NCBI GenBank assembly: GCA_030824515.1
Contig: JAVBXN010000060.1
Span: 124,001-188,000, forward strand
Origin: Pelobacter sp.
GTDB taxonomy: Bacteria; Desulfobacterota; Desulfuromonadia; Geobacterales; Pseudopelobacteraceae
Reading direction: 5' to 3'
DNA length: 64,000 bases
Part shown: positions 1 to 64,000 of the stretch, piece after piece
Layout: each line of letters opens with the position of its first letter
How positions within the stretch are numbered: position 1 is the stretch's first letter
The notes under the pieces: model-generated
Told to the model about the DNA's origin: nothing
What the model saw: only the letters and a program-made list of their open reading frames with translations
The model's database searches: none
Position numbers and translations under genes: made by a program

Positions 1-1
1 T

Positions 2-1027
2 GTTCTTTACCGTTCCGAATCCCGTGACGGGAGCTATGCCCGGATAGCAAAACTGGATCTGCCTGCCACGATCTCCTACACCGACAAAAAGCTGGCTGAC
101 AATACCAGCTATTGGTATCGGCTAAGCGCCTATAAAAAAGGCGGCATCGAAACCGATCCATCTGACCCGGTTTCCGCAAAGACCAGGGATGTGCCGCCGA
201 AACCGGCCGCTTTGACCGCCGAGAGCGGCCAGCCGCGCAAGGTTACCTTGCGCTGGCAGAATGTCGGCGTTGCGGAAGATGAAATCACGCAGGTGCTGAT
301 CTTTCGCTCCTTGACATCGGCGGATATGAAGTTCGAGAAAATCGGCGAAGTTCGGGCGGACATGACCAGCTTTGTCGATGACATCCGGCCGCTGCTCGAC
401 AAGACCAGCTATTCCTACCGGATCAGCTCACAGAATTCGGGCGGCGCGTTGAGCCCGATGACGGATAGTGCCGTGGCAACCACAAAGTCGCCGCCGGAGG
501 CGCCGGCCGGGTTAGCCGTGAAGTCCGGCCTGGTAAAAAAGGCGACTGTCAGCTGGCAGAGGAACCGGGAGAACGACATCAAGGAATACCATGTCGCCCG
601 AAAACAGGCGGGGGATCCGGAATACAGGGAAATCGGTATAACCGCCGATACGGTCTTCGAGGATCTTGAACTGGCGGATGGAGCCGAGGTTTCTTACAAG
701 GTCAGGGCCTTTGACCGGGATGGTCTGGTTAGCGGTTATAGCGATGCGGTCAGCGCCCGGACCAAGCCACTGCCGGCCAGGGTCGCTGGTTTCAGGATTG
801 CCGATCAGGCAAGCCGGTCGCTGGAGTGGCAAGCAAACAGGGAAGTAGATGTGCTTGGTTATGTGATATACAAGAAAGGGTTTCTGGGGGTGGCGCAGAA
901 ACAGACCACTGTTTCCGCAACCAGCTGGAAACCGGCCGAAACCAGGGAAAAAGCCGAATACTATGTTACCGCTCTTGATGCCGCTGGCCTTGAGAGCCCG
1001 CCTTCCGAGTCAGTCAGTTTCGAGTGA
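2..1027 (+). CDS. Fibronectin type III repeat protein, 5' end outside window
   Basis: The frame is open at the window edge, so the N-terminus is missing and about 341 residues remain. They form three full and one partial beta-sandwich repeats of some 85-95 residues. Each ends in the strand typical of fibronectin type III domains (TSYWYRLSA, TSYSYRISS, VSYKVRAFD, AEYYVTALD). No catalytic motif is visible. Proteins of this type are usually exported and act in adhesion or as structural spacers, but export cannot be judged without the start. A small exported protein and alaS follow within 20 bp and 345 bp, so the three may be co-transcribed. The lipoprotein at 22151-22924 carries similar repeats. 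The fold is fairly sure; the role is unknown. Confidence 0.75.
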   Translation, partial: VLYRSESRDGSYARIAKLDLPATISYTDKKLADNTSYWYRLSAYKKGGIETDPSDPVSAKTRDVPPKPAALTAESGQPRKVTLRWQNVGVAEDEITQVLIFRSLTSADMKFEKIGEVRADMTSFVDDIRPLLDKTSYSYRISSQNSGGALSPMTDSAVATTKSPPEAPAGLAVKSGLVKKATVSWQRNRENDIKEYHVARKQAGDPEYREIGITADTVFEDLELADGAEVSYKVRAFDRDGLVSGYSDAVSARTKPLPARVAGFRIADQASRSLEWQANREVDVLGYVIYKKGFLGVAQKQTTVSATSWKPAETREKAEYYVTALDAAGLESPPSESVSFE

Positions 1028-1046
1028 CCTGAAGAAAGGAGCAAGT

Positions 1047-1370
1047 ATGAAAAGTCTTTGTATGGTTGCAGCGATTGCCATTTTTACGGCTACCAACGTG
1101 CAGGCCGGCGATGCCGGAAAACAGCCGCAGGAGATCGGCCGATACCAGCTGTTTCAGGGCACTTTTACCACACTTGACCTGAAGTACAGCCAGGCCTCTT
1201 CGACACATAATGCGGTTTTTCTGCTGGATACCGTAACCGGGCAGGTCAAGAGGTATTCCAACAGAATCGATGAAGACGGGCGCTATATCGAAACCTGGCT
1301 TCCGACAGACGTTACCCAGCAGATGGGTCCCAAAAAAACATTTCCACCTCAAGCTGAAGGGAAACAATAA
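1047..1370 (+). CDS. Small exported protein of unknown function
   Basis: A 107-residue protein. The start was chosen because GAAAGGAG lies just upstream and because it gives a clean signal peptide: hydrophobic MVAAIAIFTATNV followed by a likely cut after VQA-G (residue 20). The mature part of about 87 residues carries TFTTLDLKYSQ and a VFLLDTVTGQVKRY stretch. The latter resembles short beta-propeller-like or WD-like strands found in small periplasmic proteins of Geobacter relatives, but I do not recognise the family. Its TAA stop is directly followed by the ATG of alaS with no gap, so the two are translated from one message. No cysteines remain in the mature part, so it is not a lipoprotein. 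Confidence 0.7.
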   Translation: MKSLCMVAAIAIFTATNVQAGDAGKQPQEIGRYQLFQGTFTTLDLKYSQASSTHNAVFLLDTVTGQVKRYSNRIDEDGRYIETWLPTDVTQQMGPKKTFPPQAEGKQ

Positions 1371-4007
1371 ATGACAGGTAAAGAAATCAGAAAACAATTT
1401 TTGCAGTATTTTGCCGACCGTGGACATACGGTTGTTGCCAGTTCGGGCATCCTTCCCAAGAATGATCCGACCCTGATGTTTGCCAATGCGGGTATGAACC
1501 AGTTCAAAGACTGTTTCCTGGGTCTTGAGGACCGTGGTTATAACCGGGCCTGCAGTTCGCAGAAGTGCGTGCGGGCCGGCGGAAAACACAACGACCTCGA
1601 AAATGTCGGTCGCACTGCGCGTCACCATACCTTTTTCGAGATGCTGGGAAACTTCTCCTTTGGCGATTATTTCAAGAAAGAGGCGATCGCATTTGCCTGG
1701 GAGTTTTTGACCGGGGAGTTGCAGCTGGACAAGAGCCGACTGTATGTGACGGTTTATAACGATGACGACGAAGCCGCCGACATCTGGCACCTTCAGGAAG
1801 GGGTGCCGCGCGAGCGGATCTTCCGTTTCGGAGAAAAGGACAACTTCTGGTCCATGGGTGACACCGGTCCCTGCGGTCCCTGTACCGAGATCTTCTGGGA
1901 CAATGGCCCGGAAGTGGGTTGCGGTTCGCCGGAGTGCGCCGTGGGCTGCGATTGCGATCGCTACATGGAAATCTGGAATAACGTCTTCATGCAGTTCAAC
2001 CGTTCGGCGGACGGCAGCATGACGCCGCTGCCGAAGCCGTCCGTGGACACCGGTATGGGGCTGGAGCGCATCACCACCGTGATGCAGGGCGTGCATTCCA
2101 ACTACGACACGGATCTGCTGCAGGGCATCATCCGTCACATAGAACGCCACAGCGGCAAAAAGTACGGCGCCAATGAGAAGGACAGCGTGTCAATGCGTGT
2201 GATTGCCGACCACTGCCGCGCCGTCACTTTCCTGATTTGCGATGGCGCCCTGCCGAGCAACGAGGGACGCGGTTACGTGCTGCGCCGGATCATGCGCCGA
2301 GCCGCACGCCATGCCAAGATGCTGGGTGTGAGCGAACCGCTGCTCTGCCGGATGGTCGAAGCGGTGCGTGAGATGATGGGGGATGCCTACCCGGAACTGG
2401 CCGAACGCGAGGCCTATATCAAAAAGGTGACCCTGGCGGAAGAGGAGCGTTTCAACGAAACCCTGGATCGCGGCCTGGGCATTCTCAACGACGAAGTGGC
2501 TTCACTGCGGTCAGCCGGAAAAAGCGTGATTCCCGGAGAGGTGCTCTTCAAGCTTTATGACACTTACGGTTTCCCGATCGATTTGACTGGAGATATCGTT
2601 GATTCGGAAGGATTCACGATTGACGAGGCCGGCTTTGAGTCATGCATGGAAAAACAGCGCGAGCAGGGTCGGGAAAACTGGAAGGGGTCCGGAGCGGCCG
2701 GTATCGCCGATATCTACAAGGCTATCCACAATCGTGGAGTACACTCCCAGTTTATCGGTTACGATGCCCTCACCGCCTATTCTCCGATCAGGGCTCTCGT
2801 GCGGGACGGTGTTGAAGCAACCTCCGCCGCTGCCGGCGATCGTGTGGATGTGATCGTCGAGTCATCCCCCTTTTACGGAGAGTCTGGTGGACAGGCCGGC
2901 GACATCGGAGTAATCTCGTCCGGCAGCGCCCATCTGGACGTGCTGGAAACCACACGGCCATTCCCGGATTTTATCGTACATCATTGCCAGGTCAGGGAAG
3001 GGGCGGTACGGGTATCGGATGCGGTCAACCTGACCGTGACAACTTCCGTCAGAAGAGCTACGGCACGCAACCACACCGCGACCCACCTTTTGCAGACCGC
3101 TTTGCGCCAAGTGCTGGGCGATCATGTCAAACAGGCCGGCTCGCTGGTATCGACGGACAGGCTGCGTTTCGACTTCACACATTTTTCCGCCATGACTGCG
3201 GATGAAATTCGCCGGGTTGAAACGCTGGTGAACGGTTTCGTCATGGAGAACGATCCGGTCTCCACCAATCTGATGCAGATCAACGAGGCGATCGAAGCCG
3301 GAGCCACCGCGCTGTTCGATGAGAAGTACGGCGATTCTGTAAGAGTCGTCCGGGTTGGCGACATCAGCATGGAGCTGTGCGGCGGAACCCACGTCAGGGC
3401 GGCCGGTGATATCGGGCTGTTCAAGATCGTTTCGGAAGCCGGGATTGCCGCCGGAGTGCGGCGCATCGAGGCCTTGACCGGTACGGGCGCACTGGGTTTC
3501 GTTCGGCAGATTGAAGACGAACAGCACGCGATAGCCGTACTTCTCAAGGCGGAGGGGGGCAACCCGCTGGACAGGCTTGAGAAGCTGCTGGCGCGTCAGA
3601 AAGATCTGCAACGAGAGATGGAAGCGTTGCAGGGCAAGCTCAATGCCGTTGCTTCCGGCGACCTGTTGTCGCGGGCCGAGCTGGTTAACGGTGTCAAGCT
3701 TCTGGCGACGCAGGTCAAGGTGGAGGATATCAAGGCTTTGCGGGACCTGTCCGACGCCCTGAGAGACCGCATCGGAGAAGGGGTGATCGTGTTGGGGGCG
3801 GATATTGGCGGCAAGGCCAACCTGCTGGTAGCGGTCACCAGGGAGTTGAGCGCAAGAATCAAGGCCGGAGACCTGGTCAGGCAGATGGCGCCAATTGTTG
3901 GCGGAAGCGGCGGCGGCAAGCCGGAGTTGGCCCAGGCTGGAGGCTCGCAGCCTGAAAATATCGGGGACGCCCTGGCAATGGCCGCAAAGATTCTTGCCGG
4001 CGCCTGA
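1371..4007 (+). CDS. alaS: Alanine--tRNA ligase
   Basis: Charges tRNA-Ala with alanine in the cytoplasm. The 878 residues match the usual bacterial length. In order: the class II aminoacylation core (motif-2 region with [15 protein letters not shown] and GDTGPCGPC), a tRNA-recognition helical domain, and the editing domain with zinc-site HTATHLL (HxxxH) and the later CGGTH. A C-terminal coiled-coil and C-Ala domain ends in the glycine-rich [16 protein letters not shown], typical of AlaRS. The ATG directly abuts the preceding stop; GAAGGGAAA serves as ribosome site. No T-box leader is possible here because a gene lies directly upstream. Identification is secure. Confidence 0.98.
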
Positions 4008-4025
4008 CATGGGCAGGGAAATAAT

Positions 4026-5147
4026 ATGAATACACCAGTTGAAAATGGATCAGAAGCTCCCATAAATACCGAAAAGACAACCATTCTGGTCGTTGACGAC
4101 GATCCCAATATCCGTGATCTGTGCGGACGGGCTCTCAGGGAATACCGGGTGCTTCAGGCCGGCACGATACAGGAAGCCATCAGTGTCTACAGGAAGGAAG
4201 CAGTAGACCTGATTCTCACGGATGTGATGATGCCGGGCGGTTCCGGAATCGAGCTGTTGAAGCAGGTCAAGCAGTTGGACCCGACCGCGGCCGTTATCAT
4301 AATGACCGGTTTTGCCGATAAAGACGTTATTCTAAACGCGCTAAAGGAAGACGCGGATGACTTTATCAATAAGCCGCTCAATCTTCTTCAGTTGAAGACC
4401 TATGTTGAAAAGGCGCTGGCAAAAAAAGCGCTCAAGGAAGAATTGACAAATATCAAATGCGCTGACCAGCTGAAGAGCACTTTTCTCTCTTTGATCTCAC
4501 ATAAATTGCGCACTCCGATAACCGGAATCTCACTTTTCCTGCAGAATATTCAGCGTGGAGTCTATGATTCCGATAAAGAGATGTTTCGTCAGAACGCTTC
4601 ATTGGTCTATGAGGAGTCCGCCTACCTCAGTCGCCTGGTTGCCGACCTGTTGACTTTCAGCCGGATCATGATTGACGGGGAAGAAAACCAGCGTGAAGAA
4701 TGCGACCTGAATGCGATTGCCTCCGACCTGTTGAGTAAGGCAAGAGAAGCCCACGGCAAATTGTCTATCGAGATTGATCTGAATCTGGGGCAGTTGCCGC
4801 TGATGAATCTTTACAAACACAAAATCAGCTTCGCCCTGTACCAGGTCATAGATAATGCCTTCAAGTTTTCGGGGGATATCGGGCATGTGGGGTTGACTAC
4901 CGTTGCATCCGGGAATGAAGTCTGCATAGTGATCTCTGATTCGGGTGTCGGCATTTCCAGATCAGATTTTCCCAAGGTGTTTGAAAAGTTCTACCAGGTT
5001 GATCCGGACTATACCGGCCAGGTGCGCGGGTTCGGCCTGGGGCTTTTCTATGCCCGGGATTTCATCCGCCAGCATGGCGGCAGCATCAGTCTGGATAGCG
5101 AACCGGGCTTGGGTACCACTGTCACCATCTGTCTGCCGCTGCAATAA
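4026..5147 (+). CDS. Receiver-histidine kinase hybrid (REC-HisKA-HATPase)
   Basis: A 373-residue soluble signalling protein with the receiver first. Residues about 15-135 are a REC domain with DDDPN acid pocket, phospho-acceptor Asp about 66 (LTDVMMP) and Lys in INKPL. A HisKA domain follows with His about 159 in SHKLRTPITG. The rest is a HATPase_c with DNAFKFS, DSGVGIS and GFGLGLF boxes. There are no membrane segments or PAS domains, so it probably receives phosphate or signals from another kinase. Such REC-HK proteins often act as intermediate hubs. It sits 18 bp after alaS, with a terminator-like hairpin behind it. Partner and output cannot be read from the sequence. Confidence 0.9.
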   Translation: MNTPVENGSEAPINTEKTTILVVDDDPNIRDLCGRALREYRVLQAGTIQEAISVYRKEAVDLILTDVMMPGGSGIELLKQVKQLDPTAAVIIMTGFADKDVILNALKEDADDFINKPLNLLQLKTYVEKALAKKALKEELTNIKCADQLKSTFLSLISHKLRTPITGISLFLQNIQRGVYDSDKEMFRQNASLVYEESAYLSRLVADLLTFSRIMIDGEENQREECDLNAIASDLLSKAREAHGKLSIEIDLNLGQLPLMNLYKHKISFALYQVIDNAFKFSGDIGHVGLTTVASGNEVCIVISDSGVGISRSDFPKVFEKFYQVDPDYTGQVRGFGLGLFYARDFIRQHGGSISLDSEPGLGTTVTICLPLQ

Positions 5148-5177
5148 TCTTTTGAGATTTTGCCGGACTTCCTGTAG

Positions 5178-5210
5178 ACTGCCGACTTTAACGTTGGCAG
5201 TTTCTATTTT
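5178..5210 (+). terminator. Rho-independent terminator after the hybrid kinase
   Basis: ACTGCC and GGCAGT form a 6-bp stem, extended by inner AC/GT pairs, followed by TTCTATTTT. It sits between the kinase stop and the argB start and would separate the two transcripts. Confidence 0.55.
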
Positions 5211-5227
5211 AGAGTGGGAATCGGGAT

Positions 5228-6106
5228 ATGAAACATTTAATCGAAAAAGCCAATACCTTGATGGAGGCTTTGCCCTACATCAGGCGATTCGCCGGAAAAA
5301 CCTTCGTGATAAAGTACGGTGGACATGCGATGTCGGATGACAAGTTGAAAGAGTCGTTCGCGTTGGATGTGATACTTCTTAAATCGTTGGGAATCAATGC
5401 CGTCATCGTGCATGGCGGCGGTCCGCAGATAAACGAGACCCTGAAGCGCTACGGGATCGTGTCTGAATTCGTCAGGGGCATGCGGGTGACCGACGCCGAA
5501 ACCATGGGTGTGGTTGAAATGGTGCTGGTCGGACAGGTCAACAAGGAGGTCGTCGGCTATCTTAATCAGCATGGCGGCAAGGCGGTCGGACTTTCCGGCA
5601 AGGATGGCACGCTGCTGCTCTCCAAAAAACTACTGCAGGAAGCCAAGGCTGACGACGGCACGCTTGAGTTGCTGGATATCGGCTATGTCGGCGACGTGGT
5701 CAAGGTCAACACCGATTTGATCAAGACACTCGAGGGGGGCCACTATATACCTGTCATTGCACCGGTCGGGGTCGGAGTGGAAGGCGAGAGTTACAATATC
5801 AACGCCGACCTGGTGGCCGGGCGGGTAGCCGCGGCCCTGAATGCCGAGAAACTCATTCTGTTGACCGATATCAACGGGGTCAAGGATAAGAACGGCACCC
5901 TGCTGCAAAGCATTTCGGTCAGTGACCTGCACCGCCTGATCGAGGAGGATGCCATCACCGGCGGCATGATCCCCAAGGTGGTCTGCTGCGCGGACGCCCT
6001 CAGGGATGGTGTCAAGAAAGCCCATATCATCGATGGCCGGATGGAACATGCGGTGCTGCTGGAGATTTTTACCGATGTAGGCATCGGTACGGAGATTGTG
6101 AAATGA
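5228..6106 (+). CDS. argB: Acetylglutamate kinase
   Basis: Second step of arginine synthesis: ATP-dependent phosphorylation of N-acetylglutamate. The 292 residues match the cyclic-pathway type found in bacteria with arginine feedback. Visible are the N-terminal KYGGHAM nucleotide loop, [18 protein letters not shown], the [12 protein letters not shown] substrate loop and LLTDINGV. The N-terminal helix before the kinase core (residues 1-18) is the segment that forms the hexamer and arginine site in sensitive enzymes, so feedback inhibition is likely but inferred. It is first in the arg run and overlaps argD by 4 bp (ATGA). Confidence 0.97.
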
Positions 6107-7299
6107 CATCAGATCAATGGATAGAGAAGTCCGACAAATATATAATGAAAACCTACGGCCGTTACCCGATCGTACCGGTGCGGGGTGAGGGCTGCCGCCT
6201 GTGGGACGCCGATGGCAGGGAGTACCTGGATTTTCTGGGTGGAGTGGCGGTCAACAACCTGGGGCACTGTCATCCCAGGGTAGTCAAGGCGCTACAGGAA
6301 CAGGCCGCCCAGCTGATCCACTGTTCCAATTACTACCAGATTCCGCAGCAGATCGAACTGGCCGAGCTGCTCTGCAGCCATTCCTTCGCCGACAAGGCTT
6401 TCTTCTGCAACAGCGGGGCCGAGGCCAATGAAGCGGCCATCAAGCTGGCCCGTAAATACAGCCGCGACACCCATGGCCCGGAACGCTACGAGATCATCAC
6501 CGCGGCCGACTCCTTCCACGGACGGACCATGGCCACGGTCTCGGCCACCGGCCAGGAAAAGGTGCAGCGCTTCTTCGATCCGCTGCTGCATGGCTTTACC
6601 CACGTTCCCTTCAACGACGCGGCCGCACTGGAAGCCGCGGTCACATCCAATACCTGTGCCGTAATGCTGGAGCCGATCCAGGGCGAGGGGGGCGTAAACA
6701 TCCCTTCGGCCGGCTATTTTCAGGAAGTTCGCCGCATCTGTGATCAACACGGCCTGCTGTTGATCTTCGACGAGGTACAGGTCGGCATGGGGCGTACCGG
6801 CAAGATGTTTGCCTATGAACATTTCGATGTGGTCCCGGATATCATGACGCTTGCCAAGGCCTTGGCCGGCGGGGCCCCGATCGGCTGCATGCTGGCCAAG
6901 GACCGCTTTGCGGCCGCCTTCGTGCCCGGCACCCACGGTTCAACTTTCGGCGGCAATCCGCTGGTCTGCGCGGCCGCGATCGCCACGGTGCGGACCATTC
7001 TGGAGGAAGGCATCCTGAACCGGACCGAGGAGATCGGCGAGTATCTGGTGGGAGAACTGGAAACTCTCGGCAAGAAATATCCGTTCGTAAAGGATGTACG
7101 CGGGATCGGACTGATGATCGGCATGGGATTGTCGATCCCGGGGGCGGAGATCGTCAAGAAGGGACATGCCCGGGGAGTGCTGCTGAACGTGACCCATGAT
7201 ACGGTGCTTCGTTTCGTCCCGCCGCTGGTCGTGACCAAGCAGGAGATCAACACCATGATCGGAATCCTGGACGGCATCTTTGCCGAGGTTGAAGTATAG
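6103..7299 (+). CDS. argD: Acetylornithine aminotransferase
   Basis: PLP-dependent class III aminotransferase that converts N-acetylglutamate semialdehyde to N-acetylornithine; the enzyme may also serve in lysine synthesis. 398 residues. Seen: the [12 protein letters not shown] start region, [38 protein letters not shown], and the PLP lysine in TLAKALAGG, followed by [10 protein letters not shown]. Translation is probably coupled to argB through the ATGA overlap. The 46-bp gap to argF carries AGGAG. Confidence 0.96.
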
Positions 7300-7345
7300 C
7301 ACGTTATTAGTGGTTACCACGCATACAGGGTTAGGAGATATATAG

Positions 7346-8257
7346 ATGGCGCGACATTTTCTGGCGTTGCACGACTTCAACGAAATTGAGCTTTACGGGA
7401 TGCTGACACTGGCTCGTGAATTGAAAGAGAAACAGAAGCAGGGCATTCCCCATAAACTGCTGGACGGCAAGACCGTGGCGCTGATCTTCGAAAAAGCTTC
7501 CACCCGGACCAGGGTTTCCTTCGAGGTGGGTGTCTTTCAGCTGGGCGGGCATGGACTGTTCATCTCCTCCGCCAACTCCCAGATGGGGCGCGGCGAGCCG
7601 ATCAAGGATACGGCGCGGGTCATGGCTCGCTATTGCGACGGCGTGATGATCCGCACCTTCGGCCAGGAAATCGTCGATGAATTTGCGCGCTACTCGGATG
7701 TACCGGTCATCAACGGCCTGACCGACCTGTTTCACCCCTGCCAGATCATGGCCGACCTGATGACGGTTATCGAGCAGAAGCGCACCTATGAAGGACTGGT
7801 ATTCGCCTGGATCGGCGATGGCAACAACATGGCCAACACCTGGATCGAGGCCGCTGCGATTTTCGGCTTCGAGCTGCGACTGGCCTGCCCGAAAGGGTAC
7901 GAGCCGGATGCCGCGGTCTTGGCTTGGGCAATGGCCAAGGCTCCCGGCAAGATCACGCTTACGACCGATCCGAAAGTTGCGGTCGCCGGCGCCGACGTGA
8001 TCAATACCGATGTCTGGGCCAGCATGGGTCAGGAGGCTGAACAGAAGATTCGCGAGCAGGCCTTTGCCGGCTACTGCCTGGATGACGCGCTGGTGGCCCT
8101 GGCAAAACCCGATTGCATCGTGTTGCACTGCCTGCCCGCCCATCGCGGCGAGGAGATATCCGATTCGGTAATCGAGGGAAAACATTCGGTGGTCTGGGAT
8201 GAGGCCGAGAACCGTCTGCATGTACAGAAAGCGATCATGGCTACATTGATCAAGTAA
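7346..8257 (+). CDS. argF: Ornithine carbamoyltransferase
   Basis: Makes citrulline from ornithine and carbamoyl phosphate. At 303 residues it has the usual length. The carbamoyl phosphate loop STRTRVSFE, HPCQ and the ornithine-site HCLPAHRGEEI are all intact. It follows argD by 46 bp and precedes argG by 30 bp in an evident arginine operon. MRYCDGV and the SSANSQMGRGE loop support OTCase rather than aspartate transcarbamylase. Confidence 0.97.
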   Translation: MARHFLALHDFNEIELYGMLTLARELKEKQKQGIPHKLLDGKTVALIFEKASTRTRVSFEVGVFQLGGHGLFISSANSQMGRGEPIKDTARVMARYCDGVMIRTFGQEIVDEFARYSDVPVINGLTDLFHPCQIMADLMTVIEQKRTYEGLVFAWIGDGNNMANTWIEAAAIFGFELRLACPKGYEPDAAVLAWAMAKAPGKITLTTDPKVAVAGADVINTDVWASMGQEAEQKIREQAFAGYCLDDALVALAKPDCIVLHCLPAHRGEEISDSVIEGKHSVVWDEAENRLHVQKAIMATLIK

Positions 8258-8287
8258 GATTCAATATTCTTTTTAAGAGGAGGTTTT

Positions 8288-9517
8288 ATGGCAATGACAG
8301 GGAAGCGTGAAATCAAGAAGATAGTTCTGGCCTATTCGGGTGGTCTGGATACCTCAATTATCCTCAAATGGCTGAAGAACGAGTACGACTGCAAGGTCGT
8401 GGCCTTTTCGGCCGACCTTGGCCAGGGCGACGAGCTCGATTCGATCCGCGAGAAGGCTCTGGCCACCGGCGCCGATAAAGTCTATATCGACGATCTGAAA
8501 GAAGAGTTCGTGCGCGATTTCGTATATCCGATGTTTCGCGCCAACGCCATTTACGAAGGTCACTACCTGCTGGGCACCTCGATCGCCCGTCCGCTGATCG
8601 CCAAGCGTCAGATGGAAATCGCCGCCAAGGAAAAATGCGATGCGGTATCCCATGGCGCCACCGGCAAGGGTAATGACCAGGTTCGCTTCGAGCTGGCCTA
8701 TTATCATTTCAATCCCGCCATCAAGGTTGTTGCCCCATGGCGCGAATGGGACCTGAACAGCCGCCAGGCCCTGATCGATTACGCCAAGAAGAACGATATC
8801 CCGATTCCGACCATCAAGAAGCGTCCCTGGTCGTCCGACCGCAACCTGCTGCACATCTCCTTCGAGGGTGGCATCCTGGAGGATACCTGGGCCGAGGCGC
8901 CGGAAGAGATGTACGTGCTGACCAAGCCACCTGAAAAAGCACCCAACAAGCCGCAGTATGTGGAGATCGAGTTCAAGAACGGCAATGCCGTGGCCGTGGA
9001 CGGTGAGCAGATGACTCCGGCCCAGCTTCTGGCGCACCTGAACTTCATCGGCGGACAGCACGGCGTAGGCCGGGTTGACCTGCTGGAAAACCGTTCGGTC
9101 GGCATGAAGTCGCGTGGCGTCTACGAGACACCCGGCGGAACGATCCTGCGCGAAGCCCATTCGGCTGTCGAGCAGATCACGATGGACCGCGAAGTAATGC
9201 GTATCCGCGACAGCCTGATTCCCGAATATGCCAAGCAGATCTATGCCGGCTACTGGTTCTCTCCCGAGCGCCTGATGCTGCAGACGCTGATAGACGATTC
9301 CCAGAAATGCGTCAACGGCGTGGCCCGCGTCAAGCTCTACAAGGGGCACTGCCGCACCGTCGGCCGCAAGTCCGAGTCCGATTCGCTCTTCAACCTGGAC
9401 TTCGCCACCTTTGAGAAGGACCAGGTCTTCAACCAGGCCGATGCCGAAGGCTTCATCAAGATCAACGCGCTGAGGCTGAAGATCAGGTCGCTGATGCAGG
9501 CCAACCGGAAGAAGTAA
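8288..9517 (+). CDS. argG: Argininosuccinate synthase
   Basis: Condenses citrulline and aspartate using ATP. 409 residues, with the PP-loop AYSGGLDTS near the N-terminus, [15 protein letters not shown] in the middle and the typical [10 protein letters not shown]-like [13 protein letters not shown]. An AAGAGGAGG ribosome site is set 8 bp before the ATG at 8288; a second in-frame ATG two codons later would serve equally. It is the last gene of the argBDFG run; argH, which normally follows, is about 9.7 kb away beyond an accessory island. Confidence 0.97.
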
Positions 9518-9541
9518 CAACTTTGTAACATGAGGATGATG

Positions 9542-9584
9542 AAAAAACCGCTGAACCGCAGAAATGCCGGTTTAGCGGTTTTTT
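9542..9584 (+). terminator. Strong terminator after argG
   Basis: AAAAAACCGCTGAACCG pairs with CGGTTTAGCGGTTTTTT (17 bp, one G-T pair) around a 9-base loop. The run of A on one side and T on the other means it can stop transcription from either strand. It ends the arg run. Confidence 0.9.
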
Positions 9585-9610
9585 GTTATGAACCCTAAAA
9601 AAGGCATTTA

Positions 9611-9764
9611 CTCACGCAACGACGCAACGAACGCGACGAAATTCAAATACTTAAGAAGATTTGTAACCTCACCGATCTGGTGAATGATGTTATCGTTTAA
9701 CTGCCTGATTTTACGTTGCGTCGTCGCCTAGAGGCGCCTACTTTTGGTGCGTTCGTCGCGTGAG
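9611..9764. repeat. Imperfect inverted repeat made of degenerate ACGCAACG units
   Basis: The left arm (9611-9639) starts CTCACGCAACGACGCAACG and repeats ACGCAACG/ACGCGACG units. The right arm (9711-9764) reads GTGCGTTCGTCGCGTGAG and TTACGTTGCGTCGTCGCC, the complement of the same units. Between the arms lie about 70 bp without a gene. The arms are tandemly degenerate rather than exact, as in intergenic repeat families seen in several Geobacter-like genomes. It lies at the left border of the accessory island. Confidence 0.65.
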
Positions 9765-9943
9765 ACTGCTTTTTCTGATCGTGAACCGGAAGCGGTTATG
9801 CGGGCGTTACGGGGGTAGGTTTGGTCGTCTCGGCGCGTGTTTTGGTCTGATCCGTTGACAGGCAGGCGTTGCCGGAGTAACGTGGGCGATCATTTTTGTT
9901 ATGGGGTTGGTTATGGAGTGGGATCGTGTTAGATAAATGACAG

Positions 9944-9984
9944 AAGCCGCTTTACCGGTATGGCCCGGTGGAGCGGCTTTTTTA
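9944..9984 (+). terminator. Orphan terminator hairpin
   Basis: AAGCCGCT-TT-ACCGG pairs with CCGGT-GG-AGCGGCTT, followed by TTTTTATTTTT. No intact gene stands directly upstream on this strand, so it is probably left from a lost gene or guards the island edge. The 160 bp before it (9780-9943) hold no gene I can support. Confidence 0.75.
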
Positions 9985-10000
9985 TTTTTGGGAGAATCGT

Positions 10001-10090
10001 ATGTCACGAGGCAAACCTTGGACACATGATGAGTTGATGCTGTTTCCGCCGGATTAAGGGTTTGTGCAGATGCACCGGGAAGAGGTTTTC
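10001..10090 (+). pseudogene. Possible N-terminal remnant of an HNH-type nuclease
   Basis: An ATG opens an 18-codon frame containing SRGKPWTHDELML before a TAA. The same frame past the stop reads GFVQMHREEVF. The RGKPWT-x-x-EL start, followed by a PFGQ-H-like stretch, is how I remember a family of restriction-type HNH endonucleases beginning. If right, only the first 25-30 residues survive, just before the large NTPase gene. The match is short and made from memory. Confidence 0.3.
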
Positions 10091-10098
10091 TGAATTGA

Positions 10099-13000
10099 AT
10101 GGTGTTGGTTTACTCCCTTGTCGTGTTAGCAATGAGCACTGGAAACGCTATTGTGCAGGGGAGGAAGTTACAAGAATGCGGTGTATTGCGACTAAAAGGG
10201 AAGACAGATTTGTCCTCATCCGGAGCAAAAGCAGCGTTAGAAGGCTACAGAAAGCAAGCACTCTATACGCTTGCCTGCATTCTGCATCCCGATGGACAGA
10301 ACCTTATTTTTCAACCTGAAGGCACTGAGGATTTGGCGGTGTATCGTGGGCAACATCTTCTTCGCACCATACAGGTCAAAGCCTATTCCGACAATCTGAC
10401 GCTCTCCAGTTTTACACCGGGAAAACTGGGATCATTTTTTCACAGGGTAACGGATCATGCAACAGACGATGACCTTGAAATTGAAGTGGTCAGCTTTGGG
10501 CCAATCGGCGCGGAGATAAATGGCGCTTGGTCAGGCGTTGAGCGACATTGTGCATCGGTCAGAAAAAAACTCTGTGATTATAAGTTTACCGATTCACAGG
10601 TAGACACCCTATTTAACCGGCTGCAATGGAAAAAGGTCAATGAGGAATCGCTGCAAAGGCAGGTTTTTGATTTCTTACGTGACTCGGCAGCCGGAGGTGA
10701 CCCTGAAACCTCCTTCGATCTCCTTACTATCTGGGTATATTTTGCTGCCGAGAAGAGACAGAGGATCACCTACCCTGAACTGATAGACAAGATCAACGCC
10801 ATTGGCACATACAACGCCGAACGTGCTGCTTATCTTCAGGAATGGAATAATTCAATCATCCCTATCACAGACTCACCGGTTGATTCAGGCCAAAACGAAC
10901 AACTGTCCAGAGAATTCTACAACGGTATATCTACCCGTTACTCCCATATTCTTGCCGGGTTCGACGTTCCCCGCCATGACAAGCTAAATTCGATAGAGCA
11001 GGCGTTCTCACCAGATACTCGCACAGTGATTGTTCACGGCGCATCTGGCCAGGGCAAAACCACCCTTGCACTGCGTTTCCTGCATGACTACGTGCCAGAA
11101 CAGTGGCGTTACTCGATTCGCTATCTGCAAGACAAAAACCAGATAGCACAGGTTGCCAATGCGCTGGCCGGACATCTGCGTGTCGTCAATGCTCCTTTGT
11201 ATCTGCATCTTGATGTGTCACCCCGTGACCATGAGTGGCCGGAGCTGGTCAAAAACCTGCTGGATGAAATGAATATTCGCCTCCTCATTACTATCCGCGA
11301 GGAAGACCTTGCCAGGAATACGGTTTCCGATGCCGAACTCGGATTCCCCAAGACCATACCCCTTATTTTCAATGAGAGCGAAGCACGCACCATCTATGAA
11401 CGGCTGCTGGAACAAGGTGTAACCGCGCCATTCCCTTCATTCGACGATGCCTGGGGTCGTTTTGGCGGTGAAGGTCCGCTGCTGGAATTTGTCTATTTTA
11501 TAACCCAGGCTGAATCGCTGAAAGAACGCCTTCACAATCAGGTTCTTCGTCTGCGGGAAGAGGTGAGAACCAACAAGCTTTTTCCCGAGGAGCTTGTTTT
11601 TATGCGGGTCTGCGCGGTGGCAAGCGCCTTTGAAGCCAGGGTTGATGCGGCATCGCTTGCCACAGAATTGAAGCTGAAAGATCCTGTCCGCACTCTTCAA
11701 CTTCTTGAAGAAGAATATCTGCTCCGCTCCACCCATGATAGGCGTCATGTTGAAGCGCTTCATCCAATCCGTTCTGAAATACTTTCCAACGAATTGACCG
11801 ATCCGGTTTTCGAGCCATGGCGCGAAGCAGCACAACTGGCGATAAACCATATGCCGGAGCCTGACCTCGAAGCATTTCTATTGTATGCATTTGCTCGGCG
11901 ACCAGAAGACGTCGAGTTTCTTGTTGCGGACATTAGCCGGTATTGCCCCAAAACGTGGTCAGGTGTAGCAGCCATTATGCGCGCCTTGATCTGGCTTGGC
12001 GTGAAAGAGTATGTGGACGCAAATATGCCGCTGATTGTTGAAGCGCGGACATTGTTTACCCAAGCATGGTACATGGCGCTGAAATTCGATATCAGCGGCA
12101 TTTCTTCAGATGGTGACGCCGGACTTCTTGGCGCGTTTAAGCTTCTTGAATTTGGCTCAACCGAAGCAATTGAAAATCTGCGTTTGCATCAAACGGACAA
12201 GCAAACTGTTTTTATCAGATTAACCGTATGGGTAAACGGCAACAATGGCGTACCGCATGCCCCGCAAACCGTCTCGGACTGGGCCGGCTTTGCCGAGGCG
12301 CATTTCTGGATTCGGCATCTCAAACTTGCAACAGCATTGACCGATTCTGTGGGGTTATTAGACTTGTCCTGGCCTTTGGAACAGCTCTCGTTCAGAGGCT
12401 TTGGCGAGGTTCTTCTCAGCCTGTCGTACGCCCCCGAAGTTGTCTACCAAAAGGTCATTAAGCCGCTTCAAAGCCGGATCATGGAACGTTTTTGCGCAGA
12501 GACCAAAACGATTGCAATTGAAGAAACCGACGAAATGGTTCGTGCCCATTATCTGGTTCCCATGGAGTCGCCCGAGAACAGCACGGATAAGAAGAACCAA
12601 AAACAGACGGGCGATAGACTGGAGACCGAAACCATCAAGTTGTTAGGCCTGCTGCGCATGTATGTTCCTGACCGAAAGGCATATGGTGTGCAAGGATACG
12701 GGCACAATCTCCGCTTTATTCCCATACCGTTTGATCGGACTGCAAAAGGACCGGTGGAAATGAAGTATCTGCTCCCGGAGTGGCCCGTTAGAGTAAACAG
12801 CATTTTCCGCAACTTGGCTGACTTGCCTTTTCGTCAGGCTACTTGGCAGGCTTATTCCGAAACAATTGTTGCTATTCGTGAACAGGTCATCTCGGCCTTG
12901 AATTCTCTTGTAAAGGCCTTGACCGCCTATTTTGCAGGGAACAGGGCCGAAATACTGTCCAGAAAACTGCCGCAGGAGTTGTGGAGTGAAAGCAACAGGG

Positions 13001-14379
13001 TGGTTAACCAGAATTTGAGTCTGCCAAGAATAGCTGTCGATGAATGGGGATTGGTCGGTGAAGGTGGTGGCGCTTCTGACAATGAATCCGCCATGAAGAC
13101 CCGGAAAGACCAGTCCATCTCTCTTGTGCTTCAGGCGTATCAGCCGTATTTGAAGGCTAAAAATGACTATTTTTCTTCATTGAGGAACTATTTCAACCAG
13201 TCTATTGAGTCACTTGTCGTAAACAGCAATTTGGGCCGGATGAAGGCGGGGAGTGAAAGGGAACGGTATTTGGAAAAGTGTGCCGACCTTGGATATAAAT
13301 CCGGTACCGACAGGCTCAGTCTGATCAATTTGAGCGCGGCCTGGAAGGTGCTTTCCGGCTTACAGACAAACTTTCACTCACTGTTGTCCGGTTTCGTTGT
13401 CAAGGATCGCCTCCAAAAACTGGAAAACCGAGAGAACAAGATTTTCCCTGCTGCCTGGGCCTTATGGTATCAATTTGTCTATCATCCCGAAAACCAGTGG
13501 GATGCAGCCGATATACGGGCTGTTGGAGCGTTTGAACGGGTACAGGACACATTGCGGAACAACATAAAACGTCGGCTGAATGCTTTGCCCGATTCAGGTT
13601 GGAGCGGTTCGATCATCAGTGAAACAGTTCTCTGGGAAGGACGGCCAAGTCTCTGGTTTCGTCTTGATGCAGAAAATTCACTGGCGATTTTTGAGGCGTA
13701 TCAAAGGCTTGTACAACTGCTTGAAGAAGCGTTTGCACCGATGGATATCGGGACATTGGAACACTACGTTCTCGATATTAAATGGCCGCATATAGTGATT
13801 GTCCCGTTCATTGCCGGAGAGTATTTGCAGAATGGAGTCTGGCATCTTTCGTCTTGTCTTTTCTGGGGTGGAGAGAAGGTCTTAGATCCCGAAAAAACCT
13901 GGTTATTTATGCCGAGAGAAGTTGATGCCGAATCATTGCAGCAGATTGGTATAGAAGTGTTCGAGCAAATTACACCGGGGAAAGTCCAATTGCTCCAGCA
14001 AGCAGCTTCCGAATTATTGGTATATGTAGACCACCTGTCCGACCTGCTCAAAGCACCGGATGACCTTGATGAAATAGGCATGGCTATTTTTCAGAAACAT
14101 GTCCATGCAAAAGTGCAAGATGCTTACGATGCACTATCAAGGGTGGTTGCACAGATTCAGGTGTTGCTTGACGAAGTTAACGCTGGTGTTTTTGATTCAT
14201 CGCCGCATGCCGATGAAATTCGGAGATTGTTGGTAGAAATCTGGAAATGCGTCATGCCGGAGGGCAAGTCCGAAGACTCGTTTGAGATTAGTCTTTCATC
14301 CTGCGGTGCATGGGCGGAAAAATTGCTGGAAGGCCTCGGGCATATGACAATCCTGAATTGTTTGTATGTTCAAGTGTAG
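10099..14379 (+). CDS. Putative anti-phage nuclease-STAND NTPase (Avs/Cap4-like architecture)
   Basis: 1426 residues. Residues about 40-200 look like a PD-(D/E)XK nuclease of the Cap4/DUF4297 sort: GYRKQALYTL helix, then PEGTEDL (about 73-79) and IQVKAY (about 91-96), giving the E...D...QxK set. Residues about 280-600 are a STAND-type P-loop NTPase: Walker A GASGQGKTT (314-322), Walker-B-like LYLHLDV (367-373), ITIREED sensor (397-403), GGEGPLLEF (456-464), then a winged-helix-like part. The remaining 800 residues appear helical and unlike any repeat I know; in Avs proteins this part recognises phage proteins. There are no membrane segments. It stands alone between terminators, in visibly lower G+C sequence than argG. 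The start is uncertain: ATG 10099 has GGGAAGAGG 13 bp upstream, and ATG 10132 is an alternative. Function is inferred from architecture only. Confidence 0.75.
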   Translation: MVLVYSLVVLAMSTGNAIVQGRKLQECGVLRLKGKTDLSSSGAKAALEGYRKQALYTLACILHPDGQNLIFQPEGTEDLAVYRGQHLLRTIQVKAYSDNLTLSSFTPGKLGSFFHRVTDHATDDDLEIEVVSFGPIGAEINGAWSGVERHCASVRKKLCDYKFTDSQVDTLFNRLQWKKVNEESLQRQVFDFLRDSAAGGDPETSFDLLTIWVYFAAEKRQRITYPELIDKINAIGTYNAERAAYLQEWNNSIIPITDSPVDSGQNEQLSREFYNGISTRYSHILAGFDVPRHDKLNSIEQAFSPDTRTVIVHGASGQGKTTLALRFLHDYVPEQWRYSIRYLQDKNQIAQVANALAGHLRVVNAPLYLHLDVSPRDHEWPELVKNLLDEMNIRLLITIREEDLARNTVSDAELGFPKTIPLIFNESEARTIYERLLEQGVTAPFPSFDDAWGRFGGEGPLLEFVYFITQAESLKERLHNQVLRLREEVRTNKLFPEELVFMRVCAVASAFEARVDAASLATELKLKDPVRTLQLLEEEYLLRSTHDRRHVEALHPIRSEILSNELTDPVFEPWREAAQLAINHMPEPDLEAFLLYAFARRPEDVEFLVADISRYCPKTWSGVAAIMRALIWLGVKEYVDANMPLIVEARTLFTQAWYMALKFDISGISSDGDAGLLGAFKLLEFGSTEAIENLRLHQTDKQTVFIRLTVWVNGNNGVPHAPQTVSDWAGFAEAHFWIRHLKLATALTDSVGLLDLSWPLEQLSFRGFGEVLLSLSYAPEVVYQKVIKPLQSRIMERFCAETKTIAIEETDEMVRAHYLVPMESPENSTDKKNQKQTGDRLETETIKLLGLLRMYVPDRKAYGVQGYGHNLRFIPIPFDRTAKGPVEMKYLLPEWPVRVNSIFRNLADLPFRQATWQAYSETIVAIREQVISALNSLVKALTAYFAGNRAEILSRKLPQELWSESNRVVNQNLSLPRIAVDEWGLVGEGGGASDNESAMKTRKDQSISLVLQAYQPYLKAKNDYFSSLRNYFNQSIESLVVNSNLGRMKAGSERERYLEKCADLGYKSGTDRLSLINLSAAWKVLSGLQTNFHSLLSGFVVKDRLQKLENRENKIFPAAWALWYQFVYHPENQWDAADIRAVGAFERVQDTLRNNIKRRLNALPDSGWSGSIISETVLWEGRPSLWFRLDAENSLAIFEAYQRLVQLLEEAFAPMDIGTLEHYVLDIKWPHIVIVPFIAGEYLQNGVWHLSSCLFWGGEKVLDPEKTWLFMPREVDAESLQQIGIEVFEQITPGKVQLLQQAASELLVYVDHLSDLLKAPDDLDEIGMAIFQKHVHAKVQDAYDALSRVVAQIQVLLDEVNAGVFDSSPHADEIRRLLVEIWKCVMPEGKSEDSFEISLSSCGAWAEKLLEGLGHMTILNCLYVQV

Positions 14380-14456
14380 CAATTAGGGGAAACCACATAA
14401 GTTTGTCTCCTTACAAGCTGTACCTCAGGCAAGAATGCACTTTATTGAATGAAGAT

Positions 14457-14570
14457 ATGGGCTCATTATCTGCTACCATCAAACACTTCGCCTCCCTCGA
14501 CCGCGCCCCCGGCTCAACCTAGACCGAAGCCACCAAGTGCAAGGCGCCGCACAAGAGCATAATTATGAAG
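14457..14570 (+). pseudogene. N-terminal remnant of an HNH/restriction endonuclease
   Basis: The frame reads IKHFASLDRAPGST, then a TAG where Trp is expected, then TEATKCKAPHK. The pattern (helix, 'W-T-x-A-T-x-x-x-APHK') matches the start of a common HNH restriction endonuclease family whose members continue with PLLLLAVL. Here the frame runs into unrelated sequence after APHKS. It carries both a nonsense codon and a 3' truncation, so it cannot work. It follows the STAND gene by about 80 bp. The rest of the 14380-14722 gap shows only a short GAAGGATGAATT/GAGGGATGAA near-repeat at 14564-14592. Confidence 0.45.
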
Positions 14571-14722
14571 GATGAATTATGAGGGATGAACCTTGGATAA
14601 AGCGTCTAATGATCCTGTAAATGAGCCTGTAAAAGCGAAAGCTAGTTGGACGCCTTTCGAATATTCACATTCCCTGTTAGTCTTGGTTGCGAGAAAACTT
14701 TGACCAAAGCAAAGGAACGGAT

Positions 14723-15127
14723 ATGAACTTTGAAACCATCGAAGACGCCTTTCATTTTGTCAGTAGCGCTGCCTATGGCGAGCATGTAGCGGTTGTCAGT
14801 CGCACGACCGGCCAGGCGTATTTTGCCTCGATTCTGTCCAATTACGACGAAATGCCGGACGATGTTGACGAGAACGACGACTATATCGGTATCCCCCACA
14901 AGAACGATCTTGACCTGGGGAAGTCGCTGGTAATGGAGTTTGTCCGGCTGCGTTGCCCGGATAAGATCGACTACGTTCATTCCGTCATGAAGCGGCGGGG
15001 TGCGTACGGGCGCTACAAGGAGTTGCTTGCAGAGAAAAATCTGTTGGAAGAATGGTATGCCTTTGAAAACGACCGGACCAGAGAGGCGCTGCTGGAATGG
15101 TGCAAGGAGAATGGAGTGGTCTTTTAA
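14723..15127 (+). CDS. UPF0158 family protein
   Basis: 134 residues. The start at MNFETIEDAF is preferred over an in-frame ATG 36 bp upstream because AAAGGAACGG lies 3-12 bp before it and family members start this way. The protein is acidic, with FHFVSSAAYGEHVAVVSRTTGQ and VMEFVRLRCPDKIDYVHSV leading to a C-terminal RYKELLAEKNLLEEWYAFE, the hallmark of UPF0158. The family has no established function. It is intact and lies between relics of restriction genes in the island. There is no partner gene in an operon with it. Confidence 0.75.
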   Translation: MNFETIEDAFHFVSSAAYGEHVAVVSRTTGQAYFASILSNYDEMPDDVDENDDYIGIPHKNDLDLGKSLVMEFVRLRCPDKIDYVHSVMKRRGAYGRYKELLAEKNLLEEWYAFENDRTREALLEWCKENGVVF

Positions 15128-15136
15128 CCTGTAAAC

Positions 15137-15282
15137 GGCAGTTAACCGCCGAGAAAAACGGATGCACGCCGATAAAACCTGGACATACATCAAAAAAGTT
15201 AATCACCTGCTGGGTTAAACCAGTATTTTGTTCAAGGTTTTGATTTCTCGGCGTGTATCGGCGTTCATCGGCGGTTAACTGC
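15137..15282. repeat. Imperfect inverted repeat of ACGCCGAT-type units
   Basis: The left arm has GCAGTTAACCGCCGAGAAAA and ends with GCACGCCGATAAA; the right arm (15244-15282) reads TTTCTCGGCGTG...CGGCGGTTAACTGC. The outer 15 bases of the arms are exactly complementary, and the inner parts are degenerate ACGCCGAT units. About 60 bp without a gene separate the arms. It fills the gap between the UPF0158 gene and the four-helix gene. It is the same kind of structure as at 9611-9764 but with a different unit. Confidence 0.65.
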
Positions 15283-15323
15283 TTTTTCTAGGTTTAATAC
15301 AGCAAATTGCAAGGCAGGAAACC

Positions 15324-16098
15324 ATGACCACTCACTCTCCAACGCTGCGCCCTCACGGCGGTTACCGTAAACTTCGTTCATTTCAGGTAACCGAGATCGT
15401 CTACGACGGCACGGTTTCCTTCTGCGACCGTTTTGTCAGCAAAAGGTCGCGGACTCATGACCAGATGGTTCAGGCGGCGCGCAGCGGACGGCAGAACATC
15501 GCCGAAGGGAGCAGGGCATCGGCAACGTCGAGCCAAACTGAATTGCGGCTGGTGAACGTCGCACGCGCCAGTCTTGACGAACTGCTGTTGGATTACGAAG
15601 ATTTTCTCCGTCAGCGAGGTCTGCCGGCCTGGGGGAAGGATGATCCGCAGGCGCGGGAGGTGCGGACGGTTGGAAGAGAAAACCCGACCGATCAGTCTGA
15701 TCGGACAAATCAGTCGGATGCAAAAGCCTATGCTTGTTGGCTGAACAATGCCGATCCGGCGGTGGTCGCCAACACGCTGATTTGCCTGATTCATCAGGCA
15801 AATTATCTGCTCGACCGGCAGATTGCCGGCCTGGAAAAGCAATTCATTCAGGAAGGTGGCTATAGCGAGCGGCTGCACGCTGCCCGGCTGGAGGAGCGCC
15901 GAAAACAGACACTGCCAGATCAATCAGTCAGATCGGACTGATCAGCCGGATAAATTACTTTGTCAGGCATGCGGCAAACCGATGGTGGTTCGGACGGCCC
16001 GGCAGGGACCCAATGCAGGGGCACAATTCTTGGGGTGTTCGGGATATCCAGAGTGCAAATCTACCCGGCCGGTTATCCGAGGCGCGCCTGGTTCATAA
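15324..16098 (+). pseudogene. Four-helix-bundle suffix protein with zinc ribbon, frameshifted
   Basis: The first frame encodes 205 residues: a four-helix bundle of the S23/IVS-like type (MVQAARSGRQNIAEGSRA, followed by LRLVNVARASLDELLLDYEDFL) and a second helical part with HQANYLLDRQIAGLEKQF. It stops at 15941. The next frame continues with DQPDKLLCQACGKPMV and GCSGYPECKSTRP, a topoisomerase-type four-Cys zinc ribbon that usually ends such proteins. The break is a tandem TCAGTCAG at 15924-15931; dropping one TCAG restores a 256-residue frame. A recent 4-bp duplication is the simplest cause. The part before the zinc ribbon is a low-complexity DQSDRTNQSD tract, prone to slippage. The 205-residue product may still be made. 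Confidence 0.7.
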
Positions 16099-16099
16099 G

Positions 16100-16435
16100 A
16101 TAGGCGCAATCACCATCAAGGAACTTGCGCTGGTTCAAAAAGGTTCAAACTTGAGGGTCGCGTTTCCAAATTCCATTTTTCAGAAATATGATCCCATTTT
16201 TGACCGTTTTAACACAAGGATTGCCGCTTTGCCTGCCCCCCCGAAGAACATAACGGATTTCTGGTTAAAAAAGCTCATATCCAACGAGACTCGCGACAGC
16301 CAAGTCAAATCTGATCTGGAATTGTTGGGCTGGCGGGTGATAACCGTCCGGGAATGCGAACTTCGGGAGCCGGGGCAACTGGCGGCTCGGCTGGATGCCG
16401 GGTTAACAAGTGACATCCCCGTATTCTATCATTGA
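16100..16435 (+). pseudogene. vsr remnant: C-terminal third of a very-short-patch-repair endonuclease
   Basis: From 16238 the frame reads PPKNITDFWLKKLISNETRD, then LELLGWRVITVRECELREP. This is the C-terminal signature of Vsr endonucleases (FW-x-x-K, N-x-x-RD, GWRV-x-x-x-ECEL). The N-terminal catalytic half, with its metal-binding Asp and His residues, is absent. It is replaced by about 45 codons (ITIKELALVQKGSNLRVAFP and following) that I cannot place. No start codon with a ribosome site precedes it; the frame runs out of the zinc-ribbon region of the gene upstream. A second copy of this fragment lies at 18140-18413. Confidence 0.6.
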
Positions 16436-16536
16436 CTTAGGAACAGTCATTGTTTTATTTTACTTATATGTATCCAATAAAATAATTTATATTCAACATG
16501 TTACCGTGATATTTGCATGAATCATTATTAAAAATA

Positions 16537-16565
16537 TTGAAACATCTCCTTAAAACTGGTATGTT
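16537..16565 (+). promoter_or_regulatory. Candidate promoter of the AbiE-type pair
   Basis: TTGAAA and TATGTT are separated by 17 bp, in a strongly AT-rich 130-bp gap. The predicted start would be near 16572, at the ribosome site GGAGGT, so the leader would be almost absent. AbiEi-type antitoxins often bind their own promoter, but I see no clear paired operator. Confidence 0.3.
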
Positions 16566-16583
16566 TTTATGGAGGTAAACTTA

Positions 16584-17165
16584 ATGACCGCTCTGGAAAA
16601 CGTAAAAACCAAACTGAAACCCGGCCAGGTGTATCGTCGCTCCGACCTTGAAAAGTTGTCACGTAGCGTGGATCGCGACGTTGCCGGGTTGGTGAACGAG
16701 GGTACACTGGTGAAAGTTGGCAGCGGGATGTATCAATGTCCTCAACGATCCCGTTTCGGTGTGTTGCCTGCCAATATCGATAAACTGCTCACCTCATTCC
16801 TGAAAGACGATGATTATCTGGTGACATCCCCCAACGACTACAACTCCCTGGGACTGGGTACAACACAGCTCTACAACTATCAGGTTGTTTACAACCACAA
16901 ACGGCATGGACGCTTCGAGCTTGGCGGGCAACTGTTCGAGTTCCAGAGAAAACCGCGGTTCCCGAAGAAAGCGACTGCAGAGTTTCTGCTGGTGGATCTG
17001 GTGAATAACCTGGATCAACTGGCGGAAGATCGTGATGCGGTTCTTGCCAGGGTGCGGGCCAGGGTGCCGGAAATGGATGCCAAGCGCCTGCGTGCCGCTG
17101 CAAAGAGCTTCGCCAAGGTAGCCACTCGAAAGCTGCTAGAGGAGGTGCTAGCCGATGCAAGCTGA
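16584..17165 (+). CDS. AbiEi-type antitoxin (type IV TA)
   Basis: 193 residues, starting at MTALENVK. This ATG has GGAGGT 7 bp upstream; the ATG at 16569 overlaps that ribosome site and is unlikely. The N-terminal part (PGQVYRRSDLEKLSRSVDRDVAGLVNEG) is a winged helix for DNA binding. The rest (YLVTSPNDYNSLGLGTTQLYN) matches the AbiEi/DUF6088 antitoxin body. In type IV pairs the antitoxin opposes the toxin without direct binding and represses its own operon. It overlaps the toxin gene by 11 bp. The pair is flanked by two vsr fragments, suggesting it arrived as a unit. Confidence 0.8.
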   Translation: MTALENVKTKLKPGQVYRRSDLEKLSRSVDRDVAGLVNEGTLVKVGSGMYQCPQRSRFGVLPANIDKLLTSFLKDDDYLVTSPNDYNSLGLGTTQLYNYQVVYNHKRHGRFELGGQLFEFQRKPRFPKKATAEFLLVDLVNNLDQLAEDRDAVLARVRARVPEMDAKRLRAAAKSFAKVATRKLLEEVLADAS

Positions 17166-18105
17166 CAGATATCTGCACGACTTGAAGGACTTTCGCGACC
17201 TGATCCGGGTCGTCTCCAATGAAAGGCGAATCCTGCCGCAGTTGATAGAGAAGGATTACTGGATCATGCATGTTCTGTATGGCCTGGCGAAACAGGGATT
17301 TGTCTTTGAGCTGAAGGGTGGTACGTCTCTCTCGAAGGGATACCGGATTATCGAGCGTTTCTCTGAAGACATTGATATCCGCATTGAACCACCTGGGGAA
17401 TTGAAGGTCATGGCCGGCAGGAATCACCAGAAACCGGCCCATGTCGATTCCCGTCGGCGCTTCTTCGACTGGCTGGCTGAAAACATCCACATTCCGGGAA
17501 TTGTGAGCGTCAATCGTGACCATGAATTTGACGATGAACAGTTTCGCGGTGCCGGAATCCGCTTGATTTATCCGACAACATTGCAGGCGGTTGATGGGCT
17601 GAAACCAGGCATACTGCTGGAAGTGGGCTTCGATGATACCACTCCCAACGAGGCGGTTGACATCTCGTCATGGGCGCTGGACAAGGCTGCAACAAGCGGC
17701 GTCAAATTCACCGATAACAGCGCGTTGCAGGTGAAATGCTATCATCCTGCCTATACACTGGTAGAGAAACTTCAGGCCGTATCGACCAAATTCCGTCAGC
17801 AACAGGAATCGGGGGGCTTCCCGGTGAATTTCCTGCGGCATTACTACGACATTTATTGCCTGCTGGCTGATCCGCGAGTGTTGGAGTTTATCGGCACGGA
17901 GACATATCAGAAGAGTAAGGAGGAGCGTTTCCGCAAGGAGGATATCAGGCGTGTCTCGGAAAACCAGGCCTTCCTGCTCCAGGATCCGGCGGTTTACCAG
18001 CTTTACACTTCAGAGTATGCAAAGACCGAAGGGCTGTATTATGCAGGTATGGTTTCGTTCGATACGATCCTGAAGCGAATTCAGGATAGCTTTGATCGGC
18101 TGTGA
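17155..18105 (+). CDS. AbiEii nucleotidyltransferase toxin
   Basis: 316 residues. The nucleotidyltransferase core is clear: FELKGGTSLSKGYRIIERFSEDIDIRI region with GGTSLSK (the GS-type motif) and the paired acids in SEDIDI, plus the conserved LPQLIEKDYWI before it. A C-terminal helical part has YTLVEKLQAVSTKF and LRHYYDIYCLL, both typical of the AbiEii/AbiGii toxin family. Related toxins transfer nucleotides to tRNA and stop growth during phage infection. The gene overlaps its antitoxin by 11 bp, and all key residues are present. Confidence 0.85.
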   Translation: MQADRYLHDLKDFRDLIRVVSNERRILPQLIEKDYWIMHVLYGLAKQGFVFELKGGTSLSKGYRIIERFSEDIDIRIEPPGELKVMAGRNHQKPAHVDSRRRFFDWLAENIHIPGIVSVNRDHEFDDEQFRGAGIRLIYPTTLQAVDGLKPGILLEVGFDDTTPNEAVDISSWALDKAATSGVKFTDNSALQVKCYHPAYTLVEKLQAVSTKFRQQQESGGFPVNFLRHYYDIYCLLADPRVLEFIGTETYQKSKEERFRKEDIRRVSENQAFLLQDPAVYQLYTSEYAKTEGLYYAGMVSFDTILKRIQDSFDRL

Positions 18106-18139
18106 AGAGATATGCGGAGCAACGAACCAAAGAGCATCA

Positions 18140-18413
18140 ATAGATTTCTGGTTGAAGAAACTTGAATTCAACGTCATCCGTGACCTGCTGGTGGCCTTGT
18201 CTCAATTGCCGCCATACTGAAAAGCATGGAGCGGGCGAGCTCTGGTTTGGCGTTCGCAACGATGGCTAGGCCGTATAGATTGTATGCAAGCGAAATGAGT
18301 CTGCGGGACCTCTCCCAATCCAATGCCGCTCACATCGAGCACAGAATATATCCCAATTATTGGGCTGGCGAGTGATAATCGTCCGGGAGTGTGAACTTCG
18401 GTTGCCGGATGCC
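18140..18413 (+). pseudogene. Second, interrupted vsr remnant
   Basis: Two pieces in different frames: IDFWLKKLEFNVIRD at 18140-18184 and LLGWRVIIVRECELRLP at 18357-18407. They are the same Vsr C-terminal segments as in 16238-16395, with close base identity over the second piece (TTGGGCTGGCG-GTGATAA-CGTCCGGGA). About 170 bp of unrecognised sequence separates the pieces here. No open frame remains. The copies bracket the AbiE pair in the same orientation. The rest of the 18106-18568 gap holds a candidate promoter and nothing else I recognise. Confidence 0.55.
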
Positions 18414-18508
18414 ATTTGCTCCCCATTTTCAGCTCGGTATCACACCATGCGGCACAACTGTGCCCATATAATCTCCAGCCAGGTTCCATAACGATCATAA
18501 TAACACTA

Positions 18509-18538
18509 TTGACAATGCTCTTTACCGCATGGTTAGAT
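18509..18538 (+). promoter_or_regulatory. Candidate promoter of the RelE/ParE-type pair
   Basis: A perfect TTGACA is followed 18 bp later by TTAGAT. It lies 31 bp before the antitoxin start, with the ribosome site GAGGGGG between. Confidence 0.4.
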
Positions 18539-18568
18539 GTGTCATAAAGAATGCCGAGGGGGCCGGTT

Positions 18569-18823
18569 ATGCCGCACATATCTGCAAATGACCTGAAAAT
18601 CAAAGGGGTTTCCGTAATTGAAGCCATACTTGCCACTCAACCGGAAGCGGTTATTTCCGTTCGCGGCAAGGAGCGGTTTGTGGTTATGGATATGGACCAT
18701 TATCATTACCTGCGTGAATGCGAACTGGAATCGGCTCTGGCCCAGACACGCGCCGATCTTGACGAAGGGCGCTTTGTCAAAGGAAGCGCGGAAGACCATC
18801 TGGCCCGTCTAAAGACCGCGTGA
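18569..18823 (+). CDS. Type II antitoxin, Phd/YefM-like
   Basis: 84 residues. The start at MPHISANDLKIKG is chosen because GAGGGGG sits 6 bp upstream; the ATG at 18551 has no ribosome site. The N-terminal half (KGVSVIEAIL, EAVISVRGKERFVVMDMDHYHYLRE) has the beta-alpha-beta DNA-binding form of Phd/YefM antitoxins. The C-terminal half is the charged, probably disordered toxin-binding tail. Its stop overlaps the toxin start in TGATG, so the two are coupled. It likely represses its own promoter together with the toxin. Confidence 0.75.
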   Translation: MPHISANDLKIKGVSVIEAILATQPEAVISVRGKERFVVMDMDHYHYLRECELESALAQTRADLDEGRFVKGSAEDHLARLKTA

Positions 18824-19098
18824 TGAGTTGGTCCCTGGTTTTTACCGAGCAGTATGAAAAACGTGCCCAACGCTTTCTAAAGCGCCACCCGGAGCTGGAA
18901 AAACAGTATCTGAAGACTCTGCAACTACTGGAAGCCAACCCGCACCATCCTTCATTGCGCCTGCATCCGCTGTCAGGGCGACTTTCCGGATTGCATTCGG
19001 TTTCAATAAACCTGTCCTATCGTATCACTCTTGAGTTTCTGTTAACTGACCAGGAGATTATTCCGGTAAACGTTGGCGACCACGATACAGTGTATTGA
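18823..19098 (+). CDS. Type II toxin, RelE/ParE superfamily
   Basis: 91 residues from the ATG in TGATG; a GTG three bases earlier is possible. The fold signature is FTEQYEKRAQRFLKRHPELEKQ, then LRLHPLSGRLSGLHSVSINLSYRI and the ending NVGDHDTVY. This is close to RelE/YafQ/StbE-like ribosome-dependent mRNA interferases. Whether it cuts mRNA or acts on gyrase (ParE) cannot be told from the sequence. It is the last gene of the island before argH. Confidence 0.75.
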   Translation: MSWSLVFTEQYEKRAQRFLKRHPELEKQYLKTLQLLEANPHHPSLRLHPLSGRLSGLHSVSINLSYRITLEFLLTDQEIIPVNVGDHDTVY

Positions 19099-19119
19099 TG
19101 CAAAGGATACGTCTCTGCT

Positions 19120-19147
19120 TTGATTTTATCCGTTTTTCGCGTATAGT
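19120..19147 (+). promoter_or_regulatory. Promoter of argH
   Basis: TTGATT and TATAGT are separated by 16 bp, ending 45 bp before the argH ATG. This gives argH its own promoter now that the island separates it from argG. No ARG-box-like palindrome is visible nearby. Confidence 0.5.
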
Positions 19148-19192
19148 GACCCATCTCGGATTTCTAGACCAGTCATAAGGAAACAACCTGCC

Positions 19193-20569
19193 ATGTCCAA
19201 AGACAAACTCTGGGGCGGCCGCTTTACCCAGCCCACCGATAAGTTCGTAGAAGAATTCACCGCATCGATTGATTTCGACAAACGCCTCTATCATCAGGAT
19301 ATTCGCGGCTCTGTGGCCCATGCCCGCATGCTGGGCAAGCAGGGTATCATCCCGCTGGAGGACGTGGAGAAGATCGTCCACGGTTTACAGAGGATCCTGG
19401 GACAGATCGAGGCCGGCGAATTCGATTTTTCAATCAGCCTTGAAGATATCCACATGAACATCGAATCCCGTCTGTCGGCCGCCATCGGCGAGGCGGGCAA
19501 GCGGTTGCACACCGGCCGCTCACGCAATGATCAGGTGGCGTTGGATATCCGCCTCTATCTGCGGGATGAGATCGTGGAAATTACAACCTACCTGGATCTG
19601 CTGATCGACGCGCTGCTGACCCAGGCCGAAGACAACCTGGATACGCTGATGCCCGGATTTACGCACTTGCAGACCGCCCAGCCGATTCTGTTTGCCCACC
19701 ATCTGATGGCATACGTCGAGATGTTCAAGCGCGACAAGTCACGCCTGGAAGACTGTCTCAAACGGGTCAACGTGATGCCGTTGGGGGCAGGCGCTCTGGC
19801 CGGGACTACTTTTCCGATCGATCGTGAGTATGTGGCCGAGCAGCTGGATTTCCCATCGGTTACCCGCAATTCGCTGGACGCGGTTTCTGACCGGGACTTC
19901 GCACTGGAGTTCCTCTCCGATTCCTCGATCCTTATGATGCATCTGTCGCGCTTCTCGGAAGAGCTGATTCTCTGGTCCACCAGCTCATTCCAGTTCATCG
20001 AACTGTCCGACGGCTTCTGCACCGGTTCCTCGATCATGCCGCAGAAGAAAAACCCGGATGTTCCTGAACTGGTGCGGGGGAAGACCGGCCGGGTCTACGG
20101 CAACCTGATGGCGCTGCTGACTACGATGAAGTCATTGCCTCTGGCCTACAACAAGGATATGCAGGAGGACAAGGAGCCGCTTTTCGATACGATTGACACC
20201 GTCAAGGGCAGCCTGAAGATATTTGCCGACATGATCCGCGAGATGCGTGTCAATACCGCCAGCATGCGTCGTGCGGCCGGTCTCGGCTTTTCTACCGCTA
20301 CCGATGTGGCCGACTATCTGGTGCGCAAGGGTCTGCCCTTCCGTGACGCCCACGAGGCGGTGGGGAAGTCGGTGGCCTATTGCGTGGAAAACGAAATGGA
20401 TATAACCGAGCTGTCTTTGGCCGAGTGGCAACTCTTCTCCGGTAAAATAGACACGGATATCTTTGAGTGCATTACGGTGGAAGCCAGCGTAAATGCCCGC
20501 AATGTTATTGGCGGGACCGCTCGTGAGCAGGTATGGAACGAAATTCAGAACGTCCGGGCTGGTAAGTAG
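19193..20569 (+). CDS. argH: Argininosuccinate lyase
   Basis: Last step of arginine synthesis: splits argininosuccinate into arginine and fumarate. 458 residues with [11 protein letters not shown] at the start, THLQTAQP, and the fumarase-superfamily signature [12 protein letters not shown]. The first two and the signature carry the catalytic His and Ser. ATAAGGAAA serves as ribosome site. A gspA-like gene begins 6 bp after the stop, so arginine and secretion genes share a transcript here. Confidence 0.97.
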
Positions 20570-20575
20570 CTGACG

Positions 20576-21439
20576 ATGTACTGCGAATTTTTTGGCTTTT
20601 CCGAAAAGCCGTTTACCATTACGCCCAACCCTCATTTCATGTTTCTCAGCAGCATTCATCGTGAGGCTTTTGCCCGCCTGCTCTACGGTGTAGACAGTCA
20701 TGCCGGTTTCATAACCCTGACCGGCGAGGTTGGAACCGGCAAGACGACGATGCTGCGTACGCTTCTGACACAGTTCGATCCTGAAAAATACCGAAGCGCC
20801 CTGATTTTCAATCCCTGCATGTCGGGTGAACAGCTGCTGGAGAATATCTGCAAGGAGTTCGGCGTAGTCGCTGCCGGAAAAGACCGCTTCAGCTATCTTC
20901 AGGCTTTGAATCATTTTCTTCTTGAGCAGAACCTGGCCGGCAGGACTGTGGTGCTAGTGATTGACGAGGCCCAGAATCTTGCTCCGGATGTCCTGGAACA
21001 GGTGCGGATGATCTCCAATCTTGAGACGGAGCGGGACAAACTGATCCAGATCATCCTGGCCGGTCAACCCGAACTCGACGTAGTATTGAACAGGCATGAC
21101 CTGAGGCAGCTCAAGCAACGCATAACGGTGCGCTGCTCATTGACTCCGATGAAACTCAGCGATACCCATGATTATATAAATTACCGGCTCAAGGTATCCG
21201 GCTGCAGGATTCCCGGATTATTCTCACGCAAGTCGGTCCGGCAGATCTACCGGTTTTCCGGTGGAATCCCGCGCCTGATAAATGCGGTCTGTGAGCAGGC
21301 GCTGGTAATGGCCTGGACGCAGGAAAGCCTGTCGGTAACACCCGAGATATCGTCCCAGGTGTTGTCGGAACTGAGGCCGAAGGTTGAGCGAAGCGGGTTC
21401 TGGTCCCGGATTACGCATTGGCTGTTTGCCGGAAAGTGA
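20576..21439 (+). CDS. GspA/ExeA-like secretion AAA ATPase
   Basis: 287 residues. Begins MYCEFFGFSEKPFTITPNP with LYGVDSHAGF, typical of the ExeA/GspA and XrtA-locus ATPase group. Walker A GEVGTGKTT (50-58), Walker B VLVIDEAQNL (about 122-131), sensor and lid region (GIPRLINAVCEQAL) are intact. The C-terminal peptidoglycan-binding domain of full-length ExeA is missing. ExeA acts with ExeB to let the type II secretion channel through peptidoglycan. The next gene is gspB-like, which supports this role over an exopolysaccharide-locus ATPase. Confidence 0.85.
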   Translation: MYCEFFGFSEKPFTITPNPHFMFLSSIHREAFARLLYGVDSHAGFITLTGEVGTGKTTMLRTLLTQFDPEKYRSALIFNPCMSGEQLLENICKEFGVVAAGKDRFSYLQALNHFLLEQNLAGRTVVLVIDEAQNLAPDVLEQVRMISNLETERDKLIQIILAGQPELDVVLNRHDLRQLKQRITVRCSLTPMKLSDTHDYINYRLKVSGCRIPGLFSRKSVRQIYRFSGGIPRLINAVCEQALVMAWTQESLSVTPEISSQVLSELRPKVERSGFWSRITHWLFAGK

Positions 21440-21443
21440 TTGA

Positions 21444-22154
21444 ATGAGTTATATTCTGGATGCATTGAAAAAAGTTGAACGTGAAAAGCTGAAAAAAGAC
21501 GCGCCTGGTGGTATGACCAGCATAGCCGGCGATCTTTTTCAGGAACGCATTCATCAGCCTTCCGGCGGTGGTCGCTGGAAGGTAATTGCATGTGTCGTGG
21601 TGGCGTCGCTGATGACTTTTGCGGGAACCTGGCTCATGTTCAGGGACAAACCCCAAAAGAGCATGACTGCCAGCCCGGTCGCCGCTCCGGTGACTATACC
21701 GGTAGCTCCTGTTCCCGCTCCAGCTCCAGCTCCGGCTACTCCGCCGGTTGCGCCTGCCCCGCTTTTGCCGTCTGTTCCACCTGCCGCAAGTCCCATGGTT
21801 CCCGCTGCTTCGCCGGTTCCACCAGCGACCGATGATGGCGACAATGAAGACAGGACCGTCAGAACCGCAAGAAGACAGTTCAGGCAGCCCGCCCCGGCAG
21901 TTGTTTCATTAAAGTTGAAGCCCGCTCCCAATACGATCCAGCCCCCGGCGGATATCAAGCTCTCAGGCATCGCCTGGCAGGATGAGCGCTCTGCCAGAAG
22001 AGCTGTTGTAAACGGCTTTCTTCTCAAGGAAGGCTCTGTCGTCTCGGGGGCCAGAATTACCGAGATCCTGGCGGACAGGGTGCGCTTTGCTTTGCCGAGT
22101 GGAACGTTTGAAATGCGTCTGGATGCGGTATTGCCTACGGAGGTCAGGAAATGA
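21444..22154 (+). CDS. GspB-like type II secretion protein
   Basis: 236 residues. Starts MSYILDALKKVEREK, the usual opening of GspB/ExeB. One membrane helix at about 45-66 (WKVIACVVVASLMTFAGTWLMF). A long Pro/Ala/Val-rich periplasmic linker follows (about 75-130). The C-terminal domain (about 170-236) reads IKLSGIAWQDERSARRAVVN, then LKEGSVVSGARITEILADRV, the GspB fold. It sits 4 bp after the ATPase and overlaps the lipoprotein gene by 4 bp. No other gsp genes are in the window. Confidence 0.85.
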   Translation: MSYILDALKKVEREKLKKDAPGGMTSIAGDLFQERIHQPSGGGRWKVIACVVVASLMTFAGTWLMFRDKPQKSMTASPVAAPVTIPVAPVPAPAPAPATPPVAPAPLLPSVPPAASPMVPAASPVPPATDDGDNEDRTVRTARRQFRQPAPAVVSLKLKPAPNTIQPPADIKLSGIAWQDERSARRAVVNGFLLKEGSVVSGARITEILADRVRFALPSGTFEMRLDAVLPTEVRK

Positions 22155-22924
22155 GGCTATGGGGAAGGATCGCCATGCTGGGAGGCATGACTCTGGCAAT
22201 TACGGCATGCGGTAAAAAAGGAGCTTTGGTGTATCCGGACATGTTGGTGCCGGCGGCTCCTGGAGCGTTTTCCGCGATGCAAAGCGGTTCAGGCGTCAAG
22301 ATCCAGTTTGTGCTGCCTGATTCTGACAGGGCCGGGAACCGGTTGAAAAATCTGGCCGGGATGAAAATCAGCAAACGAATCAGTGATTCCTCTTCCGAAC
22401 AGACTTGTCGTTCGTGTATGGAGGATTATCGTTTGTTTCGCAAGCTATACCTGGATTTGCCGCCGGATGGCGCGGAGCGTTCAGGCAACCGTCTGGCGCT
22501 GCTGGATGGCGATGTGAATGAAGGGAAATTTTATTCTTACGTTGCAGTGCCGTTTACCAAGGAGGGCGTGGACGGCGCCTCTTCTCCGCAGGTGACTGTA
22601 CAGATCGTTCAGGCAGTCTTGCCGCCCATACTCCATGCAGAGTCACACCCGACCGAAATCAAACTTTCTTTTGTCAGTCTGCCACCGTTTGATGGCGTTC
22701 TGGTCGGCTATAACCTGTACCGGACATCGCAAAAGAACGGGTTTTCCCACATGCCGGTCAATAAGGCGCCTCTGGTCGGAAAAGAGTATGTGGACAGTAG
22801 TGGTCTTGCCAGGGGTACCAGCTACCGTTATATGGTCAGAGCCGTGGTCAGGTTGCCTTCGGGAGCCTTGGTTGAGAGTATCGTGTCCAACGAGGTCGAG
22901 GGGATGCTGAAGGACGACGAATAG
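22151..22924 (+). CDS. Fibronectin-like outer lipoprotein
   Basis: 257 residues. Lipobox LAITAC with Cys 20, followed by GKKGALVYP, the same start as small LptM/YifL lipoproteins often found beside argH. Unlike those, it continues for about 220 residues with two FN3-like units (KFYSYVAVPF and TSYRYMVRAVVRLPSG strand ends). An internal SEQTCRSCMEDYR contributes three cysteines in one loop. It is the last gene of the argH-gspA-gspB run, closed by a strong terminator. A role at the cell wall with the secretion proteins is inferred. Confidence 0.75.
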   Translation: MRLWGRIAMLGGMTLAITACGKKGALVYPDMLVPAAPGAFSAMQSGSGVKIQFVLPDSDRAGNRLKNLAGMKISKRISDSSSEQTCRSCMEDYRLFRKLYLDLPPDGAERSGNRLALLDGDVNEGKFYSYVAVPFTKEGVDGASSPQVTVQIVQAVLPPILHAESHPTEIKLSFVSLPPFDGVLVGYNLYRTSQKNGFSHMPVNKAPLVGKEYVDSSGLARGTSYRYMVRAVVRLPSGALVESIVSNEVEGMLKDDE

Positions 22925-22956
22925 TTATCCGGCAGGTTTATTCGATTTACAAATAC

Positions 22957-22988
22957 AAAAAGGGCATCCGCATATGGATGCCCTTTTT
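22957..22988. terminator. Bidirectional terminator between the argH run and atpE
   Basis: AAAAAGGGCATCC and GGATGCCCTTTTT form a perfect 13-bp stem with a 6-base loop. T-runs exist on both strands, so it serves the converging argH and atp transcripts. Confidence 0.92.
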
Positions 22989-23017
22989 GTTGTTGATGCT
23001 GTGCGAGAACGCCGAGA

Positions 23018-23293
23018 TTACTTGGCTACGGTTTCAGCCAGTTTCAGAGCGATGTCTTTGTAGGGGTTGGCGAAAAGGATGATCAGGCAGACAACCAGTG
23101 CGTAGATCGCCAGGGACTCGATCATGGCCAGACCGATCATCATGGTGGTCAGGATCTTGCCGGATGCACCCGGGTTACGTGAAACGCCTTCAACAGCGCT
23201 TTTAACTGCCAGACCCTGGCCAATGCCGGTGCCCAAAGTGCCAAGTGCCATACCAATACCTGCTGCCAGAACGCACATCGTGAAAAAACTCAT
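23018..23293 (-). CDS. atpE: ATP synthase F0 subunit c
   Basis: 91 residues, two membrane helices with the polar loop SRNPGASG. The ion-binding Glu lies in MIESLAIY on helix 2; helix 1 carries a Gln in GTGIGQG. Gln, Glu, the Ser after Glu, and the Tyr four residues on are the positions used in Na+-binding c rings, although the residue after Ser is Leu rather than Thr. Last gene of the atpZ-atpI-atpB-atpE run. The F1 genes are not in this window. Confidence 0.96.
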   Translation of the reverse strand: MSFFTMCVLAAGIGMALGTLGTGIGQGLAVKSAVEGVSRNPGASGKILTTMMIGLAMIESLAIYALVVCLIILFANPYKDIALKLAETVAK

Positions 23294-23343
23294 TTTACTA
23301 CCTCCGTATGGTTTGTCTCCTAAACTGTATAGGAGTAATTAGA

Positions 23344-24033
23344 TTAGTGTGCTTCCTCGAGGGAACCCTGAATATAGATCATTGCCAAAAGCATGAAGAC
23401 GAAGGCCTGGATGAACGATACCAGTACGCCCATCAGCATCATCGGCAGGGGAACCAGGAACGGAGCCAGTCCGAAGAAGATCATCAGAACCAGTTCGTGG
23501 CCGTTCATGTTGCCGAAGAGACGCAGTGTCAGCGATACCGGGCGGCTGAGATGGCCGATTACTTCGATGAAGAACATCACCGGAGCCAGCCAGGCAATCG
23601 GACCGCAGAAGTGTTTCAGATAGTGCAGGCCGTGATGCTTGATGCCGACGACATGGGTCGAAAGAAAGACAATAATGGCACAGGCCGCGGTTGTGTTGAT
23701 GTTGGCGGTCGGCGGAAAGAATCCGGGAATCAGGCCGATCAGGTTTGATACCAAAACGAAGATTGCCAGGGTGGCGATCAACGGGAAGAACGGCCTTCCG
23801 TGCTCTCCCATCGTATCAACGATCATGTTTTCAATGCCGCCGATAATCGCTTCCATGAAGTTCTGCAGACTTCCCGGTATCGATTTGAGCGCGGATGTTG
23901 TCAACACTGACAGCACCAGCAGCAAAACGATGATCAGCCAGGTGTATGCAATTGCATCGGCACTGGCGCCGGTGATATGCAGTGGAGCAAGGAGATTCCT
24001 GAAAAACTCGAGAAACAGTAAAGGGTGAACCAT
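23344..24033 (-). CDS. atpB: ATP synthase F0 subunit a
   Basis: 229 residues. The start at [11 protein letters not shown] is chosen because AGGAGG lies 8 bp upstream; the frame extends further but without a ribosome site. Several membrane helices. The essential Arg is in [15 protein letters not shown], and the last helix has [16 protein letters not shown]. Forms the ion channel against the c ring. Four bases separate it from the atpI stop; atpE follows 50 bp downstream. Confidence 0.96.
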
Positions 24034-24037
24034 GGAT

Positions 24038-24421
24038 CTAGCCTCCTGCGCGCAGAGCGCTGTAGAGTGAAAGTGCAATTATGTTGATAACTATGATTGA
24101 GAGCCCCACCAGAATACCGCTTAGTGAGAACCACCCGGATGTAATGACAAGATAGAGTGCGAAACCTGTAATACTGATACGGCCCAAATATCTGACCTGT
24201 GCATGTGCGAACGGCCGAGCCGGCAACAGACCAAGGATGCTTTGCAATGCGTTACGGAGCCAGAAAAAATTTATTATGGCTATGATGCCGCCCGCCATGA
24301 TGCCAAGGCCGGTTTTTGTCGAAAAGAAGCCGAGTCCGATAACGGTCAGAGTCAGAAGAAGTAAAGCGCTTCCTTTGATGATGACACTGAAGAGGTTGTC
24401 CTCATTGATTGCTGTCATCAT
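24038..24421 (-). CDS. atpI: ATP synthase subunit I-like protein
   Basis: 127 residues with four predicted membrane segments (starting [19 protein letters not shown]). The [20 protein letters not shown] stretch is typical of the AtpI family that helps assemble the c ring. Two ATGs open the gene; GGGAGA lies 9 bp before the first. It overlaps atpZ by 20 bp. Weak sequence conservation is normal for the family; position makes the call. Confidence 0.8.
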
Positions 24422-24638
24422 TTCTGCGTATCTCCCTGCCGGCGATAAGATAGATGTTCTTGAATCCGGCAGCTATTCCGATAAATAGAAATATATAAAA
24501 GAACCAGGGTTTTGTCCCAAACCATCGGTCGAGCGTGAGTCCGAACCAGACACCTATGCCGATTGCCAGCACCACCGAAATGCCCATGCTGGAAACCATT
24601 GCCAGACTTTGAAAAAGCTCGCGTTTGTTGTTTGTCAT
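24402..24638 (-). CDS. atpZ: AtpZ/AtpI family membrane protein
   Basis: 78 residues, two membrane helices (SSMGISVVLAIGIGVWFGLTLD and WFFYIFLFIGIAAGFKNIY) joined by DRWFGTKP. The GLTLDRWFGTKPW motif marks the AtpZ family, which forms with AtpI a small complex linked to ATP synthase assembly or Mg2+/Ca2+ handling. First of the four F0 genes; the 85-bp gap to hemL holds no terminator, so hemL may share the transcript. Confidence 0.8.
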   Translation of the reverse strand: MTNNKRELFQSLAMVSSMGISVVLAIGIGVWFGLTLDRWFGTKPWFFYIFLFIGIAAGFKNIYLIAGREIRRNDDSNQ

Positions 24639-24723
24639 CTGTTATTGCAACCCAATTAATGGCACAAAACCGGTATTCAATAACATAGTCTAACCCTTCA
24701 TGTCAAATGGAAATAGGAGCCAA

Positions 24724-26010
24724 CTACACAATCTGTTTGAAACACCTGGCTGCCGCAGTTATGGTCCTCTCGATATCGGCCTCGGTGTGAGCGGCTGAAA
24801 CAAAGGCGGTTTCGAACTGTGATGGCGCCAGATAGACTCCCTCATCGAGCATGCCCAGGAAATATTTTGCAAAGGCCTTGGTGTCGCATGCCGCGGCGCT
24901 GGTCCAGTCGCGCACTTCGCCTCTGGTGAAAAACGCACAGAACATGCTGCCGACGCGTGTGGAGTAGATCGGGTATCCAGCCTCCTTGGCGGCCTTGGCG
25001 ATGCCTTCGGCGACAAGCCGGCTCTTCTCCTCCAGCGCCTGGTAGAAGCCGGGCTGTTTGAGGATGTTCAGTGTGGCAATGCCGGCTGACATGGCCAGGG
25101 GGTTGCCTGAAAGTGTGCCTGCCTGGTAGACCCCGCCTGACGGGGAAAGTTTTTCCATGATCTCCCTTTTGCCGCCGAACGCTCCAACGGGTAGTCCACC
25201 ACCGATGATCTTGCCCAGGGTGGTCATGTCTGGGGTTACTCCGTACAGTTCCTGTGCGCCACCATATGAAACCCGGAAGCCGGACATGACTTCGTCAAAA
25301 ATAAGCACAATGCCTTCGTTGGTGCATATTTCCCGCAGTCCTTCCAAAAAACCTTCACATGGCGGCACCGTGCCCATATTTCCGGCCACCGGTTCCACGA
25401 TGATACAGGCGATCGAATCCTTGTTGTTTGCTACAAGCGTCTTGACCGATTCGAGTGAATTATATTCGGCGGTTAAGGTGTGTTTTGCAAAATCGGCCGG
25501 TACCCCCGGAGAATCGGGTACTCCGAAAGTTGCTGCGCCTGAGCCGGCTTTTACCAGTAACGCATCGGCATGGCCATGGTAGCAGCCGGAGAACTTCAGG
25601 ATGTTGTCTCGACCGGTATAGCCGCGTGCCAACCGTATGGCGCTCATTGTCGCTTCGGTTCCGGAGCTGACCATTCGCACCATTTCGATTGACGGAACCG
25701 CATCTATGACCATTTCCGCCAGAATGATCTCGCGCTCGGTGGGAGCGCCGAAGCTGGCGCCGTCCTGCATTGCCCGATTTACAGCGGCAACAATATCCGG
25801 ATGGCAGTGACCAACAATCATCGGGCCCCATGAACCGACATAGTCGATGAAGGCATTGTCGTCCTCGTCATATATGGTGCATCCTGAGGCCTTTTTTATG
25901 AACAGTGGGTCGGAACCCACAGACTTGAATGCGCGAACCGGACTGTTGACACCGCCTGGAATCAGGTCTTTTGCTTGTTGAAAAAGCAGACTGGAGCGTT
26001 TGTAGTTCAT
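24724..26010 (-). CDS. hemL: Glutamate-1-semialdehyde 2,1-aminomutase
   Basis: Makes 5-aminolevulinate from glutamate-1-semialdehyde in C5 haem synthesis, fitting the haem demand of the cytochromes in this window. 428 residues. Class III aminotransferase fold with [52 protein letters not shown] and the PLP lysine in [15 protein letters not shown], followed by [12 protein letters not shown]. Distinct from ArgD by the aminomutase start region. Transcribed toward the F0 genes. Confidence 0.97.
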
Positions 26011-26451
26011 TTTGAAAACCCCTTTGATGTGGAATTCGTGAAGTGGAAGTTGATCAGGATATAAGTTTAAATGGGTAACATACAGCTTGCAGCCATGTCA
26101 ATCTTCGAGGGTGAATATTGTTGGAGCAGGTTTTTTCATATTTTTTTGTTTGTTGGTAGCCGAAGTAGCGAAAAGCAGGTTTTTGGATTGCCATGTAAGT
26201 ATAAATGTGTCCGCAATAATGTTGTTATTAACGGCGTCATATGGCTGTTCGCAGATAAGGCGATAATAAACTAATAATAAATATACTGATGTTTGATTCT
26301 TGAAGCATCAGAAATAATTCAGAATTGCCTGCTCTACAATCGCTGTAGATTTATGGTTTCAAATAATAAAAAGCCGTAATAACAGTATGATACGATAAAT
26401 AAAACATATAAATACACATAAAAAATATTGTAAAAAAAAAGGAAAAACTGC
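26011..26451. other. AT-rich intergenic region between hemL and nuoA
   Basis: About 440 bp, very AT-rich by eye, between divergent hemL and nuo. It holds short hairpins (CTGATG...CATCAG at 26287-26312 and TCTACA-ATCG-TGTAGA near 26331) and A-tracts around 26425-26440 that may bend DNA just upstream of the nuo promoter. A 67-codon frame at 26071 has no ribosome site and an odd composition, so I do not call it. Confidence 0.5.
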
Positions 26452-26480
26452 TTGACAAAGAAACCTAAATGACCTATCTA
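26452..26480 (+). promoter_or_regulatory. Sigma70-type promoter of the nuo operon
   Basis: Perfect TTGACA at 26452-26457, 17 bp spacer, TATCTA at 26475-26480. The predicted start near 26487 leaves a leader of about 40 nt with AAGGGGGGC before the nuoA ATG. A-tracts directly upstream could act as an UP element. Confidence 0.75.
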
Positions 26481-26491
26481 TTGCCCATGTT

Positions 26492-26504
26492 GTATACAGT
26501 ATAC
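26492..26504. promoter_or_regulatory. GTATAC-A-GTATAC operator at the nuo start site
   Basis: Two copies of the palindrome GTATAC separated by one base, within TTGTATACAGTATACCG. It lies about 5-18 bases after the predicted transcription start, where a bound protein would block elongation. TTGTATAC-type palindromes are used by several GntR-family regulators; the actual regulator is unknown. Confidence 0.5.
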
Positions 26505-26527
26505 CGTAAACAGTAAGGGGGGCTTCA

Positions 26528-26884
26528 ATGCTTGGTGCATATCTGCCAATATTATTAATGGTTATGATAGCAGTGATTTTTGGACTTTGTTCACTCATCT
26601 TCTCATCATTAATCGGTCCGAAAAAGAGCTCAGTCCTCAAGTTGTCTCCGTATGAGTCCGGCTGTGAACCGGTCGGAACTGCACGCGAACGTTTTTCGAT
26701 CAAGTTCTATTTAATCGCGATGCTCTTCATACTGTTCGATATTGAGGCCGTGTTTCTCTATCCATGGTCAATTCTTTACAAGAAGCTGGGTGCTTTTGGC
26801 TTGGTAGAGATGGGGCTGTTTGTTGTGATTCTTTTCGTCGGTTACATATATGTCTGGAAAAAAGGAGCACTGGAATGGGAGTAG
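26528..26884 (+). CDS. nuoA: NADH-quinone oxidoreductase subunit A
   Basis: 118 residues, three membrane helices. Carries the conserved [19 protein letters not shown] loop and [15 protein letters not shown] helix with the acidic pair. Membrane-arm subunit next to the quinone site. First gene of a complete nuoA-N operon; it overlaps nuoB by 10 bp. Confidence 0.97.
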
Positions 26885-27390
26885 ATAATCCGCTGGGCGA
26901 AAACATTATCACCACATCGCTTGACAAGCTGGTCAACTGGTCAAGGAAGTCATCAATCTGGCCGATGACCTTTGGTTTGGCATGTTGCGCAATCGAGATG
27001 ATGGCAACCGGCGCCTCCCACAATGACCTGGACCGCTTTGGAATCATATTTCGCGCATCTCCTCGTCAGTCAGACTGCATAATCATAGCGGGCACGGTTA
27101 CCAAGAAGATGTTGCCGGTAATCAAAACTGTATATGAGCAGATGCCTGAGCCCAAATGGGTTGTTGCGATGGGAGCATGTGCCTGTTCGGGTGGAGTGTT
27201 TGATACATATAGTGTCGTACAGGGTATAGATGAGGCGTTGCCGGTTGATGTGTATATTCCCGGATGCCCACCGCGACCGGAAGCGCTGCTCTTTGGTCTC
27301 CTCAAGCTGCAAGACAAGATCTGGAATGACAAGAACTCATTCGGATCTGCCATCGGGCTTGGAACCAGGATCGATGGGGCTACCGCCTAA
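26875..27390 (+). CDS. nuoB: NADH-quinone oxidoreductase subunit B
   Basis: 171 residues. The start at [10 protein letters not shown] has AAAGGAGC upstream inside nuoA. Holds cluster N2: adjacent Cys 37-38 in [10 protein letters not shown], the Cys in GACACSGG and the Cys in [11 protein letters not shown]. Transfers electrons to quinone. An upstream in-frame ATG would add 37 residues unlike the family and is rejected. Confidence 0.97.
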
Positions 27391-27444
27391 ATTGTCGTAG
27401 CGATCGCAATAGTACTCAAATCCCAGAATAAAGGGTTGGAACTC

Positions 27445-27933
27445 ATGGCAGAAAATAATCGAGCAGTACTCAAGTTGAAGGAAAAATTCGCCTCATCGAT
27501 AATTGATGTGGTTGAATTCAGGGGTGAGGTGACGGTTACCGTCAAAAAGGACAGTATAATTGATGTCCTTATGTTTCTAAAGCAATCACTTCAGTATAAC
27601 CTGCTTACCGACCTTACTGCGGTTGATTATTTGGGGAAGAAGGAAGATCGCTTCATGATGGTGTATCAGCTCTACTCAATTCCCAACAAGGATTGCGTGC
27701 GTATTAAAACGCCGGTAAGTGAGGCTGATTGCAGTATCCCGACTGCGACTCAGGTATGGCGCACTGCCAACTGGCTGGAGCGTGAAACCTACGATCTTTT
27801 CGGGATTACATTCGATCAGCATCCTGACCTCAGACGCATCTTGATGACAGATGACTGGGTGGGGCATCCGCTTCGCAAAGATTATCCGTTGCAGGGACCT
27901 GACCGTGAACCCTATAAAGGGCGCTTGTCATAG
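27445..27933 (+). CDS. nuoC: NADH-quinone oxidoreductase subunit C
   Basis: 162 residues. Start at MAENNRAVLK with AAAGGG 9 bp upstream. Conserved LTDLTAVDYLG, then WLERETYDLFGITFDQHPDLRRILMTDDWVGHPLRKDYPL, of which the tail (HPLRKDYPL) is diagnostic. Peripheral-arm subunit; separate from nuoD, unlike the fused form of enterobacteria. Confidence 0.96.
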   Translation: MAENNRAVLKLKEKFASSIIDVVEFRGEVTVTVKKDSIIDVLMFLKQSLQYNLLTDLTAVDYLGKKEDRFMMVYQLYSIPNKDCVRIKTPVSEADCSIPTATQVWRTANWLERETYDLFGITFDQHPDLRRILMTDDWVGHPLRKDYPLQGPDREPYKGRLS

Positions 27934-27977
27934 TTATACTACATCGTTCTGTAATTCGATCATAGAAGAGGCGATAC

Positions 27978-29150
27978 ATGGCAACTACTGAAACAATGAC
28001 ATTAAACATGGGACCTCAGCATCCCAGTACCCACGGGGTTCTGCGGCTCGTTCTCGAACTTGACGGCGAGGTGATCGTCAAGGTTACACCGCATATCGGG
28101 TACCTGCATCGTGGTATTGAAAAACTTTCAGAACACCGAACCTACCATCAGATCCTGCCGCTGACCGATCGACTCGATTATCTGGCGCCCATGAGCAACA
28201 ACCTGGGATATATCCTGGCGGTCGAGAAGCTTATGGATGTTCAGGTTCCCGAACGTGCTGAAACAATCAGGATCATTATGGCCGAGCTGACGCGACTTCA
28301 GTCTCATCTGGTCTGGATTGCATGCCACGCTCTCGATATCGGCGCCATGACGGTATTTATCTATGCTTTCCGTGAGCGTGAGACGATCATGGAAATCTAC
28401 GAACTGATTTCAGGCGCTCGCATGACATCGAATTTCTTCCGTGTCGGTGGTCTGTCGCAGGACGTTCCTGACGAGTTCGTGAAAAAAGTCAGTGACTTTA
28501 TCGACGTTATGCCAGGATACCTTGATCAGTACGAAGGATTGCTTACTACCAACCCGATCTGGCTGAAAAGAACTGTCGGTAACGGTTTTATATCTGCTGA
28601 GGACGCAATTGATCTGGGATTGACCGGTCCTGCACTGCGCGGATCAGGCGTTGATTGGGATCTGCGGCGTGATAACCCCTATGGCGGTTATGAAAAATAT
28701 CAGTTCAAAGTGCCTGTCGGCGAGAAGTGCGATACGTTTGATCGCTACAAAGTTCGTCTGGTTGAGATGCGTGAAGCATGCAAGATTGTTCGTCAGGGAC
28801 TCGATCGCCTCAAGCCAGGCCCGGTTCTGGCCGACTATCCACAGGTTTGCTACCCTCCCAAAGAGAACGTTTATAACAGTATCGAGGGTCTGATCCATCA
28901 CTTCAAGATTGCCTCTGAAGGATTCCCGGCGCCCGAGGGAGAAGTATATCAGGGTGTTGAAGCGCCCAAAGGTGAACTTGGTTTCTATATTGTCAGCGAT
29001 GGTGGTAATAAGCCGCAACGTTTTAGAATTCGTCCGCCTTCATTCGTTAACCTGCAGTCTATTGAAAAGATGTCTCTGGGTACAATGATAGCTGACCTTG
29101 TTGCCGTAATAGGTACGCTGGACATCGTCTTGGGTGAAATTGACAGATAA
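27978..29150 (+). CDS. nuoD: NADH-quinone oxidoreductase subunit D
   Basis: 390 residues, 49-kDa-type subunit forming the quinone pocket with NuoB. NMGPQHPSTHGVLRL at the start holds the quinone-near His; HRGIEKL, VGGLSQDVP and the C-terminal LGEIDR are all present. AGAGGCG precedes the ATG. Related to NiFe-hydrogenase large subunits but lacking the metal Cys pairs, as expected. Confidence 0.97.
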   Translation: MATTETMTLNMGPQHPSTHGVLRLVLELDGEVIVKVTPHIGYLHRGIEKLSEHRTYHQILPLTDRLDYLAPMSNNLGYILAVEKLMDVQVPERAETIRIIMAELTRLQSHLVWIACHALDIGAMTVFIYAFRERETIMEIYELISGARMTSNFFRVGGLSQDVPDEFVKKVSDFIDVMPGYLDQYEGLLTTNPIWLKRTVGNGFISAEDAIDLGLTGPALRGSGVDWDLRRDNPYGGYEKYQFKVPVGEKCDTFDRYKVRLVEMREACKIVRQGLDRLKPGPVLADYPQVCYPPKENVYNSIEGLIHHFKIASEGFPAPEGEVYQGVEAPKGELGFYIVSDGGNKPQRFRIRPPSFVNLQSIEKMSLGTMIADLVAVIGTLDIVLGEIDR

Positions 29151-29179
29151 CTCCGCACGATTCAAAGGAGATGGCGCGC

Positions 29180-29692
29180 ATGAGTGACGCAGTAGCGCAG
29201 CAGGCTGCAGAGCAGGAACCGGTAATTGATCTTTCAATTGCAGATGCAATTATCGACAAATATATAGACATGTCAGGGAATCTGATGCCTGTATTACAGG
29301 CAGCCCAGGACGAATATGGGTACATCCCGCGCTGTGTGGCGGATCATATCGCCGAACGTTTGAATGTCTACCCAAGCCAGATCTACGGCGTTCTTACTTT
29401 CTACGCCCAGTTTCATCTCAAGCCGCGCGGAAAATTTATTATTCGCGTGTGCGTCGGAACCGCATGTCATGTTCAGGGTGCTCCTCGCATCGTAGAGACA
29501 TTCTTCGACAAGATTGGTATCGGTCACGCCGAAACGACTCCGGATCTCCGCTTTACTTTTGAAAAGGTTGCCTGTTTGGGTGCCTGCGGAATGGCGCCTT
29601 TGGCAATGGTTAATGATTCTACCTATGGCGGCATGACGGTGCAGAAGGTCGATGACATTATTGCCGACTACAGCAAGAGACCATTGAAATAG
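29180..29692 (+). CDS. nuoE: NADH-quinone oxidoreductase subunit E
   Basis: 170 residues. The ATG at 29180 is preferred: AAAGGAG directly abuts an earlier ATG at 29171 and is correctly spaced (9 bp) for the later one. Thioredoxin-like [2Fe-2S] subunit with ligands in CVGTACHVQGA and CLGACGMAP. N-terminal helical part has MPVLQAAQDEYGYIP. Works with NuoF at the NADH end. Confidence 0.96.
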   Translation: MSDAVAQQAAEQEPVIDLSIADAIIDKYIDMSGNLMPVLQAAQDEYGYIPRCVADHIAERLNVYPSQIYGVLTFYAQFHLKPRGKFIIRVCVGTACHVQGAPRIVETFFDKIGIGHAETTPDLRFTFEKVACLGACGMAPLAMVNDSTYGGMTVQKVDDIIADYSKRPLK

Positions 29693-29731
29693 CACGTAGC
29701 TCGAAACTATCCAGCAGGGGACAATTCAGTC

Positions 29732-31513
29732 ATGAGCGAAAACGCAGGTATTAAAATTCTGATCTGCCAGGGTACCGGCGGGGTTTCGATGGGCGCTAAA
29801 GAAGTAGAGGCGGCCTTCGTAAAACATCTAGCTGAAAAAGGCGTTGATGCCGTAGTCGGCAAGCGTTGTGATGTTATCAAGACCGGTTGTCGTGGCCTTT
29901 GTGCCAACGATGTTCTGGTTGATATAATCACACCCGAGCAGGGGCGTATTACCTACGACTTTGTCAAGCCGGAAGAAGTTGAAAAAATCATTGATGAACA
30001 TATCGTCAACCAGACGGTTATGGAGAAGAGAAAAGCCAAGCCCTATTATAATCAGTTTGTCGATGCCCAGATGCGTGTTGTTATGACCGGTTGCGGTCAG
30101 ATAGACCCGGACAGTATCGATGCATACATAGAAGAAGATGGTTTCAAGGCTATTGAAAAATGTATCAAGAGCATGAAGCCGGAAGAGGTTATTGAGGAAG
30201 TCAAGAAGTCCGGTCTTCGCGGACGTGGGGGCGGTGGTTTCCCCACAGGTATGAAGTGGTCCTTTTGCAAAGCATCTCCAGGTAATCATAAATACCTGAT
30301 ATGTAACGCGGATGAAGGTGATCCGGGTGCATTCATGGACCGCTCCCTGCTGGAAGGTGACCCGTACTGCATTATCGAAGGTATGATGGTGGCTGCTTAT
30401 GCCATCGGTTGTGACTTTGGTTATGTATACGTACGTGCAGAGTATCCGCTGGCTGTACAGCGTCTGCAGCACGCCATTGATATCTGCTATGAGCAGGGTT
30501 ATTTGGGCAAGAACATCAAAGGCTGGGGTTTTGATTTCGATATGCGTATCAAGATGGGCGCCGGAGCCTTTGTTTGTGGTGAGGAAACCGCATTGATGGC
30601 CTCCATCGAAGGACATCGCGGCATGAGCCGTCCGCGTCCCCCATTTCCGGCAGTAAGAGGCCTTTGGGGCTATCCTACGAACATCAATAACGTTGAAACC
30701 TTTGGTAACGTTCGCCACATCATAAACAAAGGCGGCGACTGGTATGCGTCTCTTGGCACAGAGACAACCAAAGGTACTAAAATATTCGCAGTAACCGGCA
30801 AGGTAAAGCATACCGGACTGGTTGAAGTACCGGCCGGTATGAAAATCCGCGAAGTCATTTACGATGTATGCGGTGGTATTGCAAATAACCGTAAGTTCAA
30901 GGCTGTACAGGCCGGTGGTCCTTCCGGTGGTTGTATCCCGGCTGACATTCTAGATACACCGGTTGATTATGATTCGCTGATCAAGGCCGGCGCGATGATG
31001 GGTTCGGGTGGTCTGGTCGTAATGGACGAAACCACCTGCATGGTTGATGTATCCCGCTTCTTTCTCAATTTCACCAGGGATGAGTCATGCGGAAAATGCG
31101 TTCCCTGTCGTATCGGTCTCAAAGTCATGCTTGATATCCTTGAGCGCATCACCGAAGGTCGAGGTGTGGCAACAGATATAGCGACGCTGCAGGATCTTGG
31201 CATAGCGATTAAAAAAGCCTCGTTATGCGGACTCGGCCAGACAGCTCCCAACCCGATTCTCTCAACCATCAACTATTTCCGCGACGAGTATGAGGCACAT
31301 ATCAACGATAAACGATGCCCCTCCAACTGCTGTAAAGAGCTGTTGTTGTGGCAGGTCGTTGAGGATAAATGCGTTAAGTGCGGCGCCTGCAAAAAGGCCT
31401 GTCCGGTAGATGCAATTATCTGGGAAAAAGGTCAGCTGGCAGTATTGGATAAGGAAAAATGCACAAAATGCAAATCCTGTTATGATGCCTGCCGATTCAT
31501 GGCACTCGAATAG
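29732..31513 (+). CDS. nuoF: NADH-quinone oxidoreductase subunit F, ferredoxin-extended
   Basis: 593 residues, longer than the 430-450 of E. coli NuoF. Residues 1-100 are a thioredoxin-like [2Fe-2S] domain with Cys 12, 46, 53 and 57; the second Cys of the usual CxxxxC pair is Gly here. The FMN/NADH core has GLRGRGGGGFPTGMKW, ADEGDPGAFMDR and GAGAFVCGEETALMAS. The N3 cluster is in SCGKCVPCRIG. The C-terminus adds two [4Fe-4S] motifs (CVKCGACKKACP and CTKCKSCYDACR), as in HndC/HoxF-like and Geobacter NuoF proteins. This suggests an option to use ferredoxin or NADP-type partners, which is inferred. Confidence 0.95.
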   Translation: MSENAGIKILICQGTGGVSMGAKEVEAAFVKHLAEKGVDAVVGKRCDVIKTGCRGLCANDVLVDIITPEQGRITYDFVKPEEVEKIIDEHIVNQTVMEKRKAKPYYNQFVDAQMRVVMTGCGQIDPDSIDAYIEEDGFKAIEKCIKSMKPEEVIEEVKKSGLRGRGGGGFPTGMKWSFCKASPGNHKYLICNADEGDPGAFMDRSLLEGDPYCIIEGMMVAAYAIGCDFGYVYVRAEYPLAVQRLQHAIDICYEQGYLGKNIKGWGFDFDMRIKMGAGAFVCGEETALMASIEGHRGMSRPRPPFPAVRGLWGYPTNINNVETFGNVRHIINKGGDWYASLGTETTKGTKIFAVTGKVKHTGLVEVPAGMKIREVIYDVCGGIANNRKFKAVQAGGPSGGCIPADILDTPVDYDSLIKAGAMMGSGGLVVMDETTCMVDVSRFFLNFTRDESCGKCVPCRIGLKVMLDILERITEGRGVATDIATLQDLGIAIKKASLCGLGQTAPNPILSTINYFRDEYEAHINDKRCPSNCCKELLLWQVVEDKCVKCGACKKACPVDAIIWEKGQLAVLDKEKCTKCKSCYDACRFMALE

Positions 31514-31555
31514 AATCTTCACGCACTTGGTCAAACTCACTGGACAGAGGTCGAG

Positions 31556-34030
31556 ATGGTAAATCTTACAATAGACGATAAGCAGGTCACAGCACCCAAA
31601 ACCGCTACTATTTATGAAGCGGCCAAATTGAACGGGGTTAACATACCGATCCTGTGCCATGACAAAAAGCTCAAACCGTTCGGCGCTTGCCGCATGTGCC
31701 TGGTTGAAGTAGAGCAGATGAAGGGTCGTCAGATTCCGGCCTGCACTACACCGGTAACAGAAGGTATGATTATTCGCACATCGACCCCGGATATAATCAA
31801 GGCTCGTAAAATGGTTCTGGAATTACTGCTCCTTAACCATCCGCTTGACTGCCCGGTCTGTGATAAAGCCGGTGACTGCGACTTGCAGAACCTGACTTAT
31901 GAATACAAGGTAGATTCTAATCGTTTCGCTGATGAAAAATTCCATCACCAGATTGATTATAACAATCCTTTGATAGAACGTGACATGAACAGGTGCGTTC
32001 TGTGTGGTAAGTGTGCTCGCATATGTGATGAGATCGTTGGTTTTGGTGCGCTTACATTTATTAATCGAGGCATTGAAACTAAAATTGGCTGTGAATTTGA
32101 AGAAGGGCTTAACTGTGAGTTCTGTGGTTCCTGCATCTCGGTATGTCCAGTCGGTTCTTTGCTGGCCAGGCCGTTCAAGTTCAAGGCTCGTTTCTGGTCT
32201 CTTACCAAGCAGAAATCCGTTTGCGGATATTGCGGAACAGGTTGCAATCTGACACTCGGAGTCAAGGATAACAAAGTCCTGACTACTTTATATGACGAGA
32301 ATCAGGGCTTTCACAATGGTCAGTTATGTGTGCGCGGTCGCTTTGGATATCAGTTTATCAACAGTGATCAGAGACTGACTTCACCGCTTATCCGCACTAA
32401 CGGCAGACTGATGGAATGTACCTGGGAAGAAGCCCTCACGGCCGTTGCCTCGCGACTCACTGGCGGTAACTCTGTGGCTGCCCTTGCTACACCACGCCTC
32501 ACAAATGAAGAATTGTTTCTGTTTAAAAAGATGATGCTGGATAATGTCGGTTCAAGCAATTTTGACCACTCCGCAGGTTATGCCCATGCAGCGCTTACGG
32601 AAGGTTTTAGCCGCAGTTTAGGCGCCAGCGCGTCACCGGCAACTATACTCGATGTTCAAAAAACCGACCTGCTGCTGGTTGTCAAGACTGATTCATATGA
32701 AACCCATCCAGTGATCGGATTTGAGATCAATATGGGTGTTAAAAACAAAGGCATAAAACTGAATATAATTTCAGACAAGCGCGGAAAATTGTCCAAACTG
32801 CCGGGCGCTAACACTCTTGTACATTCACCAGGCAGTGAAGTCGCCGTGTTGAATGCAATAGCAAAGTCGATTCTGGATCAAAAACTTACAGATGGATCCG
32901 CATCATCGATACCTGGATACGCAGAACTTGAAAAAGCACTGGCAGCATTCACACCCGAAGCAGTGGCTGCATCAAGTGGTATCAGTGCGGACAGCATTAA
33001 GAAAATTGCCAAAGATTACGCTTCTGCTGAAAAAGCACTGATTCTTTTCCCTGTTGGCCAATCTTACCCTGGTCACAATCAGGAAATGGCCAGCGCAGTT
33101 GCAAACCTTGTGATTCTCACTGGCAAGATCGGCAAAGAGGGATGCGGCGTTCTGTGCATGTCCGAAAAGAGCAACAGCCAGGGTGCTGTCGATATGGGCT
33201 TCTATGCCCAGAATGGCGGCATGAACAGCCTGCAGATACTGGATGCCTGCAAGAACGGTACTGTCAAAACTTTATTTATAGTCGGTGAAAATCCGGTTGT
33301 ATCTTATCCTAATGGCGCCAACGTAAAAGCTGCGCTGGATGCGGTTGATTTTCTGGTGGTAACGGAACTGTTCATGACTGATACCGCCGCCATGGCTGAT
33401 GTAGTTCTCCCAGCCTGCTCGTTTGCAGAAAAAGAAGGTACATTCACCAGCACGGACCGCCGTGTACAGTATGTTAAGCCTGCCATACGCAAGGATGTAA
33501 AATGCAAGACTGACTTTGAAATATTATCTGCTCTGATAACCAAGTTGGGAGGCCAAGCACCTTCGTCACCTGCTTCGGTATTTGCTGAAATAGCTGCAAA
33601 CACATCAGGTTATGCAGGCATGAGCTATATTAATCTCCAAAATAATGGCGCCTTCGCACCTGTAAATGTAACACCAAAACTGGTCGCATCTAAAGCAGCT
33701 CCGGCTGTATCCGCCGAATCCGGAAAGCTTGCTATGGTAACCGGCAGCACGCTGTACCACAGCGGCACACTTTCACAGTTTGGCGAGGGACCGATGCATG
33801 TATGTCCCGAAGCTTATGTGGAAATGTCGCGTAACGATGCTGCTCGTTATAAAATTACGGAAAAAGACCTTGTTACCGTTTCCTCTTCAACAGGCAGTAT
33901 CAAGTTAAAGGCCAAAGTCACTCCGAGAATGCCGGAAGGCGTTGTTTACATACCGTATCACTTTAGTGAAACTCCGGTGAATGCGATATGGAACGGTTCC
34001 GCTGTGACAGTGGTGTCGATAGCCAAGTAG
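31556..34030 (+). CDS. nuoG: NADH-quinone oxidoreductase subunit G
   Basis: 824 residues. N-terminal [2Fe-2S] (CHDKKLKPFGACRMC, then CTTPV), His-Cys3 cluster N5 (CPVCDKAGDCDLQN), two [4Fe-4S] motifs (CVLCGKCARICD and CEFCGSCISVCP), then CGYCGTGCNLTLGV for cluster N7 and a molybdopterin-oxidoreductase-like domain to the end. The C-terminal aspartate-decarboxylase-like part (VTGSTLYHSGTLSQFG) is complete. Base use is more AT-rich than in the arg genes, as for the whole nuo run. Confidence 0.95.
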   Translation: MVNLTIDDKQVTAPKTATIYEAAKLNGVNIPILCHDKKLKPFGACRMCLVEVEQMKGRQIPACTTPVTEGMIIRTSTPDIIKARKMVLELLLLNHPLDCPVCDKAGDCDLQNLTYEYKVDSNRFADEKFHHQIDYNNPLIERDMNRCVLCGKCARICDEIVGFGALTFINRGIETKIGCEFEEGLNCEFCGSCISVCPVGSLLARPFKFKARFWSLTKQKSVCGYCGTGCNLTLGVKDNKVLTTLYDENQGFHNGQLCVRGRFGYQFINSDQRLTSPLIRTNGRLMECTWEEALTAVASRLTGGNSVAALATPRLTNEELFLFKKMMLDNVGSSNFDHSAGYAHAALTEGFSRSLGASASPATILDVQKTDLLLVVKTDSYETHPVIGFEINMGVKNKGIKLNIISDKRGKLSKLPGANTLVHSPGSEVAVLNAIAKSILDQKLTDGSASSIPGYAELEKALAAFTPEAVAASSGISADSIKKIAKDYASAEKALILFPVGQSYPGHNQEMASAVANLVILTGKIGKEGCGVLCMSEKSNSQGAVDMGFYAQNGGMNSLQILDACKNGTVKTLFIVGENPVVSYPNGANVKAALDAVDFLVVTELFMTDTAAMADVVLPACSFAEKEGTFTSTDRRVQYVKPAIRKDVKCKTDFEILSALITKLGGQAPSSPASVFAEIAANTSGYAGMSYINLQNNGAFAPVNVTPKLVASKAAPAVSAESGKLAMVTGSTLYHSGTLSQFGEGPMHVCPEAYVEMSRNDAARYKITEKDLVTVSSSTGSIKLKAKVTPRMPEGVVYIPYHFSETPVNAIWNGSAVTVVSIAK

Positions 34031-34082
34031 GGTACAATCATTTAACGTACGGTTAATTATACTTGTAAGGAAAGAGGGACAG

Positions 34083-35147
34083 ATGGGAATCGAGATATTA
34101 GGACTACCGATGATGTACTACATCGTAATGGTTGTCAAGGTTCTGGTGGCGTTTGTCTTTGTGCTGCTGACCGTGGCCTACGCCACTTACGCCGAGCGCA
34201 AGATTATCGGCCATATGCAGGTTCGACTTGGACCCATGCGTACCGGCTGGCACGGACTTCTGCAACCGATTGCTGATGGAGTCAAGCTCTTTTTCAAAGA
34301 GGAGATCGTTCCGTCTCAAGCCAGCGCATTCGCCTTCCTGGTTGCACCTTTGATAGCGCTTGTACCTGCCTTCATTACGTTTGCCGTTATTCCGTTTGGT
34401 GGGACGATCGAGCTGTTTGGCTACAAGATACCTCTTCAAGTAGCTGCCTACTACGATACGACAGCCGGTCAGGTTTTTGATGTAAATGTTGGCGTACTAT
34501 ATATTCTGGCAATGTCATCCCTGGGCGTATATGGCATAGTTCTGGCCGGATGGGCTTCCAACAGCAAATACTCCCTGATGGGTGGTCTCAGAGCCTCGGC
34601 TCAGATGATCTCCTACGAACTTTCCGCAGGTCTGTCAATAGTCGCGGTGTTCATGTTATCGGGCACACTGTCACTTACCAAGATTGTGGAATTGCAGTCA
34701 GGTTTTGGCGGGTTTGAATGGTATATTTTCAAACAGCCCCTGGCAGCTTTCATGTTCTTTGTCTGCTCCCTGGCTGAAATCAACCGAACACCGTTCGACC
34801 TTCCAGAAGCTGAAACCGAGCTGGTATCCGGATTCTGTACCGAATATTCTTCAATGAAGTACGCCATGTTCTTCATGGCGGAATATGCAAACATGGTTAC
34901 TGTTTGTGCGTTGACAGCAACGCTTTTCCTGGGCGGTTGGAACGGACCCTTTGCTGTAGCAGTACCACTGCTCGGGCCGGTTTATTTCGTCGCCAAGGTA
35001 TACTTCCTGATGTTCTTCTGCATGTGGATCCGCGCAACGGTGCCTCGTTATCGTTATGACCAGTTGATGCATCTGGGGTGGAAAGTGTTTATACCGCTGG
35101 CATTGGTCAACATTGTTATCACCGGAATCATCGGCTACTTCATTTAA
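34083..35147 (+). CDS. nuoH: NADH-quinone oxidoreductase subunit H
   Basis: 354 residues, eight membrane helices. Carries YAERKIIGHMQVRLGPMRTG and the acidic loop EINRTPFDLPEAETELVSGF that couples quinone chemistry to ion pumping. AAGGAAAGAGGG precedes the start. Anchors the peripheral arm to the membrane arm. Confidence 0.97.
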   Translation: MGIEILGLPMMYYIVMVVKVLVAFVFVLLTVAYATYAERKIIGHMQVRLGPMRTGWHGLLQPIADGVKLFFKEEIVPSQASAFAFLVAPLIALVPAFITFAVIPFGGTIELFGYKIPLQVAAYYDTTAGQVFDVNVGVLYILAMSSLGVYGIVLAGWASNSKYSLMGGLRASAQMISYELSAGLSIVAVFMLSGTLSLTKIVELQSGFGGFEWYIFKQPLAAFMFFVCSLAEINRTPFDLPEAETELVSGFCTEYSSMKYAMFFMAEYANMVTVCALTATLFLGGWNGPFAVAVPLLGPVYFVAKVYFLMFFCMWIRATVPRYRYDQLMHLGWKVFIPLALVNIVITGIIGYFI

Positions 35148-35195
35148 ACAATTGCTTTAACGAATTACGCAACTCCAAGGACGAGGATAGACAAC

Positions 35196-35600
35196 ATGAA
35201 TCCGATTACACCGATTATTAACGGCCTCTCAATCACGTTGAAACATCTGTTCATGAAGCCGGTTACGCTGCAATACCCTGATGAACGGCCCAAAGTGGCT
35301 GCACGTTTTCGCGGCTTGCATGCACTGAATGTATCACACAACAAGGCCAAGTGCGTAGCCTGTTATCTCTGTCCGACGGTATGTCCTGCCAAGTGTATTA
35401 CGGTTGAAGCTGGTGAGGATGACAATCACGACAAATTTGCGGCAAAGTACGAGATCGACATGCTGCGCTGCATCTTCTGCGGATATTGTGTCGAAGCCTG
35501 TCCGGTTGATGCGATACGAATGACTGGGGAATTCGAGTTAGCCAATTACCATCGTAAAGACTTCATTTACAATAAAGAGCGTCTCTTAGAAAAGAAATAA
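35196..35600 (+). CDS. nuoI: NADH-quinone oxidoreductase subunit I
   Basis: 134 residues; slightly short for the family, but complete. Two [4Fe-4S] motifs CVACYLCPTVCPAKC and CIFCGYCVEACPVDAI (clusters N6a and N6b), with the conserved ERPKVAARFRGLHAL in front. Passes electrons from NuoG to NuoB. Confidence 0.97.
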   Translation: MNPITPIINGLSITLKHLFMKPVTLQYPDERPKVAARFRGLHALNVSHNKAKCVACYLCPTVCPAKCITVEAGEDDNHDKFAAKYEIDMLRCIFCGYCVEACPVDAIRMTGEFELANYHRKDFIYNKERLLEKK

Positions 35601-35611
35601 AGGAGCAGTTC

Positions 35612-36118
35612 ATGGAAACCCTTTTCTTCGTAATCATCTCGCTGGTGGCGATCATATCGGCGATATTGGTGATCACCTGCAAGAACCCGATCAACAGCGC
35701 TCTGTCGCTTATCATGACATTCTTCTGCCTGGCGACTTATTATGTAATGCTGGATGCGCCTTTCATGGCCGCGATACAGGTAATGGTTTATGCCGGGGCT
35801 ATCATGGTATTGATCGTATTTACCATCATGCTGCTCAATATACGTGTAAATGCAACCCAAAAACATTCACACAAGGTATTGCTTGGATCGATATTAGGTA
35901 TCTTCACCCTAATCAATACTGTGGTTCTGTTGTTCAAGAGTCAGGCAGCCAAGCCGGTTGTTGGTGGTTATACCGGTGAAATGATCAAAAATATTGGGCA
36001 TTCAGAACTCATCGGCCGCGAAATGTTTACAACATTCCTGCTTCCTTTCGAGATCACCTCGATCCTGTTGTTGGTTGCTATCATCGGTTCAGTAATCTTG
36101 GCCAAGAAAAAAATATAA
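35612..36118 (+). CDS. nuoJ: NADH-quinone oxidoreductase subunit J
   Basis: 168 residues, five membrane helices. Conserved [21 protein letters not shown] marks the third helix with its pi-bulge. Located 11 bp after nuoI; AAAGGAGC serves as ribosome site. Confidence 0.96.
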
Positions 36119-36131
36119 GAGGGATATATTC

Positions 36132-36434
36132 ATGGAAAACCTGAACGGCTATCTCATTGTAAGCGCAATACTCTTCGCCATCGGTACCATCGGAGTACTG
36201 ACCCGTAAGAATGCAATCGTCATATTCATGTGTATTGAGCTGATGCTTAATGCCGTCAATCTGACTTTCATCTCATTATCCCGTCATCTGGGGCATTTAG
36301 ATGGCCAAATATTTGTTATCTTTATCATGACTGTAGCTGCTGCAGAAGCTGCGGTTGGTCTGGCTCTAATGATAGCTTTCTATAACAACAAAGAGTCAAT
36401 AGACGTTGAAGATGTAAATCTGATGAAGTGGTAA
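36132..36434 (+). CDS. nuoK: NADH-quinone oxidoreductase subunit K
   Basis: 100 residues, the standard length, with three membrane helices. Two conserved Glu residues lie in [13 protein letters not shown] and [20 protein letters not shown] precedes the start. Confidence 0.97.
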
Positions 36435-36489
36435 ACCGCCGTTCAATACTTGATTAAAACGTTTAACGATTGCATAAAAGGAGTCTTAC

Positions 36490-38484
36490 ATGTTTGACAA
36501 CGTATGGCTAATCCCACTTTTCCCGCTCATCGGGTTCCTGATCAACGGGTTCTTCGGGAAAAAGATCAAGAATGAAGCGGTTATCGGTGGAATCGGTACG
36601 CTGATGATATTCATGTCATTCATCGTCTCGTGCGGAATTCTCATGCAGATGATTGGCTTGCCTCCAGAGCAGCGTGTTTTTGAAAAGGTTCTTTTCCCCT
36701 GGATACATTCCGGTAATTTCAAAGCTGACATGGCGTTTCTGGTCGATCCGCTTTCAGCAGTAATGATCATGGTAGTTACCGGTGTCGGTTCTTTGATTCA
36801 CCTGTATTCGATCGGGTACATGCATGGCGAGGAAGGTTTCTACCGTTTCTTTGCCTACCTGAATCTGTTCTGTATGTCAATGTTGCTGCTCGTTCTTGGT
36901 AACAACATGCTGGTAATGTTCATTGGTTGGGAAGGAGTGGGCCTCTGTTCATACCTGCTGATCGGTTATTACTTCCATAAGAAGTCCGCAGGTGACGCAG
37001 CAAAGAAAGCATTTGTAATGAACAGGGTCGGAGACTTCGGTTTCCTGATCGGTTTGTTCACACTATACTGGTGGTTTGGCAGTAATCATAATATCTGGAC
37101 AATCAACTTCACAGAAATCAAGGCAGCTTCTCATCTGCTTCCTTATGGTGGCGTAGTGACAGTGGCAACGCTCTGCTTCTTCGTCGGTGCAACCGGCAAG
37201 TCGGCCCAGATTCCACTGTTTACCTGGCTGCCGGACGCCATGGAAGGTCCTACACCGGTATCTGCCTTGATTCATGCAGCTACCATGGTTACCGCCGGTG
37301 TATATATGATCGGACGAATGAGTTTTGTTTTCATCAAGTCCCCTGATACGATGATGGTTGTCGCTGTAATTGGCGCAGCAACTGCAATTTTCGCAGCGAC
37401 TATCGGTACGGCACAGAACGACATCAAGCGCGTACTGGCCTATTCCACGGTATCGCAACTTGGTTTTATGTTTCTTGCAATGGGTGTCGGTGCATTCTGG
37501 GCCGGTATCTTCCACCTGATGACTCACGCATTCTTCAAAGCCTGCATGTTCCTTGGTTCCGGATCCGTAATCCACTCCATGCATCATGCGTTGCATAAAG
37601 GCCATCTCCACGATGATGCTCAGGACATGCGAAACATGGGTGGCCTGCGCAAGGTCATGCCGATTACATTTATCACATTCTTCGTCTCAACCTTGGCGAT
37701 TGCTGGCATCTTCCCTTTCTCCGGCTTCTTTTCCAAGGACGAGATCCTCTGGAAAGCATTTTCAAACCCCTACCACGGCAGCCTTAACATAATACTCTGG
37801 GGTACTGGCGCTATAGCCGCGTGTTTCACCGCTTTCTACATGTTCCGTCTGGTCTTCATGACATTCTTCGGTGAATGCCGGATTAACTCGAAGGTTAAGG
37901 AATATTTGCATGAGTCTCCACTGACAATTACTATTCCATTGATGGTGCTTGGTGTGTTGGCAACGTTCGGTGGCTTCCTGGGGATGCCTAAAGTTATGGG
38001 GGCATTGCCAAACTACCTTGAACACTGGCTTGACCCGGTCTTTGAACTGGCCACCGAGTATGGGGCCAAGTATGCTCATGCCGGTGGACATGAAAGTCAT
38101 GCTCTTGAATGGGGTCTGATGGGACTGTCCATAACTATCGCTGTTGTAGGTATTATGATTGCACTTACATTGTATGTGAAAAATACGGGAGCTCCGGCGA
38201 AGTTTGTTGCAACTTTCCCTGCTCTGCATCGCGCTGTATATAACAAATGGTACGTTGATGAGCTGTATGACTTCATTTTCGTAAATCCTTGCAAGGCATT
38301 TGGCCAATTCCTTTGGAAGGGATTTGATGTGGTCGTAGTTGATGGAGTTGTTAACGGTGTAGCAAACGTAGTAATGGGTTTCAGCGGAATCTTCCGCTAC
38401 ATGCAGTCAGGTTATATTTACAACTATGCTTTTTCGATGGTGCTTGGTGTTGTTGTAATTCTTGGCTATTACATCTTTAAGTAA
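36490..38484 (+). CDS. nuoL: NADH-quinone oxidoreductase subunit L
   Basis: 664 residues, Mrp-antiporter-type subunit with about 15-16 membrane helices and the long lateral helix at the end. GWEGVGLCSYLLIGYY holds the pumping Glu; TGKSAQIPLFTWLPDAMEGPTPVSALIHAATMV is the antiporter signature region with Lys and His residues. The end (residues about 590-664, starting RAVYNKWYVDELYDF) is intact. Confidence 0.97.
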   Translation: MFDNVWLIPLFPLIGFLINGFFGKKIKNEAVIGGIGTLMIFMSFIVSCGILMQMIGLPPEQRVFEKVLFPWIHSGNFKADMAFLVDPLSAVMIMVVTGVGSLIHLYSIGYMHGEEGFYRFFAYLNLFCMSMLLLVLGNNMLVMFIGWEGVGLCSYLLIGYYFHKKSAGDAAKKAFVMNRVGDFGFLIGLFTLYWWFGSNHNIWTINFTEIKAASHLLPYGGVVTVATLCFFVGATGKSAQIPLFTWLPDAMEGPTPVSALIHAATMVTAGVYMIGRMSFVFIKSPDTMMVVAVIGAATAIFAATIGTAQNDIKRVLAYSTVSQLGFMFLAMGVGAFWAGIFHLMTHAFFKACMFLGSGSVIHSMHHALHKGHLHDDAQDMRNMGGLRKVMPITFITFFVSTLAIAGIFPFSGFFSKDEILWKAFSNPYHGSLNIILWGTGAIAACFTAFYMFRLVFMTFFGECRINSKVKEYLHESPLTITIPLMVLGVLATFGGFLGMPKVMGALPNYLEHWLDPVFELATEYGAKYAHAGGHESHALEWGLMGLSITIAVVGIMIALTLYVKNTGAPAKFVATFPALHRAVYNKWYVDELYDFIFVNPCKAFGQFLWKGFDVVVVDGVVNGVANVVMGFSGIFRYMQSGYIYNYAFSMVLGVVVILGYYIFK

Positions 38485-38521
38485 CAAATCATTCGCACTT
38501 TGTATAAAGGAGCACGAATTC

Positions 38522-40165
38522 ATGAGTAACGTACTGAGCCTGACGACATTCCTGCCTATACTGGGTGTCCTGCTGCTGCTGTTCATTCCCAAAGACAGCA
38601 AGAGTGTGCTTCGGAATGTAACCCTCGCGGTAACGCTGGTAAACTTCCTGATATCATTGACAATATTGTCAGGATTTCAGACAAATGCAGAGTTCCAGTT
38701 TATTGAAAATATGCCGTGGATCGCTGCCGGACCGTTCGTCATGCGCTACAATATCGGTATAGATGGCATCAGCCTCTGGCTGGTTATTCTTACCACATTT
38801 ATCATGCCGATTGCTGTTCTTTCGACTTATACAGCTGTAGAGGAGAAGGTCAAGGAGTACATGATCTGCCTCCTTCTGCTCGAAACCGGCATGCTGGGCG
38901 CGTTTATATCACTCGACCTCTTCCTCTTCTACATCTTCTGGGAGGTTATGCTGATTCCGATGTACTTCATGATTGGTATTTGGGGTGGCAAGAATAAAAT
39001 TTATGCTGCTGTGAAGTTTTTCATATACACGATGGTCGGCTCACTGCTGATGCTCGTAGCATTGATCTTCCTGTACTTCAAAGGAATGGAAGCCGGTATC
39101 ACCGATTTTGGACTGCTCCAGTTCTTCAGCCTCAAGCTTGATATGGCAACGCAAATCTGGTTGTTCCTGGCCTTCGCCTTCGCCTTCGCGATCAAGGTGC
39201 CGATGTTTCCCCTGCATACCTGGTTGCCGGATGCCCATACCGAAGCACCGACCGCAGGTTCCGTAATATTGGCAGCAGTACTCTTGAAGATGGGCACCTA
39301 CGGCTATGTGCGCTTTGCAATGCCTCTCTTTCCTGATGCGGCTCATAAATTCGCACCGATGATCGCCACACTTGCCGTAATCGGCATCATTTACGCCGCT
39401 TTGGTTGCAATGGTACAGGAAGACGTAAAAAAACTGGTCGCTTATTCATCGGTAGCCCACCTTGGTTTTGTAATGCTTGGTGTCTTTGCTTTCAATACTG
39501 AAGGTATCACTGGCGGTATGCTGCAGATGCTGAATCACGGCATCTCAACCGGTGCACTGTTCCTTATCGTCGGCTTCATTTATGAACGCCGGCATACAAG
39601 ACTGATTACAGACTTTGGCGGACTCTCAAAGCAGATGCCGGTGTTTGCGACAATTTTCATGATTGTAACTTTTTCATCGATAGGTCTGCCGGGAACCAAC
39701 GGTTTTGTAGGTGAATTCCTGATCCTTATCGGTGCATTTGAAAGTCAACTGCGCTGGTGGACTGTCGTTGCAACCAGTGGTGTTATCCTCTCAGCGGTAT
39801 ATATGTTGTGGGTATTCCAGCGCGTAATGTTTGGCGAACTGGATAATCCGAAGAACCAGAAACTGTTGGATTTGAATGCGCGCGAAATTGCCATAATGGT
39901 CCCACTGATAGTCATGATATTTGTGATGGGTCTCTATCCCAAACCATTTATTGACAAGATGGAGCCAGCAATAAATAAACTTGTATCTCAAATGCGTGTA
40001 GCACCAGTGAATGCACAGGTAATTCCCGTCGGTCTTCCTGCCGGTCACCCCGCAATGGAAGCGCCTGCAGCTGGGCCGACAATGATGCCCGCCGGTCACC
40101 CGGCAGTAGCGCCATCATCAGATGTTAATACTGAAAAAACAGTAAATCCGCACGAAGCTAAGTAA
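38522..40165 (+). CDS. nuoM: NADH-quinone oxidoreductase subunit M
   Basis: 547 residues. Start at MSNVLSLTTFLP with AAAGGAGC 9 bp upstream; the frame extends 20 codons upstream into the nuoL end without support. Antiporter fold with FYIFWEVMLIPMYFMIG (pump Glu) and KVPMFPLHTWLPDAHTEAPTAGSVILA. The last 50 residues are an unusual tail carrying LPAGHPAMEAP and MPAGHPAVAP, not part of the membrane fold. Confidence 0.96.
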   Translation: MSNVLSLTTFLPILGVLLLLFIPKDSKSVLRNVTLAVTLVNFLISLTILSGFQTNAEFQFIENMPWIAAGPFVMRYNIGIDGISLWLVILTTFIMPIAVLSTYTAVEEKVKEYMICLLLLETGMLGAFISLDLFLFYIFWEVMLIPMYFMIGIWGGKNKIYAAVKFFIYTMVGSLLMLVALIFLYFKGMEAGITDFGLLQFFSLKLDMATQIWLFLAFAFAFAIKVPMFPLHTWLPDAHTEAPTAGSVILAAVLLKMGTYGYVRFAMPLFPDAAHKFAPMIATLAVIGIIYAALVAMVQEDVKKLVAYSSVAHLGFVMLGVFAFNTEGITGGMLQMLNHGISTGALFLIVGFIYERRHTRLITDFGGLSKQMPVFATIFMIVTFSSIGLPGTNGFVGEFLILIGAFESQLRWWTVVATSGVILSAVYMLWVFQRVMFGELDNPKNQKLLDLNAREIAIMVPLIVMIFVMGLYPKPFIDKMEPAINKLVSQMRVAPVNAQVIPVGLPAGHPAMEAPAAGPTMMPAGHPAVAPSSDVNTEKTVNPHEAK

Positions 40166-40204
40166 CAAATAATAACGAGTCAATCCGACCGGAGGATATT
40201 TTAG

Positions 40205-41662
40205 ATGGACATGATTTCAATTCCAGTCGTCAACATGACACCGATCCTGCCGGAGATATTTCTCTCCGTGTTGGCCATGGTTTTGCTGCTGATCAACGTT
40301 TTTGGTCCCAGCGGTCAAAAGTCTTACCTGGCTTACATCAGCTTTTTTGGTATTGTTGCGACGGCGGTGCTGGTAGGGGCAGGATGGGGTGGACATATTG
40401 AGAGCTTCAGCGGTTCTGTAGTGCTCGATAACTTTGCCACATTCTTCAAGATGATTTTCCTCTTAGCCGCTGGTCTCGCAGTCTTGATTTCGGATCAGTA
40501 CATGGAACGCGAAGGTTGTAATCACGGCGAGCTTTATCCGTTGATCCTGTTTACCGTGGTTGGTATGATGTTCATGGCGTCAGGTACGGATTTGATGACA
40601 ATATTCCTCGGACTTGAGGTTATGTCGGTATCGCTTTATGTGCTGGCTGGATTCAATCGTGCCAATAAAAAATCCAATGAGGCGGGTCTTAAATACTTCT
40701 TGCTGGGCGCTTTCTCTACAGGTTTTCTGCTCTATGGCATGGCCCTTACTTATGGCGCCACCGGTACAACACGCATTTATAAAATCGCTTCGGTAGTTGG
40801 TCAGATGACGCTTCCTTCGGCAAACATCATGCTGGTGGCCGGCATGCTGCTGATGATGACCGGATTCCTCTTCAAGATTGCTGCCGTGCCGTTCCATATG
40901 TGGACTCCTGATGTTTATGAAGGTGCACCGACACCGATGACTGCTTTCATGTCAGCCGGTCCAAAGGCTGCTGGTTTCGCAGCATTACTGCGCATTCTGC
41001 TGGTTGCCATGCCGACACTGCAGGTCGAGTGGAGTCAGTTGTTGTGGGTGCTGGCCGTTCTTACCATGACAGTTGGTAACATTACTGCATTGCGTCAAGA
41101 TAACATCAAACGTATGTTGGCATATTCCTCAATTGCCCATGCAGGATATGCACTCGTAGGTCTTACAGCAGGCAATGGCACTGCAACGGCCGGTATACTG
41201 TTTTACATGCTCTCATACACATTCATGAATATTGGCGCTTTTGCCGTCATCATTCTGATTGCAAAAAAAGGCGAGACAAACGGCAACGTGATGGACTTTG
41301 CCGGATTGGGTTTCAAGCGTCCCGTACTTGCAGTAGCAATGACAATCTTCCTGTTTTCGCTCGCAGGTATGCCGCCAACAGCCGGTTTCATCGGAAAGTT
41401 CTACCTGTTCTCCGGTGCTGTACAGAAGGGTTATATCTGGCTTGCAGTAATAGGTGTGCTTAATAGTGCTGCCTCGGTTTACTACTATCTGCGTGTGATG
41501 GTTTACATGTACATGAAGGAGCCGACAGAGGAATTCGAATGGACTCAGGTGACCGCACCGGTTGCTTTGGCATTGATCATTGCCGTTGCTGGTTCCATGA
41601 TTCCTGGAATCGTCCCTTCTATAATTCTTGAGTATGCACAACAGGCTGTCAAGCTGATATAG
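40205..41662 (+). CDS. nuoN: NADH-quinone oxidoreductase subunit N
   Basis: 485 residues, 14 membrane helices. GLEVMSVSLYVLAGFNR with the pump Glu, and AAVPFHMWTPDVYEGAPTPMTAFMSAGPKAAGF, are diagnostic. Last of the nuo genes, followed by a terminator. The initial ATG has GACCGGAGG upstream. Confidence 0.97.
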   Translation: MDMISIPVVNMTPILPEIFLSVLAMVLLLINVFGPSGQKSYLAYISFFGIVATAVLVGAGWGGHIESFSGSVVLDNFATFFKMIFLLAAGLAVLISDQYMEREGCNHGELYPLILFTVVGMMFMASGTDLMTIFLGLEVMSVSLYVLAGFNRANKKSNEAGLKYFLLGAFSTGFLLYGMALTYGATGTTRIYKIASVVGQMTLPSANIMLVAGMLLMMTGFLFKIAAVPFHMWTPDVYEGAPTPMTAFMSAGPKAAGFAALLRILLVAMPTLQVEWSQLLWVLAVLTMTVGNITALRQDNIKRMLAYSSIAHAGYALVGLTAGNGTATAGILFYMLSYTFMNIGAFAVIILIAKKGETNGNVMDFAGLGFKRPVLAVAMTIFLFSLAGMPPTAGFIGKFYLFSGAVQKGYIWLAVIGVLNSAASVYYYLRVMVYMYMKEPTEEFEWTQVTAPVALALIIAVAGSMIPGIVPSIILEYAQQAVKLI

Positions 41663-41684
41663 ATCCATAAGTATAGATTGTTTT

Positions 41685-41720
41685 AAAAGGGCGGTCCCGT
41701 TGTGGGCTGCCCTTTTCTTT
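41685..41720 (+). terminator. Terminator after nuoN
   Basis: AAAAGGGC-GGTCCC and GGG-CTGCCCTTTT form the stem around GTTGT, followed by CTTTT. It ends the 15-kb nuo transcript. Confidence 0.85.
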
Positions 41721-41786
41721 TGAAACGAAATAAATGGTGTATAGCTTCAATATCGGCTAGTATTGCTCGCAATTGGAGATCGCAGC

Positions 41787-42650
41787 ATGAAACCGCAGGA
41801 AGTATGGACAACGCTAAAAGTCCTGGGTTGGACAAAGGACTTTCTCGCAACCAAGGGAGTGGAGAACTCGCGTCTGGAAGCGGAGTGGCTGCTCTGCGCA
41901 GCAACCGGCATGGACAGGGTTGGATTGTATCTGCACTATGATAAACCGCTCTCAGATAGTGAGTTGGCTGTATATCGGTCCATGGTGGCCAGACGCGCAA
42001 AACGGGAACCACTGCAGCATATACTTGGAAGCCAGGAGTTCTGCGGCCTTGATTTTGAAGTTTCCGCTGAAGTCCTTATTCCAAGACATGATACTGAACT
42101 GCTGGTTTCTCAGGCTGTATTGCTGATGCCTGAAGCCAAAACCGTGCTTGATGTCGGCACCGGCAGCGGCTGTATAGCTGTATCACTTGCGCTCGTTTTG
42201 CCCCTTGCATCGATAACCGCCATCGATATCTCGGTAACTGCTCTGGATGTTGCCCGGCGTAATACCGAGAAGCATAATGTCGTAGTTGAATTACTGCTTG
42301 GTTCACTATTTGAACCGGTAATGGACAGGTCTTTTGATCTGATTGTCTCCAATCCGCCCTATATTCCGACAGCGGATATAGCCGGACTGGAACCGGAGGT
42401 TCGGGACTTTGATCCTTTCGAAGCATTGAACGGTGGTGCGGATGGACTGGATATTTATCGAATGCTCATTCCTGAGGCGCATTCGCATCTGAATACGTCA
42501 GGATGGTTACTGCTGGAAGTCGGACAATGCCAGGCTACTGATGTTGTGAAGATCTTCAACGATGCTGGGGGCTATGACGAGCCAATCACAGCAATTGATC
42601 CGGGTGGTATTGAACGGGTTGTGGCTGCAAAGCGAAAGGAAAAACAATGA
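41787..42650 (+). CDS. prmC: Release factor glutamine methyltransferase
   Basis: 287 residues. Methylates the GGQ glutamine of RF1 and RF2 using SAM. N-terminal helical domain (VENSRLEAEWLLCA), then the SAM fold with VLDVGTGSGCIAVSLAL and the catalytic NPPYIP in DLIVSNPPYIP. The start at MKPQEVW is chosen with TTGGAGAT upstream. prfA is not beside it. Overlaps hpt by 4 bp. Confidence 0.95.
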   Translation: MKPQEVWTTLKVLGWTKDFLATKGVENSRLEAEWLLCAATGMDRVGLYLHYDKPLSDSELAVYRSMVARRAKREPLQHILGSQEFCGLDFEVSAEVLIPRHDTELLVSQAVLLMPEAKTVLDVGTGSGCIAVSLALVLPLASITAIDISVTALDVARRNTEKHNVVVELLLGSLFEPVMDRSFDLIVSNPPYIPTADIAGLEPEVRDFDPFEALNGGADGLDIYRMLIPEAHSHLNTSGWLLLEVGQCQATDVVKIFNDAGGYDEPITAIDPGGIERVVAAKRKEKQ

Positions 42651-43198
42651 CACCATTGGAAGCTGCAAAAATTATGGCCGAGGCTGACCTGCTGGTATCA
42701 GAGTCTGAAGTGGTTGCAGCAATTGGTAGAGTTGCCCGTGAGATAACCAATGAGCTGAAAGAATCAAACCCGCTTGTTCTATGTGTAATGAATGGAGGTC
42801 TAATCTTTGGTGGTCAGCTGCTGACACAACTACATTTTCCATTGGAAGTCGGGTACATCCACGCTACTCGCTACGGCCATGAAACTCGTGGCGATACCCT
42901 GGACTGGATTGTCAAACCAAAGGCAGAACTCCAGGGAAGAACAGTGCTGTTACTGGATGATATTCTTGACGAGGGGATCACACTGGCGGCGATTGCCGAA
43001 TACTGTCGCCAGCAGGGGGCGTCTGCCGTGCTGATGGCGGCTTTGATTGAAAAACTGCATCTTCGCAAGGTCACACCCGGCATGCATGCGGATTTCTGCG
43101 GTATTGAGGCTGGCGACCGATTCCTGTTCGGCTACGGTTTGGATTATAAAGGTTACTGGCGTAACGCTCCCGGGATCTATGCAGTCAGGGGTAAATAA
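42647..43198 (+). CDS. hpt: Hypoxanthine-guanine phosphoribosyltransferase-like protein
   Basis: 183 residues. Purine salvage: attaches ribose-5-phosphate from PRPP to hypoxanthine or guanine. PRPP loop VLLLDDILDEGITLAA, pyrophosphate loop VMNGGLIFGG and the base-site region DFCGIEAGDRFLFGYGLDYKG are present. The family call is firm; base preference is not proven. Coupled to prmC by an ATGA overlap. Confidence 0.88.
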   Translation: MTPLEAAKIMAEADLLVSESEVVAAIGRVAREITNELKESNPLVLCVMNGGLIFGGQLLTQLHFPLEVGYIHATRYGHETRGDTLDWIVKPKAELQGRTVLLLDDILDEGITLAAIAEYCRQQGASAVLMAALIEKLHLRKVTPGMHADFCGIEAGDRFLFGYGLDYKGYWRNAPGIYAVRGK

Positions 43199-43276
43199 GA
43201 GTATGAACGGGTCATCTGTTGTGTTGGGAAGAAGTGGTCCCAGAGCATTTATTACGTCAGACACGAAAAGGTAACT

Positions 43277-43323
43277 TATTATGTACATAAGGCGGCTATC
43301 ATGGCCGCCTTATGTACATAATA
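43277..43323. terminator. 20-bp perfect hairpin between converging hpt and the ferritin-like gene
   Basis: TATTATGTACATAAGGCGGC (43277-43296) is exactly complementary to 43304-43323, with a 7-base loop. It lacks a T-run of the usual kind, though the outer bases are AT-rich. The place between two converging genes fits a shared terminator or a RNA-stabilising end. Confidence 0.6.
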
Positions 43324-43340
43324 TTCTGACTTTACATTGT

Positions 43341-43793
43341 TTAGCCTTCGGTCAGCACCCGTTCCTCGTAAATTGCCTCAATCCGGCGGCGGTGTCCTAA
43401 TTCCACATCGGCAAAGCTCATCAAAACCTTCTGAAGCCTGTTATCATCGGTCATGCCCGCGGCAGCTTTGTAGAGCTGGTAGGCGTTTTCTTCTGTCTTG
43501 AGCGCATAGGCCAGAATCTCGCTGTAGGTCAGATCTGCCCTGAAGGGAACATCCGCCAGGTATTTGGCGATAGTTGCTTCAGGAAGTTTGCACAGTTTGT
43601 GATTCTCGGCCTTTTCCTCGTCGATCTTGCTGAAAACATCCTTGTGGGTGGCCTCTTCGGCCGCCAGTTCTTCGAACATTTTCTTCGATGCAATGCTGGT
43701 GGAAAGTTCGGCTGCGCGCTTGTAGAGTTTGTAGGCGGTGTCTTCGCGCTCAACTGCAAATTTGATTACTTCATCAAGGGTAACAAACTTCAT
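43341..43793 (-). CDS. Ferritin-like diiron protein (rubrerythrin group)
   Basis: 150 residues, one four-helix bundle. Two ExxH-type pairs (EEATH and VELGH) and two lone Glu positions (EREDTAY and KTEENAY) give the full diiron ligand set. There is no rubredoxin domain, so it is not a classical rubrerythrin. Related proteins reduce peroxide or store iron. GGAGGAG precedes the start. It follows bcp by 28 bp on the same strand, which suggests a peroxide-defence pair. Confidence 0.88.
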   Translation of the reverse strand: MKFVTLDEVIKFAVEREDTAYKLYKRAAELSTSIASKKMFEELAAEEATHKDVFSKIDEEKAENHKLCKLPEATIAKYLADVPFRADLTYSEILAYALKTEENAYQLYKAAAGMTDDNRLQKVLMSFADVELGHRRRIEAIYEERVLTEG

Positions 43794-43821
43794 TTAAATA
43801 CTCCTCCCTGTTTGTGCGGGC

Positions 43822-44283
43822 TCAGCTCCGCAGATATTCCAGCACCTGTGCCGGGTGCTGGTCGGCCTTGGCTACCTTGGTCCAATGTTTCTTTACAATC
43901 CCGTCCGCCCCAATGATCACGGTTGAACGGACCGTACCGACCGTTTTCTTGCCATACATGACTTTCTCACCGAATGCGCCATAGGATTGCATCATCGAAC
44001 AATCCGGGTCACTAAGCAGTACGAACGGGAGACTGTAACTGGTGATGAATTTGCCGTGAGCAGCAACGCTGTCCTTACTGACTCCGAGAAGAACAACCCC
44101 CCTGTCGGTCAGTTCCTTGAAGTTGTCCCTGAATCCACAGGCTTCTTTTGTACAACCGGGAGTGTTGTCTCTTGGATAAAAATATATAACAACTGTTTTA
44201 CCGAAGTATTGCCGCAGACTATGCTGCGTGCCGTCACTTCCTTCGAGAATGAAATCAGGGGCCGTAACACCTTCCAATAACAT
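43822..44283 (-). CDS. bcp: Thiol peroxidase, Bcp/PrxQ type
   Basis: 153 residues. Thioredoxin-dependent reduction of hydrogen and organic peroxides. Peroxidatic Cys in NTPGCTKEACGFRD with the resolving Cys five residues on, the PrxQ pattern; DGIVKKHW near the end. AAGGAGG precedes the ATG. Transcribed away from the nap operon, so the two share a 350-bp divergent region. Confidence 0.95.
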   Translation of the reverse strand: MLLEGVTAPDFILEGSDGTQHSLRQYFGKTVVIYFYPRDNTPGCTKEACGFRDNFKELTDRGVVLLGVSKDSVAAHGKFITSYSLPFVLLSDPDCSMMQSYGAFGEKVMYGKKTVGTVRSTVIIGADGIVKKHWTKVAKADQHPAQVLEYLRS

Positions 44284-44393
44284 CGAAAACCTCCTTGAAT
44301 ATTAACAGGACAAGTTTTATCCAGTTTATCATCTGTAGTTGAAAGGTCAATACAAAAAGTTAATCATATTCAAAAAACCATATAAAAAAAACT
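44284..44393. other. AT-rich divergent spacer between bcp and napD
   Basis: AT-rich sequence with A-tracts. No gene is visible here. It should hold the bcp promoter on the minus strand, but I cannot mark a convincing one. Confidence 0.4.
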
Positions 44394-44407
44394 TTGACTT
44401 GGGTCAA
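44394..44407. promoter_or_regulatory. TTGAC-N4-GTCAA operator upstream of the nitrate operon
   Basis: A perfect 5-4-5 palindrome, TTGAC-TTGG-GTCAA, one base different per half from the FNR box TTGAT-N4-ATCAA. It resembles sites of NO/nitrite-responding CRP/FNR regulators (Dnr, HcpR). A -10-like TATTTA lies at 44433-44438, placing the centre near -44, close to the class II activator position. The leader to napD would be about 190 nt. Confidence 0.6.
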
Positions 44408-44636
44408 GTATTTTAGAGCTGCTTTAGAGGATTATTTAGTCACAATTCGTGGGAGAATCACCGCTGGCTGAAAAATACAAGTTATATTTGACCAGAGCCG
44501 AAAAAACTGCTTGGTAATTGGGCTGAGGTCTGCTTGTAAATGCTTGAAAGTATGTTACTAAAATAAGTGCCGATGGCAGACAAGTAGATGAGTTTGCATA
44601 GATATTAAGCAGTGCAGTCATTGTTAAGGAGGTTAC

Positions 44637-44870
44637 ATGCCGGTTTCAGGGGTGGTGATAAGCTGTCTGGTTGGATGTTCCGAGGCCGTATCGGGGCGTA
44701 TCGCTGCTTTTGATGGTGTCGAGGTGCATGGTGTGCTGCCGGATAACCAGATAGTGGCTGTTATTGAAGCCGATACGGTTGATGCCGAGGTCAAACTTGT
44801 TTCACAGTTGCACGAAGTGGAGGATGTTGTCTCGGTGCGATTGGCATATCATAACTTTGAGGATCTGTAA
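44637..44870 (+). CDS. napD: NapD chaperone
   Basis: 77 residues. Binds the Tat signal of NapA and holds back export until the cofactor is inserted. The pattern VVISCLVGCSEAVSGRIAAF, then VEVHGVLPDNQIVAVIE and a DVVSVRLAYHNFED end matches NapD. TAAGGAGG lies 6 bp before the ATG. First gene of the nitrate operon, 56 bp before napA. Confidence 0.88.
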   Translation: MPVSGVVISCLVGCSEAVSGRIAAFDGVEVHGVLPDNQIVAVIEADTVDAEVKLVSQLHEVEDVVSVRLAYHNFEDL

Positions 44871-44926
44871 GCGGGAGCGGCTTCATCGTCACTACTTTAG
44901 TATCATGATCACGCGAGGGGGAAAAC

Positions 44927-47233
44927 ATGGCACTTAGCAGACGGGAATTTCTTAAGGCCAGCGCGGCCGCTGTGGCATTTGCCGCGGCCGGCGCATCCGT
45001 ATTGAATCCGAAGGTGTCCGAGGCGGGCGATGCCGGGATCAAGTGGGGCAAAGCCCCCTGCCGTTTCTGCGGAACCGGTTGCGGTGTCCTGGTGGGGGTC
45101 AAGGGTGGCAAAATAGTCGCTACAAAAGGTGATCCCGCCGCACCGGTCAACAGGGGGCTCAACTGTATCAAAGGCTATTTCCTGTCCAAGGTGCTGTACG
45201 GAAAGGATCGCCTGACAAAGCCGCTGATCCGCAAGGGAGACAAGATGGTGGAGGCTTCCTGGGATGAGGCCATGACACTGATCGCCAGCAAGTTCAAGGA
45301 GTCTATCGCCAAGCATGGACCGGATTCGGTCGCCATGTACGGTTCTGGCCAGTGGACTGTTTTCGAGGGCTATGCGGCGCTCAAGCTCTTCAAGGGCGGT
45401 ATCGGCACCAACAACATTGAACCCAACGCCCGCCTCTGCATGGCCTCGGCGGTGACCGGTTTCATGACCACCTTTGCCTCAGACGAGCCGATGGGATGTT
45501 ATGACGATCTGGACCTGGGGGATACCTATTTCCTGTGGGGCGCAAACATGGCCGAATGCCATCCGGTGCTATTTTCCCGCATGATCGATAACCGGCTGAA
45601 AAACCCCGACGTCAGGATAATCGATTTCGGCACCCGCCGCACCCGCACTTCGCAGATGGCCGACCAATATGTCAGATTCAATCCCCAGACCGATCTGGCA
45701 CTGCTTAATGCCATTGCCCATGTCATTATCAAGGAAAAACTGTACGACGAGAAGTTCATCAAGAAACATGTGGTCTTCAAAAAGGGCAAGGAAAATATCG
45801 GCTACGGTCTGGAAGACAAGTTCAAGTTTACCGATGATCCCAAACCGATTTCTTTCGACGATTATAAGAAGTTCCTTGAAAAATATACACCGGAGTATGC
45901 CTCAAAGCTTTCGGGAGTGCCTGCCGCCAAGATCGTCGAACTGGCCCGTCTGTATGCCGACAAAAAGCGCAAGGTCAACTCGCTCTGGACCATGGGCTTC
46001 AACCAGCATGTGCGGGGTACCTGGGTCAACAACCTGGTTTATAACGTCCACCTGCTGACCGGCAAGATCAGCAGGCCGGGAGAAAATCCGATGTCGCTGA
46101 CCGGACAGCCTTCGGCCTGCGGCACGGCGCGTGAGGTCGGCACCTTCACCCATCGTCTGCCGGCCGATATGGTCGTGACCAATCCGGAACATCGGGCCAA
46201 GGCCGCCGAAATCTGGGGTATAGATGTCAAAAGGATTCCGGACAAGCCAACCTATAACGCCACCGAGATGTTCCGCGCCCTGGATCGGGGCGACATCAAG
46301 GTGCTCTGGTCCCAGGTCACCAACCCGTTCCAGTCCCTGCCGCATCTGAATCGCTACCGCAAGGGCGCCCGCAAGGGTGACGGTCGCTTCGTGATTGTCT
46401 CCGATATATATCCTACCAAAAGTACCGAGGTGGCTGATGTGATTCTTCCTTCGGCGTCATGGGTCGAAAAGGAAGGTTTCTTCGGCAACGCAGAAAGGCG
46501 TGGCCAGCAGTGGTTCAAGATGGTTGACGCGCCGGGTGAGGCCAAAAGCGATCTGTGGCAGACCATGGAACTGGCCAGAAGACTTGGACACGGCAACCTG
46601 TTTCCCTACAAATATGCCGAGAAGGAAATCTTTGAAGAATACCGTAAATTCACCGTTGGCGGCAAGGATCTGGCCCCTTATGAAGCCTATGTCAAGGCTC
46701 GCGGGTTGCGCTGGCCGGTAGTCAACGGCAAGGAAACCCTGTGGCGTTACGCCGAGGGACATGATCCTTATGTAAAGGCAGGTGAGGGCGTAAAGTTCTA
46801 TAAAAACAAGAAAGACGACGGGCGGGCGGTTATCTGGGCGCGTCCCTACGAGCCAGCCGCGGAATCACCGGACAAACAGTATCCCTTCTGGCTCTGTACC
46901 GGTCGCGTGCTGGAACACTGGCACACCGGTACGATGACCGGTCGGGTTCCGGAAATAAAAAGGGCCTATCCGGCTGCGGTTTGCGAAATGCATCCGGATG
47001 ACGCCAAGCGCATGGGCATCAAAAACCTGCAGAAGGTCAAGATCACATCCAGGCGCGGTACGATCATTCTGCCGGTCGATCTGAACGGCCGCGGCAAGGC
47101 CGAGAAAGGCAACATATTCGTGGCCTTCTTCGACGAAACCAAGCTGATCAACGAACTCTGCATAGATGCCTACTGCCCGATCTCGGGAGAGCCGGATTAC
47201 AAGAAGTGTGCTGTCAAGGTGGAAAAAGCCTGA
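44927..47233 (+). CDS. napA: Periplasmic nitrate reductase catalytic subunit
   Basis: 768 residues, shorter than the 828 of E. coli and closer to monomeric types. Twin-arginine signal LSRREFLK with an Ala-rich core. [4Fe-4S] ligands Cys 45, 48, 52 (CRFCGTGC) and Cys 80. The molybdenum ligand Cys 171 lies in NARLCMASAVTGF. Bis-MGD binding regions and the C-terminal VEKEGFFGNAERRGQQW are present. Reduces nitrate to nitrite in the periplasm. The missing length probably comes from shorter loops. Confidence 0.95.
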   Translation: MALSRREFLKASAAAVAFAAAGASVLNPKVSEAGDAGIKWGKAPCRFCGTGCGVLVGVKGGKIVATKGDPAAPVNRGLNCIKGYFLSKVLYGKDRLTKPLIRKGDKMVEASWDEAMTLIASKFKESIAKHGPDSVAMYGSGQWTVFEGYAALKLFKGGIGTNNIEPNARLCMASAVTGFMTTFASDEPMGCYDDLDLGDTYFLWGANMAECHPVLFSRMIDNRLKNPDVRIIDFGTRRTRTSQMADQYVRFNPQTDLALLNAIAHVIIKEKLYDEKFIKKHVVFKKGKENIGYGLEDKFKFTDDPKPISFDDYKKFLEKYTPEYASKLSGVPAAKIVELARLYADKKRKVNSLWTMGFNQHVRGTWVNNLVYNVHLLTGKISRPGENPMSLTGQPSACGTAREVGTFTHRLPADMVVTNPEHRAKAAEIWGIDVKRIPDKPTYNATEMFRALDRGDIKVLWSQVTNPFQSLPHLNRYRKGARKGDGRFVIVSDIYPTKSTEVADVILPSASWVEKEGFFGNAERRGQQWFKMVDAPGEAKSDLWQTMELARRLGHGNLFPYKYAEKEIFEEYRKFTVGGKDLAPYEAYVKARGLRWPVVNGKETLWRYAEGHDPYVKAGEGVKFYKNKKDDGRAVIWARPYEPAAESPDKQYPFWLCTGRVLEHWHTGTMTGRVPEIKRAYPAAVCEMHPDDAKRMGIKNLQKVKITSRRGTIILPVDLNGRGKAEKGNIFVAFFDETKLINELCIDAYCPISGEPDYKKCAVKVEKA

Positions 47234-47300
47234 AGTTTATTTTTTTATTCTACCCCGGTGAGTGCAATGTCCACTATGCCGAAGGTTGAAATAGGTTAGT

Positions 47301-47963
47301 ATGGATTCCAGCACAAAACATAGCGGTATTACCCGTCGTCGTTTCCTGAAAGATGGCGTGCTGCTGCCGCTGGCCCTGGCTGCGGCCGGAGGAGGCGTCT
47401 CAACCCTGTTTCTGCGGCGGGCGGATGCGCGCGGATTCTACCTGCGGCCGCCGGGAGCACTGGAGGAAGGGAACTTCCTGGCGGCTTGCATCAAATGCGG
47501 CAAGTGCGCCCAGGCCTGCCCGTACAATTCGATCAGGATGTCCGGCGCTGAAGCGGGAGTTGCAATCGGCACGCCGCATATCATCGCCCGCGAAACGCCC
47601 TGTTATCTCTGTCCGGACCTCCCCTGCGCCAAGGCCTGTCCGTCGGGCGCCCTGGACAGGAAGCTGGAAGATGTGGAGAAGGTCCGCATGGGAACCGCGG
47701 TCATTGTCGATCGCGAGAACTGCCTGTCTTTGCGCGGACTGCGCTGTGAGGTCTGTTACCGGCAGTGCCCGCTGATCGACAAGGCCATTACGATCCTGCC
47801 GCGCCATAACCAGCGCACCGGAGTCCACAGCATCATGGAACCGGTGATACATCACGACAAATGTGTCGGCTGCGGTATCTGCGAGAATGCCTGTGTGCGC
47901 GATAAACCGGTGATTGTGGTCATGAAGTCACCGCCCGAGCAGAAGGACTACTATGAGTTTTAA
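47301..47963 (+). CDS. napG: NapG-type periplasmic ferredoxin
   Basis: 220 residues. Twin-arginine signal TRRRFLKDG. Four [4Fe-4S] cluster motifs: CIKCGKCAQACP, CYLCPDLPCAKACP, CEVCYRQCP and CVGCGICENAC. With NapH it forms a quinol dehydrogenase feeding NapAB, replacing or adding to NapC. Its end overlaps napH by 11 bp. Confidence 0.95.
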   Translation: MDSSTKHSGITRRRFLKDGVLLPLALAAAGGGVSTLFLRRADARGFYLRPPGALEEGNFLAACIKCGKCAQACPYNSIRMSGAEAGVAIGTPHIIARETPCYLCPDLPCAKACPSGALDRKLEDVEKVRMGTAVIVDRENCLSLRGLRCEVCYRQCPLIDKAITILPRHNQRTGVHSIMEPVIHHDKCVGCGICENACVRDKPVIVVMKSPPEQKDYYEF

Positions 47964-48726
47964 GTGGTGGCCGATACGCAGGCTGGTGCAACTGGGGGTT
48001 ATCGCGCTGATCGCGTCACCGCTGGCCGGGCTGAACATCTTCCGTGGCAACCTGGCGGCCGGTGACCTGTTGGGCGTCGGCCTGGCTGACCCACTTGCTT
48101 TCATGCAGGCCACACTGGCATCTCATATATTCATCCTGTCGTTCTTCGGGTCTGCGCTGGCGGTCGCTGCATTTTACTTTGTCATTGGCGGGCGTACCTT
48201 CTGTGGCTGGGTCTGTCCGGTGTACCTTGTGACGGAGCTGAACGATAGATTAAGCCGTTATCTTGGTATTGCCGAACGCAGCTACAGCTTGAGCGGAACC
48301 CGTTGGTCGCTGGCTGTCACACTGTCCGTTTCGCTGCTGGCCGGTATTCCGCTCTTTGAGATGCTTTCGCCGATCGGTATCACCAGCCGAGCCATCATGT
48401 TCAAGTCCTGGACTCCGTTGCTGCTGGTGCTGGGAATAATGATTGTCGAAGCGCTTGCTGCTCGCAGAATCTGGTGCCGCTCGCTCTGCCCGGTGGGTGG
48501 CTTTTATGCGTTGCTGGGGCGGTTCAGCCCGCTCAGGGTGGGTTTCAGCAGGCAACGTTGCACCGGTTGCGGAGAATGTTCAAGAGTCTGCCCGGTGGAA
48601 GAGGTGCTGGCGCCGTCACTGGTTGATGGAGCCGGACAGGTGACTTCAGGTGATTGTACCCGTTGTGGCGACTGTATCGACATATGCCCAGCCAAGGCTC
48701 TGGATGTGAATATCTGGTATAAATAG
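47953..48726 (+). CDS. napH: NapH quinol dehydrogenase membrane ferredoxin
   Basis: 257 residues, four membrane helices. Two cytoplasmic CxxxCP motifs (FCGWVCPVY and WCRSLCPVG) and two C-terminal [4Fe-4S] motifs (CTGCGECSRVCP and CTRCGDCIDICP). Oxidises quinol and passes electrons to NapG across the membrane. No NapC is present in the operon, so NapGH is the apparent sole entry. Confidence 0.95.
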   Translation: MSFKWWPIRRLVQLGVIALIASPLAGLNIFRGNLAAGDLLGVGLADPLAFMQATLASHIFILSFFGSALAVAAFYFVIGGRTFCGWVCPVYLVTELNDRLSRYLGIAERSYSLSGTRWSLAVTLSVSLLAGIPLFEMLSPIGITSRAIMFKSWTPLLLVLGIMIVEALAARRIWCRSLCPVGGFYALLGRFSPLRVGFSRQRCTGCGECSRVCPVEEVLAPSLVDGAGQVTSGDCTRCGDCIDICPAKALDVNIWYK

Positions 48727-48751
48727 CACTTTCAATTCAAGGAGGTCTTAC

Positions 48752-49069
48752 ATGAGAATGTTGCTCCGCTTTTGTGCCGTTATGTCTCTTGTTGCACTGC
48801 CGGCTTTTCCGGTTGTTGCCGGTGCCGACGAACCGGAAAACTATTCGAGGGATGCCGAGTATGCCGAGGATGCGCCGCCGATGATACCGCATCGTATCGA
48901 GGATACCTCCAATGGTGAGTACTGTCTCGGTTGCCATAGAACCGGTCTTCATGGAGCGCCTCTTTCACCCCATGCGGTCCGCCTGTCCTGCACCGGATGC
49001 CATGCCCAGGGAGAGATAAGGGAAATGAAGCGGGAGAAGAAAGAAAAAGAAAAGAAGAAGAAAAAATGA
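48752..49069 (+). CDS. napB: NapB-like diheme cytochrome c, minimal form
   Basis: 105 residues. Signal peptide (MRMLLRFCAVMSLVALPAFPVVAG). Two haem sites CLGCH and CTGCH, with candidate axial His in MIPHRIED and LSPHAV; APPMIPH is the NapB hallmark. It is about 40 residues shorter than usual NapB. The C-terminus is a Lys/Glu tail of about 15 residues (MKREKKEKEKKKKK) encoded by an almost pure purine run. AAGGAGG precedes the start. Takes electrons to NapA, by family. Confidence 0.82.
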   Translation: MRMLLRFCAVMSLVALPAFPVVAGADEPENYSRDAEYAEDAPPMIPHRIEDTSNGEYCLGCHRTGLHGAPLSPHAVRLSCTGCHAQGEIREMKREKKEKEKKKKK

Positions 49070-49482
49070 ATATCAGTCGCAAGGATTTTTTCAAGAAAAG
49101 CTTGCTCTCGCTAGGGGAAGCGGTCTGTTCGGTCAGCAATGCACTGAAGGCGCCCGGCGATTCGCCGCCGGCTGTGCCGGATGTGGCGGATTTCGTGGCC
49201 ACGCCGGGAGAGAGCCGGGTGGCCGTGGCCCAAAACGACTATTGCCTGGCTAAAAACAGCGGCTGTTTCGCCTGCGTGGAGCGCTGCGAATCACAGGCAA
49301 TCAGGCTGATACCGGGAGTCGGCGTCAGGATAAATGCTCAGCTTTGTACAGGTTGCGGTACCTGTGAATACGTCTGCCCGGTAACCCCCAAGGCGATCAG
49401 GATGCAGTCCCGCATAAACTCACAATCAATATCTGCACATCCAGCAGAAATACCACGAGAGAAAGGAGATACAACATGCTGA
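49066..49482 (+). CDS. Small ferredoxin-like protein of the nap operon (NapF-like)
   Basis: 138 residues from an ATG overlapping the napB stop (ATGA). N-terminus MNISRKDFFKKSLLSLGEAV is like the NapF opening, with no cleavable signal. Cys-rich motifs: CLAKNSGCFACVERC, an irregular [4Fe-4S]-like set, and CTGCGTCEYVCP, a regular one. NapF is a cytoplasmic helper for NapA maturation; this protein may do that or serve the next gene. Overlaps the octaheme gene by 7 bp. The role is inferred from place and motifs. Confidence 0.65.
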   Translation: MNISRKDFFKKSLLSLGEAVCSVSNALKAPGDSPPAVPDVADFVATPGESRVAVAQNDYCLAKNSGCFACVERCESQAIRLIPGVGVRINAQLCTGCGTCEYVCPVTPKAIRMQSRINSQSISAHPAEIPREKGDTTC

Positions 49483-51101
49483 AGAAGAATTTGGCCTTTG
49501 CAGCAGCCATTGCCGGAGCGGTCGCGCTACTGTCGTTGCCTGCCATGACCACTGCCGCCAAGAGCAAGCCGGTCGCCAAAGTGGCGAACGATGGACGTGC
49601 AAAATGTTACGAGTGCCACGAAGAGGTCAAGGCGCTCAAGGAGGGTTCAAAGCACGCCAAACTTTCCTGCAAGACCTGTCATGACAAGATGGATGCGCAC
49701 ATGCAGGATCCGGAGAAAAACAAGCCGGTCACGATCATTGATCAGGCCCTGTGCGGCAAATGCCACAAAAACCAGATGGAAAGTTTTTTTAACGTCAACC
49801 GTGACGGTGGTGCCCGCAAGGAAAAAGGTGTTCCGACCGGCCGTTCGCCGATGCAGGACAAGCTGCTGGCTCCATACGGGTTTACATTCGAGCACAATGA
49901 GCCGCGTGGACATGCCTTCATGGTCATTGATCAGTTTGCCGTTGATCGCTTCCAGGGTGGTCGCTTCCAGTTCAAGGACGGTTGGAAGGGGATTGACAAG
50001 ACAGGCAAAACCTGGGACGTGCTGACCGACAAGGGCAAGGACTACAAGCTCAAGGAAACCGCGATGGCCGGCAATCCCACCTGCATCCAGTGCAAGACCT
50101 CCGACCATATCCTTAAATGGAAGTTCATGGGCGACAAGGATCCCAAGGCCAAGTGGGACCGTACCTCCAACATCGTCGATGTGGCCAAGGATACCAACAA
50201 CCCGGTTGGATGTATCCACTGCCACGATCCGCACGGCACACAGCCCCGTATAGTACGTGACGGCCTGCTGCAGGCGATTGCCAAGGATCCCAAGAACAAT
50301 ATTTTTGCCAAGGGTGGCAATACCGATCTGAAAGAAATCTCGTTCCGCGACGGTTTCCGCAAGATCGGCATCATGGAAAAGACCGATTCGCGCATGATGT
50401 GCGCCCAATGCCACGTGGAGTACAATTGCGGCGCCGGCAGCCAGTGGAGCGATGGCAAGAAGGTCGGTTATGATGATCAACGCACCAACCATTTCCCGCT
50501 CAAGAATGCCTTGCAACTGCTCAAGCATTACAAGGAACTGGACTTCTTCGATTTCAAGCATGCCGTCACCGGCGCGCGCCTGATCAAGTTCCAGCATCCG
50601 GAGGCCGAGACCTATGCCGGCAGCGTGCATGACAGGGCCGGCGTGCAGTGCCATCAGTGCCATATGCCCAAGATCAAGGGCAAGGATGGCAAGATGTTCT
50701 CCACTCACGGCGTAGTCAAGCCCAAGCTGGCTGTGAAGGCCTCCTGTCTTGGCTGCCATCCGGACAGTACTGTTGAGAAAAAACAGTATGAGATGGAATC
50801 GATCATAAACTATACCAAGGGCAAAATGCGTAAGGCCGAGTACTGGCTGGGACAGTTGATCGATACCTATGCCGCCGCCCAGCGCATGGGTGTTACCGAG
50901 AGCGTCCTGGCACAGGCTCGGGAGAAGCATGAGGAAGCTCACGTCCTGTGGGAATACTGGACCGCCGAGAACTCGGACGGTTTCCATAATCCGGATCTGG
51001 CCCGTGAAAGTTTGACCGGATCAATCGCAGTATCCAAGGCCGGTGTCAAAATCCTGAACGATGCCATGGCCGTTGCAAAAAAAGACGAAACAAAGAAATA
51101 G
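49476..51101 (+). CDS. Octaheme cytochrome c nitrite reductase (ONR)
   Basis: 541 residues with a signal peptide of about 27. Eight haem sites: CYECH 44, CKTCH 65, CGKCH 93, CIQCK 203, CIHCH 246, CAQCH 309, CHQCH 392, CLGCH 424. The fourth is CxxCK, the catalytic haem with lysine ligand, exactly as in octaheme nitrite reductases such as TvNiR; pentaheme NrfA has five. Also seen are Arg 144 (EPRGHAF), Tyr 316-x-Cys 318 (VEYNC, the cross-linked pair of TvNiR) and Gln-His in KFQHPE. Should reduce nitrite to ammonium in the periplasm. No NrfH or NrfB gene is beside it. AAAGGAGAT precedes the start. Confidence 0.9.
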   Translation: MLKKNLAFAAAIAGAVALLSLPAMTTAAKSKPVAKVANDGRAKCYECHEEVKALKEGSKHAKLSCKTCHDKMDAHMQDPEKNKPVTIIDQALCGKCHKNQMESFFNVNRDGGARKEKGVPTGRSPMQDKLLAPYGFTFEHNEPRGHAFMVIDQFAVDRFQGGRFQFKDGWKGIDKTGKTWDVLTDKGKDYKLKETAMAGNPTCIQCKTSDHILKWKFMGDKDPKAKWDRTSNIVDVAKDTNNPVGCIHCHDPHGTQPRIVRDGLLQAIAKDPKNNIFAKGGNTDLKEISFRDGFRKIGIMEKTDSRMMCAQCHVEYNCGAGSQWSDGKKVGYDDQRTNHFPLKNALQLLKHYKELDFFDFKHAVTGARLIKFQHPEAETYAGSVHDRAGVQCHQCHMPKIKGKDGKMFSTHGVVKPKLAVKASCLGCHPDSTVEKKQYEMESIINYTKGKMRKAEYWLGQLIDTYAAAQRMGVTESVLAQAREKHEEAHVLWEYWTAENSDGFHNPDLARESLTGSIAVSKAGVKILNDAMAVAKKDETKK

Positions 51102-51121
51102 AATCAAAAATCAGGGTAACA

Positions 51122-51160
51122 ACAGAGGCCCCGTTCCGTAAGGAGCGGGGCCTCTGTGTA
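51122..51160 (+). terminator. Terminator of the nap-ONR operon
   Basis: ACAGAGGCCCCG and CGGGGCCTCTGT form a 12-bp stem. The T-run after it is poor (GTATAT), but the position 20 bp after the stop and the GC-rich stem support the call. Confidence 0.75.
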
Positions 51161-51491
51161 TATGTGACACATCAACATTCCATTTGTTCAGGTGTCTGCC
51201 TGAAATAAAGCAATTTACGTTATTAAACAGAATGTGTTTCAGGTTAATTAGAGTATACTTTGCCCTGAAATATTGTTATATGTTGCTGCAATATTTCATA
51301 ATTCGTAATCACGTTACATGGTTGACCTGATGCAGGCCGAACGCGGCGAGGCTGCCCCGGAGATTGCCGGCAATGCATTTCAAGTGCGCGATCAGCGTCA
51401 TTTCCCGGTACTATCGCAAATGATTTCAAATGATATACTAACCAGATTTGCGCAACATTACATTCCTCCTGAACATGACCTCGGAGAAAGT
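51161..51491 (+). other. Leader region of the chemosensory operon
   Basis: 330 bp, AT-rich up to 51310, which must hold the promoter; a weak inverted pair TTTCAGG/CCTGAAA lies at 51237-51270 around GAGTATACT. The frame upstream of the first cheW is open back to 51318, but a ribosome site supports only the ATG at 51492. Confidence 0.4.
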
Positions 51492-52010
51492 ATGGCATCA
51501 TCCGATGAACAGCTGAAAAGCGAACTGATCCTGGACGAGCTGAAAAGGCGACAACGTGCCAAGGAAGTCGTGGATGTGGAAGAGGAGAGGGTTAAAGTAG
51601 TTATCTTCATCTGCGGCGGAAACCGGTATGCGTTTTACGGCTCTGACATCAGGGAAATCCTGCCTTCGTGTGAAATATCCTGGGTACCCTGCCTTCCCGG
51701 TTATCTACCGGGGCTGATAAATATACGGGGGGATATCGAATCGGTTATCGATATCAGCCATTTTTTGGGAGAGGAAACGTCCGGTCATAAAACGTGCCTG
51801 ATCGCCATGGCCGTAAAAGGCGATTTCCACTCAGGTATCATGATCGACTCGATCGAGGATGTGGTCGATATTCCCTTGAGTACTGTAATACCTCCGCTTG
51901 CGACGCTCAACGGAGCCGTCCGCGATCTGGTGATCGGTGAAATAGAGTATCTCGGCAGGACGATCGCACTGCTCGATATCGGAAAACTGGCCGGCCTGAT
52001 AGCGCTATGA
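51492..52010 (+). CDS. CheW-like coupling protein (WspB/D position)
   Basis: 172 residues. Start at MASSDEQLK, with GGAGAAAG 2-9 bp upstream. An N-terminal charged helix (LDELKRRQRAKEVVDVEEE) precedes the CheW fold: RYAFYGSDIREIL, VPCLPGYLPGLINIRGDIESVIDI and LIAMAVKGDFHSGIMIDSIEDVV. Links receptor and CheA. Coupled to the next gene by ATGA. Confidence 0.88.
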   Translation: MASSDEQLKSELILDELKRRQRAKEVVDVEEERVKVVIFICGGNRYAFYGSDIREILPSCEISWVPCLPGYLPGLINIRGDIESVIDISHFLGEETSGHKTCLIAMAVKGDFHSGIMIDSIEDVVDIPLSTVIPPLATLNGAVRDLVIGEIEYLGRTIALLDIGKLAGLIAL

Positions 52011-52435
52011 GCGACCCGGGTGAAACAGGCCTCAACCTGCTGCTGTTTTCGGTCGGAGGAGTTCATTTCGGCATCGATTCCGAACAGGTGGTCGGTATAA
52101 ATGCCTATCAGGGAGAAGATGCCGGGGATCTTTTCTGGTTCCACAATGTAATGGGTTTTGGTGATGCCACGGTCACTTATCTTTCGCCGACAGTTGTCAC
52201 GATCCGTTGCCCGGATGAGCAGCCATACCGGGTGATCATTGACCTGATGGAGGATATCCGCGAGGTTGCCGTCGTCGCAATTCTGCCCTTTCCACCGCTG
52301 TTGGAGCCTTTTGCACTGCAAAAGGGGATGTGGGGAGTGCTGCTGGTGGAAGGCAGAATGGTTCTGCTCGTGGATTTTATGCGCATTCTGAGAGAAAAAA
52401 GGGCCGAAGCGGCCCGTCATGGAGGCTACCGATGA
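52007..52435 (+). CDS. Second, divergent CheW-like protein
   Basis: 142 residues. Contains the CheW-type start LLLFSVGGVHFGIDSEQVVGI and an end WGVLLVEGRMVLLVDFMRIL, but lacks the NIRG-type central motif. Wsp systems also have two CheW proteins, one for each side of the array, so this fits. Its stop overlaps the receptor start (ATGA). Confidence 0.75.
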   Translation: MSDPGETGLNLLLFSVGGVHFGIDSEQVVGINAYQGEDAGDLFWFHNVMGFGDATVTYLSPTVVTIRCPDEQPYRVIIDLMEDIREVAVVAILPFPPLLEPFALQKGMWGVLLVEGRMVLLVDFMRILREKRAEAARHGGYR

Positions 52436-54429
52436 AGATGTTATTGCAACCGGCCAAGCAGCTGATGAACAGGCTGACCTATTCGCGCAAAATGTTTGTG
52501 GCCGGGATATTCCTCTGTATCCCCACTCTTCTGCTGGCCTATTTCCTGGTCACGAATATCTACGAACAGATAACATTTTCAGCCAAGGAGCGCACCGGTG
52601 TCCGCTACGCCGCATCGTTGGATTCGTTGCTTCAGGCAGTTATCGATAGCCGTTATGCGGCTGTGTGGGGCGGCAAGCCCAGGATTCCCATAGATCAGGC
52701 CCTGACAGGCCTGGCGGAGGTAGACTCCCTTCACGGAGGCGAGTTGGGCATGGGAGAGGCCTTCAAGTCGCTCAAGACAAAACTGCCCGATTCACGGGGC
52801 GGGGCGACACGACAGATGATCGATGCCCACGGTACGTTTGCAGCGGAGTTGCTGGAGATGAAGGTTCTGGTTGCGGACCGTTCCAACCTGACGCTTGATC
52901 CGGACATTCCCAGCTATTACCTGATGGATGCATTGATCACCAAGCTTCCGCCACTGGCCGAGACTGTATCCCGCGCCGCAATTGTTGCTGCGCGTCTTTC
53001 CGGCGGGCCTGAATCGCAGGTCGGTGACCGGGCCGAACTGCTGCTGCTCTCAGGCGGGATCAACACTCTCGTCGATGCGCTGAAAAAGGATATCAGGACC
53101 GCGGCGGGCGCGAACGCCGCGATTCGCGACCGCATCCAGAAACCGCTTCTGGAGCTGGAAACGGCCATGGCCACTTTCCAGAAGGAGCTCAGGGGAACGC
53201 GCACCGTCGGCCTGTCCAGGGCGGGGATGGAAGCGACGGATGCGGCTTTCCGCGCAGCCTCGCAGCTGTCACCGGTGCTTGACGAACTGCTAGGCAGCCG
53301 CATCTCGACACTGCAGCTGAGGATGTCAGTCTACCTGAGCTTGTCGCTGGTGGCGTTCCTGCTCGGAATCTATTTCAATCTGGCCTGCTATCTCTCGGTC
53401 AAGGAGGGCATCAGCGCTGTTCATGACGCCGCCCGCAAGGTTTCCAATGGCGACCTGACGGTGGAGGCGCGGTTGTCATCCAGGGACGAAATCGGTGAGA
53501 CCTGTGGCATGTTCAACACGATGACCGACAACCTGCGCCGCATAATAGTCACCCTGGCGGAGGTCACCGAGAAGATTCACGCCAACTCGGGGGCCATCGC
53601 CTCGACCATGGATCAGCAATCAGGTTTTGCCACGCAGCTTTCCAGTTCGGTGGTGGAGATTTCGTCCACCATGGAGGAGTTTTCTTCAACAGCCAGCCAG
53701 ATAGCTCTGCACAGCCAGGCGGTGGTCGAACGTGCCGACAAGACCCTCGAAGACACCAAGAATGGCGCGGCCGAGGTCGAGAACCTGACTTTCAAGGTTA
53801 ACGACATCAGCGGCACCATACAGGCAAACCTGGGCGAGATCGTCGATCTGGGCAGGAAGTCGAAAGAGATCAACAAGGTGATGGAGATAATCAACAACAT
53901 TGCCAACCAGACCAAATTGATCGCGTTCAATGCAGCGCTTGAGGCTGCCAGCGCCGGCGAGTCAGGGAAGCGTTTTGGCGTGGTGGCAGTGGAGATAAGG
54001 CGTCTGGCCGACAGCGTGGTCGAATCCACCTCCGAGATAGAAGGCAAAATAACCGAAATCCTGGATGCGGTAAACCGGTTGGTGATGTCTTCGGAGAAAA
54101 GTTTCCAGTTGATTCAGGAAGGTCAGGAGTACGCCTCCCATACGGTGGTGATGCTGATCGAGAGCGTGGACGGCGTAGAAGAGACCACCAGCGCCGCCCG
54201 CCAGATCTCCCTTTCCACGCAGCAACAGCAGATTGCCAGCAGCCAGGTGGTTCTGGCGCTGAAAGACATCGAGCAGGGGGTCCGCTTCTCCACCGACTCG
54301 ATCCACCGGACAAACGGAGTGACCGAGGAGCTGTTCAACCTCTCCGAGCAATTGAGGGATCTGGTGATGACCTTCAAGGTCGGCAAAGAGGGTGGACAGG
54401 AAACCGTGCCTGGCGCGGAACAGAGCTAA
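52432..54429 (+). CDS. Methyl-accepting chemotaxis protein (WspA position)
   Basis: 665 residues, starting at MKMLLQPAKQL with GGAGG upstream. TM1 about 21-41, a periplasmic sensor of about 255 residues with no recognised type, TM2 about 298-322, HAMP to about 378, then the signalling helices with tip NQTKLIAFNAALEAASAGE and GVVAVEIRRLADSVVEST. No C-terminal pentapeptide for CheR or CheB tethering. Forms the receptor of the operon's pathway. Confidence 0.93.
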   Translation: MKMLLQPAKQLMNRLTYSRKMFVAGIFLCIPTLLLAYFLVTNIYEQITFSAKERTGVRYAASLDSLLQAVIDSRYAAVWGGKPRIPIDQALTGLAEVDSLHGGELGMGEAFKSLKTKLPDSRGGATRQMIDAHGTFAAELLEMKVLVADRSNLTLDPDIPSYYLMDALITKLPPLAETVSRAAIVAARLSGGPESQVGDRAELLLLSGGINTLVDALKKDIRTAAGANAAIRDRIQKPLLELETAMATFQKELRGTRTVGLSRAGMEATDAAFRAASQLSPVLDELLGSRISTLQLRMSVYLSLSLVAFLLGIYFNLACYLSVKEGISAVHDAARKVSNGDLTVEARLSSRDEIGETCGMFNTMTDNLRRIIVTLAEVTEKIHANSGAIASTMDQQSGFATQLSSSVVEISSTMEEFSSTASQIALHSQAVVERADKTLEDTKNGAAEVENLTFKVNDISGTIQANLGEIVDLGRKSKEINKVMEIINNIANQTKLIAFNAALEAASAGESGKRFGVVAVEIRRLADSVVESTSEIEGKITEILDAVNRLVMSSEKSFQLIQEGQEYASHTVVMLIESVDGVEETTSAARQISLSTQQQQIASSQVVLALKDIEQGVRFSTDSIHRTNGVTEELFNLSEQLRDLVMTFKVGKEGGQETVPGAEQS

Positions 54430-54432
54430 GCC

Positions 54433-55479
54433 ATGCTAAAGCCGGCGGGTGACATAAGGGTGTTGGTTGTAGACGACAGCGGACTGGTGCGCGACTTGAT
54501 CCGGGCCATTCTCGAGTCCGAGCCGGGGATCAGTGTGGTCGGAGAGGCCGTAAACGGCCTGGAGGCCATTGTCAAGGTAGCCTCGCTCAAGCCTGATATC
54601 GTCACCATGGATATCGAGATGCCTGTGATGGGCGGACTTGAAGCAATCGAGAAGATCATTGCCGCGCATCCGGTGCCGATTCTGGTGGTGACCGCGCTGA
54701 CCGGAGTGCGCACCGCATTTGCCGCGGTTTCCAAAGGTGCATTGGATGTTATCGAAAAACCGGATATCAGCATCGAAAACGTGAAACGGCTGATAAGCAA
54801 GATCCGGCTTCTGTCCAATGTTGATGTTTCTGCCCATCAGCTGGCCTTGGGGAGAAAAAACGTGGCCATTGCCGAAAACCGGCCCGTGCAAGGCTCCGTG
54901 GGGGTAACGAAGGCTGCGCTGGTCGCCATAGCCGCCTCCACCGGGGGGCCACAGGCCATCCATTCCATACTGTCGCGCCTGCCGCGCACATTCCCGGCTC
55001 CTGTCATCATAACCCAGCATATTGCTGAAGGATTCACCCAGGGCATGGTGGATTGGCTTAACGCCGCGACTCCTCTTACCGTGGTGGTCGCGGGAAATGG
55101 CGATCGTCCTTGCGCTGGTCACGTCTACGTCAATCCCGCCGAGCATTCGATGAGGATCACCGCCCAGGGGGTGATCGTACTTGGTGACCGGGAGGCCGGC
55201 CAGGTCTACAATCCCTCCTGCAATACGCTGCTCTCCTCGGTTGCCGCTACGTATAAGAAAGAGGCCATTGGACTGATCATGAGCGGCATGGGTGATGACG
55301 GTGTAACCGGGATGAATGAAATCAGGATGGCCGGAGGGACAACGCTGGCACAGGATGCGAAAAGTTCCGTGGTTTTTGGCATGAACCGGCTTGCGGTGGA
55401 ACGCGGGTATGTCCAGAAGGTGGTGACGCTCGACAAGATCCCGGCCGAACTGATGCAGCGGGTTGGAACCCGGCTATGA
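54433..55479 (+). CDS. cheB: CheB-type protein-glutamate methylesterase (WspF position)
   Basis: 348 residues. REC domain with VVDDSGLVRD and phospho-acceptor Asp in VTMDIEMPVMGG; methylesterase domain with Ser in ASTGGPQAI, His in ITQHIAEGFTQGM and Asp in MSGMGDDGVTGM. Removes methyl groups from receptor glutamates to reset signalling. Overlaps cheR by 4 bp. Confidence 0.95.
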   Translation: MLKPAGDIRVLVVDDSGLVRDLIRAILESEPGISVVGEAVNGLEAIVKVASLKPDIVTMDIEMPVMGGLEAIEKIIAAHPVPILVVTALTGVRTAFAAVSKGALDVIEKPDISIENVKRLISKIRLLSNVDVSAHQLALGRKNVAIAENRPVQGSVGVTKAALVAIAASTGGPQAIHSILSRLPRTFPAPVIITQHIAEGFTQGMVDWLNAATPLTVVVAGNGDRPCAGHVYVNPAEHSMRITAQGVIVLGDREAGQVYNPSCNTLLSSVAATYKKEAIGLIMSGMGDDGVTGMNEIRMAGGTTLAQDAKSSVVFGMNRLAVERGYVQKVVTLDKIPAELMQRVGTRL

Positions 55480-57020
55480 TGGCCACCGCACGCTGCAGTT
55501 ATTCGGACGAACCGCTGAACTTGGCCCCGTTTAAGGAGCTGCTTCTCGGCACTTGTGGATTTTTTTTCGAAAAAGGGCGCGAGCAGACACTCTGCGATGC
55601 TTTGAATCGTCGCATGGCGGCTATGGGCTTCAACGACGCGGATGCTTATCAGGCGCTGTTGAGGAGCGACAGCAAAGAACTGGTGCAGTTGGTGGAGCTC
55701 TTGACCGTCAATGAAACTTACTTCCTGCGTGAGCCCGACCACCTTAACCTGATGGTAGACAAGCTGCTGCCATCTCTGATGGGCGGGAAAAGCGGCAGGC
55801 CGGTGAGGATATTGAGTGCGGGGTGTTCCACCGGCGAAGAACCCTATTCGATAGCGATCATGCTGCGCGAGCGTTATGGCGCGGACTGCGAGCGCCTGTT
55901 CAGCATCACCGGAGTGGACATTGATACCACTGCTGTAGCCATCGCCAGGCAGGGGGTTTATGGAAAAGGATCGTTTCGCGGCATGGAACCGTCGCTCTTG
56001 GAACGCTATTTCAAGCCTTGCGGTCCGGGGAAGTACCGGGTCGGGGAAAACATCGGCAGACAGGTCCGATTTGAGGTGGTCAACCTGTTGGGCGCGAATT
56101 ATCCGCAGGAGATGCTGCTGCCCGATATAATTTTCTACCGGAATGTATCCATCTATTTTCCGCAACAGATTCAGCGCGAGATATTCGGAAGACTGGCGGG
56201 ACTGCTCGGTGACGGCGGCTGTTTGATCGTCGGGGCGACGGAAACCTTACACCATGATATCGGTATTCTCTCCCTGGTAGAGCAGGACTCGCTCTTTTTC
56301 TACCGAAAAGCGCCAACCCCGGTTTTCGAGGAACGCCGGACTTTGAGTCGTCATACTGCGATTGCCGAACGGCCAAGCGGGGTGTCCCGTCAGGTCGCTA
56401 CAATTTCCCCGGCCAGATCAGAAAGCCGCCAGAGTCCGCTGCCGACGCGTCGTGTGCCCGACCGCCCCTTGCAATCGCTGCAACCAGCAGTACGGCAGGA
56501 TGTCAGGGTGCTTTTCGATCAGGCCATAGAACTGGCTCACAACAAACAATACGAAAAGTCTCTGGAGGTTCTGAACGAGATTGTCCGACAGGACCCAGCC
56601 TTCGAGAAAGCCCATTGTCTGAAGGGGAGCCTGCTTTTGAGCATGTCACGGTTTGACGAGGCCCAGGTCGTCAGCAACGAGGTTCTCGGACGTGATCCGC
56701 TCTGCCTGCAGGCGTACCTGATGCTCGGCATCATCGCGCGCCAGAAGGGCGACGACGATAATGCGGCAAAGCGTTTCCGGGAGGCGCTCTATCTGAATGC
56801 CTCATGCTGGCTGGCCCATTATTATTCCGCCGAGATCAGCTATGGGCAAAGGGACGAAAAACGGGCGCGAAGCGGTTATGAAGCGGCGCTCAGGGTCCTG
56901 GAGAAGGGCTCGCTCAAGGAACATGGACAGGACTTCTTTCCGCTTTCATTCAATGCGGAACAGTTCATAGTCATCTGCCGCCACAAGCTGTCGCTCCTGG
57001 CCGCGAAAAAAAGCAGGTAA
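55476..57020 (+). CDS. cheR: CheR methyltransferase with TPR tail (WspC position)
   Basis: 514 residues. N-terminal CheR: NETYFLREPDHLN, ILSAGCSTGEEPYSIAIML (SAM site), VDIDTTAVAIARQGVYG. Where typical CheR has IFCRNVLIYF, this reads IIFYRNVSIYFPQQIQ, still functional-looking. Residues about 280-330 are a variable linker, then three TPR-like repeats to about 480. CheR-TPR is typical for WspC-like proteins. Confidence 0.93.
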   Translation: MMATARCSYSDEPLNLAPFKELLLGTCGFFFEKGREQTLCDALNRRMAAMGFNDADAYQALLRSDSKELVQLVELLTVNETYFLREPDHLNLMVDKLLPSLMGGKSGRPVRILSAGCSTGEEPYSIAIMLRERYGADCERLFSITGVDIDTTAVAIARQGVYGKGSFRGMEPSLLERYFKPCGPGKYRVGENIGRQVRFEVVNLLGANYPQEMLLPDIIFYRNVSIYFPQQIQREIFGRLAGLLGDGGCLIVGATETLHHDIGILSLVEQDSLFFYRKAPTPVFEERRTLSRHTAIAERPSGVSRQVATISPARSESRQSPLPTRRVPDRPLQSLQPAVRQDVRVLFDQAIELAHNKQYEKSLEVLNEIVRQDPAFEKAHCLKGSLLLSMSRFDEAQVVSNEVLGRDPLCLQAYLMLGIIARQKGDDDNAAKRFREALYLNASCWLAHYYSAEISYGQRDEKRARSGYEAALRVLEKGSLKEHGQDFFPLSFNAEQFIVICRHKLSLLAAKKSR

Positions 57021-57023
57021 TAT

Positions 57024-59252
57024 ATGGCATTTGACCATTCGAAATTTCTGGCACGTTTCGTAGAAGAGGCGCGGGAGCATTGCTCCCGGATAAGCGAAGG
57101 ACTGCTTAACCTGGAAAATTCGCTCGGTGATGCCGAAACGCTCAATGGCCTGTTCCGCTCGGCCCACACGATCAAAGGCTCGTCGCGGATGATGAAGCTT
57201 GCCGGAGTTACCGAACTGGCCCACAAGATGGAGGATGTGCTTGATGCGGTGCGTGGGGGCAAGATCTCCCTGTCCGCCCCGGTCTCCGACGTCCTTTTCC
57301 GGGGATTGGATGCCCTTGCCGCGATGCTGGAAAGGATAACCGCCGGCGATACAACGATGCAGGCGCCGGGGGAACTCTGCGAGGAGCTGGCCCGGGCAGC
57401 TGCTGCGCAGGCAGCCGGAGATGCGCCGCCGGTCCCGGTCGGTACGTCCGCTGCGGAGGAACCGGTCAAATTGCCGCCGTTGGTTCCTCTGGCCGAAGCA
57501 GACACTGCCGTTCCTGTCGAGTCCGCCCCGTTACCGGCTGTTGCCAGGGGACAAAAGATCGACTACCTGCGAATTAATGCCGCCAAGCTGGATGAGCTGA
57601 TCCGGTTGATGGGAGAGATCGTCTCCGAACATGTCAGATTCAGGAGGCATATCGTCAGCCTTGCTGAAATCGAGAAGGCAACCGCCAGGCATCTCAAGAC
57701 GGTTGCCGGCCATCTTCATGGTGCGGATAATGAACATGAACCACTGATCGAGGCCGGCCGGGCGCTGCAACTTTCCCTGCGCCAGTCGGTGCGGGCCATG
57801 CACGACGCATCCCTGCTGCAGGACCACCTCGTCGGCGACCTGCAGGAAACATCGCTCAGGATGCGCATGCAGCCGCTCTCCACTGTTTTCGACCCACTGC
57901 GGCGCACGGTCCGGGATCTTGCCCATGAACAGGGCAAGGATGTGGACTTCGTAGTGGAGGGGGGCGACACCGAACTGGACCGGAAAATTATCGACCGTAT
58001 CGGTGATTCCCTGATGCACATGATCCGCAATTCGCTGGACCACGGGCTGGAAAACGCCGATGAACGGATTGCCGCCGGGAAGCCGCTTAAGGGAACCATC
58101 CACCTCTCCGCTTTTTACGACAGCGGCTGTGTCACCGTCTCCCTGAGTGACGACGGCAAGGGGTTGTCGATTGACAGGATTCGCGAGAAGGCTCTGGCGA
58201 AACGGTTGTTCGATGCCGATACGCTGGCCGGTATGTCCCGGGCCGAAATCACCGACCTGATCTTCATGCCAGGATTCAGCACCAGCCCGCTGATCACCGA
58301 TATTTCCGGCCGCGGGGTGGGTATGGACGTGGTCAGGAAAAGCGTGGTTGATGAGCTTAAAGGTGCGATCATCATCGAAACCGTGGAAGGGGCTGGGACG
58401 ACCTTCCTGCTGCGCCTGCCGCTCAACCTGGCGGTCTTTCCCCTGTTCCTGATTGCCATCGCCGGCAAAACCTGCGCATTGCCGGCCACGTCGCTGGTCG
58501 AAATGCTCTCTGTTCGGCGGAGCGAGATCATCGAGATCGTCAACAAGCGCGCCATCCGCCTGCGGGAGCAGATCATACCGGTAGAAAACCTGGCCGATCT
58601 CCTGCGGCTTGCAAACGAAGCGTCTGCCGAGACGGTTGAGGTGTTGATCGTCATCATCAGGGACGGAGAAGAAAAGCTGGGTTTGGTGGTGGACGAGATC
58701 ATCGGACGGGAAGAGATGGTGGTAAAACCGTTGCCACCGCACCTGAAAAACCTGCGCATGGTTTCAGGAGTCACCATCGGTGAGCGCGACAGCATCATCA
58801 ACGTGCTGCACGTTCCTGAGCTGATCAGGCAGGCGCGGGAAATTGCGGATCCGCTGCGGCTGCATCCCGCCGCAAGGGAGGATCATGCGGCGACGGTGCT
58901 GGTGGTGGACGACTCCATCAATACCCGCGAGATTGAAAAGAGCATCCTCGAGGCGTACGGTTATGCCGTGGTCACCGCGGAAGACGGGGAAGACGCCTTT
59001 GGCAAGACCCGCAAGACGCTGTTCGACCTGGTGATCACCGATGTGGAGATGCCGAGGCTGGACGGCTTTTCGCTGACAGAAAGGTTGCGGGCTGATGAAC
59101 GTTACCGGGCGGTGCCGATTGTCATCGTCACATCGCGTGAAAAAGAAGAGGACAAAAAGCGTGGTATACTGGTCGGGGCCAACGCCTACATCGTTAAAGG
59201 GGCCTTCGACCAGTCCAACCTGATAGATACGGTTCGCAGTCTGATAGGATAA
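57024..59252 (+). CDS. cheA: CheA-receiver hybrid kinase (WspE position)
   Basis: 742 residues. Hpt domain with His 48 in FRSAHTIKGSS; Ala/Pro-rich linker (about 110-175); no clear P2 domain; dimerisation; ATPase with MIRNSLDHGLE, DDGKGLS and GRGVGMDVV; CheW-like domain to about 610; then a C-terminal REC with VVDDSINTRE, Asp in VITDVEMPRLDG and TSREKEEDKKRG. The added receiver matches WspE and probably acts as phosphate sink or extra relay. Confidence 0.94.
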   Translation: MAFDHSKFLARFVEEAREHCSRISEGLLNLENSLGDAETLNGLFRSAHTIKGSSRMMKLAGVTELAHKMEDVLDAVRGGKISLSAPVSDVLFRGLDALAAMLERITAGDTTMQAPGELCEELARAAAAQAAGDAPPVPVGTSAAEEPVKLPPLVPLAEADTAVPVESAPLPAVARGQKIDYLRINAAKLDELIRLMGEIVSEHVRFRRHIVSLAEIEKATARHLKTVAGHLHGADNEHEPLIEAGRALQLSLRQSVRAMHDASLLQDHLVGDLQETSLRMRMQPLSTVFDPLRRTVRDLAHEQGKDVDFVVEGGDTELDRKIIDRIGDSLMHMIRNSLDHGLENADERIAAGKPLKGTIHLSAFYDSGCVTVSLSDDGKGLSIDRIREKALAKRLFDADTLAGMSRAEITDLIFMPGFSTSPLITDISGRGVGMDVVRKSVVDELKGAIIIETVEGAGTTFLLRLPLNLAVFPLFLIAIAGKTCALPATSLVEMLSVRRSEIIEIVNKRAIRLREQIIPVENLADLLRLANEASAETVEVLIVIIRDGEEKLGLVVDEIIGREEMVVKPLPPHLKNLRMVSGVTIGERDSIINVLHVPELIRQAREIADPLRLHPAAREDHAATVLVVDDSINTREIEKSILEAYGYAVVTAEDGEDAFGKTRKTLFDLVITDVEMPRLDGFSLTERLRADERYRAVPIVIVTSREKEEDKKRGILVGANAYIVKGAFDQSNLIDTVRSLIG

Positions 59253-59267
59253 CAGGAAGGAGAAGAT

Positions 59268-59651
59268 ATGAGCAGCGACACACCCGCAACTATTCTGGTG
59301 GTGGACGATGATGAATTCACCGCTGAACTGACCGGGCTGATTCTGGAATCGGCCGGATACGCCACTTTGCTTGCCAATGGCGGACTGGATGCGCTGGAGA
59401 AGATGGCTGACGACACCTCGATCCGCGCCGTGGTCTCGGATATGAACATGCCGTTCATCGACGGGGTCCAGCTCTTTGAAGAGTTGCGCCAGCAGGGTTT
59501 CAAACAGCCGTTTGTGCTGATTACCGGAGAGGATGCCGCCCCCTTGAGGATCGCCCATCCGGCTATCAATGCCATTTTGACCAAGGACGAAGAACTGCAG
59601 GAGACGCTGCCGGAAATGGTTGGTGCGCTGCTTGGGGAGAATCGGACGTGA
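59268..59651 (+). CDS. Single-domain response regulator
   Basis: 127 residues, receiver only. VVDDDEFTAEL acid pocket, Asp in VVSDMNMPFIDG, Thr in VLITGEDA and Lys in ILTKDEE. AAGGAGAAG precedes the ATG. Placed between CheA and the cyclase, so it could carry or drain phosphate. Its stop overlaps the GTG start of the next gene (GTGA). Confidence 0.9.
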   Translation: MSSDTPATILVVDDDEFTAELTGLILESAGYATLLANGGLDALEKMADDTSIRAVVSDMNMPFIDGVQLFEELRQQGFKQPFVLITGEDAAPLRIAHPAINAILTKDEELQETLPEMVGALLGENRT

Positions 59652-61315
59652 GCACACAGATCGTTTCCGCGGCCACCAGGCTGAAAAAGATTCGCGAAGC
59701 ATATACAAAACAGCTCCCGACGCAACTGGAGGGAATCCGGAAATCCTACGACGAGTTTGTTGCGGGTGGCGTGTGGGGCGAGAGGCTGGAGGATCTGCAC
59801 CGCCGTATCCACACGATGAAGGGGGCCAGCGCTTCGTTCGGTCTGAGCAAGTTGAGCACCGCGGCGGCAGCCGGGGAGAACCTGGCAAAAGAGGCGCTGC
59901 AGACGACCACTCCCACCGACAAAAACTGGCATCAGCAGATGCAGGAATGCTTCAAGCTGATTGAACGCGAGATCGCCCGGATCGATCCGGAGCAGGGGAT
60001 GGAGCTGCAGATTCAGGAACTGACGGTAGCTTCCGATGCTTCTGCCGATAAGGAACAGAAGGTGGTTTACCTGTGCGAGGACGACTCGTTCCAGCGTCTG
60101 GCCCTGGCAACCCAGATAGGCTGCTTCGGTTTCGAGGTCGTTTCCTTCGGGGATATCGATCAGTTGTACAATGCAGTGCAGAACTCATCGCCCGATGCCA
60201 TCGTCATGGACATGATCTTTCCTGACAAGCCGGTCGGGGGGGCGGAGATCATGAATAAAATCCAGTCGGGCCGTGAGAAGCCGATTGCAACCGTATTCAT
60301 ATCATCAAACAACTCCCTTGCCAATCGCCTGTCGGCGGTGCGTGCCGGCTCCAGTGCCTATTTCACCAAGCCGCTCAATATAACCGATCTCTGCTCGACG
60401 CTCAGTCTGCTCACCTCCGCGCTCAAGCCGGAACCTTACCGGATCATGATCGTGGACGATGACCCGCAACTGGCCGATTATCACGCCTTGATACTCCAGG
60501 AAGCTGGTATGACCACGATGACGGTGAACGATCCGCTGCAGGTAATGTCGCCGTTGTTTGAATTCAAGCCCGACCTGATACTGATGGATATGTACATGCC
60601 GGGATGCAACGGCGTGGAACTGGCCAAAGCGATCCGCCAGATCAGCGCCTATTTCAGTATTCCGATTGTGTTCCTTTCCAGTGAAACCGATACCGACAAA
60701 CAGTTTCATGCGATGTTGACCGGCGGGGACGAGTTCCTGACCAAGCCGATCAAGGCCCAACACTTGATCTCATCGGTGGCTGTTCGCGCCGAGCGGATGA
60801 AAATCATCCGCTCCTACATGGTGCGGGACAGCATGACCGGCCTGTTTAATCACACCACCACCAAGGAACACCTGGATACCGCCATTGCCCATGCCCAGCG
60901 CAAGGAAGAGGAAGTCTGCTTTGCCATGATCGATGTGGACAAATTCAAGGAGGTCAACGACACGTATGGCCATCCGGTCGGCGATCGCGTACTGATTGCC
61001 CTGGCCCGTCTGATCGGGCAGCGTGTGCGCAAAACGGACGTTGTCGGGCGATTCGGTGGAGAAGAATTTGCTGTTGTCCTTCCCGGTTGCAGCATCACCG
61101 AGGCGGTAGCGCTGTTGAACGAACTGCGGGAGAGCTTTGCGGCGGTCCGTTTCCAGGCAAAAGGGGAACCATTCGCCTGCACCTTCAGCTGCGGGGTCGC
61201 TCCACTCTCGCTCTATGGCGATGCGACAGCTCTTTGCAAGGCGGCTGACGAGGCGCTCTACCTGGCCAAAAACGGCGGCCGGAACCTGGTGTGTGAAGCC
61301 AGTAGTGAAAAGTGA
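59648..61315 (+). CDS. Diguanylate cyclase, Hpt-REC-REC-GGEEF (WspR position)
   Basis: 555 residues, GTG start. Hpt with His 55 (IHTMKGASASFG); REC1 about 140-255 (CEDDSF, MDMIFPD); REC2 about 263-380 (VDDDPQ, MDMYMPG, TKPIK); GGDEF domain about 395-550 with MIDVDKFKEVND and active-site GRFGGEEF. An RxxD inhibitory site (RKTD) stands five residues before GGEEF, so product inhibition is likely. Should make c-di-GMP in answer to the CheA. A Hpt on a cyclase is unusual; WspR has only one REC. Confidence 0.92.
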   Translation: MSTQIVSAATRLKKIREAYTKQLPTQLEGIRKSYDEFVAGGVWGERLEDLHRRIHTMKGASASFGLSKLSTAAAAGENLAKEALQTTTPTDKNWHQQMQECFKLIEREIARIDPEQGMELQIQELTVASDASADKEQKVVYLCEDDSFQRLALATQIGCFGFEVVSFGDIDQLYNAVQNSSPDAIVMDMIFPDKPVGGAEIMNKIQSGREKPIATVFISSNNSLANRLSAVRAGSSAYFTKPLNITDLCSTLSLLTSALKPEPYRIMIVDDDPQLADYHALILQEAGMTTMTVNDPLQVMSPLFEFKPDLILMDMYMPGCNGVELAKAIRQISAYFSIPIVFLSSETDTDKQFHAMLTGGDEFLTKPIKAQHLISSVAVRAERMKIIRSYMVRDSMTGLFNHTTTKEHLDTAIAHAQRKEEEVCFAMIDVDKFKEVNDTYGHPVGDRVLIALARLIGQRVRKTDVVGRFGGEEFAVVLPGCSITEAVALLNELRESFAAVRFQAKGEPFACTFSCGVAPLSLYGDATALCKAADEALYLAKNGGRNLVCEASSEK

Positions 61316-61382
61316 AGTCAAGCTGTAGTCACAGATATTGAGATTCGAATTTTACCACCTTTGGAACTGAAAAGGAATTTCC

Positions 61383-63704
61383 ATGGCGCGTACATTGGCG
61401 GAACTGATCGATATTGCCAACTTACAGCGGCTCATGGACCACTTCCATACCGCCACCGGTATTCCGGTCGGCATAATCGGCACTGACGGCACCGTTTTCG
61501 TTGCCACCGGGTGGCAGGACATCTGCACAGCTTTCCATCGCCGCCATCCTGTCACCGCCGAGCGCTGCCGTCAAAGCGACGACTACATCAAAGCTCACCC
61601 ATTTACAGAAGAATATATCGCCTACAAATGCCGCAACGGACTATGGGATATGGCAAAGCCGATCGTCATTGCTGACGAGCATTGCGCCACCCTGTATCTG
61701 GGCCAGTTCTTCTACGACGATGAAGAGATCGACGAGGAATATTTTCGTTGCCAGGCGCAAGAGTTTGGTTTCGACTCCGCAAGTTACATGGCTGCGCTGA
61801 GACGCGTCCCGATCTTTACACGGGAAAAGGTCCGACAGATAATGAACTATTACAGCTCTTTCGTCGACTTGCTCGTCAATCTGGGGCTGGCCAATGAACG
61901 GCATGCGGATACGGCCGACAGGCTCAAAAAATCGGAGGAGAAATTTTTCAAGGCCTTTGTTGCCACGCCGGCCATACTTGCCATTTCGAGTTGCGCGGGT
62001 GGACGTTTGATTGAGGTTAACGAGGCCTTCGAGCGGGTCTGCGGGTACGGACGTGATGAAATTGTCGGGCGGACCCCGGTAGAATTGGGCATCTGGAATT
62101 ATCCGGCAGCCAGTGACAGGATAATAGAAACGTTGCGGAATGGCGGGATTGTTCGCTCCGTCAATATCCAGTTCCGCACAAGAACCGGCGAACTTCGCGA
62201 GGGGGAGTATTCGGCCGAGATCATCGACCTGAATGGCGAAGCGTGTCTGCTTAGTCTTGTCAGCGATGTCACCGAGCGCATGAGGGCCGAAGAGGCTCTG
62301 CGCCTGGCACATGACGAACTGGAAGTCCGGGTGAGGGAAAGAACGGTGGAACTGCTTGAACTCAACAAGGCCTTGGAGGTGAAGATATCGGAGCGAGAGG
62401 CCGCCGAGAAAGAGATCCATCGCCTGAACCGGCTTTATGCGGTGCTCAGCGGGACCAACCATACCATCGTGCGCGCCAGGGACCGCGAAACGCTTTTCAA
62501 AACAATCTGCCGGGTTGCTGTCGAACAGGGTGGTTTCAGGATGGCCTGGATCGGACTGATTGACGAAGAATCCGGTCTGGTCAAACCGGTAACCTGGTAT
62601 GGGGAGAATAACGGCTATCTGGACAGCATCCGGATCTCCATCGGGGAAGGACCGGAAGGAATGGGACCTACAGGATCGGCTATCCGCGACAGCCACTACT
62701 ACATCTGCAACGATTTCATAAACGATACGCGTACCGCCCCCTGGCATGAAAAGGGTCGGGAGCGCGGCTTCCTGGCCTCGGCGGCCGTTGCGCTGACATT
62801 GAAAGACAAGGTGATCGGCGCCTTGACCATCTATGCCGGGGAAACCAACTTTTTCTGTTCGCGAATGATTGAACTGTTGAAACAGATGGCAACAGACATC
62901 TCTTTTGCACTGGACAACCTTGACCACGAAGAGCGTCACAGAAAGGCCGAAATAGCCTTGCATGAGGAGACACTTGAGCGCCTGAGGGCTGTGGAGGCCA
63001 ATCGGGAGAAGGATCTTCAGTTGGTGCAGCAGAACAGACAAGCGGCCATGGGCGAGATGATCGGCAATATTGCCCATCAGTGGCGACAGCCATTGAATAC
63101 ATTGGGGCTTGTAATTCAGGAAATGCCGGTAATATATGAATGTGGCAGGTTCAGCAGGGAATATCTTGATGAGCGTGTTGCCAAAACCATGGCAATCATC
63201 ATGCACATGTCCCAGACCATTGATGATTTCAGGAATTTCTTCAAGCCTGACAAGGAAAAAACCAGTTTCAAGGTAAGCAAGGAGATCAGCAAAACCCTTA
63301 CGCTTATCGAATCCGGTTTTCAGGAACAGCAGATCAGGATCGAGGTGAATACCTCCGGAGATCCGGTCATCTACGGACATCCCAACGAGTATTCCCAGGT
63401 CCTGCTGAACATATTGCTAAATGCCCGGGATGCGTTTGCAAAACTGAAGACAGACTGCCCTAGAGTCAGGATTGACCTGTTCACCGAAGACGGCAAGACG
63501 GTAGTTACCATTGCCGACAATGCCGGTGGTATTCCTGATGATGTCATGGGACGTATCTTCGATCCCTACTTCACCACCAAAGGGCCGGATAAGGGCACGG
63601 GAATAGGGCTGTACATGTCGAAAATCATTATCGAGAAGAATATGAACGGCAGAATTTTCGTCCGCAACGTCGGGAACGGCGCTGAATTCAGGCTTGAGAT
63701 CTGA
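61383..63704 (+). CDS. PocR-PAS-GAF sensor histidine kinase
   Basis: 773 residues, no membrane segment. PocR ligand domain about 1-175 (LIDIANLQRLMDHFHTATG and CRNGLWDMAKPIVIAD with Cys residues possibly binding a ligand or metal). PAS about 185-310, coiled coil, GAF about 355-505, then HisKA with His about 565 in NIAHQWRQPLNTLGL, and HATPase with NILLNARDA, DNAGGIPD and GTGIGLYMSK. AAAGGAAT precedes the start. No partner regulator follows within the window. PocR domains sense small hydrocarbon-type ligands in known cases; here unknown. Confidence 0.92.
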   Translation: MARTLAELIDIANLQRLMDHFHTATGIPVGIIGTDGTVFVATGWQDICTAFHRRHPVTAERCRQSDDYIKAHPFTEEYIAYKCRNGLWDMAKPIVIADEHCATLYLGQFFYDDEEIDEEYFRCQAQEFGFDSASYMAALRRVPIFTREKVRQIMNYYSSFVDLLVNLGLANERHADTADRLKKSEEKFFKAFVATPAILAISSCAGGRLIEVNEAFERVCGYGRDEIVGRTPVELGIWNYPAASDRIIETLRNGGIVRSVNIQFRTRTGELREGEYSAEIIDLNGEACLLSLVSDVTERMRAEEALRLAHDELEVRVRERTVELLELNKALEVKISEREAAEKEIHRLNRLYAVLSGTNHTIVRARDRETLFKTICRVAVEQGGFRMAWIGLIDEESGLVKPVTWYGENNGYLDSIRISIGEGPEGMGPTGSAIRDSHYYICNDFINDTRTAPWHEKGRERGFLASAAVALTLKDKVIGALTIYAGETNFFCSRMIELLKQMATDISFALDNLDHEERHRKAEIALHEETLERLRAVEANREKDLQLVQQNRQAAMGEMIGNIAHQWRQPLNTLGLVIQEMPVIYECGRFSREYLDERVAKTMAIIMHMSQTIDDFRNFFKPDKEKTSFKVSKEISKTLTLIESGFQEQQIRIEVNTSGDPVIYGHPNEYSQVLLNILLNARDAFAKLKTDCPRVRIDLFTEDGKTVVTIADNAGGIPDDVMGRIFDPYFTTKGPDKGTGIGLYMSKIIIEKNMNGRIFVRNVGNGAEFRLEI

Positions 63705-63755
63705 TGCCGAATAGACTTATGTTCGACTGTTTTCACTGGTTTAATGGAGGACCAA

Positions 63756-64000
63756 ATGCCTGATAAACCGAAGCTGGCTATCTACTGGGCCGCATCCTGC
63801 GGCGGTTGCGAGATTGCAGTTGTCAACCTGCACGAGAAGATCCTGGACGTGGATGCGGCGCTGGACCTGATGTTCTGCCCCTGCCTGATGGACACCAAGA
63901 GGAAAGACATCGAGGCGCTCCCGGACCGGGCCATCGCCGTGACCCTCTTCAACGGCGCGCTGCGCACGGAAGAAAACCTGGAGATGGCCCGTCTGCTGCG
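63756..64000 (+). CDS. Hydrogenase/NuoB-like small subunit, 3' end outside window
   Basis: The first 81 residues. ASCGGCEIAVVNLHEKIL at the start is the N-terminal cluster site of the NiFe-hydrogenase small subunit/NuoB-like superfamily; the later CPCLMDTKR and AIAVTLFNGALRTEEN fit the MvhG/VhuG type (F420-non-reducing hydrogenase small subunit), often linked to HdrA-MvhD in Geobacter. AATGGAGG precedes the ATG. The substrate cannot be settled from this part. Confidence 0.75.
   Translation, partial: MPDKPKLAIYWAASCGGCEIAVVNLHEKILDVDAALDLMFCPCLMDTKRKDIEALPDRAIAVTLFNGALRTEENLEMARLL

Follow-up and report, generated by a model that had tools for sequence, protein, structure and literature searches.

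A putative one-protein NLR-like defence system in Pelobacter sp. joins a Cap4/DUF4297-type nuclease, a STAND NTPase and a C-terminal region with no repeats detected by sequence

Introduction

Known Avs proteins sense phage proteins, such as the terminase or the portal, through sensors built of repeats. Avs1-4 carry C-terminal repeats of the TPR type, Avs3 included, and SeAvs3 continues beyond its nuclease with a STAND NTPase and then a large C-terminal region. The switch of STAND proteins is recognised by a set of motifs comprising the P-loop, the Walker B Asp, a sensor Arg and a winged-helix His, and nucleases of the Cap4/DUF4297 type share the residue pattern E...ED...QxK. In Lamassu, the nuclease works with a partner gene encoding LmuB, an SMC-like protein. 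The nuclease domain of SeAvs3 is compared to Cap4 and DUF4297, and DUF4297-HerA is described as degrading both phage and host DNA in a manner that requires its PD-(D/E)xK motif (PMC11291478). Avs5 combines TPR with Sel1-like repeats, and nSTAND3 is the module given for it (PMC12931631). Here we describe a protein that resembles these systems in its parts, encoded in a 64,000-nucleotide stretch of a Pelobacter sp. contig (the window).

Results

The gene and its start codon

The open reading frame reported in a first-pass annotation of this DNA (10099-14379, plus strand, 1426 codons when counted from the first ATG at 10099) is present exactly as given, as are the motifs PEGTED...IQVK, GASGQGKT and ITIREED. 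The start codon is likely TTG 10210, yielding a protein of 1389 aa, because residue 38 in the earlier numbering lines up with the first residue in two of the three closest relatives: L004/L017 starts with MASGAKAAL and in L003/L015 an M precedes SSSGAKAAL; an ATG is absent at the same place in L002/L016. Residue numbers used here are those of the annotation minus 37 (Table 1). A promoter scan returned 3 matches, with 6.4 expected.

Table 1 Features of the locus, in window coordinates.
Feature	Position	Strand	Remarks
Coding sequence, 1389 aa	10210..14379	+	TTG start likely; starts of 2/3 close relatives
PD-(D/E)XK nuclease domain, Cap4/DUF4297-type	10210..10884	+	Residues 1-225, borders approximate; profile matches
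Predicted nuclease active site, E37-x-x-E40-D41 ... Q55-V-K57	10318..10380	+	Role by analogy
STAND NTPase and winged-helix-like region	10885..11799	+	Residues 226-530, borders approximate; nSTAND_NTPase5
Walker A, GASGQGKT	11038..11061	+	Residues 277-284; G277 to K283 in 44/44 rows
TIREED, presumed sensor-1-like	11290..11307	+	Residues 361-366; R363, E365 and D366 in 44/44 rows
LHPIRS motif	11758..11775	+	Residues 517-522; H518 and R521 in 44/44 rows
Putative sensor, ~860 residues	11800..14376	+	Residues 531-1389; without coherent family or PDB match
Single-gene segment, 4386 bp	10090..14475		Missing from sister genome G021
AbiEi (16569-17165) and AbiEii (17155-18105)	16569..18105	+	Island context, separate from the protein
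Variable argG-argH interval holding the island	9518..19192		From comparison of genomes

Relatives are spread across phyla and are under selection

A scan of genome_contigs with the patterns HGASGQGK and DV[SE]P[RNG]D[HIR][EG]W, the only motifs used as patterns, recovered 54 loci encoding relatives, so that identity within these two stretches is partly selected. In 42 of the 54, one reading frame stays open over 1290 aa or more (the remaining 12 are L030, L031, L032, L039, L046, L052, L057, L058, L059, L061, L062 and L064). The first 55-75 residues of L029 and L045 sit in a different frame, and L047 equals L048 across the 3 kb compared. The distribution is patchy, covering ten phyla as labelled by record titles, many of the records being metagenome bins. 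Comparison of the window gene with two close relatives gave a dN/dS of 0.17 overall, and of 0.10 and 0.08 in the NTPase. The number of loci, the 42 long frames and the low dN/dS together show that the frame is not due to chance.

Our alignment has 44 rows: the window, L008, L009 and 41 further loci. It leaves out L001 and L006 (the window itself), L002-L005 (L002-L004 being the places of L016, L015 and L017), the distant L007 and L010-L014, and L030, L032, L038, L039, L046, L048, L052, L057-L059, L061, L062, L064 and L068; the tree additionally omits L029 and L045. A scan of viral_contigs with the single window protein found no relative, and one with A1 found one. Plasmid-borne relatives account for 6 records, 4 of them from distant relatives.

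An N-terminal nuclease coupled to a STAND NTPase

Several matches support assigning residues 1-225 to the Cap4/DUF4297-type PD-(D/E)XK nucleases, in agreement with the nuclease proposed in the annotation. PADLOC LmuA matches the N-terminus in 26 of 41 members (E up to 0.01) and is the best PADLOC match of the window nuclease, at 1.1e-7; Pfam Cap4_nuclease matches 17 of 41 at the same threshold, with no match in the window protein itself in the Pfam scan. DUF4297 chains in the PDB are also matched, 9c1m at 9.5e-5 and 8ziq weakly. The nuclease residues are near-invariant: E37 and K57 are kept in 42 of the 44 rows and G12, R14, Q16, E40 and D41 in 41, the other rows being gaps, and Q55 is likewise found in 41, with one K (Q55K) and otherwise gaps.

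The middle part, where the annotation had placed a P-loop NTPase, is supported as a STAND NTPase whose nearest family is nSTAND_NTPase5 (PF25199). This family matches 41/41 members (E up to 0.01), although the window protein itself scores 2.5e-7 and 31.1 bits, below the Pfam curated cut-off of 34; nSTAND3 is also matched by 39/41 members. The STAND motifs are near-invariant, with the P-loop in 44/44 rows (partly selected, given that the Walker A stretch doubled as a scan pattern), the Walker B Asp in 43/44, and the sensor Arg and winged-helix His in 44/44. Here we take TIREED to be the sensor-1-like motif and LHPIRS to be the winged-helix His motif, with the role it presumably has in NLR-like proteins. 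A phmmer search of the PDB with the window protein gave three weak KaiC matches, all at the P-loop.

A C-terminal region without recognisable repeats

The annotation had found the C-terminus unlike TPR proteins or any known Avs clade, and our searches agree. No coherent Pfam match was obtained, and neither TPR nor Sel1-like repeats appear among the 12 Pfam families matching any of 42 members at 0.05. Sequence searches of the PDB gave no match for this region, and a search for internal repeats found none (best hhalign probability 1.5%). These repeats were judged from sequence alone; a solenoid fold could still appear in a structure. Averages of helix and strand propensity were uninformative. 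W595, P820 and P939 are nonetheless conserved in 44/44 rows, and G831 in 43/44. The near-invariance of P820, G831 and P939 is our ground for suggesting that a single widespread phage feature may be recognised. Because known domains are absent, we assign these ~860 residues as a putative sensor by their position and by analogy with STAND proteins.

In a few loci another gene stands at the N-terminal position. In the cyanobacterial locus L059, which is damaged, the position of the nuclease, directly upstream of the core, is taken by a TIR_2 gene (2e-33); an unassigned ORF of 131-133 aa occupies this position in three Microcoleus/Lyngbya loci (L030, L031 and L058). L032 and L058 are interrupted by genes that look transposase-like by eye, and L052 and L030 have stops within the frame.

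A single-gene segment in a variable island

The segment contains this gene alone and is missing from the sister genome G021, where 1664 bp of different sequence stand at the matching place. The surrounding argG-argH gap was compared across 31 genomes with both genes on the same contig: 30 have gaps between 11 bp and 14.9 kb, and one has a gap of 122 kb. AbiE genes share the island with our gene and one congener carries a Mza-like set in this interval, in keeping with the defence role that the annotation drew from the island. Vsr-like remnants are also kept in the island; the two large insertions of G023 and G030 at this slot are, by eye, not defence-like. GC3 is 0.509 in the window gene, 0.773 in argG and 0.723 in argH.

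The gene had been described as standing without a partner, and this holds as far as we tested it: among 816 flanking ORFs of 58 loci, no partner gene recurs, the commonest cluster occurring in 5 loci at scattered distances and the sole always-adjacent cluster being the short Microcoleus/Lyngbya ORF, present in three loci. In these loci, no methyltransferase is a recurrent fixed neighbour and no plasmid-specific partner recurs.

The nearest neighbours of the relatives tend to be restriction and mobile genes, the distant ones less so. All 17 Pfam families recurring in 136 nearest neighbours (2-3 members each) are of defence or mobile type by our own judgement, compared with 3 of the 8 recurring in 136 distant neighbours. 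Among the nearest are Methylase_S (3), ResIII (3) and GmrSD_N (2), and integrase and RhuM genes adjoin some relatives. Confinement of homologues to metabolic loci away from defence genes, an outcome that the annotation had set against its reading, was not seen. Recurrence is low, at most 3/136, and a single protein can carry more than one of the 17 families; any mobile gene would also be expected to have defence neighbours. The nearest set fell from 190 ORFs to 186 (without those >1200 aa), to 150 from 44 loci and to 136 from 40 loci, with the argG and carbamoyltransferase genes of the window and the genes of L045, L031, L008 and L009 dropped. ORFs were chosen by length, so that window 14645-15193 (minus strand) is a wrong-strand pick over a UPF0158 gene. 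The distant set (136 used of 137; 100-900 aa, still within ~10 kb) excludes the window and plasmid loci and holds a few loci missing from the near set. PADLOC results for the neighbours display 25 of 255 families, by family rather than by protein, and give no clean count; the reverse transcriptase match beside L037 is one that group II introns would also produce.

Comparison with described systems

The label "Avs-type" used in the annotation suits the protein as a working mode and fails as membership, since Avs4 matches 2 of 41 members (best 0.0041). In PADLOC-DB 2023, no other Avs profile appears among the 19 families listed at E up to 0.01, and no Avs-named chain is found in the 22 PDB sequences matching the A2 profile up to E 10. 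By sequence, the C-terminal TPR-type repeats of Avs1-5 were not found. The C-terminus did not align to one Avs4 C-terminus (hhalign probability 0.04%), the P-loop stretch giving 20%. Avs4 itself occurs in 1 of 198 genomes, as two pieces on different contigs.

The layout is like that of SeAvs3 (Avs3, Cap4-STAND), with a Cap4-type nuclease, a STAND NTPase and a large C-terminal region in one protein, but in the C-terminal half of the window protein neither TPR nor other repeats were detected, nor any PDB match. Avs5 (Sir2-nSTAND3-repeats) shares the STAND design, as the nSTAND3 matches indicate, whereas its effector is Sir2 rather than a nuclease and its TPR/Sel1-like repeats were not found here. 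The nuclease is related in sequence to that of DUF4297-HerA, which is a separate protein assembled with a HerA hexamer; the window protein, in contrast, carries nuclease and STAND switch on one chain. Despite the LmuA match, the remainder of the window protein is STAND, unlike Lamassu, and no LmuB was detected in the six window neighbours scanned. As a domain family, nSTAND_NTPase5 is silent on the sensor, and the name "nSTAND5" is unused among the nSTAND papers in the matches listed.

Discussion

We infer that the window protein has anti-phage activity, and we consider it very probable that it is a one-protein, NLR-like, nuclease-armed abortive-infection effector with an Avs-like mode of action, killing infected cells or stalling them. 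By analogy with Avs, DUF4297-HerA and other STAND proteins, the STAND module would keep the protein inactive at rest, with nucleotide bound. The C-terminal 860 residues would bind a cue of infection, with a phage protein as the likeliest candidate, upon which the NTPase would swap its nucleotide and then oligomerise. The oligomer would gather the N-terminal nuclease domains, which would cleave double-stranded DNA, probably that of both phage and host, stopping the infection and sacrificing the cell.

The restriction genes beside relatives, the Vsr-like remnants and a C-terminus that matches no family, and could therefore bind DNA, would fit an NTP-dependent restriction enzyme that reads foreign or modified DNA directly through its C-terminus and cuts it, with survival of the cell. 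We regard this as unlikely: the NTPase is STAND-like and carries LHPIRS, a methyltransferase is not a fixed neighbour, and the replacement of the nuclease by a TIR gene in L059 fits poorly with a DNA-cutting restriction enzyme, although this is a single damaged locus. That the main target is plasmids or other mobile elements, or that a host process is guarded, instead of phages, seems less probable still. Relatives on plasmids, mostly distant ones, and adjoining integrase and RhuM genes are consistent with such a target, but no plasmid-specific partner recurs and a plasmid location is common for anti-phage systems as well. Finally, broken and interrupted relatives might point to a decaying, functionless remnant; with an intact copy in the window, conserved catalytic residues and dN/dS values this low, above all in the NTPase, we find this hardly credible.

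Returning to the nuclease-armed effector, its general design is already known, and as far as we found, neither the family nor its sensor has a name in the literature; no paper describes the family by title or abstract start among the matches listed, most subscription papers and preprints lying outside the search. We give roughly even weight to the broader proposal of a one-gene, NLR-like immune family that crosses phyla, which would have a new non-repeat sensor fold, might respond to a single phage feature of wide occurrence, and would use exchangeable effectors (nuclease, TIR or an adaptor-like domain). As a single gene, the system is easy to test in a laboratory strain. A widespread STAND nuclease with a putative sensor that is repeat-free by sequence and has residues invariant across phyla suggests another route by which infection may be recognised.

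Domain architecture and conservation of the protein

The reading frame is intact in the window. Given that two of the three closest relatives begin at the counterpart of residue 38 of the long form (1426 aa), its likely start codon is a TTG that yields a protein of 1389 aa, the form used for residue numbering here. Compared to argG (0.773) and argH (0.723), between which it sits, the gene has a GC3 of 0.509, which marks it as foreign by composition.

When scanned alone, the protein matches nSTAND_NTPase5 in Pfam (2.5e-7; 31.1 bits, below the 34-bit cut-off) and LmuA in PADLOC (1.1e-7, long-form residues 41-241). Across the family, counting matches with E up to 0.01, nSTAND_NTPase5 is found in 41/41 members, nSTAND3 in 39, LmuA (PADLOC) in 26, and Cap4_nuclease in 17. 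A profile of the N-terminal half matches solved DUF4297 proteins in the PDB (9c1m, 9.5e-5; 8ziq, 0.025). The C-terminal half yielded no PDB match with E below 0.12 in a profile search. Its Pfam matches are scattered, none of them shared by more than two of 42 members, and a search for internal repeats was negative (hhalign probability 1.5% at best).

Of the nuclease residues, G12, R14, Q16, E40, and D41 are kept in 41 rows of a 44-row alignment, with three gaps; Q55 is likewise kept in 41, with one Lys and two gaps, and E37 and K57 are kept in 42. R363, E365, D366, H518, and R521 are present in all 44 rows, as are W595, P820, and P939 in the C-terminal region. Using our own counting script, overall dN/dS is 0.17 against the close relatives L016 and L015, with the NTPase showing the lowest values (0.10 and 0.08); the third close relative, L017, is saturated at silent sites.

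A sparse family with varied N-termini

Scanning genome_contigs with a six-row alignment as query revealed 54 loci with relatives; the same alignment found one more in viral_contigs. Relatives also occur in six plasmid records, near full length in two, and a putative one lies in an unannotated record from a phage collection from faecal samples. A single frame stays open over 1290 aa or more in 42 of the 54 loci; the remaining 12 are cut by a contig end, interrupted, short, or without the nuclease. A quick tree of 42 full-length rows, with some long branches, spans ten phyla, among which Methanobacteriota is archaeal. Phylum labels are more clustered on it than shuffled labels, and some phyla are mixed: two Desulfobacteraceae proteins (L026, L027) fall within Cyanobacteria (SH-aLRT 98-100%). 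The distribution is sparse, with relatives in 4/196 near genomes and 2/395 genomes of the same phylum (the window's own genome counted in each), and in 4/386 Cyanobacteria and 2/395 Bacteroidota genomes (each including the centre genome and one partial match).

In hhalign comparisons, all eight more distant proteins share the NTPase (99.4% or more). The C-terminal region is common to five (L007, L010, L013, L073, L075; 98% or more) and absent or hardly shared in three (L011, 71.9%; L012 and L014, under 1%).

Some loci carry something else ahead of the core, the NTPase plus C-terminal region. In Symploca (L059), the core begins at the NTPase, and just ahead of it is the end of a TIR protein (TIR_2, 2e-33). 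We rejected a TIR-core fusion because the TIR gene does not share the core's reading frame and the core itself carries damage; this gene is a neighbour in the nuclease's place. In Lyngbya L030 and in Microcoleus L031 and L058, an ORF of 131-133 aa lies in frame ahead of the core, separated from it in all three by a single TGA, possibly a site of readthrough, a restart, or an ancestral break. Two of these short ORFs were scanned, and neither had a Pfam match above chance level. The core is intact only in L031, with a stop in L030 and an insertion in L058; L070 and L071 duplicate the DNA of L031 and L030, respectively. Genes that look transposase-like by eye lie inside two homologues' genes. These varied N-termini match the behaviour of modular immune receptors, although the cases are few.

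Coordinates of features in the window and in loci of relatives
Feature	Sequence	Coordinates	Remark
Reading frame of the protein	window	10099-14379 (+)	
Likely start codon, TTG	window	10210	
Homology with sister genome G021 ends	window	10089	
Homology with G021 resumes	window	14476	
Meeting of G021 argG and argH contigs	window	9365-9384	
Decayed Vsr-like fragment	window	16213-16395	76% identical to Vsr gene of G035
Decayed Vsr-like fragment	window	18143-18408	
Stretch holding a four-helix-bundle gene with suffix domain	window	15306-16073	91% identity to DNA next to argH in G021
Perfect 16-nt direct repeat	window	9784-9799, 18639-18654	near both island ends
TGA before core, next base C	L030	9971-9973	
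TGA before core, next base C	L031	9971-9973	
TGA before core, next base C	L058	9986-9988	
Transposase-like gene	L032	12162-13198	
Transposase-like gene	L058	11343-12385	
AbiEi/AbiEii	L011	2986-4723	upstream of distant relative

The argG-argH interval and neighbouring genes

argG and argH are on one contig in 31 of the 39 genus genomes searched; 30 of these have a gap of between 11 bp and 14.9 kb, and one has a gap of 122 kb. In the window the gap is 9678 bp. The interval in genus genome G035 holds matches to MzaB, MzaC, MzaD, and MzaE, so that its gene set appears Mza-like, along with a type II methyltransferase, Vsr, and a PDC-S02 protein. The slot is open to more than defence genes, since the insertions in G023 and G030 carry other genes (signalling and envelope-like by eye) and the common gap of ~1.7 kb holds a NUDIX-like ORF in both instances read. 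The sister genome G021 is not among the four of 196 near genomes with a relative; it has 1664 bp of other sequence where the window has 4386 bp, and its argG and argH are on separate contigs. The two Vsr-like fragments in the window partly duplicate each other (87% over 54 nt), and the 16-nt repeat could be due to chance.

The island also includes AbiEi/AbiEii, downstream of our gene. On a Ruegeria plasmid (L011) this pair lies upstream of a distant relative that has only the NTPase in common with our protein. An Old/GajA-like ATPase (4.8e-54) adjoins the Geomonas relative, L017. Among the 136 nearest neighbours of relatives, 17 Pfam families recur, each in two or three, though several can occupy one protein: methylases, type I specificity and HsdM, ResIII, GmrSD, reverse transcriptase and maturase, integrase, RhuM, transposase nuclease, and HerA, KAP, AAA, and Schlafen-type domains. 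The set of 136 genes lying 5.5 kb or farther off has eight recurring families, each found in two genes: five of ferredoxin type, IS21, and a pair of domains from DUF1016 proteins. Statistically, this amounts to a lean rather than strong evidence. Across the relatives' loci, no single partner gene recurs.

Relation to known systems and a proposed working model

DUF4297-HerA is described as causing abortive infection by destroying phage and host DNA, with a nuclease resembling those of SeAvs3 and Cap4 (PMC11291478). In Avs5, a STAND module is reported to be coupled to recognition of a phage protein (PMC12931631), and effector exchange, including REase and TIR, is described for bacterial conflict systems (PMC8195603). 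We do not class our protein as Avs because its sequence shows neither an Avs profile match nor TPR-type C-terminal repeats, two defining features. Our working model, carried over from these established systems, is that the C-terminal region would act as the sensor, the NTPase as the switch, and the nuclease as the cutting part. The general design is known; the novelty lies in the C-terminal region and in the family as such.
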